Assembly (NCBI GenBank): GCA_019429465.1
Contig: JAHYIV010000019.1
Coordinates: 1 to 49,421, forward strand
Direction: 5' to 3'
DNA: 49,421 bases
Source: Desulfoarculaceae bacterium
GTDB taxonomy: Bacteria; Desulfobacterota; Desulfobulbia; Desulfobulbales; Desulfocapsaceae
The position numbers were made by a program, and so were the translations under genes. The notes below the pieces were generated by a model. The model did no database searches. It had not been told where the DNA came from and saw only the letters and a program-made list of their open reading frames with translations. Shown in pieces: positions 1 to 49,421 of this stretch; position 1 is the stretch's first letter; every line of letters starts with the position of its first letter.

Positions 1-32
1 GAGACAAGAAAAACAGAGAAGAGACAGAGACG

Positions 33-68
33 AAAAAAGGCCTTACAGCGAAAACGCTGTAAGGCCTT
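33..68 (-). terminator. Rho-independent terminator after tRNA-Phe
   Basis: A 14-bp perfect inverted repeat (37-50 and 55-68) closes over a 4-nt loop. On the minus strand it is followed by a run of T. It lies about 10 nt beyond the CCA end of tRNA-Phe and most likely ends that transcript. Confidence 0.9.
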
Positions 69-77
69 GCAACTAAC

Positions 78-153
<76 letters not shown>

Positions 154-269
154 ACTTCATAGACAACGATGGTTAATTACACAACATCTTTTTCCTTGTC
201 AATAGATTTCTCTCTCAAAGCAGCATCCATCCCTCTTCATCATTCATGTAAGGTGATGGATCAAACCCG

Positions 270-1151
270 TTATTCAAGAGAAAGGGACAGATCGGAGAGG
301 TCATCGGATTTCTTTTTCTGCTGTTCCCCCTTCTCCGAGCCCAATGCGCCCAGGTCAAGGTCAATATCAAGGTCAATATCAAGGTCATTCTCAACCGGAC
401 GGGCAGACGATTGCGAAGGCACAGTTTCCAGGTCGTTGGAGAGATCCATGTCATCAAGAAAGAGATCAGCAAAATCGTCCGCCCCGGCCAGGGCATCCGA
501 TTCATCCGCCATCTGGCCAACAACAGGCAGATCCAACTCTACCAAGTCCAGATCAGCAAAATCAAGGTCAACATCAAGATCGGCACCAAAGTCAGCCTTC
601 ATCTCCACCCCCGAATCCGGGTTCAAGTCCGCGACCAGATCCGGCCGCGACAGATCGGAGATATCAGCCAGATCGTCAGGTATTTTCAGCTGTACAGGAC
701 GCACTGCCTCTACAGCCCGGACATTGACCGGTACATCTGCAAAACGGCTGGTATCCAGGAATAAATCGTCTTCGTCCAGAGAGAGAGTACTCTCGTCGCG
801 CTCAACATCAAAGGTAATATCAAAATTATCGCCCAAGGCAATCTCACCGTCATCGCCGTCAGTCGACTGTACCGTACCCTTGAAGGCAATACCTTGATCT
901 TCAACCATGTCGGCCCCAAAGCCGATCTCCTCGTCATCTTCACCTGCCAGCAGCTCCAGATCAGGATCAAGAATATCCACCAGTTCCTCTGCCAGCTCAC
1001 CGACATCCATGTCTTCAGAAGGTTGAAGAAACTGGGGGACGGCAACAGAACTGGTTGTCCCTTTAAATCCAGAATCAGCCATTGGCTTATGACACTTGCG
1101 ACAACTATCCAGATGATCAAAGGAGATATATCCACATTTAGCACAACGCAT
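270..1151 (-). CDS. Zinc-ribbon protein with long acidic tail, unknown function
   Basis: The protein has about 293 residues. The first 24 residues form a zinc ribbon with two CxxC pairs (C3, C6, C17, C20). The rest is rich in Asp, Glu and Leu and looks disordered; near the C-terminus an alternating Asp-hydrophobic stretch (DLDIDLDIDLDLG) is encoded by a tandem 12-bp DNA repeat around 355-392. No catalytic motif, signal peptide or membrane segment is visible. The ATG at 1151 is chosen over GTG at 1157 because AAGGA lies about 9 nt before it. It sits between tRNA-Phe and nadC on the same strand, with a 121-nt gap to nadC. I do not recognise the family. A zinc ribbon on a long acidic linker would fit a scaffold or docking protein, but that is only a guess. 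Confidence 0.7.
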   Translation of the reverse strand: MRCAKCGYISFDHLDSCRKCHKPMADSGFKGTTSSVAVPQFLQPSEDMDVGELAEELVDILDPDLELLAGEDDEEIGFGADMVEDQGIAFKGTVQSTDGDDGEIALGDNFDITFDVERDESTLSLDEDDLFLDTSRFADVPVNVRAVEAVRPVQLKIPDDLADISDLSRPDLVADLNPDSGVEMKADFGADLDVDLDFADLDLVELDLPVVGQMADESDALAGADDFADLFLDDMDLSNDLETVPSQSSARPVENDLDIDLDIDLDLGALGSEKGEQQKKKSDDLSDLSLSLE

Positions 1152-1278
1152 AATCACTTTTCCTTTCTAAAGAGTCCTCTTGAGGAGGAGTCATCACGAC
1201 ACAGCTATTGCTATCTTATCAATTTATTAATTCAGCATTCAGTATTGCACATTCAGGCCTTGAGAATCAAGAGCTAAT

Positions 1279-2163
1279 TCAAGCAATCCAATCCATGCCG
1301 ATATCACAGGAGCGGGCCGAATGGGTAAGGGCGCCGATGGAGACGATATCCACCCCGCTCCTGGCCACAGCCAGCACCGACTCGAGAGTGATGCCACCCG
1401 AGGCCTCTACCAGGGCCCGATGGTCAATGAGACGAACCGCCTCCTGCATGGTGGCGGGATCCATATTATCCAGCATGATAATATCAACCCCGCAGGCCAG
1501 ACACTCGCGCACCTGCTCCAGGGTATCGGTTTCCACCTCGATGCGCAGGGTATGGGGTATTTTCCGCCGCAGCAGGGCCACTGCCTTGGCAATCGATCCG
1601 CAGGCCGCTATATGATTGTCCTTGACCAGAATCCCGTCGGCCAGATTAAAGCGGTGGTTATAGCCGCCGCCGACCTGAACCGCGTATTTTTCCAGCAGGC
1701 GCAGGCCAGGGGTGGTCTTGCGGGTATCGGTGATCCGCACCGGACACGACTGCACCTGCTCCACAAAGCGCGCGGTGAGGGTGGCAATGCCCGATAGCCG
1801 CTGCAGGAGATTGAGCGCCACCCGCTCACCCTTCAAGAGATCGACAACCGGGCCGGACACCGTGAACAGGAGATCACCCGCCTCAACCCTGGTGCCATCC
1901 GCCACCATATCCGCCACCACGATGGCTGGATTCTGCACCCAAAAGACCTCGGCGGCAACCGCTTCGCCGCCGGCGACGACAAACGGCTCCCTGGCCACAA
2001 TCCGGGCCCTGCCCATCGCGCCCGGCCCAAAGATCGACTCACTGGTCAGATCACCACGGCCGACATCCTCGGCCAGAAAGGAGCGGATCAGGGCATGGAG
2101 GGCGGCCTTATCCAAGGTCGTGCACCCGTTGTTCAGCTTCCGCGATCTTGGCAAGGGTCGCAT
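1279..2163 (-). CDS. nadC: Nicotinate-nucleotide pyrophosphorylase (carboxylating), quinolinate phosphoribosyltransferase
   Basis: Converts quinolinate and PRPP to nicotinate mononucleotide, CO2 and PPi in de novo NAD synthesis (cytosolic). The family blocks are complete: ERVALNLLQRLSG (113-125), DTRKTTPGLR (146-155), GGGYNHR (165-171), LVKDNHI (179-185), then the barrel strands EVETDTL, DIIMLDN, EASGGI and VSIGALTHS. These include the basic residues that bind quinolinate and phosphate. The length of 294 aa is normal. The ATG at 2163 has GAGGAG close upstream but overlaps valS by 56 nt; a TTG at 2115 would give a shorter, family-like N-terminus. The overlap implies translational coupling to valS. 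No nadA or nadB is in the window. Confidence 0.95.
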   Translation of the reverse strand: MRPLPRSRKLNNGCTTLDKAALHALIRSFLAEDVGRGDLTSESIFGPGAMGRARIVAREPFVVAGGEAVAAEVFWVQNPAIVVADMVADGTRVEAGDLLFTVSGPVVDLLKGERVALNLLQRLSGIATLTARFVEQVQSCPVRITDTRKTTPGLRLLEKYAVQVGGGYNHRFNLADGILVKDNHIAACGSIAKAVALLRRKIPHTLRIEVETDTLEQVRECLACGVDIIMLDNMDPATMQEAVRLIDHRALVEASGGITLESVLAVARSGVDIVSIGALTHSARSCDIGMDWIA

Positions 2164-4822
2164 CCAGCTCCTCTTTTTTCTCCCTTTCCTTCATCACCAC
2201 ATCCGGTGGAGCATTGCTGAGGAATTTTTCACTCACCAGTTTGGCATTGATCTGCGCGAGTTTGGCCTCGACCTTCTGCCGCTCGCGGGCAAGCTTGGCC
2301 GTCTCTTTCTCCACATCCACCAGCCCCTTGAGGGGGACATAAATCTCCATATCCTTGTAGAGATAGGTGGCGGCATCCGCCGGTTTTTGCCCTTGTCCCA
2401 TGACCACCAGGGAGCTGAGCCGGGTCATGTCGATAATTGTTGCGGCAGAGGACTGAAAAAAGGCAATCCGCTCCGGAGTTGGGCAGAGGATAACGGCCTC
2501 GATCTGCACGGAAGGATGGACATCGGCCTCCGCCCTGATATTACGGATGCCGGTAATAATGCCCATGAGCAGCTCCACCTTCTCCTCGGCCCCGCTGTTC
2601 AGCCAACTCCCGTTAACCTCGGGATAGGAGCTGGTCATCAGGGTCTTGCGCTCACCCGGCAGGACGCTCCAGATCTCCTCGGTGACAAAGGGGGTGATGG
2701 GATGAATCAGCTTGAGGGTGGTCTCCAGGACCAGCAAGAGCACTCCACGGGCCTGGTCCCGGACGATCAGATCCTTGCTGAACAGATCAGGTTTGATCCA
2801 CTCCAGATACCAGTCACAGAACTCATGCCAGACGAACTGATAGAGGGCGGAGGCGGCATCATTAAAACGATAGCCGTCGAGTGCCGCCCTCACCTCGGCC
2901 GTGGCAGCGGCGGTACGGCTGAGGATCCACCGGTGGATCAGCGACAGATCAGCCGCATCGCCAGCCCATGCCTTGACGGAATCCTCACCCTCACCAACAT
3001 GCATCAGGGCAAAACGGGCCGCATTCCAGATCTTGTTGATAAAGAAACGATAGCCCTCGATCCGCTCCTCATCGAGCTTGATCTCCCGCCCCTGGGCGGC
3101 AAAGGCGGTCAGGGTGAAGCGCAGGGCATCGGTCCCGTATTTATCGATCACCTCGAGGGGATCAATGACATTGCCCGTGGACTTGGACATCTTCTTGCCG
3201 TGCTTGTCACGCACCAGGGCATGGAGATAGACGTCGCGGAAGGGCACCTCATCCATGAAGTGCAGCCCCATCATCATCATCCGGGCCACCCAGAAAAAGA
3301 GGATGTCAAAACTGGTGATCAGCACTGAGGTGGGATAGAACATGGCAAGCTCTTTGGTCTGCTCCGGCCAGCCCAGGGTGGAAAAGGGCCAGAGGGCCGA
3401 AGAGAACCAGGTATCGAGCACGTCTGTCTCCTGGAGCAGCTCCGTTGAGCCGCACTTCGGACAACTGGTCGGATCAACCGAGACGACGATCATCTCCCCG
3501 CACTCCTGACAGGTCCAGGCCGGCACCCGATGGCCCCACCAGATCTGCCGCGAGATGCACCAGTCGCGGATATTATCCATCCACGAATAAAAGGTATTAT
3601 ACCAGGTCTTGGGATAGATATTGATCCGTCCCTCACGCACCGCCGCCACCGCCTTGGCCGCCAGGGGTTTTACCGACACAAACCACTGCAGGGAGGTGGT
3701 GGCCTCGACCACGGTCTGGCAGCGGTAACACTGACCCACCGCGTGATCATAATCCTCGACCCGGTCGAGAAAGCCCAGAGCGTCCAGATCTTCGACAATT
3801 CTCTTCCGGCAGGCAAAACGATCCAACCCGGCATAGACGCCGGCACTTTCATTCATATGACCGCTGCTGTCCATGACCTTGAGGATCTCCAGGTCATGAC
3901 GCCGGCCGATCTCATAGTCATCGCGGTCATGGGCGGGCGTGACCTTCAGGGCACCGGTGCCGAAATCCTTCTGCACATGATGATCAAAGACAATGGGGAT
4001 GATCCGGTCGCTCAGGGGCAGCCTGATGCCGACGCCGGCCAGATGACCATAACGCTCATCATCGGGATGGACCGCCACCGCACTATCGCCAAGCATGGTC
4101 TCGGGGCGGGTGGTGGCCACGACCACATGGCCGCTGCCGTCGGCAAAGGGATAGCGGAGATGATAGAGCTTGCCCTTCTTCTCCTCGTGTTCAACCTCAT
4201 CATCGGCCAGGGCCGTCTGGCAGCGGGGGCACCAGTTGACGATATAATCGCCCTTATAGATCAGCCCCTCGTGATAGAGACGGACAAAGACCTCGCGCAC
4301 CGCCGTCGACAGACCTTCATCCATGGTGAACCGCTCCCGGTCCCAGTCACAGGAGGCACCCAGCCGTTTGAGCTGGCGGATAATCGTCCCGCCCTTCTCC
4401 GCCCGCCAGGCCCACACTTTTTTGATGAATTCCTCGCGGCCCAGGTCATGCCGGGTCTTGCCCTCGATTGCCAACTGCCGCTCCACCACGTTCTGGGTGG
4501 CAATACCGGCATGATCCGTGCCCGGAACCCACACCGTATTGTCCCCCCGCATCCGGTGATAGCGCACCAGCACATCCTGCATGGTATTATTGAGGGCATG
4601 ACCCACATGCAGCACACCGGTGACATTGGGCGGCGGAATGACGATGGAAAACGACGGCCGCCCCGCCACCATGGTGGCCTGAAAACATTTTTCATCGGTC
4701 CAGCGCTGCAGCCACTTTTCCTCGACGCCGGCAAACTCGTAGCCCTTGCTTAATGTATCTTTCATACGTTTTATAACTTCAGATTTAATAATTTCAGATT
4801 TAATAATTTCAGCTTTTGACAA
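2108..4822 (-). CDS. valS: Valyl-tRNA synthetase
   Basis: Class Ia synthetase that charges tRNA-Val and edits misactivated threonine. The HIGH signature appears as HVGH (72-75) within PPPNVTGVLHVGH, and KMSKS lies at 544-548. The CP1 editing segment contains TTRPETMLGD. A CxxC...CxxC knuckle (CQECG, CPKCG) is present, and the C-terminal coiled coil (arm) is rich in Lys and Glu. The length of 904 aa fits ValS. The start is uncertain. A TTG at 4822, 18 nt after the dgt stop, includes a two-fold EIIKS repeat; the ATG at 4765 (MKDTLSKGYEF) gives the usual N-terminus but has no clear ribosome site. It lies between dgt and nadC in a compact same-strand run. Confidence 0.96.
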   Translation of the reverse strand: MSKAEIIKSEIIKSEVIKRMKDTLSKGYEFAGVEEKWLQRWTDEKCFQATMVAGRPSFSIVIPPPNVTGVLHVGHALNNTMQDVLVRYHRMRGDNTVWVPGTDHAGIATQNVVERQLAIEGKTRHDLGREEFIKKVWAWRAEKGGTIIRQLKRLGASCDWDRERFTMDEGLSTAVREVFVRLYHEGLIYKGDYIVNWCPRCQTALADDEVEHEEKKGKLYHLRYPFADGSGHVVVATTRPETMLGDSAVAVHPDDERYGHLAGVGIRLPLSDRIIPIVFDHHVQKDFGTGALKVTPAHDRDDYEIGRRHDLEILKVMDSSGHMNESAGVYAGLDRFACRKRIVEDLDALGFLDRVEDYDHAVGQCYRCQTVVEATTSLQWFVSVKPLAAKAVAAVREGRINIYPKTWYNTFYSWMDNIRDWCISRQIWWGHRVPAWTCQECGEMIVVSVDPTSCPKCGSTELLQETDVLDTWFSSALWPFSTLGWPEQTKELAMFYPTSVLITSFDILFFWVARMMMMGLHFMDEVPFRDVYLHALVRDKHGKKMSKSTGNVIDPLEVIDKYGTDALRFTLTAFAAQGREIKLDEERIEGYRFFINKIWNAARFALMHVGEGEDSVKAWAGDAADLSLIHRWILSRTAAATAEVRAALDGYRFNDAASALYQFVWHEFCDWYLEWIKPDLFSKDLIVRDQARGVLLLVLETTLKLIHPITPFVTEEIWSVLPGERKTLMTSSYPEVNGSWLNSGAEEKVELLMGIITGIRNIRAEADVHPSVQIEAVILCPTPERIAFFQSSAATIIDMTRLSSLVVMGQGQKPADAATYLYKDMEIYVPLKGLVDVEKETAKLARERQKVEAKLAQINAKLVSEKFLSNAPPDVVMKEREKKEELDATLAKIAEAEQRVHDLG
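4780..4809. repeat. Two tandem 15-bp repeats at the valS 5' end
   Basis: CAGATTTAATAATTT occurs twice in tandem (4780-4794 and 4795-4809). Read on the minus strand, each copy adds five codons (EIIKS) between the possible TTG and ATG starts of valS. The segment is AT-rich, unlike the flanking coding DNA. Confidence 0.85.
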
Positions 4823-4840
4823 ACCTACTTTATCAGTCTT

Positions 4841-5935
4841 CTATCGCACATTCCAGGGCTTGGGTAAAAATATATGCTCATAGAGACTCAGGGCATAGCG
4901 GTCGGTCATCCCGGCAATAAAATCACAGACCCTTCTGTGCGCTATCTTGTCGCTGGCCCAGACATTTTTCGGGAACTTGGGTTGCCATGAGATCCCGTTA
5001 CGCTCCATCAGGCCGTTTTCCAGAAAATAATGATAGAGATCGCGGATAATCCGCTGGGCCTTTTCAAATTCATTATGGACCTTGTAAAATCGATACACCT
5101 TTTCATAGAGGAAGGTGCGCAGATCGGTAATCGCCTGGAGCATTTTAGGGCTGAGGTGAATCCTGCCATCCCCTGCCTTCAGGGTCTCGACAATCAGATC
5201 CCGGACCATGGCCCCGGTTCTCTTGGAATGACGATCTCCCACCACCGCCGTTATATCCCCCGGCAGATCATGTTCATGAATAATCCCGGCACGCAGGGCA
5301 TCGTCCATATCATGATTGACATAGGCAATGATATCGGCCACCCGCACCACCTGCCCTTCCATGGTTGCCGGAAGTTCGGAGCTCTTCTCCGGCAGGATAT
5401 CATTGCGGCCCTTGGAGTGCTTGACAATGCCGTTTCTGACCTCAAAGGTCAGATTCAAGCCCTTGCCCTTATTCTCCAGAAAATCCACCACCCGCAGACT
5501 GTGGATATTATGATGAAATCCTCCAGGATGCAGTTCGTTCAGGGTCGCCTCCCCGGCATGACCAAAAGGAGTATGGCCCAGATCATGGCCCAGGGCAATG
5601 GCCTCGGTCAAGGGCTCGTTGAGACAGAGGGCGGCGGCAATGGTCCGGGCGATCTGCGACACCTCAAGGACATGAGTCAGCCGGGTGCGATAATGGTCAC
5701 CGGCCGGAGCCAGAAAGACCTGGGTCTTATGCTTCAACCGACGAAAGGTCTTGGAATGGGTAATACGGTCACGATCCCGCTGAAACGGCATCCGGATATC
5801 ACAGCCATCGTCCTCTTCCTCAACCCTGCGCCCCAGCGAATTTTTATTGAGGGTCGCAAAAGGAGATAAAATCTCCTCCTCCCTGTCCTCCAACTGATAC
5901 CGAATCGAGATTCCTACAATAGGTGTATAGGCCAT
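4841..5935 (-). CDS. dgt: HD-domain dGTPase-like triphosphohydrolase
   Basis: Member of the dGTP triphosphohydrolase family, which hydrolyses dNTPs to deoxynucleosides and tripolyphosphate and adjusts dNTP pools. Typical family sequence is present: [21 protein letters not shown] near 53-73, the metal-binding His in [12 protein letters not shown] (H88) and the HD motif [11 protein letters not shown] (116-126). The later YVNHDMDDA supplies the conserved Asp. At 364 aa it matches the short dGTPase-like class. The ATG at 5935 (MAYTPIVG) is preferred to an in-frame start 33 nt upstream. It precedes valS by 18 nt and is probably the first gene of the dgt-valS-nadC run. Confidence 0.93.
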
Positions 5936-6228
5936 GATGTATCTCTTAAGCATTAGGAAACAACTCACAGGGCAAATGCCCGGGGTCGCGGCATCCCATT
6001 CATTGAGGCACGCCCGGAAGAAAGCAGGCCTGGAGGATGAAGCACGACTGCTGCAAAGGCAACTTTTTCATCCTCCTCTTTACACATCCAGCCCTGTTCC
6101 TGCAAGGGGGAAAGAAATCGGGTACCTATCCTACAGCACCTCATCTGCTTCGTCATCGGCCTGCTCATGTACGAATCAGTACACTTCGCAGGCCTCTTTT
6201 TCGCATATGAGGCGCTGCTGGATAGTTA
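5936..6228. other. Non-coding interval with small inverted repeat
   Basis: I see no convincing gene. A 10-bp perfect inverted repeat GGAGGATGAA (6032-6041) / TTCATCCTCC (6067-6076) is present. The promoter for the dgt run should lie here but I could not place it. The interval ends at the 6-bp target duplication of the adjacent MITE. Confidence 0.5.
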
Positions 6229-6369
6229 GTGCCTGTCCATAAATGTCCCTTTCGCCCGATCTCTGCGTCATGCTCAAAAAATAATGCTCGGAATATCGTA
6301 CATATGCCTGTGCTTATTTTTCTCGCAGTCCTTGATCTCGAACGAAATGACCTATTTCTGGACAGACAC
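6229..6369 (-). mobile_element. 141-bp MITE, copy 1
   Basis: Non-coding element of 141 bp with imperfect terminal inverted repeats starting GTGTCTGTCCA. It is flanked by the 6-bp direct repeat TAGTTA (6223-6228 and 6370-6375), read as a target site duplication. By eye it differs from the inverted copy at 9199-9339 at three positions. No transposase lies inside. It interrupts a sequence that contains CTGGATAGTTAC, a motif that recurs at 6411-6422. Confidence 0.88.
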
Positions 6370-6436
6370 TAGTTACGTGACATGTGTTTTGGCATTTTCC
6401 CGGCATTAAGCTGGATAGTTACAGAAATCGGAAGAG

Positions 6437-7666
6437 TTATTTCGTTACGGCCCCCAGCAATTCAGCCAGATGCAGGACGCGCACCCGGCTTCCCGCATGC
6501 TCTACTGCCAGACGCCACTGCATGAGACAACCGGAGCAGGTGCTGGTAATCACACCAGGGTTCAAGGCCAGAACCCTTGCTGCCAGCCGGTCACGAATTA
6601 TCGCCGATATCTCCGGCGCGCCGACATGAAAAAGACCGCCCTGCCCGCAGCACCCGGGGCCGCCGGGAAGTGCAAGCAGCTCCAGATCCGGGTTGCGACC
6701 AAGCACCCGGCGCGGCTCTTCGATAATCCTCTGCCCCTTCAGCCCATGGCGAAAATGGCAGGGATCATGATAATAAACGCGTACCTTCTTTTTCCCGGCT
6801 AACTGGTCGGCAATTCCCGGCTGCGGATGCGCATCGAGAAAACAACTGAGCTCCACCAGACGCGCCCCTACTGCCTCGGCCTTGAGTCTCCAGGGCTCGT
6901 CATCTGCAAACATGTCCACGTATCCAAGCAGATGCGCATAACAGGAGGCGCAGGAAACGAGAATCGGCCCGCTGCTCTGCTCCAAGGCTCCAATATTCTT
7001 GCGGGCGCAGCTCCGGGCCTCGTGCCTGTCTCCTGCGGACAGGGCAGCCAGACCGCAACAGGAGAGTCCGTCGGGGACATGCAGGGCATAGCCGAGACCG
7101 GCGATGAGGGCATGACAGGACAGGCCAATTTCAGGAAAAAGGTAGCGGGCTGTGCACCCGGGAAAATAGGTCAGCACCTCTTTCGGCCGAGGGTCGGCAG
7201 GTGAGGCCTTTTTCTGAACCGGCAGAGCCGGCATGCCCCCCACATCCTGCTGAAACAGGGCCAGACGCAACCTGAGCCCGCTGTCTTCCGGCAGATATCT
7301 CGACAGAAATTCCGCCCCAGCCCTGCCCAGCACCCGCAAAGCAGCAAGAGTCTCAGGGTGGGCAAGCGCCTTGCGGGTCAGATACTTTTCATAGCCATGG
7401 GTGCCATAAACGGCAGGAAAGGCACCACGGGCGTCCACCACCGCCCGGCACACATCTATGCCCCGGGGACAGACAGCAGAACAGGCCCCGCAGAGCAGGC
7501 ACTTGGAGAAGATGTCCTCAAACACCGTTCCTTTGGCAGGCAGCTCGGCAATTGAGGCCAGATGAATCTTGCCCCGGGCGGTATGGGGCTCACGACCCGT
7601 GACCCGATAGACCGGACAGACCACCGAACAGGCCCCGCATTTGGCACAGGCATTCACGGTTGACAA
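6437..7666 (-). CDS. (Fe-S)-binding oxidoreductase subunit, GlcF/LctA type
   Basis: Two ferredoxin-like 4Fe-4S motifs open the protein (C7, C10, C13, C17 and C56, C59, C62, C66). Two CCG-type cysteine-rich domains follow: FPGCTARYL...SCCGLAA and YYHDPCHFRHG...GPGCCGQGG. This is the architecture of the glycolate and lactate oxidase iron-sulfur subunits, which pass electrons from an FAD subunit towards quinone. No FAD partner is adjacent, so the substrate is unknown. The open frame continues upstream to 8104, but those codons come from a dispersed repeat, so I start at TTG 7666 (MSTVNACAKCG); GTG 7657 is an alternative. The stop overlaps GCCGTAACGAAATAA, a motif also seen in atp spacers. Function class is sure, exact enzyme is not. 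Confidence 0.85.
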   Translation of the reverse strand: MSTVNACAKCGACSVVCPVYRVTGREPHTARGKIHLASIAELPAKGTVFEDIFSKCLLCGACSAVCPRGIDVCRAVVDARGAFPAVYGTHGYEKYLTRKALAHPETLAALRVLGRAGAEFLSRYLPEDSGLRLRLALFQQDVGGMPALPVQKKASPADPRPKEVLTYFPGCTARYLFPEIGLSCHALIAGLGYALHVPDGLSCCGLAALSAGDRHEARSCARKNIGALEQSSGPILVSCASCYAHLLGYVDMFADDEPWRLKAEAVGARLVELSCFLDAHPQPGIADQLAGKKKVRVYYHDPCHFRHGLKGQRIIEEPRRVLGRNPDLELLALPGGPGCCGQGGLFHVGAPEISAIIRDRLAARVLALNPGVITSTCSGCLMQWRLAVEHAGSRVRVLHLAELLGAVTK

Positions 7667-7679
7667 GCGGATGATCTCG

Positions 7680-8026
7680 CAGCGAAGTCTGCGAGACTTC
7701 GCAAATTCAACGTCACAACGGAGATGGCTAAGCGAAAAGGCCCAAAGACAAGGCGCACCAATCCTGAGGAATGAGTGCCGCTCTTCAACCATCCATGGAG
7801 CGAGCGACACTGGGGCGTCCCTGCCCTGCGCGTACTGTCGGCTACGCCGCAGTGACGAAGGACGCAGCGCAACGAAGTATTTGGCCTTTTCACAACAAAA
7901 TTGGCTAAGCCAAAAGGCCCAAAGACGAGGCGCGCAAGTCCTGAGGAATGAGGCGTACTGTTGGGTACGCCGCAGTGACGAAGGACGCAGCGCAACGAAG
8001 TATTTGGGCCTTTTGGCGACGCCATC
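7680..8026. repeat. Two tandem diverged copies of the stop-codon-associated element
   Basis: Two diverged units (about 7894-8026 and 7710-7893) share the core of the 179-bp element at 27300: GGCTAAG, AGGAATGAG, TACGCCGCAGTGACGA and CAACGAAG. The distal unit carries an extra segment around 7775-7835. The proximal end (GATGGCGTCG on the minus strand, 8017-8026) starts inside the prfB TGA stop. A short palindrome GCGAAGTC/GACTTCGC lies at 7680-7700. Long open frames across this region are artefacts. Confidence 0.8.
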
Positions 8027-9135
8027 ATTTTTCCCACAGCAAGTAGGCCTTGATAAAGGGATCCAGGTTGCCGTCAAGCACGGCATCCACATTGCCGACC
8101 TCAACGTCTGTACGATGATCCTTGATCAGACGATAGGGCTGCAGGACATAGGAGCGGATCTGACTGCCCCAGGAGATCCCTTTTTTGTCGCCGTGCAGAT
8201 CATCCTTGGCCTCGTCCTGTTTTTCCTTGCCCAGTTCATAGAGACGGGAGGTCAGCATCTTCATGGCCGTATCCTTGTTCCGATGCTGGGAGCGCTCATT
8301 CTGACACTGCACCACGATACCCGTTGGCAGATGGGTAAGCCGGATGGCCGAATCCGTCTTATTGACATGCTGCCCGCCGGAACCGCTGGCCCGGTAGGTG
8401 TCAATACGCAGATCCTTATCCAGGATCTCCACCTCAATGGTCTCATCGAGTTCCGGCATGACCATGACCGAAGAAAAGGAGGTGTGACGCCGACCACTGG
8501 CATCAAAGGGCGAGATGCGCACCAGGCGATGGATCCCCACCTCCGAGCGCAGATAGCCATAGGCATTATGTCCCGTGACCATAAGGGTCACACCCTTGAC
8601 CCCGGCCTCATCACCAGGCAGATAATCGAGGATATCGGTTTTGAGACCTTTCTGCTCGGCCCAGCGCAGATACATGCGCAGAAGAATACTGGCCCAATCC
8701 TGGGCCTCGGTGCCGCCGGCACCGGCATGGATATCGACGATCGCATTGCTGGCATCATGCTCGCCGCTGAGCATGCACTCCACCTCGGCAAGGGCAATAC
8801 GTTCCTGCATGGGGTCAATCGTGGCGGCCACCTCATGCTCTATAGCGGAGTCATTCTCCTCCATGGCCATATCCAGGAGCATTTCCATCTCCTCCAGCTC
8901 TTCCCACTTTCCTTCCCAGCTTTTGATGATATCCTGGAGCTGCCCATGTTCTTTTTGCACCTTCTTGGCGACATTAGCATCGTTCCAGAAATTCGGCGCC
9001 AGGGTCTGCTGTTCAAGCCGTTCCAGTTGATCTTTTTTGTGATCTAAGTCAAAGATGCTCCTTGAGGGCCAGCAATCTCCCCTTCAGTTCCTGAATCTTT
9101 TGCCTGGATACCGCAGCTCCTGTTTCTGTTGACAT
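8025..9135 (-). CDS. prfB: Peptide chain release factor 2, with programmed +1 frameshift
   Basis: RF2 recognises UGA and UAA and triggers peptide release on the ribosome. The first 28 codons (ATG at 9135, after GGGAG) end in CTT followed by an in-frame TGA. A +1 slip at CTTTGAC joins them to the main frame, giving about 369 aa. The codon-reading motif SPF (in SPFDASGRRHT) and the catalytic GGQ (in GSGGQHVNK, near residue 250) are present. A gene caller that ignores the shift would start at about 8960 and lose the N-terminal helix. The stop TGA overlaps the end of a dispersed repeat. It lies upstream of the Fe-S oxidoreductase on the same strand. Confidence 0.97.
9048..9063 (-). promoter_or_regulatory. 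prfB +1 recoding site
   Basis: The minus strand reads AAGGAGCATCTTTGAC. It has an internal Shine-Dalgarno-like AGGAG, a short spacer, the slippery CTT codon, the in-frame TGA stop (9049-9051, codon 29) and a following C. This is the canonical RF2 autoregulatory site: low RF2 slows termination at UGA and favours the frameshift. Confidence 0.96.
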
Positions 9136-9198
9136 GATCACTCCCTACAAAAAAAAAAGTTATAACGTACTGATTCACCATATAAACATATTCAACTA

Positions 9199-9339
9199 GT
9201 GTCTGTCCAGAAATAGGTCATTTCGTTCGAGATCAAGGATTGCGAGAAAAATAAGCACAGGCATATGTACGATATTCCGAGCATTATTTTTTGAGCATGA
9301 CGCAGAGATCGGGCGAAAGGGACATTTATGAACAGACAC
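9199..9339 (+). mobile_element. 141-bp MITE, copy 2
   Basis: Inverted copy of the element at 6229-6369, of the same length. The ends are GTGTCTGTCC and GAACAGACAC. It is flanked by the direct repeat CAACTA (9193-9198 and 9340-9345), a 6-bp target duplication. It lies about 65 bp upstream of the prfB start and abuts the palindromic repeat at 9341. Confidence 0.9.
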
Positions 9340-9340
9340 C

Positions 9341-9420
9341 AACTAACCCCGATGAACGGGACACGTGCCTTTCGCGGATTATTTTCTGGCAAAAAAACAA
9401 GGAAATAATCTGTTAGGCAC
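9341..9420. repeat. 80-bp palindromic repeat, uninterrupted copy
   Basis: Begins AACTAACCCCGATGAACGGG and then forms a long hairpin. The arms around GTGCCTTTCGCGGATTATTT and AAATAATCTGTTAGGCAC are imperfectly complementary. A second copy at 44478-44612 matches it but carries an extra 49 bp in the loop. It ends 9 nt past the lnt stop and may serve as its transcript end. Confidence 0.8.
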
Positions 9421-9429
9421 CTTCTCGTA

Positions 9430-11073
9430 CTACGAAGAAATCCTCGCCCGGGGATTACGAAGGACAATCCAGATCAGGGGGACAATTGCCGCCCCCAGAC
9501 AGAAGGGGGCGAAAAGATAGCCCCAGCGGACAAACCAGGTCTTTTCTTCCATGAGGACGACCTCGGCATTCCCGGCCCAGGGTTCAAACAGCGGAGACAC
9601 CACCTGCACCCGACCCAGGGGATCAATAAATCCGGAAAAGCCGGTATTTGCCGCCCGTACCATACTGCGTCTGGTCTCCACTGATCGCAACACCGTCATG
9701 GCCAGACTGTGATGCGGGGCGCTGGACCAGCCATACCAGGCATCATTGGTCAGGTTAACCAGGACATTGGCATTCCCTCTCACCCATTTTCTGGCAATGT
9801 CGGGAAAGATGGATTCAAAACAGATTAATACCCCAATCCTGGCATTCTGACAAGCCAGGGCCTGTTCAATCGAGCCCGGACTGAAATCTCCCACGGCCTC
9901 AACCACAGGGGCCAGAAATGGCAGCATTTTTTTCAAGGGCACATATTCGCCAAACGGCACCAGATGGCTCTTGGAGTACCTGTCCGTGATCCGTCCGCCG
10001 GCATCAAAAAGAAGAGCGCTGTTATAATAGCGGGTCGCAACGTCCCGACCTGGGCCGCTTTCTCTGGCGCCATCAAGCCGCCGTCGGTCGTCGCCGCTGC
10101 CTCCGTGTTCAAACCAGGGCGCCCCCGTGAGCAGGGCAATCTGTCCCTGCACCGCGAGGTCACGCACCGGCTGCAGTAACGGATGGTCTACGGCCTGAAA
10201 CGGCAGGGCTGTTTCAGGCCAGACCACAAGCAGGGGTCGATCGTCATTAATAAGCCCCCGGCTCTGGCCGATATAATTGACCAGGGTTTCCTCCTGCCGT
10301 CCGGGAGACCACTTCTGATCCTGGGAGATATTGCCCTGAACCACGCCGATACGCATGCTGTTACTGACCGGCAGCTGTCGTTCCAGCTGCTGCCAGCGCA
10401 GGAATGAATAGATCGCGACCCCGGCGCACAACAGAATAACCGGCACAATCAGGCCAAGCTGCCCTCTTTTTTGCCTGGTGGCCATGATCAACAGGGCCGC
10501 CAGGGTGTTGATCAAAACCAGCAGATAGGTCAGACCATAATGGCCCCACAGATCAGCCGACTGGATCAGCCACGGCACATGCGCCAGCGCGTACCCCGGA
10601 TCCATCCAGGGAAAACCGGTAAAGAGAAAAGAGCGGCACCAGTCAAGGCCGACCCAGACTGCGGGGATAAGCCACAGGGCAAGGCGCAAAGGAACCCTGA
10701 CTGCAAATAAGCGGGCGGCCAGCCCAAAAAGCCCGACAAACAGACTCATATAAAGGGCAAGAAGGAGGAGGGCCGGAACAGACAGATACGGCGGCAGACC
10801 GCCGTAACGTCCCAGCACAATAACAATCCAATAGAGCAGCAGCAGAAAATGGAACAGACCGGTCAGCAGCCCGCAGATCCCCGCCTGCCGCGCCGTTCCA
10901 GACCTCATCACAGCCAGCAAAAACGGGACAAGGGCAACGAAGAGCAGAGGCCAGAAACCGCCGCCGCCAGGAAAGGCCAGCCAGAGAAGGGACGCGGTCA
11001 AAAGCGGCACCAGCATCCTTGTCCCAAGGGCAATTGCAGCCCCCGTCAATGTTGTGGAATCATACCTCTTCAT
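9430..11073 (-). CDS. lnt: Apolipoprotein N-acyltransferase
   Basis: Inner-membrane enzyme that adds the third acyl chain to lipoproteins, the last step of lipoprotein maturation. Several hydrophobic segments fill the first 210 residues, and a nitrilase-type periplasmic domain follows. The catalytic triad is visible: Glu287 in WPETALP, Lys368 in SKSHLVPFGEY and Cys418 in ICFESIFP. A last membrane segment closes the protein. The length of about 547 aa is slightly above average. The ATG at 11073 lies inside the corC 3' end, so the two genes overlap by 14 nt and are probably coupled. The corC-lnt order is the same as in many Gram-negatives (ybeX-lnt). Confidence 0.96.
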   Translation of the reverse strand: MKRYDSTTLTGAAIALGTRMLVPLLTASLLWLAFPGGGGFWPLLFVALVPFLLAVMRSGTARQAGICGLLTGLFHFLLLLYWIVIVLGRYGGLPPYLSVPALLLLALYMSLFVGLFGLAARLFAVRVPLRLALWLIPAVWVGLDWCRSFLFTGFPWMDPGYALAHVPWLIQSADLWGHYGLTYLLVLINTLAALLIMATRQKRGQLGLIVPVILLCAGVAIYSFLRWQQLERQLPVSNSMRIGVVQGNISQDQKWSPGRQEETLVNYIGQSRGLINDDRPLLVVWPETALPFQAVDHPLLQPVRDLAVQGQIALLTGAPWFEHGGSGDDRRRLDGARESGPGRDVATRYYNSALLFDAGGRITDRYSKSHLVPFGEYVPLKKMLPFLAPVVEAVGDFSPGSIEQALACQNARIGVLICFESIFPDIARKWVRGNANVLVNLTNDAWYGWSSAPHHSLAMTVLRSVETRRSMVRAANTGFSGFIDPLGRVQVVSPLFEPWAGNAEVVLMEEKTWFVRWGYLFAPFCLGAAIVPLIWIVLRNPRARISS

Positions 11074-11935
11074 CACTCAACCGGGTAATATGTACCGCCT
11101 TGATGTGCCGCTTGCTTGCCGTCTTGACCAGAAAACGCAGGCCCCCCACATCCACCCGATCCCCTGGTACCGCCAGTCTGCCCAGGAGATGAACCACCAG
11201 TCCGCCTACGGATTCGTATGGGCCCTCCGGCATCTCCACACCAAACCACTCCTCGACCTCTTCTATATCGATCCGGGCCTGCACCAGAATGGCGTCCTGA
11301 CCAAGCTCCTGAATCTCATTACTGTCATCGACATCATATTCATCTTCAATCTCGCCAACAATTTCCTCCAGGACATCCTCAATGGTGACAAGACCGCGAA
11401 TGGAGCCAAACTCATCGGTGACGAGTGCCATATGGACCTTCCGTTTCTGGAATTCCACCAGCAGATCGACAATCAGTTTTTTTTCATCAATAAAATAGGG
11501 GGGAGTTAACAGCTCTGGAAGCGGAATATTTTTTGAGGCCGGCGAAAAGCTCTTCAACAGATTCTTGACATGGAGGATACCGACAATATGGTCCAGGGTA
11601 TCCCGGTACACAGGAACCCTGGTAAACCCCTTGTCAATGAAGAGCTCTACCAGCTCCGCTCGAGAGGTGGACTCATCCACCGCCTCAATCTCCACCGCCG
11701 GGGTCATGATCTCGCCCACCCTGGTATCACGAAAATCAAAAATAGAGTTGATCATCCTCTCTTCCAGGCTGGTGATCAAGCCCTGCTCTTCCCCATCCTC
11801 AAGCAGTTCCTGAATTTCAAGCTCCAGGGACTCGGTGGTGTCAGGGGTCCTCCCTGGCAGCAGGGCTGCCAGCCGTTGAAAGACCCCTTTATGTTCTGTA
11901 GGTTCAGGGGGTTCTGATGGTTTTTCATTATTCAT
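11060..11935 (-). CDS. corC: CorC/HlyC-family CBS-domain protein
   Basis: Cytosolic CBS-pair protein of 291 aa without the membrane DUF21 domain. It has an acidic leader, then ERMINSIFDFRDTRVGEIMTP leading into two CBS repeats (about 70-190), and a C-terminal CorC_HlyC domain (about 205-285, ending near GGLVVHLLGRLAVPGD and GLRFLVKTASKRHIKAV). Family members are linked to magnesium and cobalt efflux or to ribosome/membrane stress, and the biochemical role is unsettled. It overlaps lnt by 14 nt. A possible minus-strand promoter lies in the AT-rich leader, but I could not fix it. Confidence 0.9.
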   Translation of the reverse strand: MNNEKPSEPPEPTEHKGVFQRLAALLPGRTPDTTESLELEIQELLEDGEEQGLITSLEERMINSIFDFRDTRVGEIMTPAVEIEAVDESTSRAELVELFIDKGFTRVPVYRDTLDHIVGILHVKNLLKSFSPASKNIPLPELLTPPYFIDEKKLIVDLLVEFQKRKVHMALVTDEFGSIRGLVTIEDVLEEIVGEIEDEYDVDDSNEIQELGQDAILVQARIDIEEVEEWFGVEMPEGPYESVGGLVVHLLGRLAVPGDRVDVGGLRFLVKTASKRHIKAVHITRLSDEEV

Positions 11936-12309
11936 TGTTTTCTATCGTTATCCTGTTAAGGGGCTCTCAGCAAAAAAAAACCGTTGAACATTTCAATGAA
12001 AGATCAGAGAGAAAAATCCTTCCCGGCACCATTCATTCTCACCATGACCTTCAGTGATAACAAAAGGGAACAAAACAAAATACATTTTTTCTTTTCTAAT
12101 TGCCATGATATGACTATAGTAATCTCTGTTTATTCTTTTGCAAAAAGAAAAAAGGGCTCTTTTGATTACGTATCATCCGTTTCCCAGACTCAACCTGCAT
12201 CCATCAGCGCCTTCCAGGGACTCGGAAAATAATGATAACCCTAACTTACGCCCAGATTTGACGAGTCCGCAGTTGGGCGTCAACTGAAATTTTACCACAT
12301 TAAGACAAT
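11936..12309. other. Divergent intergenic region between corC and the biotin carboxylase gene
   Basis: 374 bp without a supported gene. The middle (about 12050-12170) is AT-rich and presumably holds promoters in both directions. Near the plus-strand gene an inverted pair ACGCCCA (12249-12255) / TGGGCGT (12275-12281) brackets TTTGACG; it could be an operator, but the support is slight. Confidence 0.4.
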
Positions 12310-13725
12310 ATGAGTCACAGTTTACAAGGAAAGGTCCTCATTGCCAACCGGGGTGAGATAGCGATCCGCATCATGAACGCCTGCAAGGATCTGGGCCTGG
12401 AATATACGGTGGTCTATACCGATGCCGACAAGGACTCGGAGCACGTCCGGGGCAACAGAACCAGCGGCGACGACCAGAACGCCTGGCGAATCAGCAGCTA
12501 CTCCGAGCCCAATGATATCTTTGCGGTTGCCGACCATACCCAGTGCACGGCGATCCATCCGGGCTATGGGTTCTTCTCTGAAGACTATCGTTTTGCCAGA
12601 CGGGCAACCCTCCGCGATCGGCCCCTCATCTTTATCGGGCCCAACTGGGAGGTCATCAAAAGCCTTGGCGACAAGATCAACACCAAACGGGTCGCCAACA
12701 AGCTGGGAATCCCCACCATTCCCGGCACCGACAGCCCCATCTATAACGAGATGGAGGCGGAAGAGATCGCCCAGCGGCTCCTCGACAGTCAACTTGACCA
12801 GGACATCAATGCCCCTTCCATCCTAGTCAAGGCGGCGGCCGGCGGCGGCGGCATGGGCATTGAAGAGGTGACGGAAATCGAGCAGTTCCGCCGCATCTAC
12901 CGTCAGGTCCAGAATTATGCCAAGCGCCAGTTCGGCGACGGCGGCGTCCTTATCGAACAATGCCTGCGCGACTATAACCACCTTGAAGTCCAGCTGGTCT
13001 GCTCACGCCACGGCGAGCGACTCCACTTTGGTTCACGGAACTGTACCATCCAGTCTACGGGTCGTCAGAAACGGGTGGAGGCGGCGCCGGGCTTCCATCG
13101 TTCCTGCTTCGCCTATGATTTCGACGAACAACAGGTTCTGGAACAGATCGTTGACTATTCACTGAAGCTGGCAGCTCATGTCCGCTACGACAACGTCGGC
13201 ACCTGGGAATGGATTGTCAGCAGATCCGGTCAACCCTATCTGCTGGAGGTCAACACCAGAATCCAGGTGGAAAATGACGTCTCCGCCCGCATCAGCTATC
13301 TCAACAATCAGCACCCCAATCTGCTGCGCGAACAGATCAGACTGGGCCTGGGTGAGAAGATCGGCTACAAACAGAAGGCCGTCGAGTTCAAAGGGGCGTC
13401 CATTGAACTGCGCATTGTCGCCGAAGACACCCGCCGCGGATTTGCTCCCTGGATTGGCACCATCACCGACTTCCATTTTCCCGAGCACGACTGGTCAACC
13501 GTCTACACCCATGTCCCTTCCGACCGGGAATACCTGATTCCCAGTGATTTTGACCCGAACCTGGCTCTCGCCCTGGTATGGGGAGAGACCATGGAAGAGA
13601 GCAAAAACAAGGCGAGACAGTTTCTTGACGAAACAGTCATTCGCGGCAAAGACTCAAAAGGCAGACCGATTATCACCAACCTGGAATACCTGAAAGACAA
13701 CCTGGGCCGCCTGCTGACTTTCTAG
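12310..13725 (+). CDS. accC: Acetyl-CoA carboxylase, biotin carboxylase subunit
   Basis: ATP-grasp enzyme that carboxylates biotin on the carrier protein, the first half of malonyl-CoA synthesis. It begins with the biotin carboxylase N-domain (IANRGEIAIRIM). The ATP-binding Lys174 heads a glycine-rich loop (KAAAGGGGMG), and HLEVQL and the active-site block EVNTRIQVEN follow. The usual His after VE is Asn here, while the catalytic Glu, Asn and Arg positions are kept. The length of 471 aa is near normal for a stand-alone subunit, with no fused biotinyl domain. The fused carboxyltransferase follows after 142 nt on the same strand. The carrier protein AccB must be encoded elsewhere. Pyruvate carboxylase subunit A is an alternative, but the neighbour argues for acetyl-CoA carboxylase. 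Confidence 0.9.
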   Translation: MSHSLQGKVLIANRGEIAIRIMNACKDLGLEYTVVYTDADKDSEHVRGNRTSGDDQNAWRISSYSEPNDIFAVADHTQCTAIHPGYGFFSEDYRFARRATLRDRPLIFIGPNWEVIKSLGDKINTKRVANKLGIPTIPGTDSPIYNEMEAEEIAQRLLDSQLDQDINAPSILVKAAAGGGGMGIEEVTEIEQFRRIYRQVQNYAKRQFGDGGVLIEQCLRDYNHLEVQLVCSRHGERLHFGSRNCTIQSTGRQKRVEAAPGFHRSCFAYDFDEQQVLEQIVDYSLKLAAHVRYDNVGTWEWIVSRSGQPYLLEVNTRIQVENDVSARISYLNNQHPNLLREQIRLGLGEKIGYKQKAVEFKGASIELRIVAEDTRRGFAPWIGTITDFHFPEHDWSTVYTHVPSDREYLIPSDFDPNLALALVWGETMEESKNKARQFLDETVIRGKDSKGRPIITNLEYLKDNLGRLLTF

Positions 13726-13729
13726 GAGA

Positions 13730-13788
13730 TCGGGTTGCAACCCGACTACAAGGGGTGGATGGCAATCCCGGCATCGGGTTGCAACCCG
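13730..13788. repeat. Pair of TCGGGTTGCAACCCGA palindromes
   Basis: The 16-bp palindrome occurs at 13730-13745, 4 nt after the accC stop, and again at 13774-13788 with one changed end base. A third copy lies at 42988-43003. These are dispersed hairpins; here they sit between the biotin carboxylase and carboxyltransferase genes and could affect read-through. Confidence 0.8.
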
Positions 13789-13867
13789 GGCTACTGAAGG
13801 GTTACCAACTTGTTTCGCAACGGCCACTAAACACATCAATCAACTGCAACCTGTAACAGCACTCGCT

Positions 13868-16138
13868 ATGAACGCATTACTCAAGCAGCTCCATAAAATT
13901 GAAGAACGCATCAACTACCTGATTCAGATCAAGGATTACTCCAACTGGGGGAACCTCGACGGATTCAAAAAGACATGCAATCACCTGAAGCAGACGATGT
14001 ACGATCACAGCGAAGAGCAATTTTCCGGTGAGATCGACAAGCTGCACGAGGCCATCTACTTTCTCGAAGAGCGGGCAGAAGAACAGCTGACCCCTATGGA
14101 ACGGGTACGAATCGTCCGCTCCATCCAGCGTTTCAGCCTCAAGGACATCCTGGAAAACGTCTACGAGGATTACACCGAGCTTGGCGGCGAGGGTGATGCC
14201 AATATCGATCCGGCCATGGTCTGCGCCAAGGCCACCATCGTCAGACGCATTAAAAACAAGCCCTACACCGCCTCGGTCATGGTCATTGGCCAGGAGACAG
14301 GCCATGGCGAGGAATTTCGTAATGGCGGTTCCTGCAAACCCGAAGGCAACGAAAAGGCCCTTCGTTATATGAAGGTCGCGGAGACCGAAGGCATCCCTAT
14401 CCACTTCTACGTCTTTACCCCTGGCTCTTTTCCGGTGGAAGAGTATCCCGGGGCGGCGCAGCAGATCGCCCGCAACATCTACGCCATGTGCAAGCTGCGG
14501 GTCCCCATGATCTCCCTGATCTCTGAAGGCGGCTCAGGCGGAGCCGAGGCCATCGGACTCACCGACTTCCGGATGATGTGTTCCCATGGCTACTATTCCG
14601 TTATCTCGCCGGAAGGGGCCGCAGCCATCGAGGGCAAGGTGAAAGAGGGGAGCAAGGCACCCAAGGAACTCATCGAGGTCTGCGCCGAACGGCTCAAATT
14701 GACCGCCACGGACAATCTGGCCATGGGCACCATCGATCATATCATCCAGGAGCCACACCTTGGCGCCAGAAGAGACGACTTCGCCTTTTTTGCCCAGCTT
14801 CGGGCCGAGGTTATGCGGGCCACCGACAAGGTCGTCCTCGGCACCAAAAGCTTCAGGGCCTTCCGCTCCTATGAGATCAAACGGAAGAAGGCAAAACCAG
14901 AGTCCCAGGAGCTTCAGATTGACGTCTCCTGGGATCTCAACCAGGATGAGATCAAACGTCTTCTTATTGGCCGTTCCAGGAAATATCGGGAGATGTCGGC
15001 CCAAGGCTTCAGCGGTCTGCCCACCCCTACGGAAAAATTTCTCCGCCGGATTCAGGAAAAGACCGAAAAGGTCTATTATACCATGCGCTATGATATCCTG
15101 AAAAATAACCAGAAACAGGTACAGAAGGTCTTCAAGGATGTCTCCGGGGAAGGAACCGTCATCCTCAAACGGGTCACCTCACCTATTACCACCGCCATTG
15201 AATTCTTCTCCAACCACACGGATAAAAAATCCATTCGTCCGCAAATCAGCCACCCGGAAGGGACTCAGTCACATGGAAACAGTCAGGACCCACTGGAGCT
15301 GACTGACACCTATACCAGCCCGCTGGCCAACATGGATCGCACCATCACCTGTCCCGGCAGCGAGAAATACGGGTGCAAGGATCTCTGGGTACCAGACCTT
15401 TTCGGTGAATTCGCCGGGGTCTGCGAGACCTGCGGCCATCACTTTGCCCTCGAGCACAAATGGTACCTGAAAAACATCTTTGATCCTGATTCGATCCGCC
15501 TCTTCAATAGCAATATTACGGCCGGCAATCCCCTTGGCTACACAGGGTTTGACGAGCGGCTGCAATCATCAAAGAAATTAACAGGACGCAATGCCGGCAA
15601 CATGACCTTCCATGCCCGGATCATGGACATCCACGTAGTGGTCAGTATGCTTTACTCCGATTTCCGAAACGGAACGGTAGGCTCGGCAGAAGGAGAAAAG
15701 TTCATTGAGGCCTGCGCCATAGCAAAACGAAAGAAACGGCCACTCATCTCCTACGTCCACACCACTGGCGGTATTCGCATTCAGGAGGGGACTCTGGGGG
15801 TCACCCAGATGCCCAAATGCACCATGGCCGTCCGTGAATATATCGATGCCGGCGGGCTCTACATTGTCGTCTATGACAACAATTCCTATGCCGGACCCGT
15901 TGCCAGTTTTCTCGGCTGTTCACCCTATCAGTTTGCCATCCGCTCAAGCCGGATAGGCTTTGCCGGCCACCGGGTCATCCGCGAGACAACGGGCATCGAC
16001 ATTCCCCCTGATTACCATTCCGCCAGAAACGCCCTCAAACGCGGCCACATTCAAGGAATATGGGATCGTCGGGAATTCAGACGCAACCTTTACAAATCCC
16101 TCCTGACCATGGGCAGCCCTCACCTCTATTACCGATAA
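13868..16138 (+). CDS. Fused acetyl-CoA carboxylase carboxyltransferase (alpha-beta)
   Basis: One 756-aa chain carries both carboxyltransferase halves that move the carboxyl group from carboxybiotin to acetyl-CoA. The N-terminal half is AccA-like: RVRIVRSIQRFSLKDIL, IGQETGHGEE, then ISEGGSGGAEAIG and SPEGAAAI (about 75-330). The C-terminal half is AccD-like: zinc knuckle at 495-522, GRNAGNMTFHARI, and YVHTTGGIRIQEG (about 480-756). The order alpha-beta is opposite to the beta-alpha order of many single-chain carboxyltransferases. The first zinc pair is spaced C495-x7-C503 instead of CxxC, while the second (C519, C522) is normal. No ribosome site is obvious before the ATG. It follows accC and precedes tRNA-Lys. 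Confidence 0.9.
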   Translation: MNALLKQLHKIEERINYLIQIKDYSNWGNLDGFKKTCNHLKQTMYDHSEEQFSGEIDKLHEAIYFLEERAEEQLTPMERVRIVRSIQRFSLKDILENVYEDYTELGGEGDANIDPAMVCAKATIVRRIKNKPYTASVMVIGQETGHGEEFRNGGSCKPEGNEKALRYMKVAETEGIPIHFYVFTPGSFPVEEYPGAAQQIARNIYAMCKLRVPMISLISEGGSGGAEAIGLTDFRMMCSHGYYSVISPEGAAAIEGKVKEGSKAPKELIEVCAERLKLTATDNLAMGTIDHIIQEPHLGARRDDFAFFAQLRAEVMRATDKVVLGTKSFRAFRSYEIKRKKAKPESQELQIDVSWDLNQDEIKRLLIGRSRKYREMSAQGFSGLPTPTEKFLRRIQEKTEKVYYTMRYDILKNNQKQVQKVFKDVSGEGTVILKRVTSPITTAIEFFSNHTDKKSIRPQISHPEGTQSHGNSQDPLELTDTYTSPLANMDRTITCPGSEKYGCKDLWVPDLFGEFAGVCETCGHHFALEHKWYLKNIFDPDSIRLFNSNITAGNPLGYTGFDERLQSSKKLTGRNAGNMTFHARIMDIHVVVSMLYSDFRNGTVGSAEGEKFIEACAIAKRKKRPLISYVHTTGGIRIQEGTLGVTQMPKCTMAVREYIDAGGLYIVVYDNNSYAGPVASFLGCSPYQFAIRSSRIGFAGHRVIRETTGIDIPPDYHSARNALKRGHIQGIWDRREFRRNLYKSLLTMGSPHLYYR

Positions 16139-16243
16139 AAAAGAGGCCCATCCACTTTCTTTGCCCCTACATCTTGACGAACGCACTCTCGTGTGATAGA
16201 TAGTGTTTACTTTATTGCACTTGTTGCACTAATTTGTGGTCCT

Positions 16244-16319
16244 GGGCCGTTAGCTCAATTGGTAGAGCAACTGACTCTTAATCAGTAGGTCCCCGGTTCG
16301 ATCCCGGGACGGCCCACCA
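16244..16319 (+). tRNA. tRNA-Lys (anticodon CTT)
   Basis: Complete cloverleaf. The acceptor stem GGGCCGT/ACGGCCC pairs, the D arm reads TAGCTCAATTGGTAGAGCA, the stem ACTGA/TCAGT holds the loop CTCTTAA (anticodon CTT), and the T arm has GGTTCGATCCC. CCA is encoded at 16317-16319. Confidence 0.97.
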
Positions 16320-16330
16320 GCAAAAAAATC

Positions 16331-16367
16331 AAGCACCTGGCTCACTTTGAGCCAGGTGCTTTTTTGT
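16331..16367 (+). terminator. Rho-independent terminator after tRNA-Lys
   Basis: A 14-bp perfect stem (16331-16344 and 16348-16361) with a 3-nt loop runs into a T-rich tract (TTTTTTGTTTG). It starts 11 nt after the tRNA CCA. Confidence 0.93.
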
Positions 16368-16420
16368 TTGTTTCAGGGGCGCGCATGATCGCAGGTAGCG
16401 CAGGCAATCATGCGGTATTC

Positions 16421-16465
16421 AAAAAAAAACCTTCGAACCATCAGAATGGTCCGAAGGTTTTTTTT
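16421..16465. terminator. Bidirectional terminator hairpin
   Basis: The inverted repeat AAAAAAACCTTCG...CGAAGGTTTTTTT, with inner arms ACCAT/ATGGT, carries A and T tracts on both sides. It directly follows the stop of the GltA-type gene on the minus strand and can also stop plus-strand transcription past tRNA-Lys. Confidence 0.92.
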
Positions 16466-17883
16466 TATGTCTCCAACTCACAGACAAACTGCCGGTCGGT
16501 CATCAGATCCTGACCCTTCAGGAAATGTTCGATGGATTCAGCCGCGACCTTGCCCTGAAAGACTGCCTTCGCCGCAGTCTGCGGTCCAAGTACATTATCC
16601 CCACCGGCAAACACCCAGTCGACAGATGTCTGCAGGGTCAAGGGATCCGTTTCGTAGGTGCCCCAGCTGGTCAGTTTGAACTCCAGACCATGATCAGCGG
16701 TATGATCAACATTCTGACTGATGGCAGGAATAATGGAATCCGCCTTGATAATAAAATTAGAGGCTTCCTGAACCACCGGCCTTCTTCTTCCGGAGGCATC
16801 CGGTTCACCAAGCTCCATGCGAACACATTCAACACCGACAAGTTTTCCGTCTTCCGCAAGAATCTTCACCGGAGCCGCCAGCATCTCAATGCGCACCCCC
16901 TCTTCCTCAAGATGATGCACCTCGGCCCGTGACGCCGGCATCTCATCCTTGGAGCGACGATAGAGGATAAAGACATCGACAGATCCGAGTCGCAGGGCTG
17001 TGCGGGCCACATCAATCGCCACATTACCGCCGCCGACCACGACCACCTTTCGGCCCAGATCTATCTTCTCGCCAAGATTTATACGGCGCAGATAATCCAC
17101 ACCATGCATGACCCCTCCGGTGTTCTCCTCATTTTCCAGACCGAGTTTCCGGCTGGCATGGGCCCCGACCCCGAGAAAAACGGCGTCAAAGCCCTCATTC
17201 TTGAGATCTGCCAGACTCTTGTCGCGGCCGATGGTGACACCTTTGAGGATGGTCACCCCACAGCTTTTCAGGGCATCAAATTCTGCCTGAATAATATCAC
17301 GGGGCAGGCGGAAGGCAGGGATGCCGACGGTCAACATCCCGCCAAACTCGGAAAGAGCTTCAAAGACCGTACAGTCAATTCCCTTATGGGCCAGATAATA
17401 GGCAACGGACATCCCGGCAGGACCGGAACCGACAATGGCGACCTTCTTGCCAATCGGCAGGGCGCAGGATGTGGACATGTTCCTGCCTCCGGCAACCATC
17501 CAGTCTGCGATAAAGCGTTCCAGCATGCCGATAGAGACCGCCTGCCCCTTGCCCTTGCCGCGGATACAGGACCCTTCACACTGAAATTCATGGGGACAGA
17601 CCCGCGAGCAGACCGCGGGCATGGAAGAGGTTTCCCGGATCTTCCAATAGGCCTGTTCAAACTCACCCTCACGCAGGAGACTGATAAAACCCGGAATATC
17701 ATTATGAATGGGACACCCATCCCGGCACGCCGGTTTTTTGCACTGCAGGCAGCGATTGGCTTCAAGGATTGCCGTGTCTGTTGAGTAACCGGCAACTATT
17801 TCATTAAAATTGCTAATCCGTTCAGAAACGGGCAATTCAGCGGCCATCTGTCGGGCAATGGCCATTCGCTCTTGTGGTTTCAT
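16465..17883 (-). CDS. gltA: GltA-type NADPH-dependent glutamate synthase small subunit
   Basis: Flavoprotein that moves electrons between NAD(P)H and Fe-S clusters. An N-terminal 4Fe-4S domain contains CLQCKKPACRDGCP and CSRVCPHEFQCEGSC. It is followed by an FAD-binding loop (GSGPAGMSVAYYLA) and an NADPH-binding loop (VVVGGGNVAIDVART). About 472 aa, matching the stand-alone GltA/GltD class. The ATG at 17883 is chosen because AAGGGA lies just upstream; an ATG at 17898 has no such site. No large glutamate synthase subunit and no NfnA partner is adjacent, so it could also be the large subunit of an Nfn-type transhydrogenase. Terminators isolate it on both sides. Confidence 0.85.
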   Translation of the reverse strand: MKPQERMAIARQMAAELPVSERISNFNEIVAGYSTDTAILEANRCLQCKKPACRDGCPIHNDIPGFISLLREGEFEQAYWKIRETSSMPAVCSRVCPHEFQCEGSCIRGKGKGQAVSIGMLERFIADWMVAGGRNMSTSCALPIGKKVAIVGSGPAGMSVAYYLAHKGIDCTVFEALSEFGGMLTVGIPAFRLPRDIIQAEFDALKSCGVTILKGVTIGRDKSLADLKNEGFDAVFLGVGAHASRKLGLENEENTGGVMHGVDYLRRINLGEKIDLGRKVVVVGGGNVAIDVARTALRLGSVDVFILYRRSKDEMPASRAEVHHLEEEGVRIEMLAAPVKILAEDGKLVGVECVRMELGEPDASGRRRPVVQEASNFIIKADSIIPAISQNVDHTADHGLEFKLTSWGTYETDPLTLQTSVDWVFAGGDNVLGPQTAAKAVFQGKVAAESIEHFLKGQDLMTDRQFVCELET

Positions 17884-17935
17884 ATCGTCCCTTGACATTG
17901 TCGTTTATGCTTGATTTTCATCGAAAGAAGTACCA

Positions 17936-17975
17936 TAAAAAAAGGTCGTTCCCGTAAGGAACGACCTTTTTTTTA
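17936..17975. terminator. Terminator of the ATP synthase operon
   Basis: The stem AGGTCGTTCC/GGAACGACCT has a short loop and is bounded by A7 and T8 tracts. It lies 20 nt beyond the atpC stop on the minus strand. The symmetrical tracts allow termination in both directions. Confidence 0.93.
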
Positions 17976-17994
17976 CCATTCATCTTTCGATGAA

Positions 17995-18408
17995 TCAAGA
18001 CATTTTGGAGATCTTCATGCGGGCCAGCGCTCGCTGCAAGGCAGCCTCGGCCCTGGTTCTATTAATAAGTTCATCGTGCTGGGCAACCTGGGCAAGACGC
18101 TTCTCGGCGCGTTCCTTGGCCCGGATGGCCCGGTCAACATCAATCTGACGCCCAAACTCGGCACTTTCTACCAGAAAGGTGATCTTGTTATTGGAGACCT
18201 CGCAGAATCCACCACTGATCATAAGAGCCTCACGTTTCTTGCCCTGCTCGTAGGTCAACAGACCAGTCCTGATCGTCGAAAGAAAAGGAGCATGGTTGGC
18301 AAGAACACCAAAATCACCACCGTATCCGGGAGCGTTAACGATATCGACATCTTCACTGACGACGGCACCATTAGGGGTAACCACTTCAAGTCGTATTTGT
18401 TGAGCCAT
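17995..18408 (-). CDS. atpC: F1Fo ATP synthase epsilon subunit
   Basis: Central-stalk subunit of F1 that couples rotation and inhibits ATP hydrolysis. The N-terminal beta-sandwich ([36 protein letters not shown]) is followed by a two-helix C-terminal region ([14 protein letters not shown]). The length of 137 aa is normal. AGAGG precedes the ATG. Last gene of the operon, followed by a terminator; an unusually long 131-bp gap with a hairpin separates it from atpD. Confidence 0.97.
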
Positions 18409-18473
18409 TGCTTTGACCTCTTAAGCCGTTATTCTAAAAATAACTGTAACAGTTTACTGCCGAGACCGGCACA

Positions 18474-18526
18474 AGAAGCCGTAACGAAAAGAGAAAAGTG
18501 CCATGCCTGTTTTCGCTACGGTTTCT
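18474..18526. repeat. Hairpin in the atpD-atpC spacer
   Basis: Arms of 17 nt (18474-18490 and 18510-18526) match at 15 positions around a core CCGTAACGAAAA/TTTTCGCTACGG. A similar hairpin lies on the other side of atpD. There is no T tract, so it is more likely a processing or stability element, or a small repeat, than a terminator. Confidence 0.7.
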
Positions 18527-18539
18527 CATCGAGATAAAA

Positions 18540-19961
<1,422 letters not shown>

Positions 19962-20000
19962 TCACCCCTCCTCAAAGTCTTAAATTGGTAATGGTCTATC

Positions 20001-20053
20001 AGGAGCCGTTACGAACTAACCATTCCATTACTGACCATTTCGTTACGGCTCCT
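20001..20053. repeat. Hairpin in the atpG-atpD spacer
   Basis: AGGAGCCGTTACGAA (20001-20015) pairs with TTCGTTACGGCTCCT (20039-20053) with one mismatch. The core is the same CCGTWACGAA as in the hairpin on the other side of atpD. The loop contains CCATTCCATTACTGACC. Confidence 0.75.
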
Positions 20054-20100
20054 TATGCCGGTCGCGGACCATCAATGTTATGATTATTTTTGAACAACGG

Positions 20101-20976
20101 CTATCCCTTAAGGGCTTCAGCGCCACCAACGATATCCATCAACTCATTGGTAACCGCAGCCTGACGCGCCTTGTTATAAATCAGGGTCAGGTTATTTACA
20201 ATATCACGACAGGCGGAAGTGGCGTTCTCCATAGCGGTCATCCGTGCGGCCTGCTCACTGGCACCGACCTCAAGCATGGCATGATACAAGATAACATTCA
20301 GATACAATGGCTGCATCACATCCATGATTTCCTCTGTGGAAGGCTCATAGATATAGTCCCCGCTGATCGCCTTTTTGCCAGTCCCTTCAACCTCGGCAAC
20401 TGGCTGAACCGGCAGCATTTGCTGAACGGCGGGCCTTTGAATAGCCACAGACTTGAAATGACCATAGATAACTTCGACCTTATCTGCTCCGCCCTTGAGG
20501 AAATTCTCCGCCACATCCTGGGCAATTTCCCGGGCATGAAACATCTGAAAAGAGGCCATGATATCAGTATAGGCCTTCCGTACCTTGCCGGTCTTTTTCA
20601 AAGACTGGTTGCCCTTCTTGCCGACACAGACAAAGGTGACCTTTTTCCCTTCAGCTTCGTAGGCCTTCATCATCTTCAATGCAAGCTTGTTTATGTTTGC
20701 ATTGAAGGATCCGCACAGACCGCGATCAGAGGTGACAACCACTATCTCTACAGTGGTAACATTTCTGATCTCCATCAGGGGAAATGAGGCTATATTGGCA
20801 CCCCCGGACAGGTTGGACATCGCCTCTTCAAATTTAGAAGAGTAAGGCCGGAAGGCCTCCATCTTGGTCTGGGCACCGCGAAGCCTGGCAGAGGCGACCA
20901 TGTTCATGGCCTTGGTTATCTGCGCGGTCTTCTTAACCCCAGCAATCTTGTTTTTAATGTCTTTTAAGCTCGCCAT
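20101..20976 (-). CDS. atpG: F1Fo ATP synthase gamma subunit
   Basis: Rotating central shaft of F1. The conserved N-terminal helix (LKDIKNKIAGVKKTAQITKAMNMVASA), the central VTSDRGLCGSFN and the C-terminal RMTAMENATSACRDIVNNLTLIYNKARQAAVTNELMDI region (given here by its ends RMTAMENAT and ARQAAVTNEL) are present. The length of 291 aa is normal. It follows atpA by 19 nt. Confidence 0.97.
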   Translation of the reverse strand: MASLKDIKNKIAGVKKTAQITKAMNMVASARLRGAQTKMEAFRPYSSKFEEAMSNLSGGANIASFPLMEIRNVTTVEIVVVTSDRGLCGSFNANINKLALKMMKAYEAEGKKVTFVCVGKKGNQSLKKTGKVRKAYTDIMASFQMFHAREIAQDVAENFLKGGADKVEVIYGHFKSVAIQRPAVQQMLPVQPVAEVEGTGKKAISGDYIYEPSTEEIMDVMQPLYLNVILYHAMLEVGASEQAARMTAMENATSACRDIVNNLTLIYNKARQAAVTNELMDIVGGAEALKG

Positions 20977-20995
20977 GGCAGGACTCTATCCTCTC

Positions 20996-22519
20996 TTAGT
21001 TGATACCTTTTGTTACCTTGAAGGTCTCACCGAAACTGGTCAGAGCTTTATTAAGTTTGGTCTTGATCTCCTCGGTAAAGTCTTCCTGCGCCTTGATATC
21101 GGCAAAGATTGAAGGATCATTTGACTCAATATAATCGAACATTTCGGCTTCATAATCCCTGAGGGTATTCACCGGCAGACTATCAAGGTATCCATTGGCA
21201 CCGGCATAGAGAATAACAACCTGTTTCTGCATGGACAGGGGCTGATACTGTGGCTGTTTGAGAATCTCAACCAGACGCTCACCACGGGTCAACTGGGCCT
21301 GAGTGGCGGCATCAAGATCGGAACCAAAGGCGGCAAAGGCGGCAAGTTCACGATACTGGGCCAGATCAAGACGCAGGGTACCTGCCACCTGCTTCATGGC
21401 CTTTACCTGGGCGGAACCACCAACGCGGGAGACTGAAAGTCCGACATTGATTGCCGGCCGAACGCCGGCGAAAAAGAGATCCGGCTGCAGATAAACCTGG
21501 CCATCGGTAATGGAAATAACATTGGTAGGGATAAAGGCGGATACGTCACCGGCCTGGGTCTCAATGATGGGCAGGGCGGTGAGCGAGCCGGCGCCAAGTT
21601 CGTCATTGAGTTTAGCTGAGCGCTCAAGCAGACGGGAATGATTAAAAAAGATATCTCCAGGATAGGCCTCACGTCCTGGTGGACGCCTGAGCAGCAGGGA
21701 AAGCTCACGATAGGCAACGGCCTGTTTGGAGAGATCATCATAAATTATCAGGGCATGTTCACCTTTATCGCGATAATACTCACCCATGGAGGTCCCGGCG
21801 AAGGGGGCGATATACTGCATCGGCGCCGGATCAGAGGCACAGGCGGCGACCACTGTGGTATAGGACATGGCGCCATGCTTTCTCAAGGCCTCGACCACGA
21901 GTGCCACTGTTGATTTTTTCTGGCCAACGGCAACATAGATGCAATGGACGCCAGTCTCTTTCTGAGCGATGATGGCATCAACACAGAGGGCGGTTTTACC
22001 AATCTGACGATCACCGATGATCAGTTCGCGCTGTCCCTTTCCAACCGGGGTCATGGCATCAATGGCCTTGGCGCCGGTATAACAGGGCTGATGCACACCT
22101 TTACGGGCAATAACGCCTGGAGCCAAAACCTCAATCTTGGAGGTCTCGGTGGTATTGATTGGCCCCTGGCCATCAATAGGGTAACCGATACCGTCTACCA
22201 CCCGTCCTTCCATGGCCGGACCGACAGGAACCTCGGCAATCTTACCGGTACGCTTGACCAGATCGCCCTCCTTGATCCCCCGGACACTGCCGAGGACGGC
22301 ACAACCGACATTGTCTTCCTCAAGGTTCAAGGCCAGGCCCATAATACCACCTGGAAATTCAAGGAGCTCCATGGCCATACAATTCTGAACACCGTAGACA
22401 CGGGCAATACCGTCACCAACAGAGATTACGGTTCCGGTCTCATTGAGGTCGATACTGGTCTCATACTCGCCAATCTGATCCTTGATAATCTGACTGATTT
22501 CTTCTGCTCTGATTTGCAT
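20996..22519 (-). CDS. atpA: F1Fo ATP synthase alpha subunit
   Basis: Non-catalytic nucleotide-binding subunit of F1. The P-loop GDRQIGKT is at 169-176, followed by [29 protein letters not shown] and the signature [17 protein letters not shown]. The length of 507 aa is standard. It starts 2 nt after the atpH stop, which fits tight translational coupling. Confidence 0.98.
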
Positions 22520-22521
22520 TT

Positions 22522-23067
22522 CTATTCTCTCCCCTTAATGGAATCTTTTAAACTTGCAAGTTGTGTCCTGATACTTCCATCCAGCTCCAAATCCCCTACC
22601 TTGGCAATGATGCCACCGATGATTGCAGGATCGACGCTGGTGGTCAGATCCACCTTCTTGCCAGTAAGCTTTTCTAATGTTCCCCGGACCTTGGCTTTCA
22701 ATTCTTCTGTTAACTCAATGGCTGAAACGACCGAACCGTGGCTGACGTTTTTTTCATTGTCAACCATGGCCTGATATTCTTCAGCGACCTCGGGAAGGAT
22801 GTCGGCTCGTTTTTTCTCCACCAGCAGGTTAAGAAAATTAGCCATAATCTTTTCGACACCCATGGAGACAACCATGCCAGCCATCACCTTTTGACGGATA
22901 TCGAGGGGGTAGAGCGGGTTAGTCAGGGCATCCGATACTTGTGGCTGCGAGAGATACAATTCCGCAACCCCCTGAAGCTCCTCATTATATCCCTCAAATT
23001 TTCCATCTTCCCTGCCAACAGCAAAGAGTGCTTTGGCATATCTTCGTGCGAGGATTGTCTGTTTCAC
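22522..23067 (-). CDS. atpH: F1Fo ATP synthase delta subunit
   Basis: Peripheral-stalk subunit (OSCP) that ties F1 to the b subunits. It has an N-terminal helical domain ([16 protein letters not shown]) and the C-terminal [16 protein letters not shown]-type signature, here [16 protein letters not shown]. The length of 181 aa is normal. Its start overlaps the end of atpF by 4 nt. Confidence 0.95.
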
Positions 23068-23687
23068 TGGATGGCCCCTACCTTGTCTAAGTAATCTTCC
23101 ACAATCTTGAACTGATCATCAGCAGTCAGATTATTAACGATTAAAGCCTCTGCCATGACCGCCGCTTTGTCAGCGATTTCGTTCTTCAACATACGTCTGG
23201 CACTGATCACCTCATTGGCAACAACCATCTGGGCCTGACGTTTAATGTCTTCAGCGGCCTTTTCAGCTCGCTCAATAATCTTGACTTTTTCGATCTCGGC
23301 CTGGGCTATCGCCTTCTCAACAATCTGCTCAACATCCTTCTCAATCGTGGCCAGTTTTGCAGAAAATTCATTATAGGAACGTTCGGCCGCCTGCTTTTTA
23401 GCCTCGATAGCGCTCAGGTCCTCTTTTACCTGCTTACGCCGGCCAGAAAGAGCAGCACCAATAGGCTTGGCACCAAACTTGATCAGGATGAACATCAGGA
23501 CGGCAAAATTCATTGCCCTGAAGCCCAGGTCTTTCAGCTTCTCAGGTGAGAGACTGTCATAGGCCGCACCTCCAGCAGTGACCGCTTGAGCGGAATCAAC
23601 TGCCCAGACACTTACTCCAGCAAAGATGAGCCAAAAAGCTGCTGTGACCAGAGTTTTTTTTCCGGCTGTTTGCTTCACCCTTTTCAT
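23064..23687 (-). CDS. atpF: F1Fo ATP synthase b subunit with signal-peptide-like N-terminus
   Basis: Peripheral-stalk subunit anchored in the membrane. The true start is the ATG at 23687, with AAGGAG 8 nt before it; the open frame upstream overlaps atpF' and is not used. The N-terminus (KKTLVTAAFWLIFAGVSVWAV...AQA) looks like a cleavable signal peptide. A second hydrophobic helix (AMNFAVLMFILIKFG) and a long charged coiled coil follow. At 207 aa it is longer than the E. coli b subunit. It follows atpF' by 1 nt, giving the b'-b pair typical of this bacterial group. Confidence 0.93.
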   Translation of the reverse strand: MKRVKQTAGKKTLVTAAFWLIFAGVSVWAVDSAQAVTAGGAAYDSLSPEKLKDLGFRAMNFAVLMFILIKFGAKPIGAALSGRRKQVKEDLSAIEAKKQAAERSYNEFSAKLATIEKDVEQIVEKAIAQAEIEKVKIIERAEKAAEDIKRQAQMVVANEVISARRMLKNEIADKAAVMAEALIVNNLTADDQFKIVEDYLDKVGAIQ

Positions 23688-23688
23688 C

Positions 23689-24114
23689 TCAGAGACTCCT
23701 TCCCAGAATTTTACCGGCCATGGCAGTCGCAAAACCATCCAGATTCGCCTGAAGTTCTTTGCCGGCACTGACAATCTGCGCCTTCACCTCTGCCAGTTGT
23801 GTATCCTTTTCACTATCGGCCTCGGCCTTGATCGCGGCGATTTTTTCATCACCGGCAGCCTGGGCTTCCGCCCTGGCGGAATCCAAAGCCGACTTGGCTT
23901 TCCCGGAGGCCAGGGCCATCTTTTTATCAACCTCTTCCTGACGACGGCTGGCATTATCCTGCAGCTTGGCGACATCATCATTCATGCCTTGAAACTTGGC
24001 GGCACGATCACGTAATATCTTACGCACAGGCTTATAGATAATTGCGTTCAGCAGAAACATCAGAACAAACATGTTTACTATCTGAATCACGAGGGTGATA
24101 TCCATTGTAATCAT
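23689..24114 (-). CDS. atpF': F1Fo ATP synthase b' subunit
   Basis: Second stalk subunit that pairs with b. A single N-terminal membrane helix (TLVIQIVNMFVLMFLLNAII) is followed by the b-type sequence YKPVRKILRDRA and a coiled coil to the end. The ATG at 24114 is supported by GGGAG 8 nt upstream, giving 141 aa; in-frame starts further upstream have no ribosome site. First gene of the operon b'-b-delta-alpha-gamma-beta-epsilon. Subunits a and c are absent and must be encoded elsewhere. Confidence 0.92.
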   Translation of the reverse strand: MITMDITLVIQIVNMFVLMFLLNAIIYKPVRKILRDRAAKFQGMNDDVAKLQDNASRRQEEVDKKMALASGKAKSALDSARAEAQAAGDEKIAAIKAEADSEKDTQLAEVKAQIVSAGKELQANLDGFATAMAGKILGRSL

Positions 24115-24190
24115 TTTTATACGCTCCCGGTCAGCTAAAATACCTGAAATTTTCATCAAAAATGAATGACGATTCACAATACGAAGGTCG

Positions 24191-24219
24191 GTTGTACATC
24201 ATATAATAAGGCATGTCAA
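24191..24219 (-). promoter_or_regulatory. Putative sigma-70 promoter of the ATP synthase operon
   Basis: The minus strand has a perfect -35 TTGACA (24214-24219), a 17-nt spacer and TACAAC as -10 (24191-24196, four of six matches). It lies about 75 nt before the atpF' start in an AT-rich patch. Confidence 0.65.
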
Positions 24220-24468
24220 CTTTTTTTATGGTAAATATCAGCCCATTATTTCTACGCCGTCGCAACCAAATAAAACGTTTTTTCGAATTTTCCAACCGGA
24301 ATAAAAGGCCGTTACGAAACAGGACCAAAGGCCGTCATTATTTCGCAAGGGCTGCTGCATACTGACGGCCTGATTTCTGGTGAACGGCAATAATGGAGAT
24401 ATGGACGGCCAGGAGCGACCCGCATGGTCGTCCCTGGCAATTCCGTCCAAACAAATATCCCGTTCCCG
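24220..24468. other. Spacer between alaS and the atp promoter
   Basis: No gene is supported. The segment contains GGCCGTTACGAAACAGG at 24307-24323, the same core as the hairpins around atpD, and several copies of the short word GGCCGTC. No clear terminator for alaS is visible. Confidence 0.4.
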
Positions 24469-27117
24469 TCAGCCGGCCAGGATTTCCTGGACGCACTTCG
24501 GGACAGCAGCAATGGCCTCATTTAATTTATCGGTCATTGGCCCGCCGGCCTGAGCCATATCCGCCCTTCCTCCGCCCTTCCCGCCAACCATGGCGGCAAC
24601 CCTGCCCACCAATAGTCCCGCCGGGATTCTGGTGGTAAGATCATTGGAGACAATGGCCAGCAGCGCCACCTTTTCCTTGATGACCCCGCCAAGCACCGCC
24701 ACCCCCGAGCCCATATGATCCCGCACCCGATCACCTGCCTCCCTCAAGGTCTGCGGACTATCGAGGGCGATCTTCGCTGCCAGCACCTTGACCCCGTTCA
24801 CCTCGACTGCCGCGGTAAACAGGTCTTCCAGATCAGTGGCAGCCAGCCTGGTGGCCAGATCAGCCACCTGTTTCTCCAGCTGTTTCTGGGCGGCGATCAG
24901 GGATTTAAACTTTTCATGGATCCCCTCCGGCCTGACATTCAGGGCCTGACAAAGCTCGTGCTCACGCTGCCCTGTCCCCTGGATAGAGGCAAAGGCCGTC
25001 CGTCCGGTCAGGGCCTCAATGCGCCTGACCCCCGAGGCAATGCCGCCTTCCGAGACAATCTTAAACAGGCCGATGGCCCCGGTCGCAGCCACATGGGTCC
25101 CGCCGCACAGCTCCCGGCTGAAATCTCCAGCAGCGACAACCCGTACCCGATCTCCGTACTTTTCACCAAAAAGGGCTGTGGCTCCCTGCTCTATGGCCTC
25201 ATCCCTGGCCAGAATCCGGGTATCGACCACGATATTCTCCCGGATCTTTTCATTCACCCGCAGCTCGATCCTGCTTATCTCCTCCTGGCTGAGCGGCGTG
25301 AAATGGGTAAAGTCAAAACGCAGTCTCTCGGGGGTGACCAGCGAGCCTGCCTGTTTGATATGATCACCAAGGATCTCACGCATGGCCGCCTGGAGCAGAT
25401 GGGTGGCCGTATGATTGGCGGCGGTGTCGCCCCGTGGCTCGCGGGCCACGGCAAGCTCTACCTCCTGGCCTATACGCAGCACCCCTTCTGCCACGCGCAG
25501 ATGATGGAGGATAATCCCATCGGCCCCGGCAGCCGTACCAAGGATCGTGGCCCGCCCGCCCGGCCATTGTACCGTCCCCACATCGCCTGCCTGCCCGCCG
25601 GACTCGGCATAAAAAGGCGTGGCCAGGACAAACAGCCGCCCCTCGGCACCGCAGGCGATCTCAGGGACCTCCAGGCCACCGGGACCGAGCAGGGCCTTGA
25701 CCCGAATCTTGAGATTCAGATGTTCATAACCGATAAATTCGGCGCGGACACCGGCTTCAACCAGATCCTTCACCCCCTGCTCCCGCAGCTTGACATTATC
25801 CCCCTTCCACGAGGCCCGCGACTTGGCCCGCTGCTCTGCCATGGCCTCATGAAATCCGGCCTCATCAAAACCGATCTTTTTTTCCAGCGAGATATCACGG
25901 ACGATGTCCATGGGAAACCCAAAGGTGTCGTACAACTTGAAGATAAAGCCACCACCGATCACGGGATCACTGTCCTGACAGATCCGCTCAATCTCCTCAT
26001 CAAGGAGGACCAGGCCATTCTCCAGGGTCTCGCGGAAACGTTCTTCCTCGTTGATCACCACTTTTTTCAATAATTCGACCGCATCGAGCAGGTGCGGATA
26101 GGCATGATTCATGGTAACGACCACGGTCGCCGTCACCTCGTCCATAAAGGGTTTATCGAGCCCGAGGTTACGACCAAAACGAACTGCCCGCCGCATTATC
26201 CTCCGCAGGACATAGCCCCTCCCCTCATTGGACGGGAGCACCCCGTCCGCCACCAGAAAGGTGGTGGCCCGGGAATGGTCGGCGATGACCCGCATGGCCG
26301 TGGTATCGGCCGGGTCCTGTCCATAGACACGTCCGGAGAGCTCCTCCAGCCTCCTGATGATCGGCGCAAAGAGATCCGAGTCATAGTTATTGATCTTGCC
26401 CTGGAGCACGGCCGCCACCCGCTCGAGCCCCATGCCGGTGTCAATGCTGGGCCTGGGCAGGCGGGTCATGACGCCGTCAGCCGTACGGTTGAACTGCATG
26501 AAGACCAGATTCCATAATTCAAGAAAACGATCACAGTCACAGCCGAGGGCACAGTCAGGCCGGCCGCAGCCCGCCGCAGCTCCCTGGTCGATATGGATCT
26601 CCGAACAGGGGCCGCAGGGGCCGGTATCGCCCATGGCCCAGAAGTTATCCTTCTCCCCCAGGCGGACAATGCGCCCCGGGAGCAGCCCCTCGACCTTTTC
26701 CCACAACAGAAAGGCCTCATCATCCTCTTCATAGACCGAGACCCACAGTTTTTCCGGAGGCAGGCCAAGTTCGGTGATAAGGAATTCCCAGGCATAACGG
26801 ATGGCGTCTTCCTTGAAGTAATCACCAAAGGAAAAATTGCCCAGCATCTCAAAAAAGGTATGATGGCGCGCGGTGTAGCCGACATTCTCAAGATCGTTGT
26901 GCTTGCCGCCGGCCCGCACACAGCGCTGAGAACTGGTGGCCCGCACAAAATCACGCCGTTCCTCGCCCATAAAGACAGTCTTAAACTGCACCATACCGGC
27001 ATTGGTAAAGAGCAGGGTCGGGTCGTCCGTGGGCACCAGGGACGAACTCTCGACCACGGTATGGCCATGCTTGGCGAAATATTCTAAAAATTTCAGACGA
27101 ATCGTATTTCCGTTCAT
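24469..27117 (-). CDS. alaS: Alanyl-tRNA synthetase
   Basis: Class II synthetase that charges tRNA-Ala and clears Ser/Gly errors. The catalytic domain shows FTNAGMVQFK, ATSSQRCVRAGGKHNDL, HHTFFEMLGNFSFGDYFK and DTGMGLERV. The editing domain has HTATHLL and CGGTHV, which together provide the zinc ligands, and a C-terminal DHHA1-type domain ends with GGKGGGRADMAQAGG. The length of 882 aa is normal. No clear ribosome site precedes the ATG. It is upstream of the ATP synthase operon on the same strand but separated from it by 354 bp and a promoter. Confidence 0.97.
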   Translation of the reverse strand: MNGNTIRLKFLEYFAKHGHTVVESSSLVPTDDPTLLFTNAGMVQFKTVFMGEERRDFVRATSSQRCVRAGGKHNDLENVGYTARHHTFFEMLGNFSFGDYFKEDAIRYAWEFLITELGLPPEKLWVSVYEEDDEAFLLWEKVEGLLPGRIVRLGEKDNFWAMGDTGPCGPCSEIHIDQGAAAGCGRPDCALGCDCDRFLELWNLVFMQFNRTADGVMTRLPRPSIDTGMGLERVAAVLQGKINNYDSDLFAPIIRRLEELSGRVYGQDPADTTAMRVIADHSRATTFLVADGVLPSNEGRGYVLRRIMRRAVRFGRNLGLDKPFMDEVTATVVVTMNHAYPHLLDAVELLKKVVINEEERFRETLENGLVLLDEEIERICQDSDPVIGGGFIFKLYDTFGFPMDIVRDISLEKKIGFDEAGFHEAMAEQRAKSRASWKGDNVKLREQGVKDLVEAGVRAEFIGYEHLNLKIRVKALLGPGGLEVPEIACGAEGRLFVLATPFYAESGGQAGDVGTVQWPGGRATILGTAAGADGIILHHLRVAEGVLRIGQEVELAVAREPRGDTAANHTATHLLQAAMREILGDHIKQAGSLVTPERLRFDFTHFTPLSQEEISRIELRVNEKIRENIVVDTRILARDEAIEQGATALFGEKYGDRVRVVAAGDFSRELCGGTHVAATGAIGLFKIVSEGGIASGVRRIEALTGRTAFASIQGTGQREHELCQALNVRPEGIHEKFKSLIAAQKQLEKQVADLATRLAATDLEDLFTAAVEVNGVKVLAAKIALDSPQTLREAGDRVRDHMGSGVAVLGGVIKEKVALLAIVSNDLTTRIPAGLLVGRVAAMVGGKGGGRADMAQAGGPMTDKLNEAIAAVPKCVQEILAG

Positions 27118-27199
27118 AATATAAGAGGGTGCAACGTGTTAAGGTGAACAATACAATCTATAATTGCTATTAATAATTCGTGCGGTTACGACATTTTTT

Positions 27200-27253
27200 C
27201 CCGCAGAGACGCTGAGAAGGACAAAGAAAAAATTTTCTCAGCGTCTCTGCGGG
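27200..27253. repeat. 19-bp-arm palindrome
   Basis: CCCGCAGAGACGCTGAGAA (27200-27218) is perfectly complementary to 27235-27253, with a 16-nt A-rich loop. It resembles a dispersed repeat built on GCAGAGACGC that occurs in many bacterial genomes (from memory). A related CTCTGTGTCTCTGTG run is at 45060-45081. Confidence 0.85.
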
Positions 27254-27299
27254 AGATCAATCCTGAAGTCCGTAAATAGCTGCATACTTACAATAACTT

Positions 27300-27478
27300 G
27301 ATGGTTTCGTAAAAACTCAATTTCTGGGATGGCTAAGTAAAAAGCGTCAAATGCGAGGCGCGCAAATTTCGAGGAATGAGGCGTACTTGAGTACGCCGCA
27401 GTGACGAGATAATTCGGAGTCTCGCAAGCTCGCTTACCTGCAGCAACGAAGCAGTTGGCGACTTTTTACGACGCCATC
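27300..27478 (-). mobile_element. 179-bp MITE-like element, copy A
   Basis: The ends GATGGTTTCGTAAAAACT and, inverted, GATGGCGTCGTAAAAAGT form an imperfect 18-bp terminal inverted repeat. The direct repeat AATAACTT flanks it exactly (27292-27299 and 27479-27486). The inside has a hairpin GGCGTACTTGAGTACGCC. It is nearly identical to copy B at 30859. On the minus strand it begins 6 nt after the stop of the isochorismatase-family gene. Confidence 0.88.
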
Positions 27479-27484
27479 AATAAC

Positions 27485-28087
27485 TTAGACCACGTATGGC
27501 AGCATGGCCTTGAACTCCGGGGTTCCGGCCCGACCCAGCAACTCATAAATGATCATCTCGGCAGGTCCGACAATGGCCCCTGCCGCACTCAGGCGGGCCA
27601 ACCCCAGTTCATGATTGGCCCTGGTGCGCGAAGAGACCGCGTCCGCCACCACCCAGGGGGTCAGCCCTCGTTCGAGGGCGCCCATGGCCGTCTGATAGAG
27701 ACAGATGTGGGTCTCTACCCCTGCCAGGATCAGCGTGGTCACAGAATCCGGCAGCTTATCGACCAGGGCCCGTGTCTCGATGTTGGCCAAGGCATTAAAC
27801 TCGGTTTTATCAGGGCGGGGAATGTCCGTCATCATCTCTTCCAGCGGAGGCACATACGAGCCCAATCCCTTCTTATACTGGGTGTTGGCCAAAACGGACA
27901 TTTTGAGGATCCTGGCGCACTCAATCAGCCGGATGATATTGGCGGTCACCCGCTCAGCTTCATGGATATGGGCCATCAGGGCCTGTTGCGGATCTATAAT
28001 ATGCAGACAACAGTGTTCAGGTCGTACCAATAAAACGCTCATATCTTCTATCCCCCACGTCGTTTCCGCGCCATCCATGGCATCCAT
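27485..28087 (-). CDS. Isochorismatase-family cysteine hydrolase
   Basis: Alpha/beta hydrolase with the Asp-Lys-Cys triad: D32 in IIDPQ, K94 in DKTEFNAL and C129 in GVETHICLY. The length of 200 aa and lack of extra domains fit the YcaC/nicotinamidase-related group; the real substrate cannot be read. The start may be ATG 28087 or ATG 28042 (MSVLLVRPEHC), the latter with GGGG at a suitable distance. It has no operon partner; a repeat element begins 6 nt after the stop, and the target duplication covers part of the stop codon. Confidence 0.88.
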   Translation of the reverse strand: MDAMDGAETTWGIEDMSVLLVRPEHCCLHIIDPQQALMAHIHEAERVTANIIRLIECARILKMSVLANTQYKKGLGSYVPPLEEMMTDIPRPDKTEFNALANIETRALVDKLPDSVTTLILAGVETHICLYQTAMGALERGLTPWVVADAVSSRTRANHELGLARLSAAGAIVGPAEMIIYELLGRAGTPEFKAMLPYVV

Positions 28088-28230
28088 GGCCGTCGCCTGA
28101 CCCTTCCCCTTCAGCGGAGAGGGTATTTTTTATCTTTTTACAAGAGGACCAATACTATAAACTTTGCGTCGCTATCGCTACCCTTTTTCTCTCAGAGATT
28201 CTATCTTTTCTTCGTAAATATTCGAGCCCA

Positions 28231-28292
28231 AACGGCTTACGCAGGACACATGCAAATAAGCCGTTGACATCACCACCTGCGGTTAGTATAAA
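28231..28292 (+). promoter_or_regulatory. Strong promoter with palindromic operator before the symporter genes
   Basis: TTGACA (28264-28269), a 17-nt spacer and TATAAA (28287-28292) make a near-consensus promoter. A 9-bp perfect inverted repeat AACGGCTTA (28231-28239) / TAAGCCGTT (28257-28265) overlaps the -35 edge and would suit a regulator. Downstream, GCCGCATATGCGGC followed by GGTTTTTATT (about 28308-28331) could form a small attenuator hairpin. Confidence 0.75.
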
Positions 28293-28362
28293 GATTTTCT
28301 TTATCCTGCCGCATATGCGGCGGTTTTTATTCACAAAAAGTCAATAAAAAAAGGAGCAAGGC

Positions 28363-28614
28363 ATGAACAACGCGCAGAAGTACTGGCAGGCAAACATCCG
28401 ACTCGTTATCGGCTGCCTGATTGTCTGGTTTTTCGTTTCATTCGGCTGCGGCATCCTGTTTGTCGATCAGCTGAACGCCTTTCGCCTGGGCGGCTATCCG
28501 CTCGGTTTCTGGTTTGCCCAGCAAGGTTCAATCTACGTCTTTGTGGCCCTGATTTTCATCTACGCCTGGCGTATGAATCAGCTTGATCGTAAATTCAACG
28601 TCGAAGAAGCGTAA
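28363..28614 (+). CDS. DUF4212 sodium/substrate symporter small subunit
   Basis: An 83-aa membrane protein with two hydrophobic helices (LVIGCLIVWFFVSFGCGILF and GSIYVFVALIFIYAW) and a charged tail. It matches the small subunit that accompanies large SSS symporters of the VC_2705 type. AAGGAG precedes the ATG. It is followed after 11 nt by the large subunit. Acetate or another short-chain acid is the likely cargo, inferred from acs nearby. Confidence 0.93.
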   Translation: MNNAQKYWQANIRLVIGCLIVWFFVSFGCGILFVDQLNAFRLGGYPLGFWFAQQGSIYVFVALIFIYAWRMNQLDRKFNVEEA

Positions 28615-28625
28615 GGAGACCGGAC

Positions 28626-30500
28626 ATGACAAATCTAATGCTCACCACCTACATCGTAGTCGGGGGGACCTTTGCCCTCTATTTCTATATTGCCATTAAA
28701 ACACGGGCCAAAAACACCGGCGAGTTCTACGTCGCCGGCAAGGGCGTCCATCCGGTCCTCAACGGCATGGCCACCGGCGCCGACTGGATGTCAGCCGCCT
28801 CCTTCATCTCCATGGCCGGTATGCTGGCCATGGGCGGCTATGACGCCTCTGCCTATCTGATGGGCTGGACCGGCGGCTACTGCCTGCTGGCCATGCTCCT
28901 GGCCCCCTATCTCCGCAAGTATGGCAAATTCACGGTCCCTGAGTTTATCGGCGACCGCTTCTACTCCCAGACCGCCCGCCTGGTCGCCGTTCTCTGCCTG
29001 ATTGTTGCCTCCCTGACCTATGTTATCGGTCAGATGAAAGGGATCGGCGTCGCCTTTTCCCGTTTCCTTGAGATCCCCTTTCAGACCGGGCTGTTCATCG
29101 GCATGGGTATCGTCTTTTTCTATGCCGTTCTCGGCGGGATGAAGGGCGTCACCTACACCCAGATCGCCCAGTACGTGGTTCTGATCTTTGCCTACACCGT
29201 CCCTGCCATCTTCATCTCCCTGCAACTCACCGGCAATCCCATTCCTCAACTTGGCCTGGGTTCAACCATGAGCGACGGCAATGGGGTGTATCTGCTTGAC
29301 AAGCTGGACCAGATCGTCGTCGATCTCGGTTTCAGCGCCTATACCGCCCAGAAGGGAAGCACCCTCAATATCTTCCTGCTGACCATGTCCCTGATGATCG
29401 GTACCGCCGGTCTGCCGCATGTGATAGCCCGATTTTTCACCGTACCCAAAGTCAAGGACGCCCGTTCTTCCGCCGGCTGGGCCCTTGTTTTCATTGCCCT
29501 TCTTTATACCACGGCCCCTGCGGTTGGAGCCATGGCCCGCATCAACCTGACCAATACCGTGCAGACCGGCGAGATCGGCGCAGCTGAAGGCAATGTTGCC
29601 ATCGATGAACGTCCGCAGTGGATGCTCAACTGGGAGAAGACCGGACTTCTCGCCTTTGCCGACCAGAATGGCGACGGCCGGATCCAGTACTACAACGACG
29701 GCGGATTAACTGATGCCAGAATTGCCCTGGCCGGTGCCCAGGCAGCAGGTGGGGACGTAGCCGCCGCTCAGGCCAGGTTCGACGCTGCCGAGCTGAAACA
29801 CGCCGGCACCAAGTTTGCCGGTTTTGGCTGGCAGGGAAACGAGATGACCAAGGTTGACAATGACATCATGGTGCTCGCCAACCCTGAGATCGCCAAGCTT
29901 CCCAACTGGGTCATTGCCCTGGTGGCAGCCGGTGGTATCGCCGCCGCCCTCTCTACTGCCGCCGGTCTGCTCCTGGCCATCTCTTCAGCCATATCCCATG
30001 ATCTGGTGAAGGGCATGATCGCTAAAACTATAGATGACAAGACCGAGCTGCTGTGGGGTCGTATTTCCATGATCGGTGCCATTATTGTTGCCGGCTACCT
30101 CGGTCTCAACCCCCCGGGATTTGCCGCCCAGGTGGTTGCCCTGGCCTTTGGTCTTGCCGCCTCGTCCATCTTCCCGGCCCTGATGATGGGGATCTTTGTC
30201 AAACGGATGAACAATGTGGGTGCCATCTGCGGCATGCTGACAGGCCTTGGTTCCACCCTGCTCTATATCTTCTGGTACAAGGGATTCTTCTTTATCGCCT
30301 CTACCGCCATGGCACCGGACACTCCGGAGAACTGGCTATTCGGCATCTCCACCGGCTCGTTTGGCGCAGTGGGTGCCCTGCTGAATTTCATCGTCGCCTT
30401 TGTGGCTTCAAGCCTTAGCAAGGCGCCGCCGGAGCATATTCAGCTTCTCGTTGAGGACATCCGTGTCCCCATGGGCGCAGGAGCTGCCCAGAGCCACTGA
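28626..30500 (+). CDS. Sodium:solute symporter large subunit (VC_2705 family, acetate-type)
   Basis: Member of the solute:sodium symporter family, 624 aa, about 13 hydrophobic segments. Family features include FYVAGKGVHPVLNGMATGADWMSAASF and GGMKGVTYTQIAQY, given by their cores VAGKGVHPVLNG and GMKGVTYTQ. A soluble insert (about 300-420) interrupts the membrane helices and contains an EF-hand-like loop DQNGDGRIQYYN (346-357). Position 12 is Asn instead of Glu. Such inserts occur in this subfamily. It pairs with DUF4212 upstream and probably moves acetate with sodium for acetyl-CoA synthetase. A strong terminator follows. Confidence 0.92.
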   Translation: MTNLMLTTYIVVGGTFALYFYIAIKTRAKNTGEFYVAGKGVHPVLNGMATGADWMSAASFISMAGMLAMGGYDASAYLMGWTGGYCLLAMLLAPYLRKYGKFTVPEFIGDRFYSQTARLVAVLCLIVASLTYVIGQMKGIGVAFSRFLEIPFQTGLFIGMGIVFFYAVLGGMKGVTYTQIAQYVVLIFAYTVPAIFISLQLTGNPIPQLGLGSTMSDGNGVYLLDKLDQIVVDLGFSAYTAQKGSTLNIFLLTMSLMIGTAGLPHVIARFFTVPKVKDARSSAGWALVFIALLYTTAPAVGAMARINLTNTVQTGEIGAAEGNVAIDERPQWMLNWEKTGLLAFADQNGDGRIQYYNDGGLTDARIALAGAQAAGGDVAAAQARFDAAELKHAGTKFAGFGWQGNEMTKVDNDIMVLANPEIAKLPNWVIALVAAGGIAAALSTAAGLLLAISSAISHDLVKGMIAKTIDDKTELLWGRISMIGAIIVAGYLGLNPPGFAAQVVALAFGLAASSIFPALMMGIFVKRMNNVGAICGMLTGLGSTLLYIFWYKGFFFIASTAMAPDTPENWLFGISTGSFGAVGALLNFIVAFVASSLSKAPPEHIQLLVEDIRVPMGAGAAQSH

Positions 30501-30537
30501 TCCAGCAAGGCAGGTTCGTACCTGCCTGAGCGCACAA

Positions 30538-30580
30538 TAAAAAAAGGCCTCCGTAACAGAAGTTACGGAGGCCTTTTTTT
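30538..30580. terminator. Rho-independent terminator of the symporter operon
   Basis: A stem of GGCCTCCGTAAC/GTTACGGAGGCC with loop AGAA has A6 before it and T7 after it. It is located 38 nt after the symporter stop. Confidence 0.94.
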
Positions 30581-30589
30581 ATTCCCACC

Positions 30590-30790
30590 CCGTCACTGCG
30601 AGACGCGCAGCAAGGTGGCAGTCCAGAGGTGTGGGGCCATGGTCACTAAGACCTCCGGCGTTACTTCACCCCCGTTCGTACACACGGGCCGGGTCCCCTG
30701 GATTGCTTCGCTGCCGCTCGCAAAGACGGGCAGACCATGGTCACTAAGACCTCCGGCGTTACTTCACCACCGTTCGCACAGACGGGCCGC
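30590..30790. repeat. CCGTCACTGCGAG element, long form plus partial unit
   Basis: A 140-bp copy (30590-30729) begins CCGTCACTGCGAG and ends CTCGCAAAGACGG, imperfect inverted ends. A truncated second unit (30730-30790) repeats the internal GACCTCCGGCGTTACTTCACC. Open frames through it are not genes. Confidence 0.85.
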
Positions 30791-30858
30791 GATAGAATGC
30801 GGCCGTTGGCGCTCATTCTCCCGAGGGGGAGAACAAATTTACCGTGAGGTCCGCCCTT

Positions 30859-31038
30859 GATGGTTTCGTAAAAACTCAATTTCTGGGATGGCTAAGTAAA
30901 AAAGCGTCAAATGCGAGGCGCGCAAATTTCGAGGAATGAGGCGTACTTGAGTACGCCGCAGTGACGAGATAATTCGGAGTCTCGCAAGCTCGCTTACCTG
31001 CAGCAACGAAGCAGTTGGCGACTTTTTACGACGCCATC
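30859..31038 (-). mobile_element. 180-bp MITE-like element, copy B
   Basis: It differs from copy A (27300-27478) by one extra A and almost nothing else. It has the same ends. A shorter direct repeat CCCTT flanks it (30854-30858 and 31040-31044), offset by one base on the right. On the minus strand it begins 4 nt after the ilvC stop. Confidence 0.88.
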
Positions 31039-31042
31039 ACCC

Positions 31043-32515
31043 TTACATGATTGCCTTCATTGCGCCCATATAGGAACGGAGCTCCTCACCGATCATCTCA
31101 ACCCCGGTGAAACGGATCGCCTCGTTGACGGCAATCAACTGGACGTTATCAACACCGTTATCCTGCAAGGCCAGTCCCGCACCGATCACATCGGAATCAA
31201 TATCCTTCATGAAATCAGCCAGCAGGGGTGCTGCTGCATGGGCAAAGAGGTAACTCCCATATTCAGCGGTATCAGAGATAACCACGTTCATCTCATAGAG
31301 CTTTTTACGGGCAACGGTATTGGCAATCAGCGGCAGCTCATGCAGGGACTCGTAATAGGCGGATTCCTCCTTGATACCGGTGGCAACCATAGTGTCAAAG
31401 GCCAGCTCCACCCCGGCCTTGACCATGGCGATCATGAGGATGCCGTGATCAAAATATTCCTGTTCGGGGATGACGGCCGTGGTCGAAAGCGCCTTCTCAA
31501 ATCCTGTTTTTGCCGTCTGCGCCCGCCATTTCAGAAGATTGACATCATCTTTGGCCCAGTCCTTCATCATGGTCTTGGAAAAATGTCCGGACATGATATC
31601 ATCCATATGTTTCTCAAAGAGAGGGCGCAGGAGAGCCTTCAATTCCTCGGAGAGGGTGAAGGCCATAATCTTGGCCGGGTTCGTCAGACGATCCATCATA
31701 TTGGTGATACCGCCATGCTTCAGGGCCTCGGTAATGGTCTCCCAGCCGTTCTGAATCAGTTTGGAGGCATAGGCGGAGTCGATTCCCTTGTTGATCATCT
31801 TGTCGAAACAGAGCAGTGATCCGGCCTGGAGCATACCGCAGAGGATGGTCTGCTCGCCCATGAGATCAGATTTCACCTCGGCCACAAAAGAGGACTGGAG
31901 AACACCGGCACGATCCGCCCCGGTGCCGCAGGCATAGGCCTTGGCCAGTTCCCAGCCCTTGCCCTGCGGGTCATTTTCGCGATGAACAGCGATCAGGGTA
32001 GGCACCCCGAAACCACGCTTGTACTCTTCCCGCACCTCGGTGCCGGGAGACTTGGGGGCCACCATAATAACGGTGAGATCCTCACGGATCCGCATCCCCT
32101 CTTCGACGATATTAAAACCGTGAGAATAAGAGAGACAGGCACCCTTCTTCATCAGGGGCATGATGGAGTTAACCACCTTGGTATGTTGCTTGTCCGGAGT
32201 CAGATTGATGACCAGATCGGCCTTGGGGATCAGTTTTTCAATGGTGCCGACGGTAAAACCATTGGTGCTGGCATTTTTGAAAGACTGCCGCTTCTCGCTG
32301 ATGGCCGCTTCCCGGAGGGCATAAGAGATATCAAGACCGCTGTCCCTGAGGTTCAGCCCCTGGTGCAACCCTTGAGCGCCACAGCCGACAATGACGATCT
32401 TCTTGCCGAGCAGGGCCTCGACCCCGTCAAACTCGGAAGCGTCCATAAACCGACACTGACCCAGCTCCTGAAGCTGCAGCCGTAACGGCAGGCTGTTGAA
32501 ATAGTTTTGTCCCAT
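31043..32515 (-). CDS. ilvC: Ketol-acid reductoisomerase, class II (long form)
   Basis: Isomerises and reduces acetolactate or acetohydroxybutyrate with NADPH in valine, leucine and isoleucine synthesis. The Rossmann loop [20 protein letters not shown], then [61 protein letters not shown] and [10 protein letters not shown] are all present. At 490 aa it has the duplicated C-terminal domain of the long enteric-type enzyme. AGGAG precedes the ATG. No other ilv or leu genes are near. A repeat starts 4 nt after its stop, and it sits within an acetate gene group, so it may have been inserted there. Confidence 0.97.
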
Positions 32516-32621
32516 TCTCTTCTCCTTATCTTTTTAAAGGTTAATTTTCAGTAAGTATTCAGCGTTCTATCTCGTTCTATCAATGAACCTGCAGGGGCGA
32601 CGCCGCTGACGGAAGTATTGT

Positions 32622-32649
32622 ATAATAGTCCTATTTTAGATGACGTCAA
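32622..32649 (-). promoter_or_regulatory. Putative promoter of ilvC
   Basis: The minus strand has TTGACG (32644-32649), a 16-nt spacer and TATTAT (32622-32627, five of six). It leaves a leader of about 100 nt. No leader peptide or attenuator is evident. Confidence 0.6.
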
Positions 32650-32692
32650 GTGAGTTATATCCTCCTGCCGACGAAACAGGGCCATCTCATGA

Positions 32693-33412
32693 TCAATACC
32701 ATAGGCTTCCCACCCTTCCCGCCTGGTAGATATCCTTCAGGGTCAGCAGCCCTCCCTTCCTGAATTTCTTGAGAAGAAAAAGAAAGAGATAGGCCGTCTG
32801 CATGGCATCCTCAAGGGCATCATGGGCCTTGAAGATGGGGAGATGATACTCCTTGGCCAGATCTTCAAGGGCATAGCTGTATGACTGGGTGTCTTTTTCA
32901 TGAAAATGCCCCAGCAGCACCCGTCGATAGCCCTGGGCCATGCGGATGGTATCAATCCCCGGATTGGACAAGGTGCCGTCAAAGACCTTTCGCGCGGCCC
33001 TGTTCAAGAAATCCATATCAAGGGCCACATAGTGACCAACCATCAGACTGTTGCCGACAAACTCAATAAAGTCCGGCAGCACCTCCTCCAGGGGACGCGC
33101 CTTTATCAACTGCTGCGGGGTGATCCGGTGAATCAGGGTGGCCTGGGTATGCTTGGTATTGGCCGGCCTGATATACTGATGAAAAGTGGCGCTGAGATCG
33201 ATCTGCAGATCTCTGATCATAACCGCGCCGATGGAGATAATCTCATCCCGTTTCCGGTCAAAACCGCTCAGTTCGGTGTCACAAACCACAAAGGTGTAGT
33301 CGGTAAGGGGCCTGGTTTGATCGAATCCGGCAAAGAAATCCCTGTTGCGCACAATGAGAGGATGAGGCGGGGGGAACCAGGTGGTCGGCTTCAGCAGATT
33401 AAACTTCATCAT
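32693..33412 (-). CDS. DnaQ-like 3'-5' exonuclease
   Basis: RNase T/DnaQ superfamily, DEDDh type. Motif I is CDTELSGFD (DxE), motif II is GHYVALDMDFL, and motif III is KAHDALEDAMQT with the catalytic His and Asp. The length of 239 aa includes a short N-terminal leader (TTWFPPPHP) and no polymerase domain. Its ATG overlaps the stop of the DUF294 gene by 4 nt (ATGA), so they are translated together. Such exonucleases often accompany DUF294 proteins next to acetate symporter genes; the substrate is unknown. Confidence 0.9.
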   Translation of the reverse strand: MMKFNLLKPTTWFPPPHPLIVRNRDFFAGFDQTRPLTDYTFVVCDTELSGFDRKRDEIISIGAVMIRDLQIDLSATFHQYIRPANTKHTQATLIHRITPQQLIKARPLEEVLPDFIEFVGNSLMVGHYVALDMDFLNRAARKVFDGTLSNPGIDTIRMAQGYRRVLLGHFHEKDTQSYSYALEDLAKEYHLPIFKAHDALEDAMQTAYLFLFLLKKFRKGGLLTLKDIYQAGRVGSLWY

Positions 33413-35343
33413 GGCACCGGATACATGGTGCCCAGCACCCCAAACAGCCTTTCAATGACGGTAAAGGCATCTTTCAGCATCCTGCGTTCCAGCTCGGAGA
33501 GATCCGCCGGGTCGATATGGTTGTCAGGCAAAATACCGGCCTCAATCTGCTTCAACTGATGCACCAACCGCTGCTGCATCTGCAGCTCATACGCCTGGCT
33601 TGCCACTGACCATAAATCCTCCTGGATATGCTCTGACTCCATCAGGGCCTTCAGGCGGGCCAGGGTATTGGTCTCTTTCACCCCGAATTTCAGGGCCAGT
33701 ACCCGGGCAAAATTAACAAAAGGGGTCAGCCCCTGACGTTTGATATCGAGGCGATTTTTATGCTCCCCATCTTTTTCCATAATAAAATTATTGAAAAAAG
33801 AGAGGGGGACGCGGCTGTCCAGACACTGACGGGCCAGGTGGAACAGGAAAAGTTCCTTGCCCACTATCATCATGTTCAAATGCGTGCGCAGATCTTCAGC
33901 CAGCATCGTCTCGCCGAATCCGGCCCGGAAATCAAAAAAGATGGTGGCGTTCATCAGTTCCCGCGGATCGGGCTCGGCCACCCAGTGATCGAAATATTTC
34001 TTCCAGACCGACAGCGGCTGACACCAGAGCGGATTGGTGGCCATTATTTCACCGGGACAGAGCGGATATCCGCAGTTGACCAGATGATCAATGGCCTTGG
34101 CGGCAAAGGCCTTGAAGTAGGTCGCGGCCGCCTGCCTGCCGGTCTCATCAACAGGATCACCATAAATAATGGCATTATCCTGATCGGTCTTGAAGGTCTG
34201 CTCGCGGCGCCCCTCACTGCCGAGCAGCAGCCAGCAGTAGGGCACGGGAGGCGCCCCCAGCTCTTTTTCCAGCAGGGTCAGCATCCGCCCCAGGATGTGA
34301 TCGTTGAGAATGGCGATCATCTGGGTGATATTCCCGGCCTTGGCCCCTTCCCCGATCAGTCCCCGGATCACCTCGGGGATCTTCTGGGCCAGGGGGTATA
34401 GGCCTGGAATCTGCTGCTGGGCACGAATCTCCTTTAACATATAATAGGGAGAATGTCCCTGCAGGAGCATGATATCATGGGAAGTGATCACCCCGACAAT
34501 CAGGCCGCCGCGCTCCACCGCCAGATGATGGATGCCGGTAGTCATCATCTTCAACAGCACGTCAAAACAGAGCGTTTGCGACAGGACCGTCTGCACCGGG
34601 CTGCTCATGATGGCGGCAACCGGCTGCTTCGTGTCCAGCCCGGTCGCCACCACCTTGCCCCGGAGATCACGGTCGGTAATAATGCCGACTATCTTTTCTT
34701 CATCGAGAGCATCATGCACCAGCAGGCAGCCCACCCGGAACTCGGTCATGATGGCCGCGCCCTCCTGAATCGTCACCGTGGCCGCCACCTTGCGCAGGCT
34801 CTTCACCAGATCACCGACCCGGATGGAAAAAAGAAAGAGATCTTCAGTGCTGCGCCGCGACACCTTGTGATGACGCAGTTCGTTATAGGCGGAAGTGACA
34901 ATCTTTTCGGAAAAGCTCTTGAGATAATAATGGGCAAAGGCGGCCTGTTTTTCAATAAGCTCAAGAAAGAGCTCACGGGGCAGGAGGAAACAGAAGGTAT
35001 CCTCCACGGTCTCGATATTGAGATTGGCCAGCGTACCGCGGATAATGGCCAGGGCCCCGACAGAATCCCCTTCTCCCCGGAAGTCCTTGAGGGTCACCTC
35101 GCCGTTGTCATCTTCGAGGAAGGCCTTGACCCCGCCGCGCTGGATCAGGAAGAGATGGGTCAGTTCGGTGGTGTCAGCAGTGAGGATCCTGGTGCCCTTG
35201 GGGTAAAAATCAATGCGGCAATGACGGGCAAGAGACCTCAGCGTCTCCTCGTCCAGGGAGTTAAAGGGCATGATCCCCTTGAAAAAAGAGATCACCACAT
35301 CAGGAGCGACCACATGGACATCGTTTCCCTTCAAGACTGCCAT
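33409..35343 (-). CDS. Cyclic-nucleotide-binding, CBS and DUF294 nucleotidyltransferase-like protein
   Basis: A 644-aa cytosolic signalling protein. A cNMP-binding domain (about 15-135) is followed by two CBS repeats (about 165-285). Next comes a GlnD-like nucleotidyltransferase domain with GSEGRREQTFKTDQDNAIIY near 390-410 and a helical DUF294 C-terminal domain. The nucleotidyltransferase GS and DxD positions are kept, so it may be active. The ATG at 35343 with AGGGGG upstream is favoured over GTG 35349. It is the first gene of a two-gene operon with the exonuclease. Genes of this type frequently flank symporter and acs genes and are thought to tune acetate use; that role here is inferred. 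Confidence 0.92.
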   Translation of the reverse strand: MAVLKGNDVHVVAPDVVISFFKGIMPFNSLDEETLRSLARHCRIDFYPKGTRILTADTTELTHLFLIQRGGVKAFLEDDNGEVTLKDFRGEGDSVGALAIIRGTLANLNIETVEDTFCFLLPRELFLELIEKQAAFAHYYLKSFSEKIVTSAYNELRHHKVSRRSTEDLFLFSIRVGDLVKSLRKVAATVTIQEGAAIMTEFRVGCLLVHDALDEEKIVGIITDRDLRGKVVATGLDTKQPVAAIMSSPVQTVLSQTLCFDVLLKMMTTGIHHLAVERGGLIVGVITSHDIMLLQGHSPYYMLKEIRAQQQIPGLYPLAQKIPEVIRGLIGEGAKAGNITQMIAILNDHILGRMLTLLEKELGAPPVPYCWLLLGSEGRREQTFKTDQDNAIIYGDPVDETGRQAAATYFKAFAAKAIDHLVNCGYPLCPGEIMATNPLWCQPLSVWKKYFDHWVAEPDPRELMNATIFFDFRAGFGETMLAEDLRTHLNMMIVGKELFLFHLARQCLDSRVPLSFFNNFIMEKDGEHKNRLDIKRQGLTPFVNFARVLALKFGVKETNTLARLKALMESEHIQEDLWSVASQAYELQMQQRLVHQLKQIEAGILPDNHIDPADLSELERRMLKDAFTVIERLFGVLGTMYPVP

Positions 35344-35408
35344 TTTCACACCCCCTGTTGACTATTGATACGTAAACGCCACGAGAACCGCATTTTATTC
35401 GCCGCCAC

Positions 35409-35921
35409 CCGTCACTGCGAGGCGCGCAGCAACGTGGCAGTCCAGGGAGGTGGGGGCCACGGTCGCCAGGACCTCCGGCGTTACTTCACCCCCCTTCGTA
35501 CAAACGGACCGCATCCTCTGGATTGCTTCGCTGCCGCTCGCAAAGACGGGCAGGCCACGGTCGCCATGACCTCCTGCGTTACTTCACCCCCCTTCGTACA
35601 AACGGACCGCATCCTCTGGATTGCTTCGCTGCCGCTCGCAAAGACGGGCAGGCCACGGTCGCCAGGACCTCCTGCGTTACTTCACCCCCCTTCGTACAAA
35701 CGGACCGCATCCTCTGGATTGCTTCGCTGCCGCTCGCAAAGACGGGCAGGCCACGGTTGCCAGGACCTCCGGCGTTACTTCACCCCCCTTCGTACAAACG
35801 GACCGCATCCTCTGGATTGCTTCGCTGCCGCTCGCAAAGACGGGCAGGCCACGGTCGCCAGGACCTCCGGCGTTACTTCACCCCCTTCGTACAAACGGAC
35901 CGCATCCTCTGGATTGCTTGA
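35409..35921. repeat. Tandem array of 98-bp units
   Basis: A full left end (CCGTCACTGCGAGGCGCG) at 35409 is followed by repeated right-half units. GGATTGCTTCG starts at 35520, 35618, 35716, 35814 and 35911, giving a period of 98, 98, 98 and 97 bp. Units differ by only a few bases, so the expansion is recent. Because 98 is not a multiple of three, open frames of up to 229 codons cross it without being genes. Confidence 0.93.
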
Positions 35922-35927
35922 TTTATC

Positions 35928-36076
35928 GTTCCCACGCTCCGGCGTGGGAATGCAGCCCCAGACGCTCCAGCGTCGCATTTCAAACAACAACTCCCCCTTA
36001 TACGCCGGAGCATATCGGGCTGTGTTCCCACGCAGGAGCGTGGGAACAATGTAATGTACACGCGTGGGAACAATGT
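35928..36076. repeat. Cluster of TTCCCACGC palindromes
   Basis: TTCCCACGCTCCGGCGTGGGAA (written here as arms TTCCCACGC and GCGTGGGAA, 35929-35950) forms a tight hairpin. A second hairpin GTTCCCACGC/GCGTGGGAAC is at 36024-36047 and a half copy at 36061-36071. A related hairpin with arms GTTCCCATGC/GCATGGGAAC lies near 42613-42637. Confidence 0.8.
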
Positions 36077-36100
36077 TTCCGGACCTCCGGCGTTACTTCT

Positions 36101-36199
36101 CCTGTCACTGCGAGGCGCGCAGCAACGTGGCAGTCCAGAAGTGTAAGGAGCCATGGTCACTAAGTCCTCCGGCGTTACTTCACCCCGCTCGCAAAGACG
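36101..36199. repeat. CCGTCACTGCGAG element, internally deleted
   Basis: It begins CCTGTCACTGCGAGGCGCG and ends GCTCGCAAAGACG, but lacks most of the right arm. The internal CCTCCGGCGTTACTTCACC marks it as the long subtype. Confidence 0.8.
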
Positions 36200-36226
36200 A
36201 ATACTACTGAAGAGCCCTGAAACAGA

Positions 36227-36262
36227 CAAGGCGGGGCCTCCTCACTGGAAAACCCCGCCTTG
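36227..36262 (-). terminator. Hairpin downstream of acs
   Basis: CAAGGCGGGG (36227-36236) pairs perfectly with CCCCGCCTTG (36253-36262). It is 27 nt past the acs stop but has no T tract, so termination is possible and not certain. Confidence 0.55.
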
Positions 36263-36289
36263 CCTCATCGATCTGCTAAAGTTTGGTGA

Positions 36290-38278
<1,989 letters not shown>

Positions 38279-38427
38279 TTGAATCTCCTGTATCGTTATT
38301 ATTTATTGGTAAAAAGAGGCACGCTCTCAGAGAGCGTTCAGTAAACAGACAGGATTGTTAATATACCTTAAACCGTAGTCACCTTTCAAATAAAAAGATA
38401 ACAGGAGCCATTATCGGCCATCAATAA

Positions 38428-40329
38428 TCATCCCCTAGGCAAAATCGAGGCACTGGCCTGGGGCGTGTATTCGGGAATCACCCGGCCCAGTTCCCCCTTG
38501 ATCCCCTCCCCGTCATGGACTACGGCCAACTCCTTAAGATTGTCCAGCGAGGCCCGCAGGTATTCCAGGGAGGCGCCCTGGCCGCGCAGCACCATGATCT
38601 TCTCGTGACCGGTGGCCACGATTCCCTCGCCCTCGGTGATCAGCTCCTCGTACATCTTCTCCCCCGGCCTTAAGCCCGTATAGATGATCTCGATCTCGGT
38701 ATCCGGCTCCTTGCCGCAGAGTTTGATCAGATCGCGGGCCATCTGGCCGATCCGCACCGGCGTTCCCATCTCGAGGATGAAGATCTCCCCGCCCTCGCCC
38801 ATGGATGCGGCCTGGAGAATCAGCTGGCTGGCCTCCTCGATGGACATGAAGTAGCGGGTCATATCCGGGTCGGTGACGGTGACCGGGCCGCCCAGCTCGA
38901 TCTGCCGCTTGAACAGGGGAATGACCGATCCCGAGGAACCGATGACATTGCCGAAGCGCACCGCCATGAACCGGGTTCCGCCACCTGCCGACTCGACCTG
39001 CTCGCAGAAGCCCTGCATGAGGAGCTCGGTCATCCGCTTGGTGGCACCCATGACATTGGTGGGCCGCACCGCCTTGTCGGTGGAGATCAGGACGAAGCGC
39101 TCCACCCCATGGCGCACAGAAACCTCCATCAACCGTTTGGCGGCAAAGATATTATTGTACACGCCCTCCCAGGGGTTGCGCTCGACCATGGGCACATGCT
39201 TGTAGGCCGCCGCATGAAAGACCACCGTCGGCTGATAGTGTCCAAACAGCGACTCCAGCAAGCCTTTGTCCTGCACCTTGCCCAGCACGGGCACATACCG
39301 GTTGAAGTCATGTTCGTGGAGCAGCTCCATCTCGATCTTGTACAGGTTCTCCTCACCGGCGTCCATGAGGATGAGGTTGGCTGGGTGAAAGCGGATAATC
39401 TGACGGCAGAGCTCGGAGCCGATGGAACCCCCGGCGCCGGTGACCAGCACCGTCTTTCCTCCCAGGATGCCGCTGATCTCTTCCAGCTCAAGGCGCACCG
39501 GCGGCCGCCCCAGGAGATCCTTAAGTGAAACATCGCGGATGGCCTTGATGGAGACCTTGTCGCTGATCAGCTCCCCCAGGCCCGGCAGGGTCTTGAAGGG
39601 GATCCCGCAGGTCCGGCAGAGCTCAACAATCCGCTGCATCTGATCCCGGGTGGCCGAGGGAATGGCAATGAGGATCTCCTGGGCCTTGACCTTAAAGGCA
39701 TACTCGGCCAGATCGCCAATGGGGCCGAGGACCGGAATGCCGTGGATCTGCTGACCGATCTTGGCACTACGATCATCGAGAAAGCCGGCCACCATATAGG
39801 GCAGGCCCTTGTTGTCATTGATCTCCCGGGTCAGTTTCTCGGCCGCATCGCCGGCGCCGATGATGAGCAGACGCTTGCGGCGCTGCCGCCTGCCGGGATC
39901 CTCTCCGAAAAAAGGAAGACAGAAAGTAGTCTGACAGGCGAGCCTGAGGCTGACACGGAACCCGCCGATAAAGAGGAAGGTCAAGAGGGCATCGAGGACA
40001 AAGACCGAGCGGGAAAATCCTTCAAAACGATTGAGCAGCAGGATAGCGCCCAGGGCAATAAAGCCGGAAACCACACAGGCCTTGAAGAGATTCAGCAGAT
40101 CCGCCAGGGAGGTGTAGCGCCACATACCGCGGTACACCCCGAACAGATGAAAGACCAGCAGCTTGGCGGGAAGTAAAAAAACGAGAACGGCAGAGATGCT
40201 GTCCCACTGATCGCGGGGCACGACACCGTCAAAACGGATAACATAAGCCAGCAGATGGGCGGCAACCAGCAGCAGCAGGTCAACCCCGAGTATGAACCAA
40301 AAATTCTTTTTTCGCAGCTGGTATTTCAT
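38428..40329 (-). CDS. Membrane-bound nucleotide-sugar 4,6-dehydratase, CapD/FlaA1/PglF type
   Basis: About 633 aa. Four N-terminal membrane helices (such as FWFILGVDLLLLVAAHLLAY) are followed by a first Rossmann-like domain (RLLIIGAGDAAEKL). The second is a catalytic SDR domain with VLVTGAGGSIGSELC. The catalytic segment STDKAVRPTNVMGATKR has Met where classical SDRs have Tyr, as in PglF/WbpM-type UDP-GlcNAc 4,6-dehydratases. These start the synthesis of diaminobacillosamine-type sugars for glycans or O-antigen. The ATG at 40329 with GGAAA upstream is preferred to a start 99 nt earlier. No other glycan genes are in the window, so it is isolated. Confidence 0.92.
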   Translation of the reverse strand: MKYQLRKKNFWFILGVDLLLLVAAHLLAYVIRFDGVVPRDQWDSISAVLVFLLPAKLLVFHLFGVYRGMWRYTSLADLLNLFKACVVSGFIALGAILLLNRFEGFSRSVFVLDALLTFLFIGGFRVSLRLACQTTFCLPFFGEDPGRRQRRKRLLIIGAGDAAEKLTREINDNKGLPYMVAGFLDDRSAKIGQQIHGIPVLGPIGDLAEYAFKVKAQEILIAIPSATRDQMQRIVELCRTCGIPFKTLPGLGELISDKVSIKAIRDVSLKDLLGRPPVRLELEEISGILGGKTVLVTGAGGSIGSELCRQIIRFHPANLILMDAGEENLYKIEMELLHEHDFNRYVPVLGKVQDKGLLESLFGHYQPTVVFHAAAYKHVPMVERNPWEGVYNNIFAAKRLMEVSVRHGVERFVLISTDKAVRPTNVMGATKRMTELLMQGFCEQVESAGGGTRFMAVRFGNVIGSSGSVIPLFKRQIELGGPVTVTDPDMTRYFMSIEEASQLILQAASMGEGGEIFILEMGTPVRIGQMARDLIKLCGKEPDTEIEIIYTGLRPGEKMYEELITEGEGIVATGHEKIMVLRGQGASLEYLRASLDNLKELAVVHDGEGIKGELGRVIPEYTPQASASILPRG

Positions 40330-40549
40330 ACAATTTCCAGTAGTTTTTTTGATAGTTAGTCCAGAGGCTCCCCTCGCGCCAATTTCATTGCCGGGGAAAA
40401 GAGTCCAGTGAAGAAGAGAACTCGACAAACAGCCCTGGAGACCAAATCGTTATAGTTGATCCACCTGACGTTTCACCGAACCATAGATATACAATTTTTC
40501 ACTTTTTATCATGGAAATTCCACCGCCATGATTACCGGCCGGTTAATTC

Positions 40550-40748
40550 GCTGGCGCTCGCAAAGACGGACAGGCCATGGTAGCCAGGATCTCCCGGGTT
40601 ACCATGGCCGTCACTGCGAGGCGCGCCAGCAACGCGGCAGTCCAGGGGTGTGCGGCCATGGTCGCCAATACCTCCCCCCTTACTTCACCCCTCTTGGCAC
40701 AGACCAGCCGCATCCTCTGGATTGCTTCGCTGCCGCTCGCAAAGACGG
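40550..40748. repeat. CCGTCACTGCGAG element, long form, with upstream half copy
   Basis: A full 141-bp copy occupies 40608-40748, and a right-end fragment (GGCGCTCGCAAAGACGG) precedes it at 40553-40569. Its right end stops 4 nt before the abiEii stop codon on the minus strand. The short interval 40330-40549 shows no gene. Confidence 0.85.
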
Positions 40749-40752
40749 CAGC

Positions 40753-41652
40753 TTACATCTTGAAGTTGAATGGCCTGGGGGGTGTATTCTTAAGCGATTG
40801 AGTTGCTTTTTCACACTCGGCGGAGATAACATCGATCAGATAGGTCCAGAACGCTTCCTTTTCAATGGTTTGCTCAACGATGCGGACAGGCAGAAATCGC
40901 CTCATTTCTTGAATAAAATCATGACGCAACGAAGGATCGCGTTGTAATTTTGCTTTGCGTTCATTCAACAAATCCAGAAATTCAGCCGTATCTCGATGTC
41001 GATCAAGGATCTTGTTCGGGAGCAGAGTCAGCGCCGCTTCGACTCCTTGCTGTTTAAGCCAGCCGATATCCCAAAGATCACGATTTTTTAAGCGGTTTGC
41101 CCGTAACGCCAGGGCCACAAGTTTATCCACCAGGATTTCTTCACGACTCTGTGCCTGAATGATCAGACCGGAAGTCCCCATCTCAACGCCATAATGGTTG
41201 CGCAGCATCATCGGTCGCGGGTCATAACTGGGTATGGTACAGATATCGATATTGATTTTTTGTGAGGCTGCCGCGTGCTCTTCCGGGCGGGTGACAACTT
41301 TTATCTTCCAGGTATCGACATTCCCCGTTTCCTTCCGCGGTGCCCCCACCGTAACCTTCAGCCCATACTTCGCTTCCAGCCTGCCTACGAGTACAGCAGC
41401 CAATTCGTCCAAGGTCTCGCGGTTGAAGTCCTTTCCCCCGGTAAAATCCAGATCCTCACTCAGTCGATGCGAGCCGTAACAGGCCCGCAGGCAGGTGCCG
41501 CCAATAAAGGTCAGGGTCTCGAGAAGGCCGGCTATACTCATTTCCCGAAGAATATCGTGATGAAGGAGTTCTTTCTCAACCACCACACGCAACGGTGCAA
41601 GCTCGGATTTGTTTTTCATTGCCTCAAGGACAAGTCGATCAAATAAGTTCAT
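40753..41652 (-). CDS. abiEii: AbiEii/AbiGii-type nucleotidyltransferase toxin
   Basis: Toxin half of an AbiE (type IV) toxin-antitoxin or abortive infection pair. The nucleotidyltransferase signature FIGGTCLRACYG...RLSEDLDF (GG, S, DxD) is clear, followed by INIDIC with the third acid and EEILVDKLVALALR. At 299 aa it is full length. The ATG at 41652 has GGAG 8 nt upstream and overlaps abiEi by 14 nt; a GTG 9 nt earlier is less likely. Relatives add nucleotides to tRNA or otherwise use NTPs to stop growth. The repeat at 40608 begins 4 nt after the stop. Confidence 0.92.
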   Translation of the reverse strand: MNLFDRLVLEAMKNKSELAPLRVVVEKELLHHDILREMSIAGLLETLTFIGGTCLRACYGSHRLSEDLDFTGGKDFNRETLDELAAVLVGRLEAKYGLKVTVGAPRKETGNVDTWKIKVVTRPEEHAAASQKINIDICTIPSYDPRPMMLRNHYGVEMGTSGLIIQAQSREEILVDKLVALALRANRLKNRDLWDIGWLKQQGVEAALTLLPNKILDRHRDTAEFLDLLNERKAKLQRDPSLRHDFIQEMRRFLPVRIVEQTIEKEAFWTYLIDVISAECEKATQSLKNTPPRPFNFKM

Positions 41653-42187
41653 TGACGGCACTCCAGTCGATCAGATCGGTACTCCGTCTGGTGGCCACCA
41701 TATCCTTTATCGCCAGGGCAACGGAGGCCCGCCACAAACGACAAGCTGAATCGTAGATCAGATACTCTGTCAAATTCTCCGGCCGTTTCTTGGTGTGAAC
41801 AAACTCAATACGGCCAAAATCACCGCAATTGACGATATGACTGCGACCGGAAGACATCAGGGTGATCCAGTTTATAGGAATCTGCGAAATCACCCCGGCA
41901 TCACTTAATGCCGTCTCCAGACTGATATAATTAAACTCACCGGCCCGCAATCTCGCCGCCGCGTGAAAGAGCACCAGTCCACCGACATATTCCACCGCGG
42001 GATAGAGGTACAACCCGCGACAGATACGCTTCAGCAAACCATCCTTGACCCCTCTGCAGACCAAGGCCTTGAATCCGCCCAGACTTTGTTCGGGCATGGC
42101 GCCCTTCAAGTCGGCGAGGGAAAACAGATAATGTTCCTCATCCGCAAGCGCAGCGAGGATTTTGGCGAGTTGTTTGATTGGTTGCAC
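41639..42187 (-). CDS. abiEi: AbiEi-type antitoxin / transcriptional repressor
   Basis: Antitoxin partner, 182 aa. The N-terminal winged-helix region (YLFSLADLKGAM...LVCRGVKDGLLKRICRGLYLYP, given as parts) binds DNA in the family, and the C-terminal domain neutralises the toxin (FNYISLETALSDAGVI, RIEFVHTKKRPENLTEYLIYDS). The start is GTG 42187 with GGAG 7 nt before it; the same CTGGAGTGC word precedes both abi genes. An 8-bp inverted repeat just upstream fits autoregulation, as described for AbiEi proteins. Confidence 0.88.
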   Translation of the reverse strand: MQPIKQLAKILAALADEEHYLFSLADLKGAMPEQSLGGFKALVCRGVKDGLLKRICRGLYLYPAVEYVGGLVLFHAAARLRAGEFNYISLETALSDAGVISQIPINWITLMSSGRSHIVNCGDFGRIEFVHTKKRPENLTEYLIYDSACRLWRASVALAIKDMVATRRSTDLIDWSAVNELI

Positions 42188-42200
42188 AGAAGCACTCCAG

Positions 42201-42259
42201 TCTACATAAGATTACGATTAATACACCTTCATGTAGACCAAAGAACACAGAATGTCAAG
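42201..42259 (-). promoter_or_regulatory. Promoter region and palindromic operator of the abiE pair
   Basis: GTCTACAT (42201-42208) and ATGTAGAC (42232-42239) form a perfect 8-bp inverted repeat with a 23-nt spacer. TTGACA (minus strand, 42254-42259) is a consensus -35; the -10 is poor (TACATG) and would overlap the outer arm. Binding of AbiEi here would block transcription. Confidence 0.7.
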
Positions 42260-42319
42260 ACGAATGAGGCCAGGGTCACCAGGACCTTCTGGGTTATTTC
42301 ACCGCCCTTCGCCCCACCA

Positions 42320-42575
42320 CCGTCACTGCGAGGAGCGCCACCACCGTCACTGCGAGGCGCGCCAGCAACGCGGCAGTCCAGAAATGTGCGGCCAAGGACG
42401 GTGGTATTTCCTGGATTGCTTCGCTGCCGCTCGCAAAGACGGTGTCACTTGCCCCTTTCACTACACTTCCCCCACTACCGTCACTGCGAGGCGCGCAGCA
42501 ACGCGGCAGTCCAGAAATGTGCGGCCAAGGACGGTGGTATTTCCTGGATTGCTTCGCTGCCGCTCGCAAAGACGG
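42320..42575. repeat. Tandem CCGTCACTGCGAGG elements, short form
   Basis: Two 98-99-bp copies (42344-42442 and 42478-42575) share the inner segment ATGTGCGGCCAAGGACGGTGG. An extra left end lies at 42320-42341. The period is 134 bp including unique spacer. Confidence 0.88.
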
Positions 42576-43109
42576 ATGCACTAGCATCTTCTCAGCCATC
42601 CGTCACCACATCTGGTTCCCATGCGGCGCATGGGAACGAGGAGAAAGTAACCTGGATGGAGCGGCTGCGGAATCCCCGGCCGGTGGCGGTCTCTACCACG
42701 CCCTGCCCCGGATTCCATTGCATTTCATCCAGGCTACTTGCCTGATACTCTGATAGAGACGATTTACCCCCTCACTTACCCCCTCACTTACTCCCTCACC
42801 CTGCCCGAAGGTCACTCATACACCGCAGCCCATCTCTTCCACAGCAAAGATAATCTCCGGGTATGTCTCCAGTTCCTTGCGGGTACGGATAAAGCCGCTG
42901 GCGTCTTTCTCAATGTTTGTAACTATTAAGCATAACGGGGTGAGTCGGGCTTTAGCTCGAAAACAGGGGGTCGTAGCAAGCCCTGCGTCGGGTTGCAACC
43001 CGACCTACACATATAACATTTTGTTTTATTATATTTTTTATCAGGATATGAAGTTTATCGCGTAATCGAGACCAGTGATCCGTCCCTATTTCTATTACCT
43101 TCTCCCTGC
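42576..43109. other. Gene-poor interval with degraded coding remnant
   Basis: No intact gene. A minus-strand stretch 42816-42930 reads IEKDASGFIRTRKELETYP... and ends EEMGCGV before a TGA; it looks like the C-terminal remnant of a protein I cannot name. Also present: a 12-bp repeat TTACCCCCTCAC in three tandem copies (about 42769-42799), a hairpin with arms GTTCCCATGC/GCATGGGAAC near 42613-42637, and the TCGGGTTGCAACCCGA palindrome (42988-43003). Confidence 0.5.
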
Positions 43110-44423
43110 TCAAGCCACGTCCGGTCGTTGGTCTCCAATCGTCGAGACACAATAGAGTGGGAGGAATTGGAGTTTCTGGTCAGATAGTTTTTTGCTCGTA
43201 CCGCTATAAAGAACCAGTCCTTGCGGGCAATTATAATACTTTTCAAGCATAAGGCGCAGACTTCGCAGACTCCCGCCTGCTCCCGATTTAACCTCTACCG
43301 GGTAAATATTTCCTTGCCGGACAACGAGAAAATCAACCTCAGCACTACTGCCACGGGCCTCCCGTGCCCAATAAAATAACTCTGAACTATGCCAGGCCAG
43401 TAGTTCCTGGGCAACAAATTGTTCCGCCATTTTTCCACGGTAGATCGCCAGAAGGTTTTCCTGCTGCAATTCCAGTTCAACCGGCACCTGACAGAGTCTC
43501 TGCATAAGCCCTATGTCGAGCATGGATGCCTTGAATTTCTTTGGGTTGGCTTTTGCGCCTAACGGCAAACCACTTGGGTCACAGGCCGGAATTTTATGAA
43601 CGACCTTCGCCTTGACCAGCAGCTCAAACGCCTTACGATTCATCTGGCTTGAATACCCATCATTTAAACGTGTATATTTTAATTGTTCTCCAATACTTTT
43701 TGCCACGTTCAAAAAAACTGTGTCCAGGCAGATCGTATTGATATGAGGGGTGTATTTGGAAAAGTCATCGCGATACGAGTCCAGAATTTCTGATTGGACC
43801 TGAAAGGTTTCAACCATGGAACCGGTGTCACGATAGGTCTTGACACATTCAGGCATGCCGCCAACAAAGAAATAGCTCCGTAATTCCCTGAGGATGATTT
43901 CCTGGATAGACCCTGCAACGTTGTCCGGCTGCTCCAGAGTGTATTCGGCCATCTGCTCTTTATCCATTGCCAGCAGATATTCGTAAAATGTCATCGGATG
44001 CATGTGCAGATACTGCACGCGACCGACAGGAATGGATATCTCGCCAAAGGCAAATTCCAGCAATGACCCGGCGGCAATAACATGAAGTTCCGGCATCTCT
44101 TCATGAAAGTAGCGTAATGCCATGAGGGCGCGCGGACAGGCCTGGATCTCATCAAAGAAAAGAAGCGTCTCACCGGGTATGATTCGACCAGTGGTCAATT
44201 CCAGATGCTTCAGTATCGACTGAGGCTCAAGATTCCCGGAGAAATGAGGGTGCAGATCGCGGCGTTTTTCCAGATCTATTTTAACAAAGCTATGAAATTG
44301 CTTTGCCAGAACATTCTCGACAAGCCATGTTTTCCCAACCTGGCGAGCCCCACGAATTATCAGTGGTTTACGACGCGGCGAATCTTTCCAACCTGCAATC
44401 TGTTTTTCAGCCAATCGTTGCAT
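43110..44423 (-). CDS. AAA ATPase with DUF4143 domain (first copy)
   Basis: 437 aa. The Walker A loop GARQVGKT lies near residues 25-32, Walker B is LLFFDEIQAC, and sensor-like AAGSLLEFAF and MHPMTFYEYL are typical of this family. The C-terminal DUF4143 part contains DIGLMQRL, then EQFVAQELLAW and the nuclease-like SSAEVDFLV and YPVEVKSG (D, ExK arrangement). Function is unknown; the family is common in variable regions. AAGGGAG precedes the ATG. It is a single gene between repeat-rich intervals, beside the abiE pair. Confidence 0.9.
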   Translation of the reverse strand: MQRLAEKQIAGWKDSPRRKPLIIRGARQVGKTWLVENVLAKQFHSFVKIDLEKRRDLHPHFSGNLEPQSILKHLELTTGRIIPGETLLFFDEIQACPRALMALRYFHEEMPELHVIAAGSLLEFAFGEISIPVGRVQYLHMHPMTFYEYLLAMDKEQMAEYTLEQPDNVAGSIQEIILRELRSYFFVGGMPECVKTYRDTGSMVETFQVQSEILDSYRDDFSKYTPHINTICLDTVFLNVAKSIGEQLKYTRLNDGYSSQMNRKAFELLVKAKVVHKIPACDPSGLPLGAKANPKKFKASMLDIGLMQRLCQVPVELELQQENLLAIYRGKMAEQFVAQELLAWHSSELFYWAREARGSSAEVDFLVVRQGNIYPVEVKSGAGGSLRSLRLMLEKYYNCPQGLVLYSGTSKKLSDQKLQFLPLYCVSTIGDQRPDVA

Positions 44424-44477
44424 GCATGATTCTCCCTTGCTTCAGACTTGGTTGGTACAGAGTGTATAGCAAACTGC

Positions 44478-44612
44478 AACTAACCCCAATGAACGGGATA
44501 AGTGCCTTTCACGGCTTATTTTCTTACAAAAAGTAACTATCCAGCAAAGGGCAAAAAACTTGAAAAACCCTGGACAGTTACGCAAAAAACAAGAAAATAA
44601 GCTGTAATGCAC
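44478..44612. repeat. Palindromic repeat carrying a 49-bp palindromic insert
   Basis: The outer parts match the 80-bp repeat at 9341-9420 (AACTAACCCCAATGAACGGG at the left, AAGAAAATAAGC at the right). Between them lies 44533-44581, which begins GTAACTATCCAG and ends CTGGACAGTTACG, inverted ends with one mismatch in 12. The insert is absent from the other copy. Confidence 0.82.
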
Positions 44613-45160
44613 TAAATATTACGTCCGAGTAACATAAAAAGTCAAGGGTATTTCTACTATTCTAAAGTCAAAAGTCAAGGATATTTGTTTTCTTGTGGCA
44701 GGCTGAGTGAGAAATTGCGCCCCCTTTTCCGTTCCTTTTTTGTACTTTCATCAAATACCAACTTCGATAGGTGCCGCCGAGATCGTCAGCTCTCCGCAGC
44801 CATCACCACCACCACTACCCTGCACGTCTTCTCGATTTCTTCATACGTCAAGGTCCAGGGTGAACCAAAAACATCAAACTGGTCCCCCCTTCACCCTTCA
44901 CACCTCACTCCTCGCCCCCCGTCACTGCGAAGAGTCCCGCGACGCGGCACTCCAGAGACGAAAAGTATCCCGCCACAGGGGGAAATCCTTTTTTTCACCC
45001 CAAAGACATTCTTTACAATACCCACTTGAGGGGTGCAAAGATTTCGGGCCTTTATACTCTCTGTGTCTCTGTGTCTCTGTGGTGAACAGGAACCATGCAT
45101 CACATAGGCCATCTTATTTCACTGCTGTCCGGTTAACGAAATAGAAGAGGCCTGAATCGA
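44613..45160. other. Intergenic interval with repeat fragments
   Basis: No gene is supported. It contains AAAGTCAAGG direct repeats (44638-44690), a left half of the CCGTCACTGCGA element (44919-44960), and a CTCTGTGTCTCTGTG run (45060-45081) related to the palindrome at 27200. Confidence 0.5.
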
Positions 45161-45218
45161 GCCAAAGTTGTATAATGAGTTTACCGCTAAACCATTAACA
45201 ACAAAGGAGATTCAGGCC

Positions 45219-45368
45219 ATGGCTCATTGTAACACCAGTCGTTCCCTATTTGGCCATCTGCCCAACAATTTGATATCACTGGTGGCCGGTTTTATGTTTT
45301 TCCAGTGGCTATCCGGTGCTGATGGCGTCCCATCGCCACTTTTGTTGGCCAAACTGGCCGAAACATAG
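45219..45368 (+). pseudogene. Truncated transposase N-terminus
   Basis: AAGGAG lies 9 nt before an ATG that opens MAHCNTSRSLFGHL, a start reminiscent of IS4/IS1380-like transposases (MxxCNT). After about 15 residues the similarity ends and the frame closes at 50 codons. It is probably the 5' end of a decayed insertion sequence, cut by the neighbouring one. The family is uncertain. Confidence 0.4.
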
Positions 45369-45474
45369 TCGATTTTGTCGTTTTTGGGCAATACTACCCA
45401 TTGCAGCCGTCGGTGGAAGCCGACAGGCAGCTGATCTTTGACAAAGTATCCCCCCAGCCAGTTGCCGCTGCCTG

Positions 45475-46300
45475 TTATTCCAGTTGCCGCAAGGGCTTGC
45501 CCCGGCCGACCATGTGGAGCAGGATCGCCTCCATGGATGGACAGTCAAGGAGCTCGAATCGGCTTCTGATCCCCGACCAGAGTCGCCGTTTGCGTTTTCG
45601 GACAACCAGCGCCTCCCTGAACAGCGGGCAGCAGAGTTGCTGGACCTGGTCCACCAGAAAGGCCAGCACCGTCAGATAAACAAAGGCGGCGGAAAGGTGC
45701 TTTTTGCCCAGGCCATAGTTGTGGTCCAGGTTGTAGCCCTGGTTCTTCAGGGTGTTGAAGGTCTCATTTTCAATCCGCCACCTGGCCGGTGTTGAAAGCC
45801 TCATCCATCTGCTCGAAGAGATGACCATGATCTCCCGGCTTGGCCCCCAGGATGAAATGGTGACCGTCTTGGCGCAGATCCTCGATATGGGGGTGCGTTG
45901 GAGCTGAAACCATCTTCGATAACCACGCACTTGAGGTGAGGATGTTCCCGCCGGAAATCGGCCAGAAAGCGCCGGGCTGCCTTGCGCTCGCAATCCTGCT
46001 TCTTGCTGCCGTCCTGCTGCACAATCATCTCCGGGCAGAGCGGGATTACTTCCCGCTGGTCGGGATGAACGATGGCCGCCCCCAGCATCTGCTGGTAGTA
46101 TTCCACCTGCCCGTTACGCTTGCGCTTCTTGAGGCAGTATGGCGAGCCCACCTTCTCCGAGGAGTAGATACCGGTGCCGTCCAGGGCCAGCAGATAGTGG
46201 CCGTCCAAAGGGCATCGAAATTCAAGTGTTTACGCTGGCTGATTTTATCCTGACGACGGTTGGCGAGCTGCTTTTGGCGAATAATCTGGTGGAGATTCAT
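45475..46300 (-). pseudogene. Frameshifted DDE transposase
   Basis: Coding sequence of a DDE transposase spread over several minus-strand frames. It starts at ATG 46300 (after GGAGGT) with MNLHQIIRQKQLANRR, shifts near 46200 into LLALDGTGIYSSEKVGSPYC and VVIEDGFSSNAP, shifts near 45900 into DGHHFILGAKPGDH, and again near 45780 into RWRIENETFNTLKNQGYN. The candidate catalytic Asp, Asp and Glu (ALDGT, IEDGF, IENET) are all readable, so the sequence is decayed but not old. It looks like an ISNCY/IS4-like group. No clear terminal inverted repeats were located. Confidence 0.82.
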
Positions 46301-46550
46301 CGCGACCTCCTTGTGTTGTAGATAGTTGATTTTCCTACAAAAATCGCGATCACCCTCTTTGGGGCTTGTCAAGTTTAAAATCGCCTCCGGCGTTAATTTA
46401 TCATATTGTTTTAGCGTTATTGTTGCTTTATATCCATACCAGACAAACACGCTTGTCGAGGTACATCGTGCCATGGTTAAAAAGTTTACGAAAGACAGAA
46501 AATTACATAACGTAAAATCAACGAGTTATATCAAAACGGGAACTGCTGCA
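46301..46550. other. AT-rich interval upstream of the transposase remnant
   Basis: Low GC compared with the rest of the window and no supported gene. A minus-strand frame runs from 46474 into the transposase start, but its first part has no ribosome site. The outer end of the insertion sequence probably lies here. Confidence 0.4.
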
Positions 46551-46587
46551 TTGACATCCTCATTAATTAAAGTTAGATACTTATAAT
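46551..46587 (+). promoter_or_regulatory. Putative promoter of the rubredoxin gene
   Basis: TTGACA (46551-46556) is followed after 17 nt by TAGATA (46574-46579). A better -10 sequence TATAAT is at 46582-46587 but at a long spacing. The region is strongly AT-rich. Confidence 0.5.
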
Positions 46588-46631
46588 TATAATTCTTACT
46601 ACCAAGTTTACAACTCAGGGAGGATCAAACC

Positions 46632-46859
46632 ATGGCCAAGCCGGAAGAGATGTATCAGTGTCAAACCTCAAACTGCGGCTACGTTTATGACCCCGACCGG
46701 GGCGACCGTAAAGGCAAAATCCCCCCAGGAACCAAATTTGCAGACTTGCCCGAGGACTGGCGTTGTCCGATTTGCGGGGGCACCAAAAAATGCTTTCGTC
46801 CTTTGGCCGGGCCCGGCTCAACCAAGGAAGCCAAGTGTGAGCTGCCCAACGAAAACTAA
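46632..46859 (+). CDS. Rubredoxin with wide first cysteine loop
   Basis: 75 aa. Small electron carrier with one Fe(Cys)4 site. The rubredoxin signature is clear: CGYVYDPDRGD, IPPGTKFADLPEDWRCPICG. The first knuckle is C10-x4-C15 rather than CxxC, while the second is the normal CPIC. A 20-residue tail with two more cysteines follows. GGGAGG lies 8 nt before the ATG. It stands alone between a transposase remnant and palindromes. In anaerobes rubredoxins serve oxygen or superoxide detoxification; no partner is present to say which. Confidence 0.92.
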   Translation: MAKPEEMYQCQTSNCGYVYDPDRGDRKGKIPPGTKFADLPEDWRCPICGGTKKCFRPLAGPGSTKEAKCELPNEN

Positions 46860-46927
46860 CGAGCCGGCCTGACGAGTGCAGAAAACACTGCCCTCTAAAC
46901 CGGGCGGGGCCGAAACAGAGCCCGAAA

Positions 46928-46983
46928 CAGGGTCAGGTCTTGAAAAGTAAGCTTCCACTTTCATATTTCAAGACCTGACCCTG
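46928..46983. repeat. Palindrome with 18-bp perfect arms (GGGTCAGGTCTTGAAA type)
   Basis: CAGGGTCAGGTCTTGAAA (46928-46945) is perfectly complementary to 46966-46983, with a 20-nt loop. The arm sequence resembles palindromes found beside REP-associated (IS200-like) transposases, from memory. Confidence 0.85.
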
Positions 46984-47145
46984 ACTTTGCTCCTGACTTT
47001 GCTTGAGCAATCAGGCGATTTCTACTCATCACACTCCGGCTTGGCTCTGGTGGGGTTGTGTATGAATAAATACACCAACTTGGCCAAAATGGTGGGCCGG
47101 GAAGTCGGGGTGCTGGCATCGGGCACCTCTCATCCTGATTTGTGA

Positions 47146-47214
47146 AATTATTGGGGTCAGAGTAAATTTACTTTATTGATGAACAAGTTTATTTTTACTC
47201 TGACCCCAATAATT
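47146..47214. repeat. Palindrome with 21-bp perfect arms (GGGGTCAGAGTAAA type)
   Basis: The arms 47146-47166 and 47194-47214 are perfectly complementary around a 27-nt loop; the arm core is TTGGGGTCAGAGTAAA. It is a second palindrome of the kind mobilised by REP-associated transposases, 163 bp from the first. No such transposase gene is in the window. Confidence 0.87.
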
Positions 47215-47282
47215 CACGACACGAGCAAGGCATCACAGGACCACCCCTTGAACCTTGCGTCTTGAACCTTGAGCCTCCTCCC

Positions 47283-47514
47283 CCGTCACTGCGAGGCGCG
47301 CCAGCAACGCGGCAGTCCAGAAACGTGCGGCCGAGGACGGTGTTATTTCCTGGATTGCTTCGCTGCCGCTCGCAAAGACGGTGTCACTTGCATCCTTTCA
47401 CGCTCCCCCCCCACCACCGTCACTGCGAGGCGCGAAGCAACGCGGCAGTCCAGAAACGTGCGGCCGAGGACGGTGTTATTTCCTGGATTGCTTCGCTGCC
47501 GCTCGCAAAGACGG
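47283..47514. repeat. Tandem CCGTCACTGCGAGG elements, short form
   Basis: Two 98-99-bp copies (47283-47381 and 47417-47514) with a 134-bp period. Both carry ACGTGCGGCCGAGGACGG inside. They end about 45 nt from the stop of the next minus-strand gene. The remaining interval 46860-47282 otherwise holds only the two palindromes. Confidence 0.88.
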
Positions 47515-47559
47515 GCGGGCCGCCTAATCCGTCGCCTCACTCCACCCATCCGTTGCTCT

Positions 47560-48798
47560 TTACGGTTTAAGGGCGGCGATAGGGATCACAGAAACGCCGT
47601 CGTCGCGCAGGTAGCCATAACCAGTGCCGGTGATTACTGCCAGCAGTGAGGGGGGGCCGCACTTGTCGGTATCCACGCGGGCGGCAAATTTCAATAAAGA
47701 GGCAACGCCTTGCTCCACCATCCCCGTCCCCAGTTTTATTTCAAACGCCCCCCAGCGACCATCGGCGCACTGAATCACGGCATCCACCTCCAGCCCCGTA
47801 TTATCCCGATATTGCAACACTTCGGCATCCACGACCTGGGCGTAAACCCGCAGGTCACGAACGACCAGCGATTCAAAGAGAAAACCCAGCAGGTTCATAT
47901 CGTTAAGCAATCCTTCCGGGGTGGCCCGCAATGCCGCAACCGCCAGGGAGGGATCCACGAAATGACGCTTGGCCGCGCTTCTGAGCCGTGACCGTGAACG
48001 TAAATGCGGTGCCCAGGCCGGTTGATCCTCCACAATCATCAGACGTTCCAAACTTGCCAGATACTCCAGTACGGTCTGAACCGTAATGCCGCCGATATCC
48101 TCCGCCATGCCGGTTGCAGACGCATAGGTGCCGGCATTGCGGGCCAGCGAGCGCAGCAACCGGCCGACTTTGTCGGGATCACGGCGAACCCCGTCCACCC
48201 GGCTGATATCCACCCGCCTGATTTCCTCCAGATAGTCCCGGTTGGCCCGCAGGGCTTGTTGAGAGGTCAGGCGCAGATGACCTGGCCAACCACCGACGGC
48301 AATCAGCTCCGTCAGTTCCGGAATATTCAGACCGGGATCGGGACAGGCAGGACGGCCGCCATTCAGTAACTCCGCCAGTGACACGGTCCCTGCGCTTCGC
48401 TCAAGCTCAAACAACGTCATGGGACGCAGTCGCAGCCGTGTCAAACGTCCGGCCCCGGTATGCCGGGTAATATCATCGGCGGGCGCCGCGGAACCGGTCA
48501 GGATGAACTGGCCCGGCGCGTCGCGCTCGTCAACCGTGCGCCGGATATGATTCCAGATGGCGGGTTCAATCTGCCACTCATCGATAAGACGCGGAGTATC
48601 GCCCGCCAATACCAGGCGGGGATCAACCGCTACTGCCTGACGGGCGTTCTCATCGACATCAAGCAATACTTCACTGGCGGCCAGATTCCGGGCTGTTGCC
48701 GTCTTGCCGCAAGCTTTCGGCCCTTCAATCACAACAGCGCCGGTGGATGACAGGCGCTGCCGCAATTCATTGTCCACCACTCTTGAACGATAACGCAT
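47560..48798 (-). CDS. AAA ATPase with DUF4143 domain (second copy)
   Basis: 412 aa. Walker A is EGPKACGKTATARN near 25-38, Walker B is PRLIDEWQ, and FILTGSAAP and RLRPMTLFELE follow as in the family. The C-terminal DUF4143 region has FLFESLVVRDL, then TGLEVDAVIQ and GAFEIKLG (D, ExK arrangement like a degenerate nuclease). It is clearly diverged from the first copy at 43110 and not a recent duplicate. Function is unknown. A GGGGCTGAG ribosome site precedes the ATG. It is isolated between repeat arrays. Confidence 0.9.
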   Translation of the reverse strand: MRYRSRVVDNELRQRLSSTGAVVIEGPKACGKTATARNLAASEVLLDVDENARQAVAVDPRLVLAGDTPRLIDEWQIEPAIWNHIRRTVDERDAPGQFILTGSAAPADDITRHTGAGRLTRLRLRPMTLFELERSAGTVSLAELLNGGRPACPDPGLNIPELTELIAVGGWPGHLRLTSQQALRANRDYLEEIRRVDISRVDGVRRDPDKVGRLLRSLARNAGTYASATGMAEDIGGITVQTVLEYLASLERLMIVEDQPAWAPHLRSRSRLRSAAKRHFVDPSLAVAALRATPEGLLNDMNLLGFLFESLVVRDLRVYAQVVDAEVLQYRDNTGLEVDAVIQCADGRWGAFEIKLGTGMVEQGVASLLKFAARVDTDKCGPPSLLAVITGTGYGYLRDDGVSVIPIAALKP

Positions 48799-49012
48799 CT
48801 CAGCCCCGTTAAACCCAAACTGTTAAGAACAACAATAGCAATAGTCTTATGCCAACAAATGTAACAGAATCAACACAACAAATGCAACAACATTGTCGGG
48901 AGTTTTCAGCTTTGCAAAAACTGAAAACAGATGGGGTGTACGAGAAAGTTTGAGAGTTTCAACTTGCCAACTTGGAAGCCTCCCCATGATAGACCGTCTC
49001 GCACTCCCACCA

Positions 49013-49421
49013 CCGTCACTGCGAGGACCGAAGCAACGCGGCAGTCCAGAAACGTGGAGTCAAGGACGGTGGTATTTCCTGGATTGCTTCGCTGCCGCTC
49101 GCAAAGACGGATGTACTTGCACCTTCGCATCCCGTGGCCCACGACCGTCACTGCGAGGCGCGTCAGCAACGCGGCAGTCCAGAAACGTGGAGTCAAGGAC
49201 GGTGGTATTTCCTGGATTGCTTCGCTGCGCTCGCAAAGACGGATGTGCTTGCATCCTTTCGCCCTTCCCCCCACCCACGTCACTGCGAGGCGCGCAGCAA
49301 CGCGGCAGTCCAGAAACGTGGAGTCAAGGACGGTGGTATTTCCTGGATTGCTTCGCTGCGCTCGCAAAGACGGATGTGCTTGCATCCTTTCGCCCTTCCC
49401 CCCACCCACGTCACTGCGAGG
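49013..49421. repeat. Tandem array of CCGTCACTGCGAGG elements running off the window
   Basis: Copies start at 49013, 49145, 49277 and 49408 (period 132, 132, 131 bp); the last is cut by the window edge. The last two units share even the spacer (TGTGCTTGCATCCTTTCGCC), so this is recent tandem growth. The interval 48799-49012 holds no gene. Confidence 0.92.

Follow-up and report, generated by a model that had tools for sequence, protein, structure and literature searches.

Short repeats lying behind three genes of the window (the whole 49,421-nt stretch of DNA analysed here), first reported as MITE-like, are genuine elements and very probably represent a family of non-autonomous DNA transposons (MITEs). 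The family itself is new, while the bacterial MITE kind to which it would belong is already known. A bias of its copies towards stop codons exists, but it is weak and does not constitute a genome rule.

Copies in the window

The copies, their parts and the neighbouring genes are as follows.

7713-8026, minus strand: old diverged double copy, with a GATGGCG end that shares bases with the prfB stop TGA (8025-8027)
8025-8960, minus strand: prfB; GATGGCG end within its TGA
27292-27299, no strand: left target-site duplication of copy A, AATAACTT
27300-27478, minus strand: MITE copy A, 179 nt, 180-nt form; the CG end faces the isochorismatase-family gene
27300-27317, plus strand: outer TT end of copy A, GATGGTTTCGTAAAAACT
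27328-27344, plus strand: inner right end of copy A, GATGGCTAAGTAAAAAG, a second end repeat on the TT side, also present in the located copies of relatives
27380-27397, no strand: central palindrome of copy A, GGCGTACTTGAGTACGCC
27461-27478, minus strand: CG end of copy A, GATGGCGTCGTAAAAAGT
27479-27486, no strand: right target-site duplication of copy A, AATAACTT, sharing two bases with the gene's TAA stop (27485-27487)
27485-28087, minus strand: isochorismatase-family gene; GATGGCG end 6 nt past its stop
30859-31038, minus strand: MITE copy B, 180 nt; the CG end lies 4 nt past the ilvC stop
30940-30957, no strand: central palindrome of copy B
31043-32515, minus strand: ilvC; GATGGCG end 4 nt past its stop

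Much of the preliminary description of this region holds: copies A and B are indeed near-identical (99%), a diverged double copy does lie near 7680-8026, with halves (7713-7775 and 7890-7952) that are 86% alike, and the distances of the GATGGCG end to the three genes are those originally given. The exact 8-bp duplication claimed for copy A is likewise present; that of copy B contains one mismatch (AAGGGT/AAGGGC).

Structure, copy number and spread of the family

The element occurs in two forms of 155 nt and 180 nt, the latter with 25 additional bases. In the 155-nt layout, a single left end is followed by a hairpin core of 125-128 nt and a double right end, an arrangement that recurs in diverged copies throughout the order. 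The terminal inverted repeats are 18 bp long and imperfect, as previously proposed, with 15 of 18 bases identical. Neither form contains a gene of its own, and 155 or 180 nt is too short for a transposase; when copy B was read in six frames, one stayed open for 59 codons past the junction stop and the rest were interrupted by stops.

In the organism's own genome, the 180-nt query gave at least 40 matches, the 155-nt query at least 40 and a diverged query at least 44, with overlap among them. The sequence stretches taken held 71 matches to both forms, 48 of which are interior with both flanks; position counts refer to these 48, the other 23 of the 71 being copies at contig edges. An exact duplication of 6-11 bp flanks 43 of the 48 interior copies (exactly 6 bp in 34, 7 bp in four, 8 bp in four and 11 bp in one) and five are without an exact one, so 8 bp, as in copy A, is not the usual length. 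The consensus of the duplicated target is YAANNTTR. The copies probably go back to a recent burst.

The family extends well beyond this genome. At least one end motif was found in 92 of 97 genomes (own included) and at least 10 places with the motif in 48 of the 97 related genomes, where a reversed-pattern control never exceeded 5; the 180-nt query matched in 59 of 97 at E <=0.001. At the relatives' loci, end pairs with the same duplication lie 90-189 nt apart, except for two poor long pairs.

These elements thus show what characterizes bacterial MITEs, i.e. short length without a transposase gene, terminal inverted repeats, a target-site duplication and many near-identical dispersed copies, and the inverted ends, duplications and dozens of near-identical copies bear out the MITE-like character first suggested. 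The RAYT-linked REP/REPIN sequences and the IS200/IS605-type single-strand elements are not known to have a target-site duplication, whereas 43 of the 48 copies have one. Plasmid and phage collections gave no match, and none of four 16-base end strings occurred in the literature searched.

Search for an autonomous partner

Neither an autonomous partner nor a transposase bearing these ends turned up in the part of sequence space and the three transposase families searched, and the full-length relative with a transposase between the same ends that had been envisaged was likewise absent from the places searched. Long end pairs in three genomes (G062, G066 and G078) proved to be independent ends enclosing host-type genes, and candidate pairs of 2.1 kb and 1.8 kb in a further genome, G030, are pairs of MITEs; where single ends contained open frames, these were assessed by reading alone. 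Matches to the ISNCY-type model NF033594 occurred in 29 of 97 genomes, none above its curated cut-off, and none of 30 loci examined was bordered by the end motif at both flanks. PF01609 had three matches in the own genome, two at loci without the ends and the third a broken gene at locus L084; none of the four PF00665 matches there had the ends at >=11/14. Movement would probably depend on a DDE-type transposase that is supplied in trans and recognizes ends matching GATGGNNTCGYAAAAA.

Position relative to stop codons

The idea that the elements generally begin right behind stop codons does not survive a genome-wide view: 32 of the 48 interior copies are not near a stop. What does stand is a preference for the neighbourhood of stops, with 16 of 48 copies lying at -12 to +25 nt from one versus 6.9-7.2 expected from target-matched sites, and 15 of 32 copies of a sister element in G030 versus 4.6-5.3 expected. 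This near-stop range was picked after seeing the own genome and then fixed beforehand for G030, where the sample was drawn from the initial 30 places with an exact end along the chromosome and from eight regions taken as transposon candidates, yielding 36 full copies out of about 60, or 32 once repeats were removed.

The size of the preference depends on the control. The gene caller was a simple one and missed at least one gene (at L084), so some of the 'non-coding' control sites are actually coding; the p values from the wide controls are therefore too good and the length-limited figures safer. With intergenic length limited, the own genome gave 15 of 31 versus 8.9 expected and 11 of 16 versus 7.1, and G030 gave 15 of 27 versus 9.7 and 14 of 20 versus 10.6 (p 0.1), i.e. 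a bias of about 1.3- to 1.9-fold.

A fixed orientation to the preceding gene, as inferred from the three window loci, is not seen either: the end that faces the gene in the window does so in five copies of the own genome and the other end in 12, compared with nine and six in G030. The stop-distance and orientation check with controls that had been called for thus retains a weak bias, but not a rule of three out of three in the same orientation. Moreover, 11 of the 48 copies lie between divergent genes. According to the gene caller, none of the 48 copies is deep in coding DNA, versus 960 of 1599 AANNTT sites; at least one copy (L084) nevertheless lies inside an IS4-type transposase gene that is broken and escaped the caller. 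For sites near starts, the own genome shows only slight avoidance (6 of 48 versus 8.0 expected) and G030 none (9 of 32 versus 4.6; length-limited, 9 of 27 versus 7.5). That they are hardly avoided argues against selection away from starts, and gene borders in general may account for part of the excess.

Origin of the bias

Both ends of the element supply stop codons: a T from the duplication and the GA of the element form TGA at the junction, and a duplication with TT as its last bases lets a second frame reach TAA at the fifth codon. The weak excess at stops would most likely arise from two sources: an A+T-rich target combined with the loss of insertions in coding DNA, and the tolerance of insertions at or just before a stop, because T plus GA makes a new TGA and TT adds the second-frame TAA. 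Insertions might also do less damage downstream of a gene than upstream, which may contribute.

Alternatively, the transposase might directly target stop-codon or gene-end DNA, via a TYA....TRA-like target or a DNA structure linked to termination, which we consider unlikely. Copies far from stops also favour a purine (R) just after the duplication (strands pooled, A18 and G29 of 62 in the own genome; A16 and G8 of 34 in G030), and the bias persists with a motif-weighted control (16 seen versus 6.9 expected, and 15 versus 5.3). However, controls, too, often show the exact T|GA register (10 of 104 near-stop AANNTT sites versus 4 of 17 copies), limiting intergenic length shrinks the bias as described above (15 of 31; 14 of 20), and the losing of harmful insertions could produce it. 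A composite account is quite unlikely as a whole: a widespread MITE group whose ends are harmless at gene ends since target motif and terminal GA rebuild the stop, whose moving machinery is drawn to stop-codon DNA, and whose lop-sided DNA hairpin core, with its single and double ends, is needed for movement.

Conserved core and RNA-based readings

From about 150 matches listed, 40 diverged copies were picked by hand and 39 located; in 34 of these 39 the core measures 125-128 nt. Ends and core are conserved across the relatives' copies, and the inner helix shows compensatory changes with conserved loops. This is based on an alignment of 34 of the 39 located copies plus one own copy, the five longer forms (L297, L303, L320, L321 and L322) being excluded; shuffle controls on it overstate, because its rows are related. 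Such compensatory changes go beyond what would be required of a MITE in which nothing but the outermost ends mattered, and thus count against the MITE explanation.

One reading that would account for the steady core length, covarying helix and conserved loops is a mobile family of conserved small or regulatory RNAs, comparable to one described in Geobacter metallireducens. There, 24 'predicted short RNA elements' in intergenic DNA are reported to carry the central palindrome GRCGTAGCGCTGCTACGCC, with similar sequences known from Desulfotalea (PMC2700814). We regard this RNA reading as improbable. Neither window copy contains a promoter-like site, a comparison of 30800-31100 with Rfam found nothing up to an E of 1 and one of the whole window at gathering scores only two tRNAs, and the likeness to the Geobacter palindrome was judged by eye only. 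Nor is there an overall strand preference of G-T over A-C cells: on the CG-end strand, helix P3 has 32 G-T versus 13 A-C cells, but P2 has 3 versus 29, much of this stemming from single column pairs, and all stems together have 43 versus 62.

The covarying inner helix, the G-T cells of P3, the excess near stops in two genomes and the fold of copy B, which is better than that of shuffles on both strands (z -3.29 and -3.23), could also be taken to favour the portable mRNA 3' end originally envisioned, in which the hairpin halts transcription or defines where the RNA ends, and copies behind genes are retained by host selection; this is highly improbable, with 32 of 48 copies away from stops, 11 between divergent genes, mixed orientation in both genomes, no Rfam match and no G-T excess over all stems. 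A scan of 27200-31200, which covered the 180-nt form, gave 11 terminator-like sites, none of them inside copy A (27300-27478) or B (30859-31038). The G+C-rich stem followed by a T run that is expected of an intrinsic terminator was thus seen in neither, leaving the portable 3' end unsupported.

Relation to known systems and significance

The family described here resembles bacterial MITEs in general, such as Chunjie of Geobacter uraniireducens, reported as a 235-bp element with 37 further copies of 178-235 bp: both are short and gene-free, with inverted ends, flanking duplications and many mostly intergenic copies (PMC10969869). Features noted in the present family are its end motif, a doubled right end and duplications of 6 bp at AANNTT. 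The same source is reported to place QMITE2 of Coxiella burnetii mainly in 3' untranslated regions, whereas about a third of the present copies are near stops, and state that ERIC insertions at the 3' ends of Yersinia genes alter transcript levels; as described, the ERIC elements of enterobacteria are likewise hairpin-forming MITEs, in different hosts (PMC10969869). The Geobacter metallireducens elements are also intergenic repeats with a GRCGTA...TACGCC central palindrome, but are described, in the excerpts available, as RNAs, with similar ones in Desulfotalea (PMC2700814); kinship with them is a lead only.

Taken together, the question of whether MITEs prefer gene ends receives a measured answer here, a weak bias and no rule. 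The element's terminal bases are able to restore a stop codon where it joins its target, and the spread of the motif indicates an abundant MITE group in an order that includes Desulfobulbaceae-labelled genomes.

Window copies and neighbouring genes

The elements in the window are best introduced together with the other repeats found there:

27300-27478, copy A
30859-31038, copy B
near 7680-8026, diverged double copy
6220-6374 and 9194-9348, second repeat family of 155 nt, a 97% inverted pair flanking the prfB region
35357-35944, 30608-30830, 40574-40748, 42269-42622, 47266-47561 and 48996-49421, short repeats around GTCACTGCGAGGCGCGCAGCAACG, present as a 98-nt tandem array and as dispersed copies

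The first three, reported in a preliminary description, are borne out in the sequence, as are their distances to the preceding stop codons: 6 nt from that of an isochorismatase-family gene, 4 nt from that of ilvC and inside the TGA of prfB (genes assigned via Pfam). Their reading as a MITE is likewise upheld, and the element is a new family of an already known kind. The second repeat family, one end of which resembles AGTGTCTGTCCA, has 30 matches in the same genome.

Copy number and target sites

In the 2.84-Mb genome (72 contigs, the window being C39), overlapping sets of at least 40, 40 and 44 matches were obtained with the 180-nt form, the 155-nt form and the diverged copy as queries, respectively. 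Fetched stretches and the window together hold 71 matches to the 155- and 180-nt forms plus 8 diverged pieces. Because contig breaks fall in the MITE repeat, some copies are divided between two contig ends; position counts therefore use the 48 of 71 copies that are interior with both flanks, excluding the 23 at contig edges.

Among these 48, exact target duplications measure 6 bp in 34 copies, 7 bp in four, 8 bp in four and 11 bp in one, with no exact duplication in five, and the 6-bp class has the consensus YAANNTTR. Some exact duplications carry a non-T inner base (AAGTAA, AAATAA, AATTTATA), which indicates GATGG...CCATC as the element proper.

Position relative to stop codons

Gene positions were taken from a simple hexamer gene caller run after element removal, which places 25 copies between tandem genes, 11 between divergent and five between convergent genes, with seven overlapping a gene end or unassigned. 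None of the 48 copies lies deep in a called gene, compared with 960 of 1599 AANNTT control sites, though the caller missed at least one gene: the 155-nt copy at L084:5933-6087 (a fetched stretch) sits within a broken IS4-type transposase gene, one mobile element nested in another.

Copies near stops exceed expectation in this genome, on whose data the window of -12 to +25 nt was picked post hoc, and, with the same window, in G030, a relative from the same family that is assembled as one contig and bears a 162-nt sister element. The excess shrinks as the controls are confined to shorter intergenic regions.

Copies within -12 to +25 nt of a stop codon, against expectation from control sites (own-genome weighting motif built from its 31 copies far from stops)
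Control; own genome: copies, expected, p; G030: copies, expected, p
AANNTT sites (own genome: non-deep, 96/639 near stops); 16/48, 7.2, about 0.001; 15/32, 4.6, 1e-5
Motif-weighted (own genome: all sites); 16/48, 6.9, 0.0008; 15/32, 5.3, 6e-5
Two flanking genes required; 16/47, 7.5, 0.002; 15/31, 7.7, 0.004
Intergenic regions up to 400 nt; 15/31, 8.9, 0.015; 15/27, 9.7, 0.03
Intergenic regions up to 200 nt; 11/16, 7.1, 0.044; 14/20, 10.6, 0.1

As G030 copies are also in excess near starts (9/32 vs 4.6 expected), part of its excess lies at gene borders generally. The stop-ward bias is weak and in the same direction in both genomes; insertion behind stops survives as a tendency but not as the rule first proposed, only 16 of 48 copies being near a stop.

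A fixed orientation, also proposed, fails. For the 17 own copies at -14 to +26 from a stop, the end that faces the gene in the window (CG end, GATGGCG) is gene-facing in five and the other end in 12, while the 15 near-stop copies of G030 present the single end in nine cases and the double end in six. The common orientation of all three window elements looks like a small-sample effect.

At both element ends, a duplication ending in T creates a TGA at the junction in one frame, one ending in TT puts TAA as the fifth codon of a second, and the third stays open for longer. In four own and five G030 copies (offset -5), the duplication's last base coincides with base one of the stop codon; the four own copies replaced TGA, TAA, TAG and TAG, with TGA at every junction. 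This register is not clearly over-represented (4/17 copies vs 10/104 near-stop control sites).

Anatomy and possible RNA function

For 39 of 40 short stretches fetched as diverged copies, the left end and inner right end could be placed. The core, from GATGGCGTCGYAAAAA to TTTTTRCTTAGCCATC, measures 125-128 nt in 34 of the 39, and in many the outer right end follows about 10 bases further on. We infer that the 155-nt form is probably the older layout, to which the 180-nt form would have added 25 bases.

In a 35-row alignment (A2), two-sided changes affect 54 cells of the inner helix (columns 20-29 paired with 107-116), compared with 21.1 when shuffled and at most 10 when slid; six of nine pairs show such changes (4.6 shuffled), and further pair types show no excess (11 vs 12.6). 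The whole structure gives 96 cells vs 38.7 and 16 pairs vs 10.4. Covariation extends to the outer end pairs, where it can reflect both ends tracking one transposase. Across all stems there are 43 G-T and 62 A-C cells, and the balance is opposite in P3 (32 vs 13) and P2 (3 vs 29), so that neither strand clearly stands out as an RNA. Three readings are possible: a hairpin in the DNA, paired binding sites, or copying from one arm to the other.

The suggested role as a portable mRNA 3′ end finds no support as a terminator here: none of 11 terminator-like sites within 27200-31200 lies inside copy A or B. Rfam returned two tRNAs only for the whole window at gathering scores and no match in 30800-31100 at E up to 1.

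Spread and history

Of 97 related genomes, own included, 92 contain the end pattern (at most one mismatch) and 58 its reversed control; 48 have the pattern at 10 or more places, the reversed control reaching at most five in any genome; the 180-nt query matches 59 genomes (E up to 0.001). A 24-base end pattern was found in 28 stretches of named records, including UBA2213 (Desulfobulbaceae), UBA5611 and BM506. Labels are Desulfobulbaceae, Desulfobacteraceae or Desulfobacterales (Desulfatitalea included), Syntrophaceae, Desulfuromonadales or Deltaproteobacteria in 21, with six from one MAG labelled only 'bacterium' and one Bacteroidales. A same-sequence end (first 40 bases, by eye) lies at a stretch edge (L271:1-121) on a contig labelled Desulfuromonadales KA08.

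In the relatives' loci, 84 of 201 ends could be paired; pairs sharing a duplication are spaced 90-189 nt apart, bar two poor long matches. A search for a transposase bearing the MITE ends yielded none in the families and places it covered.

End-pattern places number 126 in the own genome and 0 to 24 in the remaining 16 members of its genus (several incomplete), which suggests a MITE burst in the own genome. A copy in its genus (G014) is 96% identical, and a 180-nt copy in another family of the order (G083; L276, L322) is 99% identical; the latter suggests that the element recently moved from one family to another or that the contig is misplaced. In two further species of the genus (G015 and G016; L299, L306), old copies begin inside the TGA that closes a gene whose final codons encode EKYHK and which we take to be rlmH; this insertion, apparently in the same gene in both, may have been kept since before the species split.
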